Shown here piece after piece: positions 1 to 38,732 of a stretch of DNA of 38,732 nt (position 1 is the stretch's first letter; every line of letters starts with the position of its first letter). Under the pieces are notes generated by a model that saw nothing but the letters and a program-made list of their open reading frames with translations, ran no database searches and was not told where the DNA came from. The stretch covers positions 1 to 38,732 of IMG/VR virus record IMGVR_UViG_3300027782_000167; one strand, 5' to 3'. A program made the translations under genes and the position numbers. Origin of the DNA: a virus.

Positions 1-168
1 ATGAGACATAGTGGAGTTATTATTGGAAAAAATACTTCTGATGATGAAGGACCATCAACTATGCATGGTGGAGCATCTCCAAATATGCTTACACTTTGTA
101 TGAAAAGAGTTGACAACTCAACCAAATCAGATGTTTGGTTTGCTTTTACTTGTAAAGAATTATCGTAA
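1..168 (+). CDS. Unidentified protein, probable C-terminal fragment (gene enters from the left)
   Basis: The frame is open from base 1 to a TAA at 166-168 and gives 55 residues rich in Gly, Ser and Asp. An ATG happens to fall at base 1, but nothing upstream is visible, so this is most likely the tail of a longer gene. The piece ends in a short hydrophobic run (VWFAFTC). It lies before two head genes, where T4-like phages usually carry the portal gene gp20, but I do not recognise gp20 sequence in it. Function unknown. Confidence 0.5.
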   Translation: MRHSGVIIGKNTSDDEGPSTMHGGASPNMLTLCMKRVDNSTKSDVWFAFTCKELS

Positions 169-201
169 ATACTAAATAACTAATATAGTCTAATTATTAC
201 A

Positions 202-759
202 ATGTCCGTATATAAGATTGTACAAAAAATTCCATCATTATCTTGCTCTGGTACGGCAACAACCACTGACGCAATTTCTTTGAAGACTGGTATTTTGAGA
301 ATAGTTCCAGAGGTTGATGCTAATATTGAAATTGGTTCATCACCAGTAGCTGTTTCTAGTACTACTACTGCTGCTAGTATTTTCGTTAAAGGTGGAACTG
401 AAATTTTACTAAAAGAATCAGCAGCTTCTCAATCTTTTGTTGGGTTTACTACTGGTACTACCACAACAATAACTTTTCCACAAGGGCAGTTTTCTAATTT
501 TGCTTCTGGTGATGTTGTTTCAATTACTGGAATTTCCACAACAGGAGTTAATACAACAGCAGCAACAGTTTCGTCAGTAAATTTATCTCGTGATTATGAT
601 TATGGTGGTTCACTTATTCTTAGTTGGAATACTAGTGGACTGGCATCTACAATTGCTCCGTCTACATCTACTGGCACTTTGAGAAAAATAACAAAAGTTA
701 GTGCTCTAGCAGCAAGTGGAAAAGTTCACATCACAGAAATTCAAATCGTAGGTGGTTAA
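202..759 (+). CDS. Ser/Thr/Gly-rich probable virion protein
   Basis: This 185-residue protein has low complexity, is rich in Thr, Ser, Gly and Val, and has predicted beta character (for example GFTTGTTTTITFPQ). That composition is usual for phage head-decoration or fibre proteins. It sits directly before the prohead protease gene, so a structural role is inferred from context and composition only; I do not recognise a named family. No Shine-Dalgarno sequence precedes the ATG; the leader is AT-only and carries a CTAAATA sequence at about 172-178 that resembles a degenerate late promoter. Its 3' end contains the ribosome binding site of gp21. Confidence 0.75.
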   Translation: MSVYKIVQKIPSLSCSGTATTTDAISLKTGILRIVPEVDANIEIGSSPVAVSSTTTAASIFVKGGTEILLKESAASQSFVGFTTGTTTTITFPQGQFSNFASGDVVSITGISTTGVNTTAATVSSVNLSRDYDYGGSLILSWNTSGLASTIAPSTSTGTLRKITKVSALAASGKVHITEIQIVGG

Positions 760-763
760 TTCA

Positions 764-1414
764 ATGAAACTCATCACAGAAGAAATCGAAAAGGTTAAGG
801 TTATTGTCGAAGAAACCAACGGTAAAAAGTCTCTTTTTATTGAAGGTATTTTTCTTCAAGCAAATAAACCAAACAGAAACAAGCGTCTCTATGAAATGAG
901 AACTCTCGAAAGAGAAGTCAAAAGATATAATGAAAATTATATTCAAAAAGGTCGTGCTCTTGGAGAACTTGGACATCCAGATGGTCCTTCTTTAAACCTT
1001 GATAGAGTTTCTCATAAAATTGTTTGTTTAGAGAGAGTTGGAGATAATTTTAAAGGAAGAGCAAAAATTCTTTCCACTCCTATGGGAAAAATTGCAGAAT
1101 CTCTTCTTGGTGAAGGTGTGATGTTAGGAGTTTCTTCTCGTGGTGTTGGTTCATTAATTCCAACTAACGAAGGATATTCAGTAGTTGGTGAAGATTTTAT
1201 GCTTGCGACTGCTGCTGATATTGTTGCTGACCCTTCTGCTCCTGATGCTTTTGTGAACGGAATTATGGAAGGAAAGGAGTGGTGTTGGGAAGGTGGAATT
1301 CTCCGTGAAAGAGCCGCAGAAGCAGCAAAAAGAAAAATAAACACATTAGTAGACCAAAAACGTTTGGAAGAACAGAAAGTTGATCTGTTTCAGAACTTTT
1401 TATCAAATCTTTAA
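764..1414 (+). CDS. 21: Prohead core protease gp21
   Basis: T4 gp21-type prohead protease, which digests the scaffold and trims head proteins (consensus I/L-x-E) before DNA packaging. The 216-residue length fits the family. Visible features are the ELGHPDGPS segment with the probable catalytic His (H71) and the GVMLGVSSRGVGS segment with the probable nucleophilic Ser (S124 or S125). A GTG in frame at 752 would add four residues, but the ATG at 764 is preferred because AGGTGG lies at a good distance upstream, inside the end of the previous gene. It is followed by gp22 and gp23, the normal T4 order. It would process gp23 and any protein bearing a capsid-targeting peptide, so it matters for the candidates at 24460 and 25653. 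Confidence 0.93.
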   Translation: MKLITEEIEKVKVIVEETNGKKSLFIEGIFLQANKPNRNKRLYEMRTLEREVKRYNENYIQKGRALGELGHPDGPSLNLDRVSHKIVCLERVGDNFKGRAKILSTPMGKIAESLLGEGVMLGVSSRGVGSLIPTNEGYSVVGEDFMLATAADIVADPSAPDAFVNGIMEGKEWCWEGGILRERAAEAAKRKINTLVDQKRLEEQKVDLFQNFLSNL

Positions 1415-1416
1415 AT

Positions 1417-1424
1417 TATAAATA
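1417..1424 (+). promoter_or_regulatory. T4-type late promoter (TATAAATA) for gp22
   Basis: An exact TATAAATA lies just after the gp21 stop codon, about 40 bases before the gp22 start. This is the element recognised by the gp55 late sigma, and gp55 is encoded in this window. The leader carries a good GGAGAG Shine-Dalgarno. Confidence 0.8.
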
Positions 1425-1464
1425 AATAAAGATTAAACATACAGGTTAATCGGAGAGATCTAAA

Positions 1465-2685
1465 ATGTCCCGTGGTAAAAACTTACAAGAAATGGAAACA
1501 GGCACTAAACAATCTAAAACTGCTGTGAATGCGGGAGCAAAAGCAGCAGAACCAATGCAGAAGTTAACCACAGGCATTCCTGATGGTCAAACTGGTAGTT
1601 GGGAAGATCTTGGAGGACCAACTCCAGAAAACTACAAACCAGATGATGACTCTGCAAAACTTGCAACTCCTGGTGCAACTCTTAAGCAAGTTAAGAATGT
1701 TGTAAACAAAGGTGCAAAAGCAGCAGATGCTATGAAGTCCCTTGCTAAGGAATCAGTCGAAGAAGATGATGAAGAAGAACTCATCGATGACGAGACTGAG
1801 TATGATGAAGATGAAGTAGTTTCCGAAGCAAAGAAAAAGTCTTCCAAAAAAGATGAGGAAGATGATGAGGATGACGAAGAAGGTGAAGATGAAGATAGTG
1901 AAGAAGATGATGAAGAGGACGAAAAAGAAAAAGCAATGAAAGAGGCATTTGCCCAAATCGAAGAAGAAATCGAAGAGGACGTAAATGCACTTCTTTCTGG
2001 TGAAGAACTCTCCGAAGATTTCAAGGTAAAAGCAAAAACAGTTTTTGAAGCTGCTTTGAATGCTAGAACCGAGCAAATCGAAGAAGCAATTGCTTATCAA
2101 TATGAGCAAAAACTTGCTGAAGAAGTAGAAGTAATTAGAGAAGAATTAACTGACCGTCTTGATGCATACCTTGAGTATGTTTCAGAAGAATGGTTACAAG
2201 AAAATGCTCTCGAAGTAGAGCAAGGACTTAAGACTGAAATGACCGAATCATTCCTTCAAGGAATGAAGGGTCTTTTTGAAGATCATTATGTAACAATCCC
2301 TGAAGATAGATATGATGTACTTGAGAGTATGGTAGAAAAACTTGATGATATGGAGTCCAAACTCAATGAGCAAATTCATAGGAATGTTGCTCTGAATAGA
2401 AGATTAGCAGAGTCGGTTACTGAAGTAATCTTTGCCGAAGTTTCTGAGGGTCTCGCACTTTCTCAGAAGGATAAACTCGCTTCTCTTGCAGAAAATGTTG
2501 AGTTTGATAGTGAAGGTAGCTATCGTGAGAAACTGGTAACATTAAGGGAATCTTATTTCCCCAGAAACGCTGGTACTCAAAGAGACAACTCGGATTACAT
2601 TGCAGAAGAAACTGATTATTCGCAACCAGTATCTGGTTCGATGTCATATTATCTCGATGCACTCCAAAGAGTTTCTAAAAAGTGA
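1465..2685 (+). CDS. 22: Prohead core scaffold protein gp22
   Basis: The major internal scaffold of the prohead, destroyed by gp21 during maturation. The 406-residue product is extremely acidic, with an almost unbroken Glu/Asp stretch at about residues 93-160, then a Glu-rich, mainly helical, coiled-coil-like domain with the family-typical segment LLSGEELSEDFKVKAK near residues 175-190. It is longer than T4 gp22, as usual in cyanophages where the acidic insertion is expanded. The start is supported by GGAGAG a few bases upstream. Its place between gp21 and gp23, behind a late promoter, is diagnostic. The dense GAA/GAT codons create long spurious reverse-strand frames here, which are not genes. 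Confidence 0.92.
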   Translation: MSRGKNLQEMETGTKQSKTAVNAGAKAAEPMQKLTTGIPDGQTGSWEDLGGPTPENYKPDDDSAKLATPGATLKQVKNVVNKGAKAADAMKSLAKESVEEDDEEELIDDETEYDEDEVVSEAKKKSSKKDEEDDEDDEEGEDEDSEEDDEEDEKEKAMKEAFAQIEEEIEEDVNALLSGEELSEDFKVKAKTVFEAALNARTEQIEEAIAYQYEQKLAEEVEVIREELTDRLDAYLEYVSEEWLQENALEVEQGLKTEMTESFLQGMKGLFEDHYVTIPEDRYDVLESMVEKLDDMESKLNEQIHRNVALNRRLAESVTEVIFAEVSEGLALSQKDKLASLAENVEFDSEGSYREKLVTLRESYFPRNAGTQRDNSDYIAEETDYSQPVSGSMSYYLDALQRVSKK

Positions 2686-2734
2686 TTTTTAAATTATAAC
2701 AATCAAACTAAAATTTTTTAAAGAGGTAAAACAA

Positions 2735-4171
2735 ATGCAAATGTTCAACGCAGAACATCTGCAGGAGAAGTGGGCACCACTCCTTGACTATCAGGGACTT
2801 GATGGAATCAAAGATTCACATCGTAGAATGGTAACCGCAGTTCTCCTGGAGAATCAAGAAAAATTCCTTCGTGAGGAAAGAGAATTCCTTGGCGAAGCAT
2901 CCTACGCATCACAATCATCAGCATCTGCTTCAGGTACTGGTTTCGCAGGTCAATCCGATAAAGGTGGTCCAGTTGCAGGTTTCGACCCTGTTCTGATCTC
3001 CCTGATCCGTCGTTCAATGCCTAACTTGGTTGCATATGACCTCGCAGGTGTTCAACCAATGAACGGTCCTACAGGACTTATCTTTGCAATGCGTTCACGT
3101 TATGTTGATCAAAATGGTGCTGAAGCATTCTTCAACGAACCAGATACTCAGTTCTCTGGTAGAGATGGCGCTCAAGGTTTCTATAACGTAGATCCTGCTA
3201 TTCAAGGTGGTGTAGGTTTCGGTACTACCGCAACTCAAACTGGTAACAACCCTGGTCTTCTTAGTGCTGGTGGTACTTCAACCGATTATAATGTCGGTCA
3301 AGGTATGGGAACATTTGAAGCAGAAAGACTTGGTACATCTGGTCAAGAAAGCTTCAACGAAATGGCATTCTCAATCGAGAAAGTCACCGTTACTGCAAAG
3401 TCAAGAGCACTCAAGGCTGAGTACTCACTTGAGCTCGCACAAGACCTCAAGGCAATTCATGGTTTGAATGCAGAAGCGGAATTAGCAAACATTCTCTCAA
3501 CAGAGATTCTTGCTGAAATCAACCGTGAAGTTATTCGTACCATCTACAAGACTGCTGAAACTGGTGCTCAGTTAAATACTGCTACTGCTGGTGTTTTTGA
3601 CCTTGATGTTGACTCTAATGGTCGTTGGTCAGTTGAGAAGTTCAAAGGTCTTATCTTCCAAATCGAGCGTGATGCTAACGCAATCGCACAAAGAACTCGT
3701 CGCGGAAAGGGCAACATCATTATGTGTTCTTCGGACGTTGCTTCTGCACTTTCGATGGCTGGTCTTCTTGACTACACCCCTGCACTTAATGCAAACCTTA
3801 ACGTAGATGATACTGGCAATACTTTTGCTGGTGTTCTCAACGGTAAGTATAAAGTTTACATCGACCCATATTCGGGTGGTGCTGGTAACGTATCTGGTAC
3901 AACCAATAGCCAATACTACGTTGTTGGTTATAAGGGTTCTTCCCCTTATGATGCAGGTCTGTTCTATTGTCCTTATGTTCCTCTCCAAATGGTTCGTGCC
4001 GTTGGTGAGAACACCTTCCAACCAAAAATTGGATTCAAGACCCGTTATGGTCTTGTTGCTAACCCATTTGCTGAAGGAGCTCTTGCTAGTGGTGCTGCCA
4101 ATACACTTGGTCGCATTCAACAGAACTCAAACCGTTACTACAGAAGAGTACAAGTACAAAACCTTATGTGA
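2735..4171 (+). CDS. 23: Major capsid protein gp23
   Basis: HK97-fold hexamer protein of the head, 478 residues. Family segments seen are SMPNLVAYDLAGVQPMNGPT (about residues 91-110), the AKSRALKAEYSLELAQDL helix, LANILSTEILAEINREV, and the C-terminal FQPKIGFKTRYGLVANPFAE. The likely gp21 cleavage site is in REFLGE|ASYA after Glu54 (L-x-E followed by Ala), matching the T4 propeptide site by position and sequence. The start has an AAAGAGG Shine-Dalgarno 8 bases upstream. C-rich codon choices (TTC, AAC, GGT) contrast with the AT-rich neighbours, as expected of the most highly expressed late gene. A strong terminator follows. Confidence 0.97.
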   Translation: MQMFNAEHLQEKWAPLLDYQGLDGIKDSHRRMVTAVLLENQEKFLREEREFLGEASYASQSSASASGTGFAGQSDKGGPVAGFDPVLISLIRRSMPNLVAYDLAGVQPMNGPTGLIFAMRSRYVDQNGAEAFFNEPDTQFSGRDGAQGFYNVDPAIQGGVGFGTTATQTGNNPGLLSAGGTSTDYNVGQGMGTFEAERLGTSGQESFNEMAFSIEKVTVTAKSRALKAEYSLELAQDLKAIHGLNAEAELANILSTEILAEINREVIRTIYKTAETGAQLNTATAGVFDLDVDSNGRWSVEKFKGLIFQIERDANAIAQRTRRGKGNIIMCSSDVASALSMAGLLDYTPALNANLNVDDTGNTFAGVLNGKYKVYIDPYSGGAGNVSGTTNSQYYVVGYKGSSPYDAGLFYCPYVPLQMVRAVGENTFQPKIGFKTRYGLVANPFAEGALASGAANTLGRIQQNSNRYYRRVQVQNLM

Positions 4172-4192
4172 GTTTCTTTTCACATTTTTCAG

Positions 4193-4217
4193 GGGTCCGA
4201 AAGGACCCTTTTTTTAT
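4193..4217 (+). terminator. Rho-independent terminator after gp23
   Basis: GGGTCC and GGACCC form a 6-bp stem with a GAAAA loop, followed by a run of about seven T. A late promoter begins only a few bases after the T run. Confidence 0.9.
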
Positions 4218-4221
4218 GCCT

Positions 4222-4229
4222 ATAAATAA
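4222..4229 (+). promoter_or_regulatory. T4-type late promoter (TATAAATA) for the tail-tube-like gene
   Basis: Exact TATAAATA. In T4 the start of transcription is about 6 bases after this element, which here would leave only about 3 bases before the ATG, so the message may be leaderless. Confidence 0.75.
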
Positions 4230-4237
4230 AAATAAAA

Positions 4238-4780
4238 ATGACTTCACCCTCGTTATCAAATCAAATTGGAAATAAAAACTACTTATCTCCATTAGGTTTT
4301 AAGTTTGTATTATCAAAGTATCCAAAAATTGATTTCTTTTCTAATTCCGCAGAAATACCTGGAATTAATCTTGGTGTAGCAATTCAACCTACTTACTTAA
4401 AGGATATTCCAATTCCTGGTGATAAGATTAGTTATGATGATTTTAATTTAAAATTTTTTGTTGATGAAAATTTAGAAAATTATCTTCAAGTTCATAACTG
4501 GATAAGAGGTCTTGGATATCCAGAGAATGTTGGGGAATACCAAGAGTTTCTAAATCAAGACCCATACAATCCAGGAGTTCAAAACGCATCTTCGGGTCAA
4601 TCTGATGGAAGTTTGATTATTTACAATAGCAATTATAATCCAGTAGCATCAGTTAGTTTTAAAGGTTTATTTCCAACATCACTTTCTACGATTAATTTTG
4701 ATGCTACCAATACTGACGTTCAATATGTAACGGCACAGGTAAACTTCAAGTATACTTTATATGATATAACAACTTATTGA
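4238..4780 (+). CDS. Tail-tube-fold protein (gp19-like; possibly the gp3 tail-completion position)
   Basis: A 180-residue protein with the layout of T4 gp19: an N-terminal LSPLGFKFVLSKYPKI strand region, the IPGDKISYDDFNLKFFVDE segment matching gp19 GDRTFDDW, a helix ending WIRGLG, and a C-terminal GLFPTSLSTINFD plus a final beta strand matching gp19 GLWPTNVGEL. In cyanophages the slot after gp23 is commonly annotated as gp3, tail completion and sheath stabiliser. I can see the tube-like fold but cannot tell a second tube-type protein from gp3, so no symbol is given. The ATG follows TATAAATA almost at once and has no Shine-Dalgarno sequence. Confidence 0.75.
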   Translation: MTSPSLSNQIGNKNYLSPLGFKFVLSKYPKIDFFSNSAEIPGINLGVAIQPTYLKDIPIPGDKISYDDFNLKFFVDENLENYLQVHNWIRGLGYPENVGEYQEFLNQDPYNPGVQNASSGQSDGSLIIYNSNYNPVASVSFKGLFPTSLSTINFDATNTDVQYVTAQVNFKYTLYDITTY

Positions 4781-4784
4781 AACT

Positions 4785-5213
4785 ATGAACCTTGATGAAA
4801 TACAATTATTATGGGAGAAGGATTCAATTATAGACCAAGATAATCTACACGATGAATCTATTAAAATACCTGCTCTTCACGCAAAATATTATAAACTTTA
4901 TAACAATATTCTTCTTCTCAGAAAACTAGAAGAAAACAAATATAAGATTTTAAAAAAAGAAAAATGGATGTATTACTCTGGTAAGGCAGAACCAGAGGTA
5001 TATAAAGAAAAACCATTTGACCATAAGGTTTTAAAACCAGATATAGATAAGTATATGGATGCTGATAAAGACTTAATTAAGATAGTATCCAAAATAGACT
5101 ATTACCAAACGATGCTTAGTTATTTGGAAAGTATATTAAAGACAATCTTAAATAGAACTTATCAAATAAAGAATGCAATTGAATACATGAGATTTACAGC
5201 AGGATATGGCTAA
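4785..5213 (+). CDS. uvsY: UvsY recombination mediator
   Basis: UvsY loads the UvsX recombinase onto single-stranded DNA covered by gp32. The 142-residue length is close to T4 UvsY (137). Matching landmarks in order are the N-terminal LW.KDS.ID segment, YYSGKAEPEVY (T4 YYSGRGDGDEF), DADKDLIKIVSKIDYY (T4 SADKDVLKVDTSLQYW), and the terminal helix IKNAIEYMRFTAG (T4 IKHIQDMRAFEAG). The gene ends inside the start of uvsW (8-base overlap), so the two are translationally linked, and uvsX lies further down the window. Confidence 0.92.
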   Translation: MNLDEIQLLWEKDSIIDQDNLHDESIKIPALHAKYYKLYNNILLLRKLEENKYKILKKEKWMYYSGKAEPEVYKEKPFDHKVLKPDIDKYMDADKDLIKIVSKIDYYQTMLSYLESILKTILNRTYQIKNAIEYMRFTAGYG

Positions 5214-6669
5214 TATTATTATACAAAAAAAGAACGAGATTTATCTAAAAGTTGAAACAGAACCACATATTCACCAAGAATTATCTGAGCATTTTACCTT
5301 TGATGTTCCTGGAGCAAAGTTTATGCCTCAATATAGGAGCAAATATTGGGATGGAAAAATAAGACTTTATAGCAATCATACTGGTGAACTATATGTTGGT
5401 CTTCTGGATAAACTAGTTGCTTGGGCAAAAAACTGTGAATATACAGTAGAGTTCAAAGATAATAAGTTTTATGGTTCTCCATTTGAGGAGAATGAAATGA
5501 TTTCGGTGGAAGGTGTCTCTGATTATATGAAGAGTATATCAAGGCACGAACCAAGAGACTATCAAGTAGATGCTGTGTATGATGCTCTCAGGTATAATCG
5601 CAAACTTTTAATTTCTCCAACTGCTTCTGGTAAGTCTTTGATGATTTACTCAATCGTTAGATACTTTGTAGAAAAAGAACATAATATTTTATTGATTGTT
5701 CCTACTACTTCATTAGTAGAACAAATGTATAAAGACTTTGAGGATTATGGATGGAATGCCGAAGAGTATTGTCATAAGATTTACTCTGGTAAAGAAAAAT
5801 CTACAAATAAAAATGTAGTCATTACAACTTGGCAATCAATTTATAATCTTCCTAGGTCTTTCTTTGAGAATTTTGATGTGGTGATTGGAGATGAGGCACA
5901 TCAATTTAAGTCCAAGTCTTTGGTTGGTATTATGACAAAGATGGACAATACAAAGTATCGTTTTGGGTTCACTGGTACTTTGGATGGTTCACAAACTCAC
6001 AAGTGGGTTCTGGAGGGTTTATTCGGTCCCTCATACAAGGTTACACAAACACAGGAACTTATTGAAAAAGGTTATCTATCAAAACTACAAATCAAAGTTC
6101 TTTTATTAAAACATAACGAACATCAGTTTGATGAATATGAAGAAGAAATTCAGTATTTGATTACCCATGACAAAAGAAATAATTTTATTAAAAACTTATC
6201 TTTGGATTTGAAGGGAAATACTTTAATTCTTTATAGTCGTGTTGAAACTCATGGGCAACCTTTATATGAGATGATAAATAGTTCAGCAGCAAAAGACAGA
6301 AAGATATTTTTTGTCTACGGTGGTGTGGATGCTGAAGAAAGAGAAAAGGTAAGAGAAATTACCGAAAAAGAAAACGATTCAATTATCGTTGCTTCTTATG
6401 GAACATTTAGTACTGGTATTAATATTAAAAATCTCCATAATATTATTTTTGCTAGTCCAAGTAAATCAAGAGTAAGAAATTTACAATCTATCGGTAGAGT
6501 TCTCCGAAAAGGAGAAAACAAAAATAAAGCAGTTCTTTACGATATTGCAGACGACATTACTTACAAATCAAAAAAGAATTATACTTTAAATCATTTAATC
6601 GAAAGAATTAAAATTTATAATGAAGAAAAGTTTAATTATGAAATTATACAACTAGACTTTAAGAAATAA
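5206..6669 (+). CDS. uvsW: UvsW superfamily 2 DNA helicase
   Basis: UvsW is a RecG-like helicase that unwinds R-loops and Holliday junctions and helps switch T4 from origin- to recombination-dependent replication. The 487-residue product shows an N-terminal dsDNA-binding-type domain (to about 110), the Q-like RDYQ motif, Walker A SPTASGKS (137-144), DEAH (229-232), the FGFTGTLD motif III region, and motif VI QSIGRVLRKGE near residue 430. All helicase motifs look intact. It overlaps uvsY by 8 bases and is followed without a gap by a small gene. Confidence 0.95.
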   Translation: MANIIIQKKNEIYLKVETEPHIHQELSEHFTFDVPGAKFMPQYRSKYWDGKIRLYSNHTGELYVGLLDKLVAWAKNCEYTVEFKDNKFYGSPFEENEMISVEGVSDYMKSISRHEPRDYQVDAVYDALRYNRKLLISPTASGKSLMIYSIVRYFVEKEHNILLIVPTTSLVEQMYKDFEDYGWNAEEYCHKIYSGKEKSTNKNVVITTWQSIYNLPRSFFENFDVVIGDEAHQFKSKSLVGIMTKMDNTKYRFGFTGTLDGSQTHKWVLEGLFGPSYKVTQTQELIEKGYLSKLQIKVLLLKHNEHQFDEYEEEIQYLITHDKRNNFIKNLSLDLKGNTLILYSRVETHGQPLYEMINSSAAKDRKIFFVYGGVDAEEREKVREITEKENDSIIVASYGTFSTGINIKNLHNIIFASPSKSRVRNLQSIGRVLRKGENKNKAVLYDIADDITYKSKKNYTLNHLIERIKIYNEEKFNYEIIQLDFKK

Positions 6670-7059
6670 ATGGAAGACGATTTTTATGCTATCATTAAAT
6701 TAATATCAGGTGAGGAAATACTTTCCAAAGTTTGTCCTTGTGATGAAGACGATAGGATTGTTTTAATTTTAGATAATCCTATCACTATGGAATCTGTAAC
6801 AATTCGTCAACTTGGAATATCAACTATCAAAGTAAGTCCTTGGATAAAGTTTGCTGATGATAGTATGTTTGTAATGGATATGGAAAAAGTTATAACGATG
6901 ACTGAAATAACGGATGAAGATTTAATCAAAATGCATCAAAAGTTTGTTAGAGAGAGGAGTAAAAAATCCAATAAAAGTGAACTCACTTCTAAAATGGGTT
7001 ATTTGTCCTCGATTGCTGATGCCAGAATAACCTTGGAAAAACTCTATAAATCTATTTAA
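6670..7059 (+). CDS. Small conserved protein, Sm-like family candidate (paralogue 1 of 3)
   Basis: A 129-residue protein that starts right after the uvsW stop. It has an N-terminal strand pattern KLISGEEIL, then a DNPI turn, then VSPWIKFADDS and a strand ending KVITMTEI, followed by a helical tail. The same order (K-x-x-SGE-x-I, NP, PW, a terminal V-T-x-x-E-P/T strand, helical tail with Y) recurs in the genes at 15809 and 16113, so I treat the three as a family. The N-terminal pattern resembles Sm/LSm beta barrels, but that fold is inference. Its 3' end is followed at once by an antisense promoter and a duplicated leader sequence. Confidence 0.7.
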   Translation: MEDDFYAIIKLISGEEILSKVCPCDEDDRIVLILDNPITMESVTIRQLGISTIKVSPWIKFADDSMFVMDMEKVITMTEITDEDLIKMHQKFVRERSKKSNKSELTSKMGYLSSIADARITLEKLYKSI

Positions 7060-7097
7060 AGATATAACTTATCTTCAACCCTAACAGAGTGATTATA
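7051..7097 (-). repeat. Copy A of a duplicated promoter -10/leader element (inverted relative to copy B)
   Basis: Read on the minus strand, this stretch has TATAAT followed by CACTCTGTTAGGGTTGAA, GATAAGTTATATC and TAAATA. The + strand stretch at 37387-37433 has the same sequence with only a 1-base and a 2-base indel. Inside it AGATA and TATCT can form a small hairpin around AGTTA. About 43 of 46 positions agree, far beyond chance. Confidence 0.85.
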
Positions 7098-7120
7098 GAC
7101 ACATTCTTTATAGTTGTCAA
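7092..7120 (-). promoter_or_regulatory. Consensus sigma-70 promoter on the minus strand (antisense to uvsW end)
   Basis: On the minus strand TTGACA (7120-7115), a 17-base spacer and TATAAT (7097-7092) make an exact sigma-70 consensus. A transcript would start near 7085 and run antisense to the Sm-like gene and the end of uvsW. No credible reverse-strand reading frame lies there, so the product would be a non-coding or antisense RNA. Confidence 0.65.
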
Positions 7121-7143
7121 CTATTGCTATCGTGTGTTATAAT
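7114..7143 (+). promoter_or_regulatory. Sigma-70-like promoter for gp55, divergent from the antisense promoter
   Basis: TTGTCA, an 18-base spacer and TATAAT. Its -35 box overlaps that of the opposing promoter because TTGTCAA contains TTGACA on the other strand. It lies directly before gp55, so the late sigma gene could be made before late promoters work. Confidence 0.6.
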
Positions 7144-7162
7144 AAGGAAAAGTAATCAATTT

Positions 7163-7648
7163 ATGTTAAATTCAAAAATGAATAAGGTAAAGAAAAATCC
7201 ACATTATGTAAATAATAAAGATTTTCACGATGCGTTGATTAATTATAAAATTAAAGTAAATTCAGCAAAAGAAAAGGGATTACCTAATCCAATCATTCCC
7301 AATTATCTGGGTGATTGTTTTTTAAAAATTGCCACTCATTTATCATATCGTCCAAACTTTGTGAACTATATGTTCCGTGAAGATATGATTTCAGATGGTA
7401 TTGAAAACTGTGTTCAATATATCAATAACTTTGATGTAGAACGCACAAATCCATTTGCGTATTTTACACAAATTGTTTACTATGCCTTCCTGCGTCGTAT
7501 TCAGAAAGAAAAAAGACAGATGGAAATCAAAGAAAAGATTCTTGAAAAAAGTGGTTTTGATCAAGTATTTTCTGTTGATGGTAGTGGATTCAATTCTTCT
7601 GACTACAATACAATTAAAGAAAACATTCAAATGAAACAATACCAATGA
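7163..7648 (+). CDS. 55: Late-transcription sigma factor gp55
   Basis: gp55 directs host RNA polymerase to TATAAATA late promoters, with the gp45 clamp as coactivator; both the clamp gene and seven exact late promoters are in this window. The 161-residue product contains the sigma-2-like region FREDMISDGIENCVQYINNF followed by NPFAYFTQIVYYAFLRRIQKEK (together about residues 72-115). A TTG in frame at 7124 would give a longer product but lies within the promoter, so the ATG at 7163, after AAGGAAA, is preferred; the ATG at 7178 is the alternative. The end overlaps gp47 by 4 bases. Confidence 0.92.
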   Translation: MLNSKMNKVKKNPHYVNNKDFHDALINYKIKVNSAKEKGLPNPIIPNYLGDCFLKIATHLSYRPNFVNYMFREDMISDGIENCVQYINNFDVERTNPFAYFTQIVYYAFLRRIQKEKRQMEIKEKILEKSGFDQVFSVDGSGFNSSDYNTIKENIQMKQYQ

Positions 7649-8688
7649 AGATAGGTTTGATTGGAGATACTCATTATAATTTCCGCAAAGCAAATAAAGC
7701 ATTTCACGAGTATTTTGCTAAATTTTATGATGAAATATTTTTTCCTACATTAAAGAAAAACAAAATCAAAACAGTCATTCATTTGGGTGATGCTTTTGAT
7801 AATCGTAAAGGTGTAGATTATTGGGCTCTTGATTGGGCAAAGGAAAATGTTTATAATAGATTTCAAGATTTAGGAATTACTGTTTATAATATTGTGGGAA
7901 ATCACGATGCTTATTATAAAAACAGTAATGAAATTAATGCTATAGATACACTTCTTCAACAATATTATAATGTAGTTAGAGTGTCTAAACCAGCAGAATA
8001 TACTATTGAGGGAATGAAAACAGTTCTTCTTCCTTGGATATGTACTGATAATGAAAAGGAAACTTTTGAACTTCTTGAAAACACAGAAGCAAAAGTTATT
8101 TTTGGTCATCTTGAACTGAATGGATTTTCAGTTTATCCAGGGCACATTCATGAAGAAGGACTAGATAAAAAAGTATTTCAAAAGTTTGAAAGAGTTTATT
8201 CTGGGCATTATCATACTCGTAGTGATGATGGAAAAATCTTTTATCTTGGAAATCCATACCAAATGTTTTGGAATGATGTAAATGATAAAAGAGGATTTCA
8301 TATTTTTGATACAGATGATTATAAATTAGATTATTATCAAAATCCTCATACAATGTTTGAAAGAGTTTATTATGAAAATAATAATCCAAAAGATTTTGAC
8401 GCATCTTATTTGACTGATAAAATGGTTAAAATCGTTGTTCGTCAAAGGGATGACTATAAGATGTTTGATAAGTTTGTGGATTCGATAGTTAAAGTAAATC
8501 CATTAGAACTTAAAATTATTGAAAATGTTGATGTTTATGATGAAGATGTAAATTGTGATGAAATCCCAACAGAGGATACGTTGAGTATTTTGGATAAATA
8601 TGTGGAAGAGTCAGAATTTGAATTAGACAAGAACACTATTAAAAAACTCTTACGAGAATTTTATAAAGAAGCACTGGAAGTAGAATGA
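7645..8688 (+). CDS. 47: Recombination nuclease subunit gp47 (Mre11/SbcD family)
   Basis: Nuclease half of the gp46/gp47 complex that resects DNA ends for recombination-dependent replication. The 347 residues begin with the calcineurin-like phosphoesterase motifs in order: GDTHYN (residues 7-12), HLGDAFDNRK, VGNHDAYY, FGHLELNG and SGHYHTRS, which supply the metal ligands. The C-terminal part is acidic and Lys-rich. It overlaps gp55 by ATGA and the next gene by 4 bases. A DUF3110-like gene stands between it and its partner gp46. Confidence 0.95.
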   Translation: MKIGLIGDTHYNFRKANKAFHEYFAKFYDEIFFPTLKKNKIKTVIHLGDAFDNRKGVDYWALDWAKENVYNRFQDLGITVYNIVGNHDAYYKNSNEINAIDTLLQQYYNVVRVSKPAEYTIEGMKTVLLPWICTDNEKETFELLENTEAKVIFGHLELNGFSVYPGHIHEEGLDKKVFQKFERVYSGHYHTRSDDGKIFYLGNPYQMFWNDVNDKRGFHIFDTDDYKLDYYQNPHTMFERVYYENNNPKDFDASYLTDKMVKIVVRQRDDYKMFDKFVDSIVKVNPLELKIIENVDVYDEDVNCDEIPTEDTLSILDKYVEESEFELDKNTIKKLLREFYKEALEVE

Positions 8689-8975
8689 TGTTTTTACTCA
8701 CTATCTTAGAAAAAGAAGAAGAAGGAGCATACGCAGTAGCTGATGAACATGGTGAAAAGGCTTTGTACTTTTTTGAAGAAGAAGATGATGCGGAAAGATA
8801 TTCTGGTCTCCTAATGGCGGAAGATTATCCAGAAATGACTGTGATAGAAGTTGATGATGAGATGGCGATAAAGACTTGTGAGATGTATGGATATAATTAT
8901 GTTATAATTACCCCAAATGAATTTGTGATACCACCAAGAGATTATGATACTATTCAAACAAATCGCATATCGTAA
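8685..8975 (+). CDS. DUF3110-like small acidic protein
   Basis: A 96-residue acidic protein. The stretch from ALYFFEEEDDAERYSGLL through MAEDYPEMTVIEVD to YGYNYVIITP has the pattern I associate with DUF3110 (PF11360), known from cyanobacteria: a strand, FEDEDDAERYA.LLEAQDFP, an acidic segment and a C-terminal strand. That supports a cyanobacterial host. Function is unknown for the family. It overlaps gp47 by 4 bases and gp46 by 32, so it is tightly coupled to the nuclease subunits and may act with them, which is inference. Confidence 0.75.
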   Translation: MMFLLTILEKEEEGAYAVADEHGEKALYFFEEEDDAERYSGLLMAEDYPEMTVIEVDDEMAIKTCEMYGYNYVIITPNEFVIPPRDYDTIQTNRIS

Positions 8976-10662
8976 CTTTCTTTCTTCTGGAAATCAAGCA
9001 ACAGAGATAAAATTTACAGATACGCAAACTACATTAATTGTCGGTGCGAATGGTTCAGGTAAAAGCACAATGCTTGATGCTCTTTGCTTTGGACTATTCA
9101 ATAAAGCATTTCGCAAAATCAATAAATCTCAATTAATCAATTCGACCAACGAAAAAGAATGCTTGGTTGAGATTGATTTTAGTATTGGAACAAAAGAATA
9201 CAAAATAAAAAGAGGTATTAAACCAAATATTTTTGAAATTTGGATTGATGGTGCTTTACAAAATCAAGCAGCATCATCGGCAGACCAACAAAAACAACTA
9301 GAAGATAATATTTTAAAATTAAACTATAAGTCATTTACTCAAATTGTAATTTTGGGTAGTGCTTCCTTTGTACCTTTTATGCAATTATCTACGGCAAATC
9401 GTAGGGAAGTTGTAGAAGATTTATTGGATATTAAAATCTTTTCTGCAATGAACGCAGTAATTAAAGATAGAATTAAAAATACAAATGATAAAATTAAAGA
9501 ACTTTCTTTGAAGCAATCAATGACTGAAGAAAAGGTCGAGATGCAAAAAGAGTTTATTGAAAGTATTGAGAAAAGTGGTAAAGAAAATATAGAAAAGAAA
9601 AAAGATAAAATCACTTCTATTATCACTTACATTGACCAGTTAACAGCAGAGAATACACAAAAGGTAGAGGAAGTATCAAATACTCTTCAACCCCAGTTGG
9701 AGAACCTTTTAGACGCATCTAAGAAACTAAAACAACTTTCTAATTTAAAGGGTAAAATATCTGAAAAGGTATCAAGTATTACAGAACAACATAAGTTTTT
9801 TAATAATAATTCGGTATGCCCTACTTGTACTCAAACTATTGAAGAAGAATTTAGATTAAATAAAGTCAGTGAATCTGAAACCAAAGCAAAGGAACTTCAG
9901 CAAGGTTATAATGAATTGAAAGAAGCAATCCAACAGGAGGAAAAGAGAGAACGTGAATTCAATGTCGTTTCAAAAGAGATTAGTTCTTTAAATAATGAAA
10001 TTTCTAATAACAATGTTAAAATTTCACAACTTAATAAACAATCAAGAGACCTTGACCAAGAAATTCAAGACATTACCAATAAAATTAAAAATAGAAATAC
10101 TGAAAGAAAAGTATTAACTGATTTAGAACAAACTTTGGATTTAATTCAAACAGAGAAATCAAAGAACAAAGAAGATGTTTCTTATTTTGACTTCGCACAC
10201 TCCTTGATGAAAGATGGTGGTATTAAAGGTAAAATCATTAAGAAGTATCTTCCACTAATGAACCAGCAGATTAATAAGTATCTGCAGATGATGGATTTTT
10301 ATATTAATTTTACTCTTGATGAAGAGTTTAATGAAAAAATTAAATCTCCTATTCACGAGGACTTCACATATGAAAGTTTTAGTGAAGGAGAAAAGATGAG
10401 AATTAATCTTTCAATTTTGTTCACTTGGAGAGAAATTGCAAGAATGAAAAATTCAGTCAATACCAATCTTCTTATTTTAGATGAAGTATTTGATAGTTCT
10501 TTGGACTTTATGGGAACAGACTATTTCACAAAAATTATTAAGTATGTGATAAAAGATACTAATATATTTGTCATTTCACATAAGACAGACGAATTGATTG
10601 ATAAATTTGATAGAGTTATCAAGTTTGATAAGGTTAAGGGATTTAGCAAAATGATTGACTGA
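8944..10662 (+). CDS. 46: Recombination nuclease ATPase subunit gp46 (Rad50/SbcC family)
   Basis: SMC-like ATPase partner of gp47. In 572 residues it has Walker A GANGSGKS (34-41), long coiled coils rich in Lys, Glu and Asn on either side of the zinc-hook motif CPTC (near residue 293), the ABC signature FSEGEKMRINLS, Walker B LLILDEVFDSSLD, and a terminal HKTDELIDKFDRVIKF switch. The start overlaps the DUF3110-like gene by 32 bases, supported by the NFLSSGN N-terminus typical of Rad50-type proteins. Confidence 0.95.
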   Translation: MILFKQIAYRNFLSSGNQATEIKFTDTQTTLIVGANGSGKSTMLDALCFGLFNKAFRKINKSQLINSTNEKECLVEIDFSIGTKEYKIKRGIKPNIFEIWIDGALQNQAASSADQQKQLEDNILKLNYKSFTQIVILGSASFVPFMQLSTANRREVVEDLLDIKIFSAMNAVIKDRIKNTNDKIKELSLKQSMTEEKVEMQKEFIESIEKSGKENIEKKKDKITSIITYIDQLTAENTQKVEEVSNTLQPQLENLLDASKKLKQLSNLKGKISEKVSSITEQHKFFNNNSVCPTCTQTIEEEFRLNKVSESETKAKELQQGYNELKEAIQQEEKREREFNVVSKEISSLNNEISNNNVKISQLNKQSRDLDQEIQDITNKIKNRNTERKVLTDLEQTLDLIQTEKSKNKEDVSYFDFAHSLMKDGGIKGKIIKKYLPLMNQQINKYLQMMDFYINFTLDEEFNEKIKSPIHEDFTYESFSEGEKMRINLSILFTWREIARMKNSVNTNLLILDEVFDSSLDFMGTDYFTKIIKYVIKDTNIFVISHKTDELIDKFDRVIKFDKVKGFSKMID

Positions 10663-10683
10663 CCTTTGGTTTTTTGGTATGAT
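10655..10683 (+). promoter_or_regulatory. Sigma-70-like promoter candidate before the DUF3310-gp45 operon
   Basis: TTGACT (5 of 6 consensus), a 17-base spacer and TATGAT (5 of 6), overlapping the gp46 stop region and just before the DUF3310 gene. It would drive the sliding-clamp and clamp-loader genes. The leader would be very short if the ATG at 10698 is used. Confidence 0.5.
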
Positions 10684-10697
10684 TGGTAAAGGTTACT

Positions 10698-11108
10698 ATG
10701 ACTTTCTTTACTATGTTTGGACCTGAAGATGAAAGAAATTTCAATGAGTTTACAGTAAAACTCGATGAAATAACTGGTTTAATTGATGTTACAAAAACTC
10801 CTGTGAATATGACTGAAAATACAAATGCTAATGGTTTCTGGAAATACAACGAAGACCAAATCCTGAAACAACTTGAACAATATATTGCTGGTACTTATAA
10901 TCAGCATTATGTTGATAGGACTGGTGGTGGAACAGAACAAACCCTCGATAAGATTAAACACAATCGCCGTGAAGGATTTTGTGCTGGTAACATTACCAAG
11001 TATACTGACCGATATGATACCAAAGGAACTCCTCGTGCTGACTTGTTTAAAGTTCTACACTATACTATTCTTTTGATTAATCATCTCAATCTCGTTGAAA
11101 ACAAGTGA
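10698..11108 (+). CDS. DUF3310-family protein
   Basis: The C-terminal half carries the DUF3310 pattern: YNQHYV, then REGFCAGNITKYTDRYDTKG and DLFKVLHY, corresponding to the family's HY..G..., GN..KY..Ry..K and DL.K...Y signatures. The family is widespread in phages and often labelled a nucleotide-kinase-like protein, but its activity is not established. The first 60 residues look phage-specific. A TTG in frame at 10683 would extend it by five residues but lies in the -10 box, so the ATG at 10698 after AAAGG is chosen (136 residues). It overlaps the possible GTG start of the clamp gene, so it is probably co-expressed with gp45. Confidence 0.8.
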   Translation: MTFFTMFGPEDERNFNEFTVKLDEITGLIDVTKTPVNMTENTNANGFWKYNEDQILKQLEQYIAGTYNQHYVDRTGGGTEQTLDKIKHNRREGFCAGNITKYTDRYDTKGTPRADLFKVLHYTILLINHLNLVENK

Positions 11109-11125
11109 AAATTAAACCCCAAACT

Positions 11126-11791
11126 ATGAAACTTTCTGAATCTACTATTACTATTCTAAAAAACTTTTCTTCAATCAATCAGTCGATTTTGGTTAAAGAA
11201 GGTTCTAAACTTCGCACAATTTCTGTGATGAAGAATATTCTTGCCGAGGCAGAAATTAAGGAAGAATTCCCAAAGAATTTTGCGATTTATGACCTTAATC
11301 AATTTCTAAATGGATTGGGACTACACCAAGACCCTGACCTTGATTTTGAGAATGATTCGCACGTTATTATTCGTGAAGGAAAACGTCGTGTGAAGTATTT
11401 CTTTGCTGACCCAGAAGTGATTGTATCACCACCAGAAAAAGAAATTACACTTCCTTCTGAAGATGTTTGCTTTCAACTAGAACATTCACAACTTGATAAA
11501 CTCATCAAAGCAGCAGCAGTTTATCAACTTCCAGATCTTTCTGCTGTTGGTGAAGCAGGTGTAATTCGTTTGGTTGTTCGTGATAAGAAGAATGATACTT
11601 CTAACGAATACTCTATCGTTGTTGGTGAAACTGATAAGGAATTTACTTTCAACTTCAAGGTAGAAAACATTAAGATTATTCCTGGTTCTTATGATGTGGT
11701 TGTGTCAGAAAAACTTCTGTCTAAATTCACGAACGAACGGTACAATTTGACCTATTATATTACTTTGGAACCAGACTCAAATTTCCTATGA
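11126..11791 (+). CDS. 45: Sliding clamp gp45
   Basis: Trimeric processivity clamp for the phage DNA polymerase and coactivator of late transcription with gp55. The N-terminus MKLSESTITILKNFSSINQS aligns with T4 gp45 (MKLSKDTTALLKNFATINSG). Later matches are FAIYDLNQFLNGL, FNFKVENIKIIPGSYDVVV and the terminal YITLEPDS. Length is 221 residues (T4 228). A GTG at 11105 in frame gives seven extra residues, but the ATG at 11126 matches the T4 start. The 3' end overlaps the next gene by ATGA. Confidence 0.94.
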   Translation: MKLSESTITILKNFSSINQSILVKEGSKLRTISVMKNILAEAEIKEEFPKNFAIYDLNQFLNGLGLHQDPDLDFENDSHVIIREGKRRVKYFFADPEVIVSPPEKEITLPSEDVCFQLEHSQLDKLIKAAAVYQLPDLSAVGEAGVIRLVVRDKKNDTSNEYSIVVGETDKEFTFNFKVENIKIIPGSYDVVVSEKLLSKFTNERYNLTYYITLEPDSNFL

Positions 11792-12195
11792 TGGAATTTC
11801 TTCTCTATTTGACTCCTACTGGACAGCAAATTATTAGCACTATTATGCAGAGAAATTACAATATCAAACAAAATGCGGCAATCTGTCGCAATAAAGAAAT
11901 GTTTGGTATTGTAAAAACTCCTAATTTTGTAATTTGCTTGAATAATATTAAAAATACTATTAGTCCAGTTGATTATTATGTAAATGAGACAGTTTATCAC
12001 GAAGCAGTTCACGTAGCACAATCTTGTAAAAAAGGACCTCTGGGTGTAAATGTTTCTTTGAATGCTTACAAAATGAATGATGTAATTCGTTCTACAAAAA
12101 TTAGTGGTGAATATCCTGTATATGAATCGGAAGCATATTTTTTAGAAGATAAACCTGAACAAGTTCTTTATTATTTGAAAAAATTCTGTTTTTAA
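11788..12195 (+). CDS. Small protein with HExxH metallopeptidase-like motif
   Basis: A 135-residue protein with YHEAVHVAQSC at residues 70-80: an exact HExxH zinc-binding motif set in a helix, with a possible third ligand in the downstream YESEAYFLED segment (E113 or E115). Most of the sequence before it is hydrophobic and beta-like. I do not recognise a named family. It is linked to the clamp gene by an ATGA overlap and followed after 2 bases by another uncharacterised gene, so it is expressed with replication proteins. A protease or other zinc-hydrolase role is inferred from the motif only. Confidence 0.7.
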   Translation: MMEFLLYLTPTGQQIISTIMQRNYNIKQNAAICRNKEMFGIVKTPNFVICLNNIKNTISPVDYYVNETVYHEAVHVAQSCKKGPLGVNVSLNAYKMNDVIRSTKISGEYPVYESEAYFLEDKPEQVLYYLKKFCF

Positions 12196-12197
12196 TT

Positions 12198-12725
12198 ATG
12201 AATATTTTTGTGACTGATTTTTGTCCTGTGCTTTCTGCTGTGTCACTCCCAGATAAGCATATTGTCAAAATGCCTCTGGAAACTTGCCAAATGCTCTCTA
12301 TTATTTTGTCTAAATGGTATTATAACTGGGGGACTATTCCCAAAAAGGATGGAACCCCTTATAGTACTGAGAAGGGAGCATTTAGAAATCATCCTTGTAC
12401 TGTGTGGGCAGCAAAATCCCACGAGAACCTTGCCTGGTTGATTCGGCACGGATTTGCCCTTTGTAATGAGTATCGGCATCGTTATGGTAAAGACCACGCT
12501 TGTATGAAAGGACTTGAAGTGGCAGAGAATATCTTTGCTACTAAAAGTGGAAAGGAGATTTCTATCTACAAAAATGTGGTAGAATTCACAAGGGCAATGC
12601 CTGATGAGTTCAAACTTGACGAAAGTATTGATACTCCAACAGCATATCAAAAGTATGTTGCGTCTAAACCTTGGGTTGCATCTAATTATCTTCGTATGCC
12701 GCAACGAAAACCTGATTGGATTTGA
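12198..12725 (+). CDS. Conserved phage protein, distantly like pyrimidine-dimer glycosylases
   Basis: A 175-residue protein beginning MNIFVTD. It has a conserved-looking N-terminal helix (DKHIVKMPLETCQMLS), a central NHPCTVWAAKSHENLAWLIRHG block, ALCNEYRHRYGK, and a C-terminal AMPDEF...TAYQKYVASK segment. The order of a HPC..W block, an E..R.RYG helix and a MPDEF...Y.KYY end recalls the Pyr_excise/T4 DenV group, but catalytic equivalence cannot be shown by eye and the N-terminus differs from DenV. It could equally be a conserved phage protein of another function. Strong codon-level structure and tight spacing show it is a real gene. A hairpin follows it. Confidence 0.65.
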   Translation: MNIFVTDFCPVLSAVSLPDKHIVKMPLETCQMLSIILSKWYYNWGTIPKKDGTPYSTEKGAFRNHPCTVWAAKSHENLAWLIRHGFALCNEYRHRYGKDHACMKGLEVAENIFATKSGKEISIYKNVVEFTRAMPDEFKLDESIDTPTAYQKYVASKPWVASNYLRMPQRKPDWI

Positions 12726-12728
12726 TTG

Positions 12729-12755
12729 ACCAAACGACATTTTGTGTAGTTTGGT
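12729..12755 (+). terminator. Hairpin before the HNH gene (weak terminator or RNA structure)
   Basis: ACCAAAC and GTTTGGT form a 7-bp stem; an inner ACA/TGT extends it after one mismatch around a TTTTG loop. There is no long T run, and a late promoter starts at the next base. It may terminate weakly or shape the 5' region of readthrough RNA. Confidence 0.5.
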
Positions 12756-12763
12756 TATAAATA
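12756..12763 (+). promoter_or_regulatory. T4-type late promoter (TATAAATA) for the HNH gene
   Basis: Exact TATAAATA, directly after the hairpin and 21 bases before the ATG of the HNH endonuclease. It gives the endonuclease late expression inside an otherwise replication-type operon. Confidence 0.75.
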
Positions 12764-12784
12764 ATATTAGTTATAACTTTTCTA

Positions 12785-13234
12785 ATGGAACTCGACGGAA
12801 TTACCTACAAACAATCAAAAACTTATCCTGACATTTATATTAGTGCTTGTGGTAAAATTCTAAATGTGAAACCTATTGGAAGAGTTGATAAACGAGATGG
12901 TTATGTTGTAGTTCGTGGAAAAAGACTACATCAACTTGTGGTAGAATGTTGGGGGGAACCAAGACCAAAAGGTAAAGATTGGTGTATAGACCATATTGAT
13001 GAAAATAAAAAAAATAATAAAAATGAAAATCTTAGGTGGTTACCTCGTTCAGAAAACACAAGAAGGTCTCATTTGGGGAGACCAGAACCCAAAAAAGGAA
13101 GATTACAAATGGAGGATGGTGTAAAGCAAAAAATTAAAAATCTTTCAGAGCAAGGATTGTCTCAAAGAAAGATTGCTGATATTATGGGCAAAAACCAACG
13201 AAGTATTTGGAATGTATTAAATGAGGTTTATTGA
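12785..13234 (+). CDS. Free-standing HNH homing endonuclease
   Basis: A 149-residue HNH nuclease. The N-terminus (YPDIYISACGKILN) is NUMOD4-like, the core has LHQLV with H49, then CIDHIDENKKNN with D69/H70 and NLRWLPRSENTRRS, the HNH_3 pattern. The C-terminal KIKNLSEQGLSQRKIADIMG is a helix-turn-helix for DNA recognition. It sits between the 12198 gene and gp44, ends by 1-base overlap with gp44 (TGATG), and has its own late promoter. No Shine-Dalgarno precedes the ATG. It is probably a mobile insertion that cuts alleles lacking it. Confidence 0.88.
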   Translation: MELDGITYKQSKTYPDIYISACGKILNVKPIGRVDKRDGYVVVRGKRLHQLVVECWGEPRPKGKDWCIDHIDENKKNNKNENLRWLPRSENTRRSHLGRPEPKKGRLQMEDGVKQKIKNLSEQGLSQRKIADIMGKNQRSIWNVLNEVY

Positions 13235-14178
13235 TGAGTAAAGATTTTTTGTTTGTGGAAAAATACCGTCCTCGTAAAATTGAGGATTGTATTCTTCCTG
13301 ATGGTATTAAGAAAACATTTTTGGATTTTGTTAAGAGGGGAGAAATACCAAATCTTCTTCTTGCTGGACCTCCAGGAGTAGGAAAAACAACAGTAGCAAA
13401 AGCATTATGTGAAGAACTTGGAGTAGATTATTATGTTATCAACGGATCTGATGAAGGACGATTTTTGGACACGGTACGGAACCAAGCAAAGAACTTTGCT
13501 TCGACCGTTTCACTTCAAGCAAATGGAAAACACAAAGTCATTATTGTGGATGAAAGTGATAACACAACCGCAGATGTTCAACTCCTTTTACGGGCTAATA
13601 TTGAGACGTTTTATAACAACTGTCGGTTCATCTTCACCTGTAACTACAAAAACAAAATCATCGAACCTCTCCACTCTCGATGTGCAGTTGTCGAATTCAG
13701 TATCAAAGGAAAAGAAAAAGCCCAGTTGGCAGGATCCTTCTTCAAGCGTTTACAAAACATCTTGGATGAAGAGAGCATCAAATATGATCCGAAAGTACTT
13801 GCCCAACTGATAAATTCCCATTTCCCTGATTGGCGTAGAGTTCTTAATGAGTGCCAAAGATACTCTGTTAGTGGTGAAATAGATAGTGGTATTCTTGCGT
13901 CTTTTTCTGATGTTGCTGTAAATGACCTTATTATTCATCTCAAAAGTAAAAACTTTTCTGAAGTCCGAAAGTGGGTGGTCTCCAACTTGGATAACGATCC
14001 TGGTGTCGTTCTTCGCAGGGTGTATGACGCCTGTTATGATTGTCTTTCACCCCAATCTATCCCTGCTGCCGTTCTTATTGTTGCTAAGTACCAATACCAG
14101 ATTGCGTTTGTGGCTGACCAAGAAATTAACCTCTTAGCAGCATTAACAGAAATTATGTGTGAATGTAGTTTCAAATGA
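13234..14178 (+). CDS. 44: Clamp-loader ATPase large subunit gp44
   Basis: AAA+ subunit that, with gp62, opens and loads gp45. The 314-residue product has the clamp-loader N-terminus VEKYRPR, Walker A AGPPGVGKTT (44-53), Walker B VIIVDESD, the sensor-1 segment FIFTCNYKNKII, and the SRC arginine-finger motif (HSRCAVVEF). The C-terminal helical domain ends LTEIMCECSFK. The ATG at 13234 overlaps the HNH stop codon by one base; a TTG at 13231 is unlikely. Parts of the gene use C-rich codons unlike the AT-rich HNH gene just before it, in keeping with the HNH gene being a newcomer. Confidence 0.95.
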   Translation: MSKDFLFVEKYRPRKIEDCILPDGIKKTFLDFVKRGEIPNLLLAGPPGVGKTTVAKALCEELGVDYYVINGSDEGRFLDTVRNQAKNFASTVSLQANGKHKVIIVDESDNTTADVQLLLRANIETFYNNCRFIFTCNYKNKIIEPLHSRCAVVEFSIKGKEKAQLAGSFFKRLQNILDEESIKYDPKVLAQLINSHFPDWRRVLNECQRYSVSGEIDSGILASFSDVAVNDLIIHLKSKNFSEVRKWVVSNLDNDPGVVLRRVYDACYDCLSPQSIPAAVLIVAKYQYQIAFVADQEINLLAALTEIMCECSFK

Positions 14179-14333
14179 GACCTGAAACAAGAGAAGCAAT
14201 GGAAATGCTTTTTGTTGCTAAGTGGAATCTTCCAAAAGCAGCACAGTATTGTAATCTTACTCATAAGGAATGTAAGATTGTGTTTAATGAATATTGTAAT
14301 TTTCATCCAGCAACTTATACGAATGAAAATTGA
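14175..14333 (+). CDS. 52-residue protein between the clamp-loader genes
   Basis: A small frame opened by an ATGA overlap with the gp44 stop and closed 11 bases inside gp62. The 52 residues begin MRPETREAMEMLFVAKW and continue LPKAAQYCNLTHKE, which reads like a short helix-turn-helix, then a His- and Asn-rich end. Tight coupling on both sides argues that it is translated. Function is unknown; a DNA-binding or clamp-loader accessory role is only a guess from shape and position. Confidence 0.72.
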   Translation: MRPETREAMEMLFVAKWNLPKAAQYCNLTHKECKIVFNEYCNFHPATYTNEN

Positions 14334-14709
14334 ACTGAAGGATTGGTTGAACTCAATCAATCAAAATAAAAAAAATATTATGGATGAAGACCCGTCCTCT
14401 ATAAAGGAGTATGCTCCTTATATTATTAACAGATGTTTGTCGGGTCATATTGATTGTTTGATGTATGCAAATGAGATGAATAAGTTCTCCTCATTAGATA
14501 AGAAACTTCAATATGATTTTTTTATAAATATAATTAGGAAAAAGAAGAGATTCTCTCCTTGGTTAAAACAAGAAAAAATTAAAGACCTTGAAATAGTCAA
14601 ATCTTACTATGGTTATAGTAATGAGAAGGCAAAGCAAGCTTTGAGAATTCTGACAAAAACACAACTAGATTTTATTAAATCAAAACTTGAAACTGGAGGA
14701 ACAAAATGA
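14323..14709 (+). CDS. 62: Clamp-loader small subunit gp62
   Basis: Small subunit of the gp44/gp62 clamp loader. The 128-residue product carries the cyanophage-type sequence: LKDWLNSIN near the start, DEDPSSIKEYAPYIINRCLS, DKKLQYDF, the highly basic IRKKKRFSPWLK, and YYGYSNEKAKQAL. It is shorter than T4 gp62 (187), as usual in cyanophages. The open frame extends back to 14212 in a different composition, but the ATG at 14323 is chosen because the upstream part is the shadow of the 52-residue gene. It overlaps regA by ATGA. Confidence 0.9.
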   Translation: MKIELKDWLNSINQNKKNIMDEDPSSIKEYAPYIINRCLSGHIDCLMYANEMNKFSSLDKKLQYDFFINIIRKKKRFSPWLKQEKIKDLEIVKSYYGYSNEKAKQALRILTKTQLDFIKSKLETGGTK

Positions 14710-15149
14710 GTGTTGTAAATGAACCTATTGTGGTTTGGTCGCAAGACCAAATGGTTGAAGTGATTTTGAATGAACCTGACGATTTTTTGAAGGTTCGTGA
14801 AACACTCACGCGTATTGGTGTCGCATCACGCAAAGAGAAAAAGATTTATCAATCTTGCCATATTCTTCATAAGCAAGGTAGATACTACCTTGTACATTTT
14901 AAAGAATTGTTTGCTTTAGATGGTAAACACGCAAATCTTACTGTAAATGACGTACAACGTCGTAATCGTATTATTCAACTTCTTGCTGATTGGGGATTGA
15001 TTACAATCGTCAAACCAGAAGGTATTACCGATATTGCTCCATTAAATCAAATCAAAGTTCTTGCTTATAAGGACAAGGCAGATTGGATTTTGGAAACAAA
15101 ATACAATATTGGTGCTAAAAAGAAAAGAACAGAAGAGGAAACCGAATAA
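14706..15149 (+). CDS. regA: RegA translational repressor
   Basis: RegA binds the start regions of many early and replication mRNAs, including clamp genes in T4, and blocks translation. Matching segments are NEPDDFLKVRETLTRIGVAS, YQSCHILHKQGRYYLVHFKE (near identical to T4 RegA YQSCHILQKQGKYYIVHFKE), RRNRIIQLLADWGLI and LETKYNIGAKKK. The 147 residues exceed T4 RegA (122) by an N-terminal extension and a basic/acidic tail; an internal start is possible. It closes the gp45-44-62-regA operon before a strong terminator. Confidence 0.94.
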   Translation: MSVVNEPIVVWSQDQMVEVILNEPDDFLKVRETLTRIGVASRKEKKIYQSCHILHKQGRYYLVHFKELFALDGKHANLTVNDVQRRNRIIQLLADWGLITIVKPEGITDIAPLNQIKVLAYKDKADWILETKYNIGAKKKRTEEETE

Positions 15150-15154
15150 GAAAG

Positions 15155-15181
15155 TGGGGAGAACAACACTCCCCATTTTTT
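15155..15181 (+). terminator. Rho-independent terminator after regA
   Basis: TGGGGAG and CTCCCCA form a 7-bp stem with an AACAACA loop, followed by a six-T run. It ends the clamp-loader/regA operon. No convincing promoter is seen in the roughly 75 bases before hsp20, though TATACT at about 15195 could be a -10 box without a good -35. Confidence 0.9.
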
Positions 15182-15255
15182 ATGACCTCCGATATATACT
15201 AATGATGTTGCCTTCGGGGACATTATTAACTTATCGACGCTTAAAGAGGTCTATC

Positions 15256-15699
15256 ATGTTCGGAACAAGTTCAATTACTTATTCAGTACCAGAAACTGCT
15301 AAGTATCTATTAGAAATTCAAAAAAATAGTATTGGAATGGACGAGTGGTTTAAAAGGTTTGATACTGCGTTTGAGACGCATACTAACTATCCACCATACA
15401 ATCTAGTCAAAGAAAGTAGTGTTGATTTTAGATTAGAAATCGCACTTGCTGGTTATAAACGAGAAGATATTGAAGTCACTACGGAATGGAATAAACTCTT
15501 TGTAGAAGCAAAGAAATCTGGTGATAGTAGTGATGAATATTTACATCAGGGATTGGCAAAGAGAGCATTTACACGCACTTGGACTTTATCAGATGATGTG
15601 GTTGTTGGTGATGTTTCTTTTGAGGATGGATTACTCACTATTAAACTGAATAGAGTCATTCCAGAGCACCAGAAAAGGAAAGTGTATGAACTTAAATAA
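15256..15699 (+). CDS. hsp20: Hsp20/alpha-crystallin small heat-shock protein
   Basis: ATP-independent holdase; Hsp20 is a standard cyanomyovirus gene located near regA and gp43. The 147-residue protein has an N-terminal arm, then the alpha-crystallin domain starting at VDFRLEIALAGYKREDIEV (about residues 55-73), the RAFTRTWTL strand, the signature VSFEDGLLTIKL, and a terminal I-P-E containing tail. The frame is open back to 15061, but that part crosses the terminator and regA; the ATG at 15256, with AAAGAGG 8 bases upstream, is clear. The next operon begins after a nested terminator. Confidence 0.92.
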   Translation: MFGTSSITYSVPETAKYLLEIQKNSIGMDEWFKRFDTAFETHTNYPPYNLVKESSVDFRLEIALAGYKREDIEVTTEWNKLFVEAKKSGDSSDEYLHQGLAKRAFTRTWTLSDDVVVGDVSFEDGLLTIKLNRVIPEHQKRKVYELK

Positions 15700-15734
15700 A
15701 TAGTAGTGGGCTACTCACAACTATTGTTGCCGCA

Positions 15735-15780
15735 GGGGAGCAACTGGCAAAAACCAGTTTGACACTCCCCCATTTTTTTG
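15735..15780 (+). terminator. Nested-stem terminator after hsp20
   Basis: GGGGAG/CTCCCC is the outer stem and AACTGG/CCAGTT with a CAAAAA loop is an inner stem, followed by a seven-T run. The 3' side contains TTGACA, which doubles as a -35 box. Confidence 0.88.
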
Positions 15781-15787
15781 GTAAAAT
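15759..15787 (+). promoter_or_regulatory. Sigma-70 promoter embedded in the hsp20 terminator
   Basis: TTGACA (exact), a 17-base spacer consisting of the terminator's 3' arm and T run, and TAAAAT (5 of 6). It lies about 20 bases before the ATG of the Sm-like gene and would drive the gp43/uvsX/gp41 operon while the terminator ends upstream transcription. Confidence 0.65.
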
Positions 15788-15808
15788 TACAACAGGTATG
15801 GGAATAAA

Positions 15809-16234
15809 ATGACTGTAAAACTAGCATTATTAAAATCTGGTGAAGATGTAATCGCAGATATTAGAGAAGCAATCTCAGAAGAAACAAATAAAATTGTTTC
15901 TTATATTTTTTCTAATCCTTATGTTGTTAAACTGACTCAACCACAAGTATTGATGGAAGATTCAGAGCAACCAGAAACGAGAGCATATAATATCTCAGTA
16001 TATCCTTGGGTTCCTTTGTCCGATGATACTGATATTGCGATTAACCCAGATTGGGTGGTTACAATTGTAGAACCAGCAGCAACTTTAAAAAAATCTTATG
16101 AGGAGAGAATGAATGGAAGAGGAAATCACAATGTCGATGGACCAAATGATGGAGGAACCATCGGAAGAACCGATGATTTCGGACCCGATAACTCAAGTTC
16201 TAATCTTAATGAATCAGTTAAATTTAATCACTGA
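15809..16234 (+). CDS. Small conserved protein, Sm-like family candidate (paralogue 2 of 3)
   Basis: First gene of the polymerase operon, 141 residues. It has KLALLKSGEDVIADI near the start, a FSNPYVVKL strand, VYPWVPLSDD, and WVVTIVEPA followed by a helix; the C-terminal 35 residues are Asn/Gly/Asp-rich and look disordered. It shares this layout with the genes at 6670 and 16113. Its disordered tail is encoded by the same bases as the start of the next gene, read in another frame (122-base overlap), so the tail sequence may be a by-product of that overlap. An Sm/LSm-type fold is suspected, not shown. Confidence 0.7.
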   Translation: MTVKLALLKSGEDVIADIREAISEETNKIVSYIFSNPYVVKLTQPQVLMEDSEQPETRAYNISVYPWVPLSDDTDIAINPDWVVTIVEPAATLKKSYEERMNGRGNHNVDGPNDGGTIGRTDDFGPDNSSSNLNESVKFNH

Positions 16235-16436
16235 AATTCAAGAAGTAGTAGTTGATTTTGGAGAACCAAATTGTAGATTAGTAAAACCATATTTGATTTC
16301 TGATGATGGAAGTCTTTCTCCTTGGTTAAAGGGAATTACAAATGACGAAGAAATTATGATGAGTTCAGATAAGATTTTAACTCTTGTTGAACCCACAAAA
16401 GAACTACTTAATGAATATACTGAACTTACAAAATGA
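16113..16436 (+). CDS. Small conserved protein, Sm-like family candidate (paralogue 3 of 3)
   Basis: A 107-residue protein read in a second frame over the end of the previous gene. GAGGAGAG just upstream supports the ATG at 16113. The N-terminal 25 residues are Met/Glu/Pro-rich; then comes TQVLILMNQLNLITEI, a VKPYLISDD segment, LSPWLKGI and KILTLVEPTKELLNEY, matching the family order of the two paralogues (SGE is lost). Tandem placement with 15809 points to duplication. It ends inside gp43 by ATGA, so it is translated with the polymerase. Confidence 0.68.
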   Translation: MEEEITMSMDQMMEEPSEEPMISDPITQVLILMNQLNLITEIQEVVVDFGEPNCRLVKPYLISDDGSLSPWLKGITNDEEIMMSSDKILTLVEPTKELLNEYTELTK

Positions 16437-17908
16437 GATTTTATACCAACGTCTATGAAAAATTTAATAAAATGTTGGTTCGTGGTTATGAAGACGGTAG
16501 GTATTTTCAGTCAGAAGAAGAGTTTCAACCAACTCTTTATGTGACTTCTAAAAAACAAAGTAAGTATAAAACTCTTGATGGGTCGAGTGTTGAACCAATT
16601 CAACCTGGAAAGATTTCTGATTGTAAGGAGTTTTTAAAGAAATATGAAAATGTAGAAGGATTTACTGTTTATGGTAATGATAATTACAAAGCACAATATA
16701 TTTCTCAAACATATCCAGAGGATGAAATTAAGTTTGATATTAAAAAGATTCGTCTTGTAACAATCGACATTGAGGTTGCATCCGAGAATGGATTCCCAAA
16801 TGTATTTGATTGTGCCGAAGAACTTCTAGCAATAACCTTACAAAATTACGCAACAAAGCATATCATTTGCTTTGCTTCTCGTCCTTATATCAATACTCGT
16901 AAGGATGTTGTGTATGTTGAGTGTAGGGATGAGATTGATTTGATTCAGCACTTTCTCGCATTTTGGGAAAGAGAAACTCCTGATGTGATTACAGGTTGGA
17001 ACTGTGAGTTGTATGATATTCCTTATATTGCTGGAAGAATTGATAGGATTCTCGGTGAAAAGGAAGCACGTCGTCTTTCTCCTTGGGGAAATATTCGCAG
17101 AAAAGAACTTGTAATTAAAGGAAGAGAACAAATCTCTTATGAAGTTGCTGGGGTTTCTGTGATTGATTATCTTGACCTTTATAAGAAGTTTACTTATAAA
17201 GCACAGGAATCTTATCGTCTAGACCATATCGCAAATGTGGAACTAGGTCAAAAGAAATTGGATCACTCTGAATTTGAGACCTTTAAGGATTTTTATACAA
17301 AAGACTGGCAGAAGTTTATTGATTATAATATTCGAGACGTAGAACTTGTAGACCAATTGGAAGACAAGATGAAACTTATCGAACTATGTTTTACAATGGC
17401 ATATGATGCTAAGGTTAATTTTAATGATGTGTTCTTTCAGGTAAGAACTTGGGACGCAATCATTTATAACTACTTGAAGAAAAGGAATATTGTTATTCCT
17501 CCTAAGGACCGTTCGGAAAAGAGTGATAAATTTGCGGGGGCATATGTCAAGGAACCGATTCCTGGAAAGTATGATTGGATTGTGAGTTTTGATTTAACAT
17601 CTCTATATCCTTCTCTTATTATGCAATATAATATTTCTCCAGAAACTCTTTTAGATGAAAAATATCCAGGAATAACTGTTGATAAATTACTCAACAAGGA
17701 AATTGTTATAGAAAATATTGAAGGTAAATGTGTTTCTGCTAATGGTTGTATGTATGATACAACCAAAAGAGGGATATTTCCAGAACTTGTTGAGAATATA
17801 TTTAATGATCGACAATTTTTCAAAAAGGAAATGTTGAAAGAAAAATCAAAATTAGAAGAAATTGAAAATGAGTTAAAAAAACGTGGTATTGACTTAAATA
17901 CTTTATAA
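16433..17908 (+). CDS. 43A: DNA polymerase gp43, N-terminal fragment (exonuclease plus motif A)
   Basis: Family B DNA polymerase, first part of a split gene. In 491 residues it contains Exo I TIDIEVAS (D112, E114), Exo II GWNCELYDIPY (N190, D195), Exo III YNIRD (Y298, D302) and polymerase motif A SFDLTSLYPSLIMQYN (D387). It then stops with TAA after a helix rich in Glu/Lys (EEIENELKKRGID), before motifs B and C. Those are in the frame starting at 18603. The missing half means it cannot polymerise alone; it should assemble with the C-terminal fragment. No frameshift signal is seen at its end; a late promoter for the inserted HNH gene starts right after the stop. Confidence 0.93.
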   Translation: MRFYTNVYEKFNKMLVRGYEDGRYFQSEEEFQPTLYVTSKKQSKYKTLDGSSVEPIQPGKISDCKEFLKKYENVEGFTVYGNDNYKAQYISQTYPEDEIKFDIKKIRLVTIDIEVASENGFPNVFDCAEELLAITLQNYATKHIICFASRPYINTRKDVVYVECRDEIDLIQHFLAFWERETPDVITGWNCELYDIPYIAGRIDRILGEKEARRLSPWGNIRRKELVIKGREQISYEVAGVSVIDYLDLYKKFTYKAQESYRLDHIANVELGQKKLDHSEFETFKDFYTKDWQKFIDYNIRDVELVDQLEDKMKLIELCFTMAYDAKVNFNDVFFQVRTWDAIIYNYLKKRNIVIPPKDRSEKSDKFAGAYVKEPIPGKYDWIVSFDLTSLYPSLIMQYNISPETLLDEKYPGITVDKLLNKEIVIENIEGKCVSANGCMYDTTKRGIFPELVENIFNDRQFFKKEMLKEKSKLEEIENELKKRGIDLNTL

Positions 17909-17916
17909 TATAAATA
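17909..17916 (+). promoter_or_regulatory. T4-type late promoter (TATAAATA) inside the split polymerase locus
   Basis: Exact TATAAATA immediately after the gp43A stop codon and 23 bases before the HNH start. It would also transcribe the C-terminal polymerase fragment and uvsX late in infection. Confidence 0.72.
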
Positions 17917-17938
17917 ATAAAGTGTATTGAAGTCTAAT

Positions 17939-18613
17939 ATGAATTATTTAAAAATATATTGCAAATTAGTCAAATTCACAGAAAATCGAAATTGGAAAAA
18001 AAATTATGATGGTCTTTATCTTGAGGGGCATCATATTTTTCCAATATCAATATATGGCAAAAATGATAGAATTGTCTATTTGACTGCAAGAGAACATTTT
18101 TTAGCACATTGGTTACTTTATAAAATATGTTTGAAAAGATATGGTATTAGAAATAGAAAAACATTTAATATGGGGTCTGCATTTGCTATGATGTGTGTTT
18201 CAAATGATTTGCAAGAAAGAACATATACATCTAGACAATATGAAATTGCCAGAAAATGTTTGTCTAAAATTAGGACAGGTAAAAAAAGAAATGATATGTC
18301 GGGAAAAAAATATTTTGGTGCTAATGATGAGGTCATTAAAAATGGAATAGAAAAAATGAGACAAAAAAAAATTGGAATGAAGATAGAGTATCCCAAAAAT
18401 AGAAAATCTTTACCTTGTCCTCCAGAAAAATCAAAAAAAATATCAGAAACTAGAAAAAATACAAAATTAAAATTTATTTCTATGAGTGAAAAAGAATTTA
18501 ATATTTGGATTTCTAATCAAAATCTTTACAGAAAAGATGGAGCAAAAAATTCAAATATAACAAGAGTTTTGATGTGGAGAAGTATTCCTTTGGAAAAATA
18601 TTATGGAAATTGA
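17939..18613 (+). CDS. HNH-type homing endonuclease inserted in gp43
   Basis: A 224-residue, very Lys-rich protein. EGHHIFPISIYGKNDRIVYL (H31, H32, N42) followed by TAREHFLAHWLLYK (H53, H57) is the pattern of phage HNH endonucleases of the GHHI...REH..AHWLL type. The C-terminal half has repeated K-K and S-K-K-I-S-E-T-R segments like NUMOD3 DNA-binding modules. It lies between the two polymerase fragments with its own late promoter and overlaps gp43B by 11 bases. The ATG at 17939 is preferred over a TTG at 17927. Strong A bias (AAA codons) is unlike the flanking polymerase, consistent with transfer. Confidence 0.88.
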   Translation: MNYLKIYCKLVKFTENRNWKKNYDGLYLEGHHIFPISIYGKNDRIVYLTAREHFLAHWLLYKICLKRYGIRNRKTFNMGSAFAMMCVSNDLQERTYTSRQYEIARKCLSKIRTGKKRNDMSGKKYFGANDEVIKNGIEKMRQKKIGMKIEYPKNRKSLPCPPEKSKKISETRKNTKLKFISMSEKEFNIWISNQNLYRKDGAKNSNITRVLMWRSIPLEKYYGN

Positions 18614-19712
18614 TTATTCTAAAATATCATCAGATGAGTTGAAAAAACTTCGTCAAAATTGCATAAAAAATATATCAAAATATACAAATAACCAAATGGC
18701 TAGAAAGATACAAATTAATAGTTTGTATGGTGCCATTGGAAATCAATATTTTAGGTATTATAAACTAGCAAATGCCGAAGCAATCACAATGTCTGGACAA
18801 GTTTCCATTCGTTGGATTGAATGTAAAATGAATTCATACCTAAACAAAATTCTTAAAACAAATGATGTTGATTATGTTATTGCTTCAGATACTGATTCTA
18901 TCTACCTTAATATGGGTCCTTTTGTTGAGACTGTATACAAGGGAAGAGAAAAAACTACTGAGGAAATTGTTGAGTTCCTTGATAAGGTCTGTTCGATGGA
19001 ATTTGAAAAATATATTGAGAGTTCTTACCAAGAATTGGCGGACTATGTAAACGCATACGACCAGAAGATGCAGATGAAACGGGAGAATATTGCCGACCGT
19101 GGAATCTGGACTGCCAAGAAACGATACATTTTGAATGTTTGGGATAGTGAAGGTGTTAGGTACGATGAACCTAAATTGAAGATTATGGGATTAGAAGCAG
19201 TCAAGTCTTCTACTCCTGCACCTTGTCGTCAAAAGATTAAGGATGCTCTTAAAATTGTGATGACTAAAACAGAAGACGAAATGATTGCTTTTATAGATAA
19301 CTTTCGTGAAGCATTCAATCAACTTCCCCCAGAAGAAATTTCATTTCCACGTTCAATTAATGATGTAAATAAACATAAATCTTCATCAACTCTTTATTGT
19401 AAGGGAACTCCCATTCACGCAAGAGGAGCAATTCTGTATAATCATCTAATTAAAGAAAAGAAATTGGATAAGAAGTATGCAAAGATTCAAAATGGTGAGA
19501 AGATTAAATTTTGCTATTTAAAACTTCCAAATCCAATTCGTGAGAATGTTATTTCTTATATTCAAGAATTCCCAAAGGAATTTGGACTAGACAAATACAT
19601 TGATTATGACTTACAATTCAGTAAAGCATTTTTGGAACCAATGAAAGTAATTTTGGATGCAATTAACTGGAAAGTAGAAAAAACTGTAAACTTAGAATCA
19701 TTTTTTAACTAA
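18603..19712 (+). CDS. 43B: DNA polymerase gp43, C-terminal fragment (motifs B and C, thumb)
   Basis: Second part of the split polymerase, 369 residues. It begins MEIDYSKISSDELKKLRQ, which continues the helix region lost from the first fragment, then has motif B KIQINSLYGAIGN (K35 onward), motif C ASDTDSIYLN (D96, D98), the KKRY motif AKKRYILNVW, and a thumb domain ending in the clamp-binding-like tail LESFFN. Together the two fragments total 860 residues, a full-length T4-type polymerase. Its start overlaps the HNH 3' end by 11 bases and its stop overlaps the uvsX start (TAATG). Confidence 0.93.
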   Translation: MEIDYSKISSDELKKLRQNCIKNISKYTNNQMARKIQINSLYGAIGNQYFRYYKLANAEAITMSGQVSIRWIECKMNSYLNKILKTNDVDYVIASDTDSIYLNMGPFVETVYKGREKTTEEIVEFLDKVCSMEFEKYIESSYQELADYVNAYDQKMQMKRENIADRGIWTAKKRYILNVWDSEGVRYDEPKLKIMGLEAVKSSTPAPCRQKIKDALKIVMTKTEDEMIAFIDNFREAFNQLPPEEISFPRSINDVNKHKSSSTLYCKGTPIHARGAILYNHLIKEKKLDKKYAKIQNGEKIKFCYLKLPNPIRENVISYIQEFPKEFGLDKYIDYDLQFSKAFLEPMKVILDAINWKVEKTVNLESFFN

Positions 19713-20713
19713 TGGACTTTTTAAAAGATATTGTAAAAGAAATCGGTGGAGAATACACACAACTTGCATCAGACATTGACGAAACTGAATCTTATGTGGA
19801 CACGGGTTCGTACATATTCAACGCTCTTGTTTCTGGTTCCATTTTTGGTGGTGTATCTGGTAATAAAATCACTGCAATCGCAGGTGAAAGTTCTACAGGA
19901 AAAACTTTCTTTAGTTTGGCAGTGGTCAAAAATTTTCTTGATAATAATCCTACTGGATACTGCTTGTATTTTGATACTGAGGCTGCAATCACCAGATCCT
20001 TATTGGAAAGCAGAGGCATCGACACAACTAGAGTCGTGGTGGTCAATGTGGTTACAGTTGAAGAGTTTCGTGGTAAGGCACTAAAGGCAGTTGACCTTTA
20101 TATGAAGAAACCAGAAGCAGAACGCAATCCTTGTATGTTTGTTCTGGATTCTTTGGGAATGCTTTCAACCAGTAAAGAAATTAATGATGCTCTAAATGAT
20201 AAAGAAGTTCGTGATATGACCAAATCGCAACTTATTAAGGGTGCATTCAGGATGCTTACTCTAAAACTTGGTCAAGCAAACATTCCAATGATTGTAACCA
20301 ATCATACCTATGATGTTATTGGTGCTTATGTTCCAACAAAAGAAATGGGTGGTGGTAGTGGTCTTAAGTATGCTGCTTCTACCATCATTCATCTCTCAAA
20401 GAAAAAGGAGAAGGAAGGAACAGAAGTCATTGGAAACATTATCAAGGCAAAGACTGCTAAGTCGCGTCTAAGTAAAGAAAATCAAGATGTTGAAATTCGT
20501 TTGTTCTATGATGAGCGTGGTCTTGATAGGTATTATGGTTTGCTTGAACTTGGAGAATTGGGTGGGTTGTGGAAGAATGTTGCTGGTAGGTACGAAATGG
20601 ATGGTAAAAAACTTTACGCAAAAGAAATACTGAAAAATCCAGAAAAGTATTTTACTCCAGAAGTAATGCAAGCACTTGACGAAATCGCAAGAAAAGAGTT
20701 TAGTTATGGATGA
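19712..20713 (+). CDS. uvsX: UvsX recombinase (RecA family)
   Basis: Strand-exchange protein of the phage, partner of UvsY. The 333-residue product has Walker A AGESSTGKT (57-65), a LYFDTEAAIT segment after it, Walker B MFVLDSLGML, the IPMIVTNHTYDV region with the family's N-H-T-Y, and the GGGSGLKYAASTIIHL block, all typical of T4-type UvsX. The length is somewhat below T4 UvsX (about 390). It starts within the gp43B stop and overlaps the next gene by 4 bases. Confidence 0.95.
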   Translation: MDFLKDIVKEIGGEYTQLASDIDETESYVDTGSYIFNALVSGSIFGGVSGNKITAIAGESSTGKTFFSLAVVKNFLDNNPTGYCLYFDTEAAITRSLLESRGIDTTRVVVVNVVTVEEFRGKALKAVDLYMKKPEAERNPCMFVLDSLGMLSTSKEINDALNDKEVRDMTKSQLIKGAFRMLTLKLGQANIPMIVTNHTYDVIGAYVPTKEMGGGSGLKYAASTIIHLSKKKEKEGTEVIGNIIKAKTAKSRLSKENQDVEIRLFYDERGLDRYYGLLELGELGGLWKNVAGRYEMDGKKLYAKEILKNPEKYFTPEVMQALDEIARKEFSYG

Positions 20714-21264
20714 TGAAAAATATTCGAGTTATAAAAACTGGAATTGATGTATCTAAAATATTAGAACAAATAAAGAAGCACCCAGAAGATTGGGGTTCAC
20801 AGAAAAATATCAAAGATAAAAAAATAGAACAACTTGACCCAACAAAATATACTGTTACGGTTGATGTTCTTCAATTGATAATGGGTGGAATAGAAAAGGA
20901 AGGACAGTATGTTGGTGATACTGAAATTTGTATTCAAACACCCGCATACGAAAAGCACACAGAAGTTCTTAAATTCTTAAAGACATATTTTAAGAAAATA
21001 CGTCGTTGTGCTTTTCTTTCTTTGCCTGTTGGTGAAATAGTAGGTTCTCATATTGATGAGGGAACTTATTATCTCACAAAAGATAGATATCACCTTTCCA
21101 TTCAGGGAAAATACAGGTATAGTGTAGGGGATGAAACTATGATTGTTGAACCAGGAACGTTCTTTTGGTTTAACAATAAACTTCCCCATAGTGCTGAAAA
21201 TATTGGTGATGAAGTTAGAATTACTTTTGTATTCGATGCTCCTCACCACAAACGAAATCCATAG
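20710..21264 (+). CDS. Aspartyl/asparaginyl beta-hydroxylase-like 2-oxoglutarate/Fe(II) oxygenase
   Basis: A 184-residue protein whose second half has the AspH-type double-stranded beta-helix: GSHIDEGTYYL with H114 and D116, RYHLSIQG, EPGTFFWFNNKLPHSAEN with H160, and EVRITFVFD with R170. These give the H-x-D...H iron triad and an Arg for 2-oxoglutarate. The N-terminal 100 residues are not recognised. 2OG/Fe(II) oxygenases are common cyanophage genes, but here one sits inside the core replication operon between uvsX and gp41, overlapping uvsX by 4 bases. Its substrate is unknown; a protein side chain or a DNA-bound ligand is possible. Confidence 0.82.
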   Translation: MMKNIRVIKTGIDVSKILEQIKKHPEDWGSQKNIKDKKIEQLDPTKYTVTVDVLQLIMGGIEKEGQYVGDTEICIQTPAYEKHTEVLKFLKTYFKKIRRCAFLSLPVGEIVGSHIDEGTYYLTKDRYHLSIQGKYRYSVGDETMIVEPGTFFWFNNKLPHSAENIGDEVRITFVFDAPHHKRNP

Positions 21265-21275
21265 TTAGAGGAGTA

Positions 21276-22652
21276 ATGGAAAAAGTCGAAACTACTATTT
21301 TGAGAAATTTACTTTTCAATAATGATTATTGTAGAAAAGTATTACCTTTTATTAAAAATGAATATTTTGAAAACCTTCACGAGAAAGTAGTTTTTGAAGA
21401 AATCTGTAAGTTTATTGTTGCCTATGAACAACTCGCAACAAAAGAAGTTCTTTTGATTGAAACAGAAAAAAGAACTGATATTACAGAAGATACTTATAAA
21501 ATTATTTGTGATTATATTTCCAATCTTAATGATGACCCAGCAGATAAGCAATGGTTGATAGATACTACTGAAAAGTGGTGTAAAGACCGAGCAATCTATC
21601 TTGCTCTTATGGAAAGTATCAAAATTGCTGATGGGCAAGACGAAAAGAAGTCTAGAGATTCCATTCCAACAATTTTACAAGAAGCACTTGCTATTGGATT
21701 TGATAGCCACATTGGGCACGATTACTTAAAAGATTACCAAGAAAGATATGACTCCTATCACAGAAAAGAAGATAAAATCCCATTTGATTTGGAATATTTT
21801 AACAAGATTACCAAAGGTGGTATCCCTAGCAAAACTCTTAATATCGCACTTGCTGGTACGGGCGTCGGGAAATCTTTATTCATGTGCCATTTTGCTAGCT
21901 CCGTCATGCTCCAAGGACGGAACGTATTGTACATTACGCTTGAAATGGCAGAAGAAAAAATTGCTGAACGAATTGACGCAAATCTTTTAAATGTAAACAT
22001 CAAAGATATTGAAAAATTACCAAAAATGATGTTTGATACGAAAGTAAATAATATTGCGAAGAAGACACAAGGAACTTTGATTATTAAAGAATATCCAACT
22101 GCTTCCGCACACGCAGGACACTTTAGGGCACTTCTAAATGAACTCTCTCTTAAGAAATCATTTAAACCTGATATTATTTTCATTGACTACCTTAATATTT
22201 GTGGGTCCTCAAGGTATAAGAGTAATTTTTCAGTCAATTCTTACTCTTATATTAAAGCAATTGCAGAAGAACTACGTGGTCTCGCAGTTGAAGAAAATGT
22301 CCCAATTGTTTCCGCTACCCAGACTACTCGTAGTGGTTTTTCTAGCTCTGACCCTGACCTTACTGATACTAGTGAATCCTTTGGTCTTCCTGCTACTGCT
22401 GATCTTATGTTTGCCCTTATTAGCACAGAAGAGTTAGAAGGACTGGGACAGATTATGGTAAAACAATTGAAGAACCGATATAATGACCCAACAATGAATA
22501 AAAGATTTGTAGTTGGGGTTGATAGAGCAAAAATGCGTCTTTTTGATGTAGAACAAAGTGCTCAAAAAGATATACTTGACTCTGGACAAGAGGAAGAGTA
22601 TACTTATGAAGAAAACAAAAAAACAGACAAATTCTCAGGATTTAAATTTTAA
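21276..22652 (+). CDS. 41: Replicative DNA helicase gp41 (DnaB-like)
   Basis: Hexameric 5'-3' helicase of the replisome, 458 residues. The N-terminal 150 residues are helical; the RecA-like domain has the DnaB-type lead-in KITKGGIPSKTLNIALA, Walker A GTGVGKS (194-200), LYITLEMAEEKIAERID, Walker B PDIIFIDYLNI, and the arginine-finger region near VKQLKNRYNDP. The end is acidic then Lys-rich. A strong AGAGGAG Shine-Dalgarno precedes the ATG. Primase gp61 lies apart at 29353. Confidence 0.95.
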   Translation: MEKVETTILRNLLFNNDYCRKVLPFIKNEYFENLHEKVVFEEICKFIVAYEQLATKEVLLIETEKRTDITEDTYKIICDYISNLNDDPADKQWLIDTTEKWCKDRAIYLALMESIKIADGQDEKKSRDSIPTILQEALAIGFDSHIGHDYLKDYQERYDSYHRKEDKIPFDLEYFNKITKGGIPSKTLNIALAGTGVGKSLFMCHFASSVMLQGRNVLYITLEMAEEKIAERIDANLLNVNIKDIEKLPKMMFDTKVNNIAKKTQGTLIIKEYPTASAHAGHFRALLNELSLKKSFKPDIIFIDYLNICGSSRYKSNFSVNSYSYIKAIAEELRGLAVEENVPIVSATQTTRSGFSSSDPDLTDTSESFGLPATADLMFALISTEELEGLGQIMVKQLKNRYNDPTMNKRFVVGVDRAKMRLFDVEQSAQKDILDSGQEEEYTYEENKKTDKFSGFKF

Positions 22653-22657
22653 CTAAT

Positions 22658-23068
22658 ATGACTCAACGAATTGATTTTGGTAAATATCAAAACTTTGTAG
22701 ATGCCGTTACGAGTGACGCATCCAAAGATTTTCTTGCTCTTTCTGACCGTATGGTGGAACTTGATGAGAAGGGTGCTAATATTGAACGATTATTGACTGC
22801 TGGTGTTGGTATTAATGCCGAAGGTGGAGAGTTTTTGGAAATCGTAAAGAAAATGCTATTCCAAGGAAAACCTTGGAATGCTGAGACCCACGCTCACTTA
22901 ATTAAAGAACTTGGTGATACTCTGTGGTATGTTGCTCAGGCATGTATTGCTCTTGAAGTTTCTTTTGATGAAGTTATTCAAACTAATATCGATAAACTAA
23001 TGAAGCGTTATCCCGAAGGATTTTTTGACGCATACTATAGTGAAAATCGTGAGGTAGGAGACATCTGA
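22658..23068 (+). CDS. mazG: MazG-type nucleotide pyrophosphohydrolase
   Basis: Cyanophage MazG, an all-alpha NTP pyrophosphatase proposed to act on dNTPs or on the alarmone level of the host. In 136 residues the metal-binding helices read GVGINAEGGEFLEIVKKM and HLIKELGDTLWYVAQAC, giving the E..E and ExxD ligands. It begins 5 bases after gp41 and ends in an ATGA overlap with a 57-residue gene, so it belongs to the polymerase operon. Confidence 0.9.
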   Translation: MTQRIDFGKYQNFVDAVTSDASKDFLALSDRMVELDEKGANIERLLTAGVGINAEGGEFLEIVKKMLFQGKPWNAETHAHLIKELGDTLWYVAQACIALEVSFDEVIQTNIDKLMKRYPEGFFDAYYSENREVGDI

Positions 23069-23241
23069 TGAGTAAAAATGTAAGTATTGAAATTGATTTG
23101 ATTTCTGCGGCAACAATCCGACAAGTTCTTTTTAATTCACAAAAAGACCATAGTTATGAATTTCCAACGGAAAGGATTATCAAAATTCGAGAAGTGATTA
23201 GTCTTCTCGATGAAAAGATTGAAGAACAAGTAGAAGAATAA
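23068..23241 (+). CDS. 57-residue small protein after mazG
   Basis: A small frame beginning in an ATGA overlap with mazG and ending before a strong terminator. It starts MSKNVSIEIDLISAATIRQV and ends with an acidic helix (EVISLLDEKIEEQVEE). The helical, charged composition fits a small structured protein. Coupled start and operon-end position support translation; function unknown. Confidence 0.7.
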   Translation: MSKNVSIEIDLISAATIRQVLFNSQKDHSYEFPTERIIKIREVISLLDEKIEEQVEE

Positions 23242-23249
23242 AAAATCAA

Positions 23250-23286
23250 CCCCTCTTTCTAAATACAAGAAAGGGGGGGGGATTTT
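23250..23286 (+). terminator. Terminator ending the polymerase operon, overlapping the next gene's ribosome binding site
   Basis: An 11-bp stem (CCCCTCTTTCT with AGAAAGGGGGG, one G-T pair) and an AAATACA loop, followed by three more G and ATTTTT. The nine-G run on the 3' side is the only Shine-Dalgarno-like sequence before the ATG at 23289, so the hairpin would also hide that site in readthrough RNA. Confidence 0.8.
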
Positions 23287-23288
23287 TG

Positions 23289-24431
23289 ATGGCAATTATT
23301 AACAGTAGTGGATATCGAGTTTTAAACGCAACAACAATAATTAATATTTTAACCTCATCGGCGGTACAGACAACAAAATATCCACATGTTAGGTCTAGGT
23401 TTTATGATTTAAAGAAAACAAGTGATAGTAAAATTTTATTAACTGTAAAGTCCCAATATGCTTCCAATTTGGAAAGAATATATGATGATGTAACTAAGTT
23501 ATTTTCCACTGATGTTTTATTGGGTGGAAAAAGTGTTTTTACTACTGGAAGACCATCTAATGTTTTAGGTGTAGATTTTATATTAACTTTACAAAGAGCA
23601 ACTTCTAAACTTGAAATATTTTTCAAAAGTCAGAAATCAATAAAACCAAAAGTTCCAGAATTATTAAGACCAGGTATTTTGAATGAAGAATATTTTGTTT
23701 CAAAAATTGATGACCAAGTAAAAAAAATTAATGAGGCAAAAAATGCAGTTGGGTTGTCAAATGTATTTGATCCGAATTTAAATCTAGTTTTATATGAAAA
23801 TACACATCAAAAATATATAATAACTGGAATAAAATCAATTGAAAGAGTTGGTCAACTCTTGGGAAAAGAAGATGTTTTAATTAAAACTAAAAATAATAAA
23901 AATATTACAATCTCATTAAAAAAAGAAAATTTTTCTTTTTGGGGTAGTGCAAGTCAATACTCTGCATCAAAAGATATTTTAGATTATCTAATAAAATCTA
24001 ATTTTATTTCAGTATCAAATTTTTCTGGGAGAGGAATGCTGACTGATATTTCTACTGGAAAATCAATAACTGGTATTAGAATGAAAGCAACAATTGGTGA
24101 AATTAAAAAATATTGTTTTGGTGGAGAGGGAAAGAAAGTTAATTATATTTTAATACAGTCATTTAATGTTGGAGATTTCAGAGATATGAGAAAAGTTGGA
24201 GGTGGTCAAGATTATAAGTTAGAACTAAACTCTTCAATAATATATAAAGAGACTTCAAATGACATAATAAGAATGAGAGATAATGTTTATTTGACAATCG
24301 TTCCTAGTTCTAGCAATTCTTCTGCTTTGATGCCAAATTATCCTGGATTTAGAATACAATTTGCTACTAATGGTGCATCAAAAGGATACTATGAACCAAA
24401 ACTTCCAAATGGTTCTCTGGGTAGATTGTAA
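23289..24431 (+). CDS. Unrecognised 380-residue protein with a PD-(D/E)xK-like motif
   Basis: Not assigned to a family. The middle part has LLGKEDVLIKT (D195) followed after a turn by ITISLKKENFSFWGSA (S209, K211). This D...(S/E)xK pattern on adjacent strands is the layout of PD-(D/E)xK nucleases, with Ser where Glu or Gln is usual. N- and C-terminal regions are basic and beta-rich with no named motif; the end is PGFRIQFATNG. Codons are more A/T-biased than in the replication genes. It could be a restriction- or homing-like nuclease or a virion protein. The ATG at 23289 is preferred to a TTG three bases earlier. A late promoter follows its stop. Confidence 0.75.
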   Translation: MAIINSSGYRVLNATTIINILTSSAVQTTKYPHVRSRFYDLKKTSDSKILLTVKSQYASNLERIYDDVTKLFSTDVLLGGKSVFTTGRPSNVLGVDFILTLQRATSKLEIFFKSQKSIKPKVPELLRPGILNEEYFVSKIDDQVKKINEAKNAVGLSNVFDPNLNLVLYENTHQKYIITGIKSIERVGQLLGKEDVLIKTKNNKNITISLKKENFSFWGSASQYSASKDILDYLIKSNFISVSNFSGRGMLTDISTGKSITGIRMKATIGEIKKYCFGGEGKKVNYILIQSFNVGDFRDMRKVGGGQDYKLELNSSIIYKETSNDIIRMRDNVYLTIVPSSSNSSALMPNYPGFRIQFATNGASKGYYEPKLPNGSLGRL

Positions 24432-24433
24432 AT

Positions 24434-24441
24434 TATAAATA
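24434..24441 (+). promoter_or_regulatory. T4-type late promoter (TATAAATA) for the nucleotidyltransferase fusion
   Basis: Exact TATAAATA in the 28-base gap, 18 bases before the ATG; the leader has no Shine-Dalgarno sequence. It places the two following proteins in the late (virion) class. Confidence 0.78.
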
Positions 24442-24459
24442 ACTAAAAATATCATATAA

Positions 24460-25647
24460 ATGAAAAGTTTTGCTAGATTTATTAAAGAAGCAGTAGAAAC
24501 ACTTGCGTCTACTGAGGCAAAGAATCGCGGACTTAAAGGAGATGGTCATGGTGATTGGTATGATAGTCAGGGAAATCTTGTAGCAAAAACTGTAGGTGGA
24601 AAGTTAAAATATTTCGGTCAAGGTGGTGCTGATGCTCAACAGCAACAAGGAGCAAAGAAACAAGCAGGAGCACAACAGCAGGCAGCACCACAACAACAAG
24701 CAGCACAGCAACAGCAACCAGAAGCAGAGCAGGTTAATGGTGTTGCGATTGTGATTGGAAGATTTAATCCTCCATCTAAAAATCACGGAGCATTATTGAA
24801 AGCAGGATATTCACAAGCAACTAGAAGAGGATTTGAGTTTAGAGTTTATCCAAGTCGTATTGAGGATGGAGCAACAAATCCACTCAATCCAGGATTAAAG
24901 ATTTCTTATATACAATCTATGTTCCCAGAGTATGCGGAATATATTGTAGATAGTGATAAAACAAAAACTATTTTTGATGTTTTGGGTTCTGTGTATGATG
25001 ATGGTTATACTGATGTTGTTATTGTAACGGGACAAGACAGACTTGGTGAATTTCAAAGTTTAGTTCATAAAGGAGACGGACAACAATATCAGTTCAATAA
25101 TATTGAGGTAGTTCCATCTGGAGTAAAAGACCCTGATAGTGATGTTGAAAATCCTGGTTCTTCTGCGATGATGAGAACAGCAGCAGCAATGGGAGACTAT
25201 GAAAGATTTGCTACTGGTCTTCCGGCAAATATGGATACCGCAGAGAAACAGGAAATGTTTAATACCGTTTCTCGTTCGATGAAAGTAAGTGAAGATACTG
25301 AGATTTGGAAGATTGCTCCAGAAATGGATTATGAGGGAATGAGATGGAATTATAAGAAGAATGGATTATTTGATGTTGGTGCTTTGGTAGAAAATTTAAA
25401 TAGTGGATTGGTTGGAAGAATTCTTCGTAGGGGAGCAAATCATTTAATTTGTGTAACGAAAGAAGGTGTGATGTTTAAGAGTTGGTTGAAAGATTTGAGA
25501 GAAGTACAAGAGATTGGAACTTGTGCTTATAGAGCACACGCACAATCAACCACACCAGGGCAACCAGTGGTTTCGTATACTGATGTTGAAATTAAACCAA
25601 CTGTACCAAAGAAAAACATAAATACAAGTAAGAAAAGAAGTATCTAA
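24460..25647 (+). CDS. Nucleotidyltransferase fusion with capsid-targeting-like N-terminus
   Basis: 395 residues in four parts. Residues 1-11 (MKSFARFIKEA) match the T4 internal-protein targeting peptide MKTYQEFIAEA in spacing and in the I-x-E|A cleavage site. Residues 12-58 hold a GDGHGDWYDSQG segment. Residues 59-87 are a Gln/Ala-rich linker. Residues 93-250 are a cytidylyltransferase/NMNAT-type domain: VAIVIGRFNPPSKNHG (G100, H109), VVIVTGQDR, and the SSAMMR motif (S234, R239) corresponding to the family's IS.T..R. The rest (250-395) is unrecognised, with a basic end. It would transfer a nucleotide to a phosphate-bearing substrate such as NMN; the real substrate is not visible. Late promoter upstream. 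Confidence 0.82.
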   Translation: MKSFARFIKEAVETLASTEAKNRGLKGDGHGDWYDSQGNLVAKTVGGKLKYFGQGGADAQQQQGAKKQAGAQQQAAPQQQAAQQQQPEAEQVNGVAIVIGRFNPPSKNHGALLKAGYSQATRRGFEFRVYPSRIEDGATNPLNPGLKISYIQSMFPEYAEYIVDSDKTKTIFDVLGSVYDDGYTDVVIVTGQDRLGEFQSLVHKGDGQQYQFNNIEVVPSGVKDPDSDVENPGSSAMMRTAAAMGDYERFATGLPANMDTAEKQEMFNTVSRSMKVSEDTEIWKIAPEMDYEGMRWNYKKNGLFDVGALVENLNSGLVGRILRRGANHLICVTKEGVMFKSWLKDLREVQEIGTCAYRAHAQSTTPGQPVVSYTDVEIKPTVPKKNINTSKKRSI

Positions 25648-25652
25648 GCAAA

Positions 25653-27212
25653 ATGAGACCTTGGAACGAAATTATTACAGAAGCAAGAGATAAAAATAAA
25701 GAAAAGGCAGAAAGACAAAGAAGATTGGGAATTGCTAAGACCAACCTCAAAGGTTCTGGTGCTTTGAAAAAAGCACAAGGAAAAAGAAAGAGTAGATTGA
25801 CTCCAGACGAGCTAAAATTAAGAGAAAGAGATGTAAAAGTAAGAGAAAGACGCCAAGATACAAGAGAAAAAGAAAATGAAAGAAAAGATATACATTCCAA
25901 GTGGGTTATAGGACAAGCTACAAAAAATGCTGAGGAAAGAAAAAAGAAGCAATTAAAAGATATTAAAGATAGTCCAAGAAAAGCTGCGAGTGCTGCTCTT
26001 TCTAGTATCAGTAAACCACAATCAATATCATATAAAGATAGTGATGCGACTGCTTATACAAAGGCAATTGGAAATGCAGCATCTCTTGCTGGTGGAGTTG
26101 CGAAAGCAGGAATTCATTATCTTGTAGCAAAACATAAAGCAAAAAAAGCAGCAGCAGAACTAGAAAAGAAAGATGGGGCAAGTAAAACACCAGAGAATAA
26201 AAATGTTCCTTTAGGTAAAAAACAAAAAACACCAGCACCTTCTTCTGGAGTAAGAACACCAGCACCATATTCCAATCGTTATGGTAAAACACCAAAACCA
26301 ACAAATCAGATTTCTGGAACACCAGAGAGACCAAAACTTTCTCCTGCTAGACCAAAAAGACTTCCTCCCTCTGGACCAAAAAGACTTCCACCTTCTGGTG
26401 TAACACCACCTTCTTCTGGTGCTGGTAAATCATTAGGACAACAAGCAAGAGAAAACCCAGAACTCAAAAAGAAAATGATTTCTCAACGCAATCAAACAGA
26501 AGAATACTCAAATTGGAAAGAAGAGTTTATTATTGAAGTTGACGATAAAACTGATAATAAAAAAGAAAAGAAAAAAATTATTGATGTGATGCGTGGTAAA
26601 AATAAAGTTGAACTCAACCCAAATATGAAAGAGGAAAAAGACGAAGAAGGTGGAATGGCTCATAATGAACTTGCTACGATGGAAAGAGCAGTCAAAACTC
26701 TTCGTAAGAAAATAAAATCTCCAAATCAACAACTTCCTGCTTGGGTTCAGTCTAAAATCTCAAAAGCAGTAGACCATATTGATAGTGTTGCTGATTATAT
26801 GTCTGGTGAAACTGAACCTGTTACAGAAGAATGTGGTTGTGAGGATGATAAAAAAAAAGTTCTTGCGATGATGATTATTAAAAAAGCAGTAGACGCAAAG
26901 AAGAAAAAGAACTTTCAATTGAATTCGGGAATTATTGGTGAAGCAAAATCTGCTGCTTGGCAAAGAAAAGAAGGAAAGAACCCAGAAGGTGGTCTAAACA
27001 AAAAGGGGATTGCTTCTTATCGTAGAGAAAATCCTGGTTCAAAACTCTCTCTTGCTGTGACTACTCCACCATCAAAACTTGACCCTGATAGCAAATCAGC
27101 AAAACGTAGAAAGTCTTTCTGTGCTCGTATGGGAGGAATGCCTGGTCCTATGAAAGATGAAAAGGGAAGACCAACAAGAAAGGCACTTTCATTAAGAAAA
27201 TGGAACTGCTGA
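25653..27212 (+). CDS. Basic protein with CTS-like N-terminus and DUF6321-like C-terminus
   Basis: 519 residues, strongly Lys/Arg-rich, starting 5 bases after the nucleotidyltransferase gene. Residues 1-11 (MRPWNEIITEA) again fit M(K/R)x(F/W/Y)xx(F/I)IxE|A. There follow a charged coiled-coil region, a Pro-rich section with a repeated PKRLPPSG, an internal WKEEFIIE segment, a QLPAWVQSKISKAVDHID helix seen in phage virion-type proteins, a Cys motif ECGCE, and a C-terminal block AAWQRKEGKNPEGGLNKKG ... KRRKSFCARMGGMPGP ... LRKWNC that I associate with DUF6321. DNA-binding or head-internal location is inferred from charge and the N-terminus. Confidence 0.78.
   Translation: MRPWNEIITEARDKNKEKAERQRRLGIAKTNLKGSGALKKAQGKRKSRLTPDELKLRERDVKVRERRQDTREKENERKDIHSKWVIGQATKNAEERKKKQLKDIKDSPRKAASAALSSISKPQSISYKDSDATAYTKAIGNAASLAGGVAKAGIHYLVAKHKAKKAAAELEKKDGASKTPENKNVPLGKKQKTPAPSSGVRTPAPYSNRYGKTPKPTNQISGTPERPKLSPARPKRLPPSGPKRLPPSGVTPPSSGAGKSLGQQARENPELKKKMISQRNQTEEYSNWKEEFIIEVDDKTDNKKEKKKIIDVMRGKNKVELNPNMKEEKDEEGGMAHNELATMERAVKTLRKKIKSPNQQLPAWVQSKISKAVDHIDSVADYMSGETEPVTEECGCEDDKKKVLAMMIIKKAVDAKKKKNFQLNSGIIGEAKSAAWQRKEGKNPEGGLNKKGIASYRRENPGSKLSLAVTTPPSKLDPDSKSAKRRKSFCARMGGMPGPMKDEKGRPTRKALSLRKWNC
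26352..26399 (+). repeat. 24-base imperfect tandem repeat encoding PKRLPPSG twice
   Basis: Two 24-base units (ccaaaaagacttcc followed by tccctctgga or accttctggt) lie in the Pro-rich part of the coding region; they differ at a few bases. Confidence 0.75.
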
Positions 27213-27237
27213 TAAATAACTAAAGACCATCAATTTT

Positions 27238-27262
27238 GGGGAGTTTGATACTCCCCTATTTT
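27238..27262 (+). terminator. Rho-independent terminator after the DUF6321-like gene
   Basis: GGGGAG and CTCCCC form a 6-bp stem with a TTTGATA loop, followed by TATTTTT. The T run merges into the late promoter that follows. Confidence 0.88.
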
Positions 27263-27270
27263 TATAAATA
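27263..27270 (+). promoter_or_regulatory. T4-type late promoter (TATAAATA) for the Thr-rich virion-like gene
   Basis: Exact TATAAATA, beginning within the T run of the preceding terminator and 30 bases before the ATG. Confidence 0.8.
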
Positions 27271-27300
27271 AGTTTAGGAAAAAAATTAACGAGAAATCAC

Positions 27301-28326
27301 ATGGCACTTTGGGGTATTTCATCAACATCGGAAACTGCGGCAAACAATTACGCTATTCCGAAATTTCAAAATGAACTGGATCGCAACACGAGCCCTTGGA
27401 ATACTTTCGCAGATGTTCGTGGTTGGATTCAAAGAAGATATAAGACTAGAGCGAATTCTGGAATTTCCACTCGTTATTTTGATGAAGTATTGGTTGATGC
27501 TACTGGATTGAATGCTACAAATTTGGGAGGAACTACTGGTATTGGAACTGCTGGTCCAGTTGCAGTCTTTTTTGAAGACCCCAACCAGGCATCACCAATT
27601 TCTGTTGGTGGTGGCGGAACTACTGGTATTGCTACGAATACTACTGGATACGTTCATGTGGTATTTAATGAACTTGTTTTTGCTGGTGCTGGAGCAACAG
27701 TTAGTATTCTTACTTTTGACGCAAACAATGCAAATCAATCAACATCAATCGTTGGTACTGCAGCATCAAACCCGACTACTCAATATGCTTGGGTAGGATA
27801 TGCTGCTACTCACGGTTCTCCAGGAGTATTTACAAGTTTCAACGGTCAAATTACAAATAGAGTAGCATTTGCATTTACATCTCCAAGTACTCTTCTAACT
27901 GCAAACGTTGCATTCTCAACATCATTAACCACATCAGGACAAACTGTTGCAATTGGTGCAACTAATATCTTTGTTGATTCGGTAACTGGTGTTTCTATTG
28001 GAAGTTCTCTTACAGTTGCAGGTAAACTTACAAATGTTCCTATTGTTTCTGTTGGAACTACCTCTGTTCAAATTGGATTTGGAAACACAATCTCATCAAC
28101 AATCACTCAAAATCTTTTAGTTACATTTAGTACAAGAACTGTTGCTACAAAATTATTTATTGATATGAGTAGAGGATTTGTTGGTGTTATTACTGATGGT
28201 TCAAGTGGTGTTGGTGTAATCAGTTCATTTACATCACAATTTGGAGATGTTCTTCTTCGTAATGTTGGTGGTGCTGGAACCACTGGTTCAGTTGGTCTTG
28301 GAACTACTACATTAACGGTTAGATAA
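27301..28326 (+). CDS. Gly/Thr/Ser-rich virion-type structural protein
   Basis: 341 residues. The N-terminal 60 (MALWGISSTSETAANNYAIP and a WIQRRYKTR segment) look ordered and resemble the start of cyanophage structural proteins that begin MALWG. The remainder is low-complexity beta sequence with repeated Gly-Thr-Thr-Gly and Val-Ser-Val-Gly-Thr-Thr units, typical of fibre or head-decoration proteins. Preceded by a terminator and late promoter, so late expression is expected. Exact location in the virion cannot be read. AGGAAA and GAGAAA upstream are possible ribosome binding sites. Confidence 0.78.
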   Translation: MALWGISSTSETAANNYAIPKFQNELDRNTSPWNTFADVRGWIQRRYKTRANSGISTRYFDEVLVDATGLNATNLGGTTGIGTAGPVAVFFEDPNQASPISVGGGGTTGIATNTTGYVHVVFNELVFAGAGATVSILTFDANNANQSTSIVGTAASNPTTQYAWVGYAATHGSPGVFTSFNGQITNRVAFAFTSPSTLLTANVAFSTSLTTSGQTVAIGATNIFVDSVTGVSIGSSLTVAGKLTNVPIVSVGTTSVQIGFGNTISSTITQNLLVTFSTRTVATKLFIDMSRGFVGVITDGSSGVGVISSFTSQFGDVLLRNVGGAGTTGSVGLGTTTLTVR

Positions 28327-28334
28327 AATAAAAT

Positions 28335-28706
28335 ATGAGATTTGATGAATTGAATGAGGATAATTATCTCTTATTTGCTATTAAATATTATGATAATCCA
28401 CAATCTGCAACAAAGGATGATTTTTATGAGGATCTAAAAAGATTCAAGTGGATAAAAAGATTATTGAAAAGATATAAAACAATGGGTGAGTTAAACTCTC
28501 ACCTTTTGATTAATCATTTTATTATTCTTTATAATGTTTTTGGTGATGCAGCAACACCTTTATTGTTTTATAAAATAGATAGTGAATTTTGGAGTATTAT
28601 AAAAACTTTTGTGGTTTATCTTGGTAGATTGCCAGAAGTTCCAAAAACTAAAATTCATAATATTCCAATTGATATAAAATGTTTAGAACAACTTAATTTA
28701 ATCTAA
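28335..28706 (+). CDS. Conserved phage protein (MRF.EL...NYLLFAIKYY type)
   Basis: 123 residues, mainly helical, with NYLLFAIKYYDNPQ, DDLKRFKWIKRLLKRYK, a hydrophobic LLINHFIILYNVFGDAATP segment, and a C-terminal PEVPKTKIHNIPID. I recognise the pattern as one recurring in T4-like marine phages as an uncharacterised family, and give no function. The hydrophobic helix is probably a buried core rather than a membrane span. It overlaps the next gene by one base (TAATG). Confidence 0.75.
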   Translation: MRFDELNEDNYLLFAIKYYDNPQSATKDDFYEDLKRFKWIKRLLKRYKTMGELNSHLLINHFIILYNVFGDAATPLLFYKIDSEFWSIIKTFVVYLGRLPEVPKTKIHNIPIDIKCLEQLNLI

Positions 28707-28939
28707 TGAAAGAATCTACTCTAGACAGAATTATTTCAATTATAAGACACTATATTGTTGAAGATGGAATGTCCACATCTGCTGCTCCTACAAATTCCAC
28801 AAACCCACCAGGTCAAATAAATATAGCGGGTCTTTCACCAGATACCCCACCAGTTGATCTAAGAAAAGGAAAAAGAAGAAATTGGAATCCTTTCTTTAAA
28901 GATCTTGCAAAAATACAAAAAAGAAAACCTCCACAATAA
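28706..28939 (+). CDS. Small Pro-rich conserved phage protein
   Basis: 77 residues: an N-terminal helix (LDRIISIIRHYIVEDGM), a Ser/Pro/Asn-rich linker with NPPGQINIAGL, and a basic end (RKGKRRNW, FFKDLAKIQKRKPPQ). No named family. Position in a run of tightly spaced genes (1-base overlap upstream, 8 bases before the next) supports translation. Confidence 0.7.
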   Translation: MKESTLDRIISIIRHYIVEDGMSTSAAPTNSTNPPGQINIAGLSPDTPPVDLRKGKRRNWNPFFKDLAKIQKRKPPQ

Positions 28940-28947
28940 TCAATCCA

Positions 28948-29340
28948 ATGTACAGTCCCCCTCAAACAATAGAAACAAAAGTTGCAATCCTTGAGGAAAA
29001 AATTCATACAAGCGAGCAGTTGATGCAACGAATTGAGAGTGCGATTGAAAAGTTAAGTGAAGTAAATGCGAATGTAACTAAGATGCTTGTAGTTCACGAA
29101 GAAAAGATTAATAATGGGGAAAAGATAGAAGATATACTCTTTACAAAAATGGATCAGTTAAAAGATAAAATGGATAAGGACCATACTGCAGTATTAGCAA
29201 AGTTACAGGGATTGGAAAAGAAAGTTTGGATCGGTATTGGAATAGTATTTTGTTTATCATTTGTAGTTAGAAACGCAGACTTTTTTGGAAAAATCTTGAC
29301 ACCAGCACAAGACAACGGTAGAATAGAGAGACTGAAATAG
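28948..29340 (+). CDS. Coiled-coil protein with one C-terminal membrane segment
   Basis: 130 residues. Residues 8-90 form charged heptad-like helices (KVAILEEKIHTSEQLMQRI, IEDILFTKMDQLKDKMDKD), then a single hydrophobic helix WIGIGIVFCLSFVV at about 93-108 and a short polar tail. This tail-anchored topology suggests a membrane-associated protein, perhaps acting at the host membrane during replication or lysis; that role is inference. Located just before primase. No family recognised. Confidence 0.75.
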   Translation: MYSPPQTIETKVAILEEKIHTSEQLMQRIESAIEKLSEVNANVTKMLVVHEEKINNGEKIEDILFTKMDQLKDKMDKDHTAVLAKLQGLEKKVWIGIGIVFCLSFVVRNADFFGKILTPAQDNGRIERLK

Positions 29341-29352
29341 TATTCTTTTGTA

Positions 29353-30354
29353 ATGAGTTTTGTTGATTCCAAATACATCGGGTTGGTTTCTTCCCGACTG
29401 GATAAGTTTGCCAAGAAAAAAGAAGGTCTTTATAACTTTCGGTGTCCTTACTGTGGTGATAGTCAAAGGACAAAAAGTAAAACGAGAGGATATATTTACC
29501 AATTAAAGAATGACCACAATTTCAAATGTCATAATTGTGGAACTTCTAGAACATTTACAAACTTTCTAAAAGATATGGATACTGTTCTTTATGACCAGTA
29601 TGTAATGGAAAGGTATAAAGAGGGAACAACAGGAAGAGGATCTCAAACAAAGAACCCAGAGTTTAATTTTGAGAAACCAAACTTTTCAAAAAAGGCATTT
29701 GACCTACCTACTATCGCAGAACTAAATAAAGAACACTCCGCAAGAAAATACCTAGAAGATAGAAAGATACCCAACAACTATCTGCGTGAATTGTATTTCT
29801 GTGAGAAGTTTAAAGAATGGACGAATACTCAAAAACACACCTTTGATAAAGTAGAAAAGGACGAACCACGAATCATTATTCCTTTGGTTAATAAAGGAGA
29901 AATATTTGGATTTCAAGGTCGTAGTTTGAATAAAAATTCAAAGGTAAAATACATTACGATTATTCTTAATGATACACATCCAAAAATTTACAATTTGGAT
30001 AAACCAGATTACGACAAAACTGTTTATGTTGTTGAAGGACCATTTGATAGTATGTTTTTAGATAATTCAATTGCTATGGTTGGTGCAGACATTGACAAAA
30101 TGTTTTTTGTTTCTAACTTTGGAACAGATTTTGTAATGGTATATGATAATGAAAAACGGAATAAACAAATTGTTGATAGAATGGAAAAAGCAATACAAAT
30201 GCGATTTCCAATTGTCATTTGGCCAAATGACTTGAAAGAAAAGGATATTAATGATATGATCCTATCAGGAATTGATGCCCCAAAAATCATCAAGGAAAAT
30301 ACTTATATGGGACTAGAAGCAAAAGCAAAACTTATTGGATGGAAACGAGTATGA
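29353..30354 (+). CDS. 61: DNA primase gp61 (DnaG-like)
   Basis: Makes RNA primers for lagging-strand synthesis with gp41 helicase. The 333-residue product has a zinc-binding N-terminus FRCPYCGDS...KCHNCG (C31, C34, C59, C62), then a TOPRIM domain with VYVVEGPFDSMF and the acidic MVYDNE segment, and a helical C-terminus ending LIGWKRV. The RNAP-like region between has IIPLVNKGEIFGFQGRSL, typical of DnaG-type primases. It overlaps nrdA by ATGA. Confidence 0.93.
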   Translation: MSFVDSKYIGLVSSRLDKFAKKKEGLYNFRCPYCGDSQRTKSKTRGYIYQLKNDHNFKCHNCGTSRTFTNFLKDMDTVLYDQYVMERYKEGTTGRGSQTKNPEFNFEKPNFSKKAFDLPTIAELNKEHSARKYLEDRKIPNNYLRELYFCEKFKEWTNTQKHTFDKVEKDEPRIIIPLVNKGEIFGFQGRSLNKNSKVKYITIILNDTHPKIYNLDKPDYDKTVYVVEGPFDSMFLDNSIAMVGADIDKMFFVSNFGTDFVMVYDNEKRNKQIVDRMEKAIQMRFPIVIWPNDLKEKDINDMILSGIDAPKIIKENTYMGLEAKAKLIGWKRV

Positions 30355-32648
30355 GCAACGGTACAAAAGTAGTTAAGAGAAGTGGTGATAATGAACCTCT
30401 TGATCTAAATAAACTTCACTTGATGGTTGAGGAGGCATGTAGGGACCTCTCTGGTGTTTCTGCATCACAGGTTGAGATGCAATCTGGTATTCAATTTTAT
30501 GATGGAATCACCACAGCAGAAATTCAGGAGATTTTAATTCGTTCTGCTTCTGATTTGATTGATTTAGATAATCCAAATTATCAGTTTGTTGCAGCAAGAC
30601 TACTTCTGTTTTCTGTAAGAAAATCTTTGTATGGAAGAGTTCAAGACCATCCTAATTTTGTTGAACACATTAATAGTTGTGTAGATGCTGGAGTTTATGA
30701 TTCAGAAATTTTGACCAATTATACGAAAGAAGAACTTGATAGACTTGGTAGTTATATCAAGCATAGTAGAGATTATCTTTTCACCTATGCTGGTCTTCGT
30801 CAAGTAGTTGATAAGTATTTGGTCCAAGACCGCAGCAGCGGACAAGTATATGAAACTCCACAATTCATGTATATGATGATTGCTGCTACTATCTTTGCTA
30901 GATATTCAAAGGAAACACGTCTTTCATACATCAAGAGATACTATGACGCAATCTCCAAACACAAAATCAACATCCCAACTCCCATCATGGCAGGAGTTAG
31001 AACACCACTTCGTCAATTTGCAAGTTGTGTTCTTGTTGATGTTGACGACACCTTGGATAGCATCTTCAGTAGTGATATGGCTATTGGGAGGTATGTTGCT
31101 CAAAGAGCAGGCATCGGCATCAACGCAGGTCGCATCCGTGGCATCAACGCTAAAATCAGAGGCGGAGAGGTACAGCACACAGGTGTGGTCCCCTTCCTTA
31201 AAAAGTTTGAATCAACTGTGCGATGCTGCACACAAAACGGCATCAGAGGTGGTTCTGCTACAGTTTTCTTTCCTATCTGGCATCAAGAAATAGAAGATAT
31301 TCTAGTTCTTAAAAATAATAAAGGAACCGAAGATAATCGTGTTCGCAAATTAGATTATGGAATCCAAATCTCCAAACTGTTCTATGAAAGATTCATCAAG
31401 AATGAAGAGATTTCACTCTTCTCTCCACACTCAGTTCCTGGGTTGTATGATGCTTTTGGCACTGATTCATTTGACGGGTTATATGTGGATGCAGAACAAG
31501 ATGAGTCTATTCCAAGAAAAACGATTGGAGCACAAGAACTTTTTCTGGACCTTCTGAAGGAAAGGGCAGAGACTGGTCGTATTTACATTATGAATATTGA
31601 CCACTGCAACTCTCATTCATCCTTTATGGATAAAGTTGAGATGAGTAACCTTTGTATGGAAATTACACTCCCCACAATCCCACTTCAACATATTGATGAC
31701 CCTAATGGTGAGATTGCACTTTGTATTCTTTCTGCTATTAATGTTGGTAAAGTAAAATCAGATGAAGAGTTTGAGGATCTTTGTAATCTTTCTGTTCGTG
31801 GTTTGGAAGAATTGATTGATTATCAAAATTATCCCGTAGTTGCTGCAGAGATTGGAACTAAAGCACGTAGGTCTTTGGGTGTTGGATACATTGGGTTGGC
31901 ACATTATCTTGCTAAACTTGGATTTAATTATGATACTCAAGAATCTTGGGATGCAGTTCATCAATTGTCTGAATCATTCCAATATTTCCTTCTTAAAGCA
32001 TCAAATGAAGTTGCTAAAGAAAAGGGTGCTTGTGAATATTTCAATCGTACTAAATATTCACAAGGTATTCTTCCTATTGATACTTACAAGAAAGATGTAG
32101 ATGAAGTGTCTTCTGTTCCTCTTCAGCACGATTGGGAAGTACTAAGACAGTCAATTAAAGAGTTTGGATTGAGACACTCTACTCTTACAGCACAAATGCC
32201 ATCAGAATCAAGTTCTGTAGTTTCAAATGCAACTAATGGAATTGAACCTCCTCGTGGATTCTTATCAATTAAGAAATCTAAAAAAGGACCTCTCAAACAG
32301 ATTGTTCCACAGTATCAACATCTTAAAAACAACTATACGTTGCTTTGGGATATGCCTAGCAATCGTGGGTATATTAATATTGTTGCAGTTATGCAGAAGT
32401 TCTTTGATCAAGCAATTTCTGGAAACTGGTCGTATAATCCAGAGAATTATGCCAATAATGAAGTTCCTGTTAGCGTAATGGCACAAGATATGCTTACTTG
32501 TTTTAAACTGGGGCATAAGACGGCATATTATCAAAATACATATGATAATAAGACTGATGAAGTTAAGGAAGATAAAGTAAGTATTGATGATTTAGTTAAA
32601 GAACTTTTAGAAGGTGGAGAAGAAGATTGTGAATCCTGTAAAATTTAG
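30351..32648 (+). CDS. nrdA: Ribonucleotide reductase large subunit NrdA (class Ia)
   Basis: Converts ribonucleotides to deoxyribonucleotides for phage DNA synthesis. About 765 residues: an N-terminal ATP-cone-like region (KVVKRSGDNEPLDLNKLH), the CVLVDVDDTLDSI segment with the first active-site Cys, the loop RAGIGINAGRIR, NIDHCNSHSSFMDKVEMSNL followed by CMEITLP (active-site N, C, E), the SSVVSNATNGIEPPRG motif, and a C-terminal CESCKI with the redox Cys pair. The ATG at 30351, in an ATGA overlap with gp61, is preferred; an ATG at 30339 would add four residues. NrdB follows directly. Confidence 0.95.
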   Translation: MSNGTKVVKRSGDNEPLDLNKLHLMVEEACRDLSGVSASQVEMQSGIQFYDGITTAEIQEILIRSASDLIDLDNPNYQFVAARLLLFSVRKSLYGRVQDHPNFVEHINSCVDAGVYDSEILTNYTKEELDRLGSYIKHSRDYLFTYAGLRQVVDKYLVQDRSSGQVYETPQFMYMMIAATIFARYSKETRLSYIKRYYDAISKHKINIPTPIMAGVRTPLRQFASCVLVDVDDTLDSIFSSDMAIGRYVAQRAGIGINAGRIRGINAKIRGGEVQHTGVVPFLKKFESTVRCCTQNGIRGGSATVFFPIWHQEIEDILVLKNNKGTEDNRVRKLDYGIQISKLFYERFIKNEEISLFSPHSVPGLYDAFGTDSFDGLYVDAEQDESIPRKTIGAQELFLDLLKERAETGRIYIMNIDHCNSHSSFMDKVEMSNLCMEITLPTIPLQHIDDPNGEIALCILSAINVGKVKSDEEFEDLCNLSVRGLEELIDYQNYPVVAAEIGTKARRSLGVGYIGLAHYLAKLGFNYDTQESWDAVHQLSESFQYFLLKASNEVAKEKGACEYFNRTKYSQGILPIDTYKKDVDEVSSVPLQHDWEVLRQSIKEFGLRHSTLTAQMPSESSSVVSNATNGIEPPRGFLSIKKSKKGPLKQIVPQYQHLKNNYTLLWDMPSNRGYINIVAVMQKFFDQAISGNWSYNPENYANNEVPVSVMAQDMLTCFKLGHKTAYYQNTYDNKTDEVKEDKVSIDDLVKELLEGGEEDCESCKI

Positions 32649-32682
32649 AACCACTGCAGAGAAAGAAAAAATGATTGAAGGA

Positions 32683-33813
32683 ATGACCGTATTTAATACT
32701 CAAGAGGTAGATGCCAAAAAGCAACCTATGTTTTTTGGTGCTCCTCTTGGAGTTCAAAGATATGATTCTTACAAGTATCCTGTCTTTGATAAACTGACTC
32801 AACAGCAGTTGGGATATTTCTGGAGACCAGAAGAAGTTTCTTTACAGAAAGATCGTGCGGATTATCAAACTCTTCGTCCAGAACAAAAGCACATCTTCAC
32901 TTCTAATTTGAAGTATCAAATTCTTTTGGATTCAGTTCAGGGTCGTGGTCCTGGAATGGCTTTTACACCTTATTGTTCCCTTCCAGAATTGGAAGCGTGT
33001 ATGAAGGTTTGGGAATTTATGGAAATGATTCATAGTCGTTCCTATACATACATTATTAAGAATGTTTACTCTGATCCCACAGAAGTCTTTGATTCTATTT
33101 TGAGTAATGAAAAAATTCTTGAACGGGCATCATCAGTAACTGGCGCTTATGATGATTTTATTAATTCCGCACAACATTATGGAAACTCAAATCTTTGGGT
33201 TCACGCACAAGAAGGTGCTGGAACTGCAAAGGATGAAAGATATGAACTCAAAAGAAAACTCTATCGTGCAGTAGCAAATGTCAACATTCTCGAAGGTATC
33301 AGATTTTATGTCTCTTTCGCTTGCTCGTTTGCGTTTGGTGAACTCAAACTTATGGAAGGATCCGCTAAAATTATCTCTCTCATCGCAAGAGACGAAAATC
33401 AGCACCTTGTTATTACTCAAAACATCCTCAATAAATGGCGTGAAGGAGATGATCCAGAAATGCAACAAATTGCTAAGGAAGAAGAGGAATGGGTAAAAGG
33501 TGCCTTTGAGAATTGTGTAAATGAGGAAAAGAGGTGGGCAGAATATTTGTTCAAAGATGGTTCAATGATTGGATTGAACGACAAACTTCTTTGGAGTTAT
33601 GTTGAGTGGATTGCGAATCGTCGTATGAAGTCTATTGGTATTAAACCACTTTATGATATTGCTGCTAAAAACAATCCACTCCCTTGGACTTCTCATTGGA
33701 TTGAATCTAAATCAGTTCAAATCGCACCACAGGAAACGGAAATTACTTCGTATTTGGTTGGTGGAATTAAACACGATGTAAATATTGATACGTTTAGTGG
33801 ATTTCAACTGTGA
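32683..33813 (+). CDS. nrdB: Ribonucleotide reductase small subunit NrdB
   Basis: Di-iron radical-generating subunit, 376 residues from this start. The N-terminus MTVFNTQEVDAKKQPMFFG aligns with T4 NrdB (MSTVFNTNPVDVLNQPMFFG), which decides the start over the upstream ATG at 32671 and GTG codons at 32614 and 32629; those starts have better ribosome-site spacing, so some doubt remains. Metal and radical residues are visible in WEFMEMIHSRSYTYI (Glu, His, radical Tyr), IRFYVSFACSFAF, and IARDENQHL. It pairs with NrdA upstream and ends before a terminator. Confidence 0.94.
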   Translation: MTVFNTQEVDAKKQPMFFGAPLGVQRYDSYKYPVFDKLTQQQLGYFWRPEEVSLQKDRADYQTLRPEQKHIFTSNLKYQILLDSVQGRGPGMAFTPYCSLPELEACMKVWEFMEMIHSRSYTYIIKNVYSDPTEVFDSILSNEKILERASSVTGAYDDFINSAQHYGNSNLWVHAQEGAGTAKDERYELKRKLYRAVANVNILEGIRFYVSFACSFAFGELKLMEGSAKIISLIARDENQHLVITQNILNKWREGDDPEMQQIAKEEEEWVKGAFENCVNEEKRWAEYLFKDGSMIGLNDKLLWSYVEWIANRRMKSIGIKPLYDIAAKNNPLPWTSHWIESKSVQIAPQETEITSYLVGGIKHDVNIDTFSGFQL

Positions 33814-33816
33814 TTT

Positions 33817-33841
33817 GAGGGGGTTTGACCCCTCTTTTTTT
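33817..33841 (+). terminator. Rho-independent terminator after nrdB
   Basis: GAGGGG and CCCCTC form a 6-bp stem with a GTTTGA loop, then about eight T that run into the next late promoter. Confidence 0.9.
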
Positions 33842-33849
33842 TATAAATA
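33842..33849 (+). promoter_or_regulatory. T4-type late promoter (TATAAATA) for the HAD-fusion gene
   Basis: Exact TATAAATA whose first T is the last base of the terminator T run; the ATG of the next gene is 24 bases downstream with AAGAAGG between. Confidence 0.8.
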
Positions 33850-33872
33850 AAAAGAAGGTATTGCTTACTCAT

Positions 33873-35495
33873 ATGTCTGGAATTTCTAAGTTCAAGAGAA
33901 TTTATAGTGAAGGTGTTGCGGCAGAACATCCAGATGTTGCGGGGCAGAAAGAATTTGCGAATAGGGCAGATGCCGAAATTACTCGTAGAAGAAAAGAAAG
34001 AGCAAAAAAGGGTGGACCACAACTTCCTGGTTTTGTTCCGTCAGTAAAGAAAGAGGAAGTAGAACTTGATGAAAAGATTGATGTGGGTGCTGATGCTGGT
34101 GCGACAATCAGTGATTTCGTCCATTCAAAGAGTGCTACATTCAAAGGTGATAGTAAGAAGCAAAGAATTAAGAGAGCACTTGGTGCTTATTATGCGGCAC
34201 AAAAAGAAGAAACAGAAAACATTTATAATTATGTAATTGAAGCATTAGTTGATGCTGATTTCGCACAAGATTATGAGACTGCTGAAAATATGTTTGAGTG
34301 TATGAGTGATGAATTCGTAGCAGTTATCCTTGAAGATTATATTGAAGAGAAAGCAAGAGGAACTAGACCAAAGAAAACAATTCACGCATATGATGTAGAT
34401 GAGACCTTATTTGGTCACGGCAAGAAAGGCAAACCAAATGTTCAGGTTCATGTAAAGGACGCATCTGGGAAAAGAATTCAAAGTTTGAGTAATCAAGAGT
34501 TTAATACTCATAAACTTGATAAAGATAAGGGACATTCTTATGATTTTAGTGAATTCCAAAGTGCTAAAACTTTCTCAAAAACTTCTACTCCAAACAAAAA
34601 AATAATTAAAGATGTTAAGAGAAAACAAGCAAGGGGACAAAACGTTCATATAATTACTGCTCGTTCTAAATTTGATAAACCAAGTGAATTCCAAGGACAC
34701 TTGAAGAAGCACGGTGTTGATGTTCCTATGAATAAAATTCATTATACTGGTGGAATGAAAGGTAGTGATGTTGGGAAGAAAAAAGTAGATACGGCAAAAG
34801 GAATTGCAAAGCAGAGTGGTGCTAAGACAACTCATATGTATGATGATGCTGCAAAAGTTAATAATGCATTTGAGAAAGAGAAACAAAACAACCCAACTTC
34901 TACAAAAATTAAAACTCACTTAGCAAAACCAAATGCATCTGGTGAGACGACACTTCGTTCTTATCAAGCAACAAAAGGTGGAAGAACTAGTGATAATACA
35001 CCATCAACTACAAAACAAACACAAAGAGCACGTAAAAAAGCAAGAAAGAATATGGGAGAAGAAGTATCTTCTTATGAATACTGGAAACAGTTTGTAGGAG
35101 AAGCTGCTTATACTGGTGGTCCAGTTGGAAGAAGTGAAATGATTGCTTCAAATAATGAAAGAGCAAAACAATCTTCAACGTCTTCATCTCCAACATCAAC
35201 TACTACTAGACCTGGAACAACACCAACATCAACTACTACTAGACCTGGAACAACACCAAAACCTCAATCATCAACTGGTGGTCTTTTGGGTTCATTAGAT
35301 AAACTTGCTAGAGATACTGCTGGTAAAGTTGGAGAAAAAATAGGAAGAAATAAAACTGGAAATATTCCTATTATTAGTGATATTGGTGGTGCTGTTGGTA
35401 GACAGAAAGGTACGGATATGTATGATAAGGTTACTGCTCCTTTTAGAAAGGAAGAAGTGTCTTCTTATGAGTACTGGAAACAGTTTGTTGATTGA
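33873..35495 (+). CDS. HAD-family phosphatase fusion protein with CTS-like internal segments
   Basis: 540 residues. Residues 1-60 are basic (MSGISKFKRIYSEG). Residues about 60-112 hold a block (TISDFVHSKSATFKGDSKKQ, RALGAYYAAQ) I associate with cyanophage virion proteins. At 118-158 lies a helical module ending MSDEFVAVILED. Residues 169-345 are a HAD domain: YDVDETLF (D174, D176), IITARSKF (T262), a Lys near 303, and MYDDAAK (D324, D325). The tail is basic and Ser/Thr/Pro-rich, with SYEYWKQFVGEA (401-412) and an ending in SYEYWKQFVD. The open frame reaches back to 33825, but the ATG at 33873 lies properly after the promoter. Substrate unknown. Confidence 0.82.
   Translation: MSGISKFKRIYSEGVAAEHPDVAGQKEFANRADAEITRRRKERAKKGGPQLPGFVPSVKKEEVELDEKIDVGADAGATISDFVHSKSATFKGDSKKQRIKRALGAYYAAQKEETENIYNYVIEALVDADFAQDYETAENMFECMSDEFVAVILEDYIEEKARGTRPKKTIHAYDVDETLFGHGKKGKPNVQVHVKDASGKRIQSLSNQEFNTHKLDKDKGHSYDFSEFQSAKTFSKTSTPNKKIIKDVKRKQARGQNVHIITARSKFDKPSEFQGHLKKHGVDVPMNKIHYTGGMKGSDVGKKKVDTAKGIAKQSGAKTTHMYDDAAKVNNAFEKEKQNNPTSTKIKTHLAKPNASGETTLRSYQATKGGRTSDNTPSTTKQTQRARKKARKNMGEEVSSYEYWKQFVGEAAYTGGPVGRSEMIASNNERAKQSSTSSSPTSTTTRPGTTPTSTTTRPGTTPKPQSSTGGLLGSLDKLARDTAGKVGEKIGRNKTGNIPIISDIGGAVGRQKGTDMYDKVTAPFRKEEVSSYEYWKQFVD
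35060..35092 (+). repeat. First copy of a repeated coding segment (EEVSSYEYWKQFV)
   Basis: This stretch and 35454-35488, at the end of the same gene, are nearly identical in DNA (gaagtatcttcttatgaata versus gaagtgtcttcttatgagta, then the shared ctggaaacagtttg). They encode the same 13 residues; the second copy ends the protein. Confidence 0.8.
35190..35255 (+). repeat. Perfect 33-base tandem duplication in the HAD-fusion gene
   Basis: Two identical 33-base units beginning ccaacatcaactactac encode the repeated PTSTTTRPGTT linker. Being identical in DNA, the duplication is recent. Confidence 0.85.
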
Positions 35496-35506
35496 TAATA
35501 AAAAAG

Positions 35507-35514
35507 AATAAATA
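35507..35514 (+). promoter_or_regulatory. Late promoter candidate (AATAAATA) for the Ala/Pro-rich gene
   Basis: AATAAATA fits the looser NATAAATA cyanophage late motif and lies 35 bases before the next ATG in the only gap between these two genes. Weaker than the exact TATAAATA sites. Confidence 0.4.
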
Positions 35515-35549
35515 AATATAGAAAAGTACTTTTTGCTGCTCCTAAGAAA

Positions 35550-37337
35550 ATGAATAAAAAAGATTTAGACGCATTGAACGAGTTATATTCAAGTGTTTAT
35601 AGTGATCCTGAGCAGTTGAATGAATATGCTGGTAGTAATTCCACCAGCCCAAATGCACAGGATTTATCCAACCAAAGACAGGCCACCCTAAAAAGAACTG
35701 GTGGTGTTTTAGGTGCTGGTGGTGGTCAAGCTGCTATGAAGGCTTTGCAAGCAAAAGGTGTTTCTCCTAGATCTGCATATGCTCAAGTTTATTCTCAAGG
35801 TGAAAAGAATTTGGATAATCCAAAACCTGCAGTAGCTAAACCTGCAGTACCTAAACCTGCAGTACCTAAACCTGCAGTAACACCAGCAGCATCTACAACA
35901 AGACCAGCATCAGCACCCGCAACAAGACCAACAGCATCTACATCACCAGGAACACCCAAAGTTGCTCCAACAAAACCAACAGGTTCTCCAATGGACCAAT
36001 GGAGAGCAGCAAATCCAAAACTTGCTGCTGCGGCAGATGAAAAAGCAAGAATTCGTGGAACTCAACAGACTGATAATCCTTTAATGAAGGATATGAGGTC
36101 AAAACTTCCAATGAACTCTCCTTCAGTTCAGTCTCCAGCAGTTGCTAAACTTGGTGCAGGTAATCAAAGTTTAGTTAACAATCCAAATGCAATTAAAGCA
36201 GCACCACCCAAACCAGCAGCACCAACACCATCTCCAGCACCTGCTCGTAATGGTTTTGGTGCTTCTACTGCACCAATGGCTGCTAAATCCAGTGTTTCGT
36301 CAGCAACTGCACCAGCAAAACCAGCAAAACCAACAGAAGCACCAAAAAGAGAAACTCAATTATTCTCTTACCAATGGCCTTCTGCAAAAACAATTAGAGA
36401 AATTGCAGGTGCTTACGCTTCAATTTACGAAGCAAAGAAAAAAGTAGACCAAGACCAAGATGGTGATAATGACTTTGCGGATGTAAGAGTTGCGAGAATG
36501 ATTGCTTCTGGTGTTCCCAAAGCAAAAGCAATTGCTATGGTGAAGGATAAGTCTTACAACGAAGAAGTTGAACTTTGGGTAAATGATCTTTTAGAAGAAG
36601 GTTATGACCTAAGTGAATATACTTGGGAAGATATGTTTGAGATTTATGAAGCAACTGCGATGGCTAAAAGAGGTTATGATGAAACCAAAATTCGTAATAA
36701 GATTGCAAAATCAACAGGTGGTGGAGAGGCTGCTGATAGAGCAACTGAATTAGAAAACAGACCAACTTTTGGAAATAAGACAAAGCAAGCATCAAGAGAA
36801 AAACTTGCAAGAACGCAGAGAGGTGATTTCCGCAGAACAACTTCTTCTGATTATGGTCTTCGTTTGGGTGCTCATAAGTCTGATGACCCTGCCGTAAAAG
36901 CAAAGCAGGCAGCAAGAGGAAAGCAAAGAAGTGCTTTGACCCCTAGAGAGAAAAAGATGCTCAATAGAGAGGCATATGAAACATACGAGTTTGTAGCATC
37001 ATATCTTTTGGAAAACAACTTTGCTTCAACCGTTGATGACGCAAATGTGATTATCAACAATATGAGTGAGGGTTGGTTTGAAAGTATTATGGAAGAAAAG
37101 AAACCTCTTCCTGTTGCTAAAATGAAAAGAAGAGAAACCGAACTTCTTGGTAGTGATGAAGAACACCTTGCAGCATTGAAGACACCTATGGGTTCTCCTG
37201 AAAGAAAAAAAGCAATGAAAAACCTTGAAAAATTTGATAATATCAATACAGCAAGAACAAGTATTTCAAAAAGAGGTGGAAAAGAACCACATGCAATGCC
37301 AGAAGTAGGTAGATATAAACCAAAAGACGAAGATTGA
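35550..37337 (+). CDS. Ala/Pro/Lys-rich probable virion or head-internal protein
   Basis: 595 residues. After a short N-terminal helix (LDALNELYSSVYSD) comes a long Ala/Pro/Thr/Lys-rich disordered region to about 270, with a repeated KPAVPKPAV. The C-terminal part has an EF-hand-like loop DQDQDGDNDFAD, helical modules EVELWVNDLLEEGYDLSEY then TWEDMFEIYEA, and YEFVASYLLENNFAST ... NMSEGWFESIMEE, which resembles a module in the 33873 protein. Several I-x-E|A sites (SIYE|A, EIYE|A) could be cut by gp21. No enzyme domain seen. The basic, modular, late-class make-up suggests a head-internal or virion protein. Confidence 0.78.
   Translation: MNKKDLDALNELYSSVYSDPEQLNEYAGSNSTSPNAQDLSNQRQATLKRTGGVLGAGGGQAAMKALQAKGVSPRSAYAQVYSQGEKNLDNPKPAVAKPAVPKPAVPKPAVTPAASTTRPASAPATRPTASTSPGTPKVAPTKPTGSPMDQWRAANPKLAAAADEKARIRGTQQTDNPLMKDMRSKLPMNSPSVQSPAVAKLGAGNQSLVNNPNAIKAAPPKPAAPTPSPAPARNGFGASTAPMAAKSSVSSATAPAKPAKPTEAPKRETQLFSYQWPSAKTIREIAGAYASIYEAKKKVDQDQDGDNDFADVRVARMIASGVPKAKAIAMVKDKSYNEEVELWVNDLLEEGYDLSEYTWEDMFEIYEATAMAKRGYDETKIRNKIAKSTGGGEAADRATELENRPTFGNKTKQASREKLARTQRGDFRRTTSSDYGLRLGAHKSDDPAVKAKQAARGKQRSALTPREKKMLNREAYETYEFVASYLLENNFASTVDDANVIINNMSEGWFESIMEEKKPLPVAKMKRRETELLGSDEEHLAALKTPMGSPERKKAMKNLEKFDNINTARTSISKRGGKEPHAMPEVGRYKPKDED
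35823..35882 (+). repeat. 15-base tandem repeat, four copies, encoding KPAV(P/A)
   Basis: Four consecutive units of aaacctgcagta plus a variable triplet (gct, cct, cct, aca), each with CTGCAG. Copy-number change by slippage would lengthen the disordered linker in steps of five residues. Confidence 0.85.
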
Positions 37338-37356
37338 TATAATATTACAACTCATT

Positions 37357-37381
37357 AAGCACCTTGACAGGTGCTTTTTTT
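37357..37381 (+). terminator. Terminator with TTGACA in its loop
   Basis: AAGCACC and GGTGCTT make a 7-bp stem; the six-base loop is exactly TTGACA; a T run follows. It ends the transcript of the Ala/Pro-rich gene. Confidence 0.88.
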
Positions 37382-37392
37382 ATGACTATAAT
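37364..37392 (+). promoter_or_regulatory. Perfect sigma-70 promoter embedded in the terminator
   Basis: TTGACA (the terminator loop), a 17-base spacer and TATAAT, an exact consensus. It drives the gene at 37455, with a leader that is copy B of the duplicated element. Confidence 0.75.
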
Positions 37393-37433
37393 CACTCTGT
37401 TAGGGTTGAAAGATAAGTTATATCTAAATAACT
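37387..37433 (+). repeat. Copy B of the duplicated promoter -10/leader element
   Basis: TATAAT then CACTCTGTTAGGGTTGAA, AGATAAGTTATATC and TAAATA; the inverted partner is at 7051-7097. As RNA it would be the first part of the leader of the gene at 37455. Confidence 0.85.
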
Positions 37434-37454
37434 TGAAGATTATTAAGGGCCCGA

Positions 37455-37901
37455 ATGAGTTATGAAAACCCTTGGTTATATCAAGGAAAAGTTTTTGAGA
37501 CGGAAGATATTGGAGAGCATTTTGGATTTGTTTATTTGATAAATTGTGAAGAAACTCAAAGGAAATATTTGGGAAGAAAATACTTTTGGTCTTTTAGAAC
37601 TCCAAAAGGAAAGAAGAGAAAAGTAAAACGAGAAAGTGATTGGAAAAATTATTATGGTTCTTGTCCTGAATTAAAAGAAGATATAAAAAAACACGGAAAG
37701 GATAAATTCCAAAGAACTATAGTGTCTCTTCATAAGACATTAGGTAAGACAAACTACGAAGAGACAAGGCAATTATTTTTAAATAACGTCCTGACGGAAG
37801 CACTTGACAATGGTATTCCTGCGTACTATAATTCGAATGTCATGAATCGATATTTCAGGAAGGATTACTTTAATGCGACTTCACCTCAAAAAAATCTGTA
37901 A
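37455..37901 (+). CDS. GIY-YIG-like endonuclease candidate
   Basis: 148 residues. EHFGFVYLINCEETQRKYLGRKYF (from about residue 21) has the GIY...YIG layout (G-F-V-Y ... Y-L-G-R-K). It is followed by a basic loop, SDWKNYYGSCPELKEDI, a HGKDKFQRTIVSL strand, and NYEETRQLF with a possible catalytic Glu, the arrangement of small phage GIY-YIG-type nucleases. The match is by pattern only. It is the first gene after a consensus promoter and may be expressed early. Its last 29 bases overlap the next gene in another frame. Confidence 0.68.
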   Translation: MSYENPWLYQGKVFETEDIGEHFGFVYLINCEETQRKYLGRKYFWSFRTPKGKKRKVKRESDWKNYYGSCPELKEDIKKHGKDKFQRTIVSLHKTLGKTNYEETRQLFLNNVLTEALDNGIPAYYNSNVMNRYFRKDYFNATSPQKNL

Positions 37902-38067
37902 TGATACAATACAACAACATATCAATCGTATGCATGATTTGTGTGAAGATGGTAGAGCAAAAGATGCGGAATGTATCTATAGTGAAATCCGTGATTGGGT
38001 AATTCAAAAAGAAAACCTTGAAGTATTATCACTTGATTATATCAGTGGAAACTTTTTAGATTTTTAA
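37873..38067 (+). CDS. Small acidic/helical protein
   Basis: 64 residues, with IQQHINRMHDLCEDGRAKDAECIYSEIRDWV forming two likely helices (two segments: QHINRMHDLCEDG and DAECIYSEIRDWV). No family recognised. The ATG at 37873 lies in the end of the nuclease-like gene; an ATG at 37930 would give a shorter product starting MHDLCEDG. Co-transcribed with the upstream gene. Confidence 0.62.
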   Translation: MRLHLKKICNDTIQQHINRMHDLCEDGRAKDAECIYSEIRDWVIQKENLEVLSLDYISGNFLDF

Positions 38068-38092
38068 CCATTTCTAAATACTCTGATATAAT
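38064..38092 (+). promoter_or_regulatory. Sigma-70-like promoter candidate before the mini-ORF/lysozyme genes
   Basis: TTAACC (4 of 6), a 17-base spacer and an exact TATAAT, at the start of the 169-base gap. A small AATCC/GGATT hairpin (about 38105-38120) follows in the leader. The rest of the gap up to 38152 holds nothing I can name. Confidence 0.5.
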
Positions 38093-38152
38093 GTAAAAAT
38101 CCATTTTTGGATTCCTATTATGAGTAGGTTTTAATATTATGAGAATTTGATC

Positions 38153-38236
38153 GTGAAAATTAGAGCCGTGGAAGGTGCCTACCGAGAGGTTTGGTGTACC
38201 CCCCTTTTATACGGATGTAGAGTTCAATTAAACTAA
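38153..38236 (+). CDS. 27-residue mini-ORF abutting the lysozyme gene
   Basis: GTG-initiated frame: begins MKIRAVEGAYREVWCTP and ends YGCRVQLN, with the TAA directly against the ATG of the next gene. The composition (GCC, GTG, ACC, CCC codons) is clearly more GC-rich than the surrounding AT-rich leader, and the stop/start contact suggests translational coupling. It could be a leader peptide or a conserved small protein; an RNA element is the alternative. No Shine-Dalgarno precedes the GTG convincingly. Confidence 0.5.
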   Translation: MKIRAVEGAYREVWCTPLLYGCRVQLN

Positions 38237-38732
38237 ATGCAAAATTTCTTTACAGTAGCCTTGCCTCTCTTGGCAGCGGTTACAACCAATACGGCAACAC
38301 TGCCTGGTTTATTTCCTCCCCCTCCTGTGAGTGGACCACCACCATTTTCTGTTATTAGGGAGTTTGAGACCAAGACAGCGACCAAAGAGGTTGCTCCCGA
38401 AAAGCCAAAAGATAAAAGGTTAATTTGTAAAGGGTGTAATGAAAGTGAAAATGCCACCTTGGCATTTCTTCAAGATTATGGTGTTAAAGACAGAAACGCC
38501 CTTGCTACCATCATGGGCAACATTAAACAGGAATCAACATTCCAATCTAGTGTCTGTGAAGGTGGTAGTATAACGTCATACTATAACTGCTCAGGTGGTT
38601 ATGGATTGATTCAATGGACATCTGCGAATCGTTATTATGGATTGGGTGATTTTGCTAAGAAGTATGGTGGTTCTCCATCATCACTTCAAACGCAACTTCG
38701 TTATCTAACAAATGAAGTCCAATGGCAACGAA
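38237..38732 (+). CDS. Lysozyme-domain protein with signal-like N-terminus (cut by window end)
   Basis: Open to the last base (165 codons seen, no stop). The N-terminus MQNFFTVALPLLAAVTT is a hydrophobic signal- or anchor-like segment, though it lacks a basic start. A Pro-rich linker (FPPPPVSGPPP) and an acidic/Lys section with CKGC follow. From about residue 72 the sequence ATLAFLQDYGV, LATIMGNIKQESTF (with the catalytic-type Glu), GGYGLIQWT and a LQTQLRYL helix fits the phage tail lysozyme family (PF18013). It probably degrades peptidoglycan, either at entry or at lysis; the export-like N-terminus favours action in the periplasm. Confidence 0.8.
   Translation, partial: MQNFFTVALPLLAAVTTNTATLPGLFPPPPVSGPPPFSVIREFETKTATKEVAPEKPKDKRLICKGCNESENATLAFLQDYGVKDRNALATIMGNIKQESTFQSSVCEGGSITSYYNCSGGYGLIQWTSANRYYGLGDFAKKYGGSPSSLQTQLRYLTNEVQWQR

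Follow-up and report, generated by a model that had tools for sequence, protein, structure and literature searches.

We propose that two adjacent genes of a T4-like marine phage, ORF1 and ORF2, encode late internal head proteins of a cyanophage that are loaded into the prohead, trimmed by the gp21 protease and injected into the host, with ORF2 also cut internally, a reading that we hold with a probability of about 80%. The window, the whole 38.7-kb (38,732 nt) stretch of an IMG/VR record that we analysed, encodes gp21, gp22, gp23, replication genes and nrdAB, and ORF1 and ORF2 sit between mazG and primase/nrdA (Table 1). On our reading, the first ten residues of both proteins would bind the prohead core, shell assembly would enclose the core-bound proteins, and gp21 would cut after E10, leaving mature proteins with Ala11 as their first residue, which would remain with the DNA and pass into the host. 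The ORF1 enzyme would thereby be available before any phage gene expression, and ORF2 would be a multi-domain cargo that gp21 cuts internally, releasing a DUF6321 domain. The evidence below shows the sequence features, their conservation, a late promoter for ORF1 and, from published work, homologues in virions; from these we infer core binding, cleavage, injection and substrate.

Table 1. Positions in the window of ORF1, ORF2, their predicted parts and the associated head genes and promoters (a slash marks a cleavage site)
Feature	Position	Strand	Evidence
T4-type late promoter TATAAATA, 26 nt upstream of ORF1	24434..24441	+	
ORF1, 395 aa, nucleotidyltransferase with capsid-targeting sequence (CTS)	24460..25647	+	phrog_395, E=1.5e-70
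ORF1 CTS MKSFARFIKE, predicted gp21 cut after E10	24460..24489	+	alignments; T4 determinants (PMC9026906)
ORF1 aa 12-52, small module GDGHGDWYD	24493..24615	+	HMM matches to S-CREM2 virion Cas9-like protein and kinase
ORF1 aa 93-273, HxGH-type nucleotidyltransferase domain	24736..25278	+	AlphaFold pLDDT, PDB fold matches, invariant catalytic residues
ORF1 aa 307-350, conserved C-terminal beta-rich domain	25378..25509	+	homologue alignment, AlphaFold
Imperfect late-promoter-like CATAAATA upstream of ORF2, inside ORF1 end	25617..25624	+	
ORF2, 519 aa, basic, multi-domain, with CTS and C-terminal DUF6321	25653..27212	+	
ORF2 CTS MRPWNEIITE, predicted cut after E10	25653..25682	+	M[RKT]xWxxxIxE in close relatives
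ORF2 internal YSNWKEEFIIE, possible extra gp21-type site	26505..26537	+	weak; related sequence in S-SSM7 gp197
ORF2 aa 328-388, conserved domain phrog_32745	26634..26816	+	tagged alone by CTS at locus L229
ORF2 internal IIGE/A, predicted gp21 site freeing DUF6321	26931..26942	+	
ORF2 DUF6321 domain	26943..27209	+	Pfam E=6.9e-23
gp21 prohead protease, expected processing enzyme	764..1414	+	Pfam Peptidase_S77 E=2.4e-34; PHROG head maturation protease
gp23 major capsid protein with FLGE/A site (E54/A55)	2735..4171	+	

N-terminal tags and late promoters

A sequence-only reading of this DNA had placed capsid-targeting peptides at the starts of both proteins, and the starts MKSFARFIKE/A and MRPWNEIITE/A were confirmed with their coordinates and lengths. 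Both equal the T4 CTS in length, with F4 and F7 in ORF1, W4 and I7 in ORF2, and I8 and E10 in both; mutagenesis in T4 assigned positions 4 and 7 to targeting and 8 and 10 to processing (PMC9026906). The pattern M..[FYWLIM]..[FYWLIM][ILVFM].E[AGS] matched two of the 42 window proteins, ORF1 and ORF2 only, and residue shuffles of the window proteins gave a mean of 0.0117 matches (P(≥2)=5e-5). When the P1' residue is dropped, UvsX fits as well, so the looser pattern has false positives. The site that the earlier reading had reported in gp23 is also present, and the gp23 proteins of S-SCSM1 and S-CREM2 carry FLAE/A and LLTE/A at nearly the same position. Targeting residues, processing residues, gp21 and head genes, and a late-promoter sequence were all found, as in T4-type internal head proteins that bear a CTS, though the ORF2 tag, kept in close relatives only, is less well supported than that of ORF1.

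The two genes had further been said to follow an exact late promoter, which stood for ORF1 (TATAAATA) and not for ORF2, upstream of which we found only CATAAATA. Because ORF2 starts 5 nt after the ORF1 stop, the two are likely co-transcribed. The sequence NATAAATA occurs within 100 nt upstream of the gene in 51 of 65 distinct ORF1-homologue loci (random windows: mean 2.6, maximum 7), and late transcription of ORF1 is a prediction from promoter sequence.

Elsewhere in the window, DNA polymerase gp43 is seemingly carried as two ORFs (16433-19712), separated by an ORF (17927-18613) for a putative homing endonuclease. The protein at 33873-35495 starts MSGISKFKRIYSEG, has TATAAATA upstream and includes a HAD/polynucleotide-kinase-like stretch (phrog_415, E=2.6e-4); its C-terminal part contains the CTS-like sequence SSYEYWKQFV twice, once with GEA after it. 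The protein at 35550-37337 begins MNKKDLDALNELYSSVYSDPEQLNE, and the S-SCSM1 virion protein gp89 begins alike (MDSKTFNSLSEAYAAVYSN); by their sequences, these two starts possibly represent a second N-terminal class of head tag. A PADLOC search gave no match.

Conservation of the tag in the ORF1 family

The sequence-only reading had called for an alignment of homologues, and its outcome favours that reading: the first 11 residues are kept at the T4 CTS determinants (2, 4, 7, 8, 10 and 11), while positions 3, 5, 6 and 9 differ between homologues, as does the linker. Scored position by position, only 1, 2, 4, 7, 10 and 11 are highly conserved, with K2 at 97%, F4 at 97%, F7 at 100%, E10 at 97% and A11 at 86%, and 72 of 74 ORF1 homologues in IMG/VR are position-exact for the CTS. 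The processing motif [ILVFM]xE stands just ahead of the next module in all 59 distinct contexts, including lineages with altered N-termini. The homologues of RaK2 and CBB carry no tag and start straight at the catalytic domain, the HTVC008M homologue shows none either, and the S-PM2 enzyme is part of an untagged fusion with a DUF6267 protein.

ORF1 is 39.7% identical over 365 aa to the S-SCSM1 virion protein gp91, with which it shares its position between mazG and primase-nrdA-nrdB, and the matching S-SCSM1 interval holds a series of genes with virion-protein annotations, gp91 among them. DUF6267-type proteins with a KxDG ligase-like motif occur just upstream of the nucleotidyltransferase in several phages (Syn9 gp183, S-SM1 gp189, locus L171, S-PM2 d138); in S-PM2 the two are fused (compare phrog_455), and the DUF6267-type protein of locus L171 has its own CTS. 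ORF1 homologues in MH107246, JN371768 and MK773491 are annotated as ribonucleotide reductase A, which is probably a copied misannotation.

Breadth of the tag in marine phages and T4

A blind DNA-level scan of IMG/VR for MK.F..F[FLIMV].EA was compared with a decoy of the same codons in another order. The tag gave at least 124 matches, 123 of the 124 listed lying at an ORF start and preceded by no more than 30 open codons, and the decoy scan of the whole collection gave 43, five of them at ORF starts. Conservation of the motif as DNA was ruled out, since its codons vary (TTT/TTC, GAA/GAG and four Ala codons), and the tag is therefore a protein motif. Among the matches listed, the unconstrained positions drift to T4 residues, with I/L in 86% at position 8, S/T in 70% at position 3 and Q/E in 66% at position 6.

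Stripped of the tag, 119 tagged proteins form at least 39 clusters without mutual similarity; those among the matches listed include nucleotidyltransferases, DUF6267 proteins, a GNAT acetyltransferase, a DPBB lytic transglycolase, a glucosaminidase, stand-alone DUF6321 proteins and many unknowns. A gp21-type protease was found on 14 of the 28 tested contigs of tagged genes, including all six longer than 150 kb, and on two of 19 decoy contigs. As gp21 sites are short, some matches will be uncut. In the T4 genome a looser pattern gave three matches only, ipII, ipIII and gp61.1. The last (NC_000866 18966-19130) is a 54-aa hypothetical protein that starts MKTFKEFIKE, and on this sequence it may be an unrecognised internal protein.

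The ORF1 enzyme and its small module

The nucleotidyltransferase motifs that had been read in ORF1 were borne out, with GRFNPPSKNH at residues 100-109 and SSAMMR at 234-239. The family signature GRFNPP[ST]xxH agrees with the HxGH motifs (G-x-F-x-P-x-(H/T)-x-G-H and an (I)SSTxxR-like motif), with S-K-N-H replacing T-x-G-H in the window enzyme, and across 35 homologues G100, F102, N103, P104, P105, H109 and S234 are invariant and R239 is conserved in more than 90%. AlphaFold predicted the Rossmann-like domain at 93-273 with confidence (pLDDT mostly 80-93) and the whole chain moderately (mean pLDDT 71.7, pTM 0.50). The top Foldseek matches of the model were NaMNAT 9rpm (6e-6), NadD 8aih and PPAT 5ts2 (TMt 0.5-0.68), and NadD, PPAT and FAD synthetase folds all scored. 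Pfam and NCBIfam returned no family for ORF1, and a PDB sequence search with it nothing significant. In the literature, a role in NAD synthesis is what is usually guessed. From motifs and the predicted fold, ORF1 is an HxGH-type nucleotidyltransferase, with NMN or a related mononucleotide as the most likely putative substrate of adenylyl transfer.

Directly behind the ORF1 CTS lies a module of about 40 residues containing GDGHGDWYD, which an HMM also found on S-CREM2 gp12 (E=6e-10) and gp14 (1e-11), so that tag and module are common to three unrelated virion enzymes. S-CREM2 gp12 is a Cas9-like nuclease and gp14 an APH-like kinase, both found in virions and both bearing a CTS-type sequence; in the open frame of gp14 the module spans residues 169-207. 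Our guess is that the module serves as a core- or DNA-binding adaptor.

The tag might load the head with proteins that act in the core, as scaffold or in DNA compaction and are idle in the host, the enzyme domain having a structural or packaging role. ORF2 is indeed basic and of low complexity, and T4 IPIII affects head assembly (PMC9026906), but the catalytic residues of ORF1 are those found invariant in the 35 homologues, and the other tagged cargos are diverse enzymes, the SAM hydrolase, kinase and Cas9-like nuclease of S-CREM2 adding to the GNAT, lytic transglycolase and glucosaminidase above. We therefore consider a purely structural role rather unlikely.

ORF2 and its internal cleavage sites

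In ORF2, DUF6321 (441-517) follows NSGIIGE/AKSAAWQR. The motif [ILVFM]xE lies between one and four residues ahead of the [AP]AW start in 30 of the 36 distinct DUF6321 copies that are internal (upstream-shifted control windows: mean 2.0, maximum 10), and some boundaries carry full CTS-like motifs in mid-protein, such as KTFNKFVTE/A, KSFPQFMSE/A and KTLSQFMIE/A. Many stand-alone copies start M-A-K-[ST]-[AP]-A-W, with Met at that place in 27 of 45, so the predicted ORF2 cut product AKSAAWQR corresponds to the stand-alone protein minus its Met. The simplest reading of these sequences is that the domain would be released by gp21 within the prohead. Virions of S-SCSM1 and S-CREM2 contain DUF6321 proteins (gp29 and gp137, respectively), and elsewhere the domain stands directly behind CTS sequences.

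ORF1 could be tagged cargo and ORF2 an ordinary virion protein whose N-terminus resembles a CTS by chance. MRPWNEIITEA is less T4-like, and in distant phages other genes lie downstream of ORF1 and the ORF2-type tag is absent from them. Against this, most close relatives keep M[RKT]xWxxxIxE while the next 30 residues change, and both conserved ORF2 domains are found behind a canonical CTS elsewhere (loci L221 and L229), which makes a chance likeness unlikely. S-SCSM1 gp92 and P-SSM2 gp195, considered as ORF2 orthologues because of their position, were rejected as no similarity was found.

With ORF2 taken as tagged cargo, we suggest, tentatively and at somewhat less than even odds, that multi-domain precursors of its kind are polyproteins within a general head-loading system of ocean T4-like phages. 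One short tag would serve varied effectors, and repeated tag or gp21 sites would split the modules, which the prohead protease would set free within the head, so that one gene yields several injected proteins.

Virion proteomes

The ORF1-family enzyme (T4-GC190) was detected in virions of S-SM1 in 2010 and not in those of S-PM2 (PMC3037559), and later in virions of S-SZBM1 with two peptides (PMC9146016), S-SCSM1 (PMC9602691) and S-CREM2 with three peptides (PMC10665884). All four virion-detected copies carry the CTS core, their N-termini being MKKFSAFLNEA (S-SM1), MRFRQFIIEA (S-SZBM1), MKSFLQFLKEA (S-SCSM1) and MKNFSSFLTEA (S-CREM2). S-CBWM1 has an NMNAT-like virion protein, which PMC10665884 cites, but the CTS pattern found no match in this phage.

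A first scan of S-CREM2 with P1' specified (E then A/G/S/T/V) gave two matches, one of them a virion protein, and dropping P1' gave six, five of them virion proteins (shuffle mean 0.29; Fisher 3e-3, a value partly post hoc because P1' was relaxed after the virion N-termini had been inspected). These position-exact starts belong to the SAM hydrolase gp6, gp13, the kinase gp14, gp136 and the cytidylyltransferase gp154, all in virions, and to gp175, which is not; the Cas9-like gp12 has RFASFMAEA at an offset, residues 18-26. S-SCSM1 encodes two CTS proteins only, too few for a proteome test, of which one was detected in the virion and gp30 was not, and most of its non-structural virion proteins are without a T4-type CTS. 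The gene for gp30 (44215-44535, 106 aa, MKTFKQFMSES) lies in the structural gene cluster with a CTS-type start and is not annotated as a virion protein; a similar protein with the tag is encoded at locus L238.

Carry-over from the lysate could account for virion enzymes, as the authors of PMC10665884 and PMC9602691 noted, and the few peptides in S-CREM2 and S-SZBM1 would suit an enzyme that is abundant late and sticks to virions, its N-terminus being a family amphipathic helix and no address, but we regard this as very unlikely because the same 11 residues occur on the many unrelated clusters and on functionally unrelated S-CREM2 virion proteins, the untagged RaK2 and CBB homologues begin directly with the catalytic domain, and the conserved positions are those mapped for T4 packaging.

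Comparison with known head-loading systems

The T4 CTS and the presence of the ORF1-type enzyme in cyanophage virions are already known. Packaging of such proteins had been thought undescribed for cyanophages, which does not hold for the virion presence of the enzyme, known since Sullivan 2010 (PMC3037559), and does hold, in the open-access literature searched, for the tag itself, of which we found no description. Provisionally new are the tag as carried by ORF1 and ORF2, its breadth in marine phages, its link to virion enzymes and the conserved internal gp21-type sites, as the search for a cyanophage CTS covered open-access literature, with subscription papers mostly outside it. CTS-like basic proteins in relatives of T4 are mentioned in general terms (PMC9026906), and the literature searched held no packaging experiment for a cyanophage CTS.

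The tag offers a mechanism for the presence of cyanophage virion enzymes that have been called possible contamination, and with it the head cargo of each genome can be listed for testing, mature N-termini being predicted. A sequence rule for finding the first-minute effectors of abundant ocean viruses would also follow. As the nucleotidyltransferase belongs to the cyanophage core genes (PMC3037559), its delivery would be general in the infection of Synechococcus and Prochlorococcus.

ORF1 is a member of the cyanophage core cytidylyltransferases (T4-GC190, phrog_395, NMNAT-like virion protein), and the literature that we found on T4-GC190 treats its virion presence as unexplained and leaves the CTS unmentioned. 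SPN3US/phiKZ-type ejection proteins are likewise loaded into the head with propeptides that a prohead protease cuts (PMC5694885), but most of these propeptides exceed 100 residues, and they have no relation to the T4 CTS. T4 Alt, an injected ADP-ribosyltransferase, offers an analogy as an enzyme that is gp21-processed and delivered with the DNA (PMC9026906), though its chemistry and fold differ from those of ORF1 and no family search linked the two. The closest likeness in the tag itself is to T4 IPI, IPII and IPIII, with a position-exact N-terminal 10-mer, an (I/L)xE/A site, a gp21-type protease and, as predicted from promoter sequence, late transcription in common; the cargo bodies are unrelated, and here they are an enzyme and a multi-domain protein.
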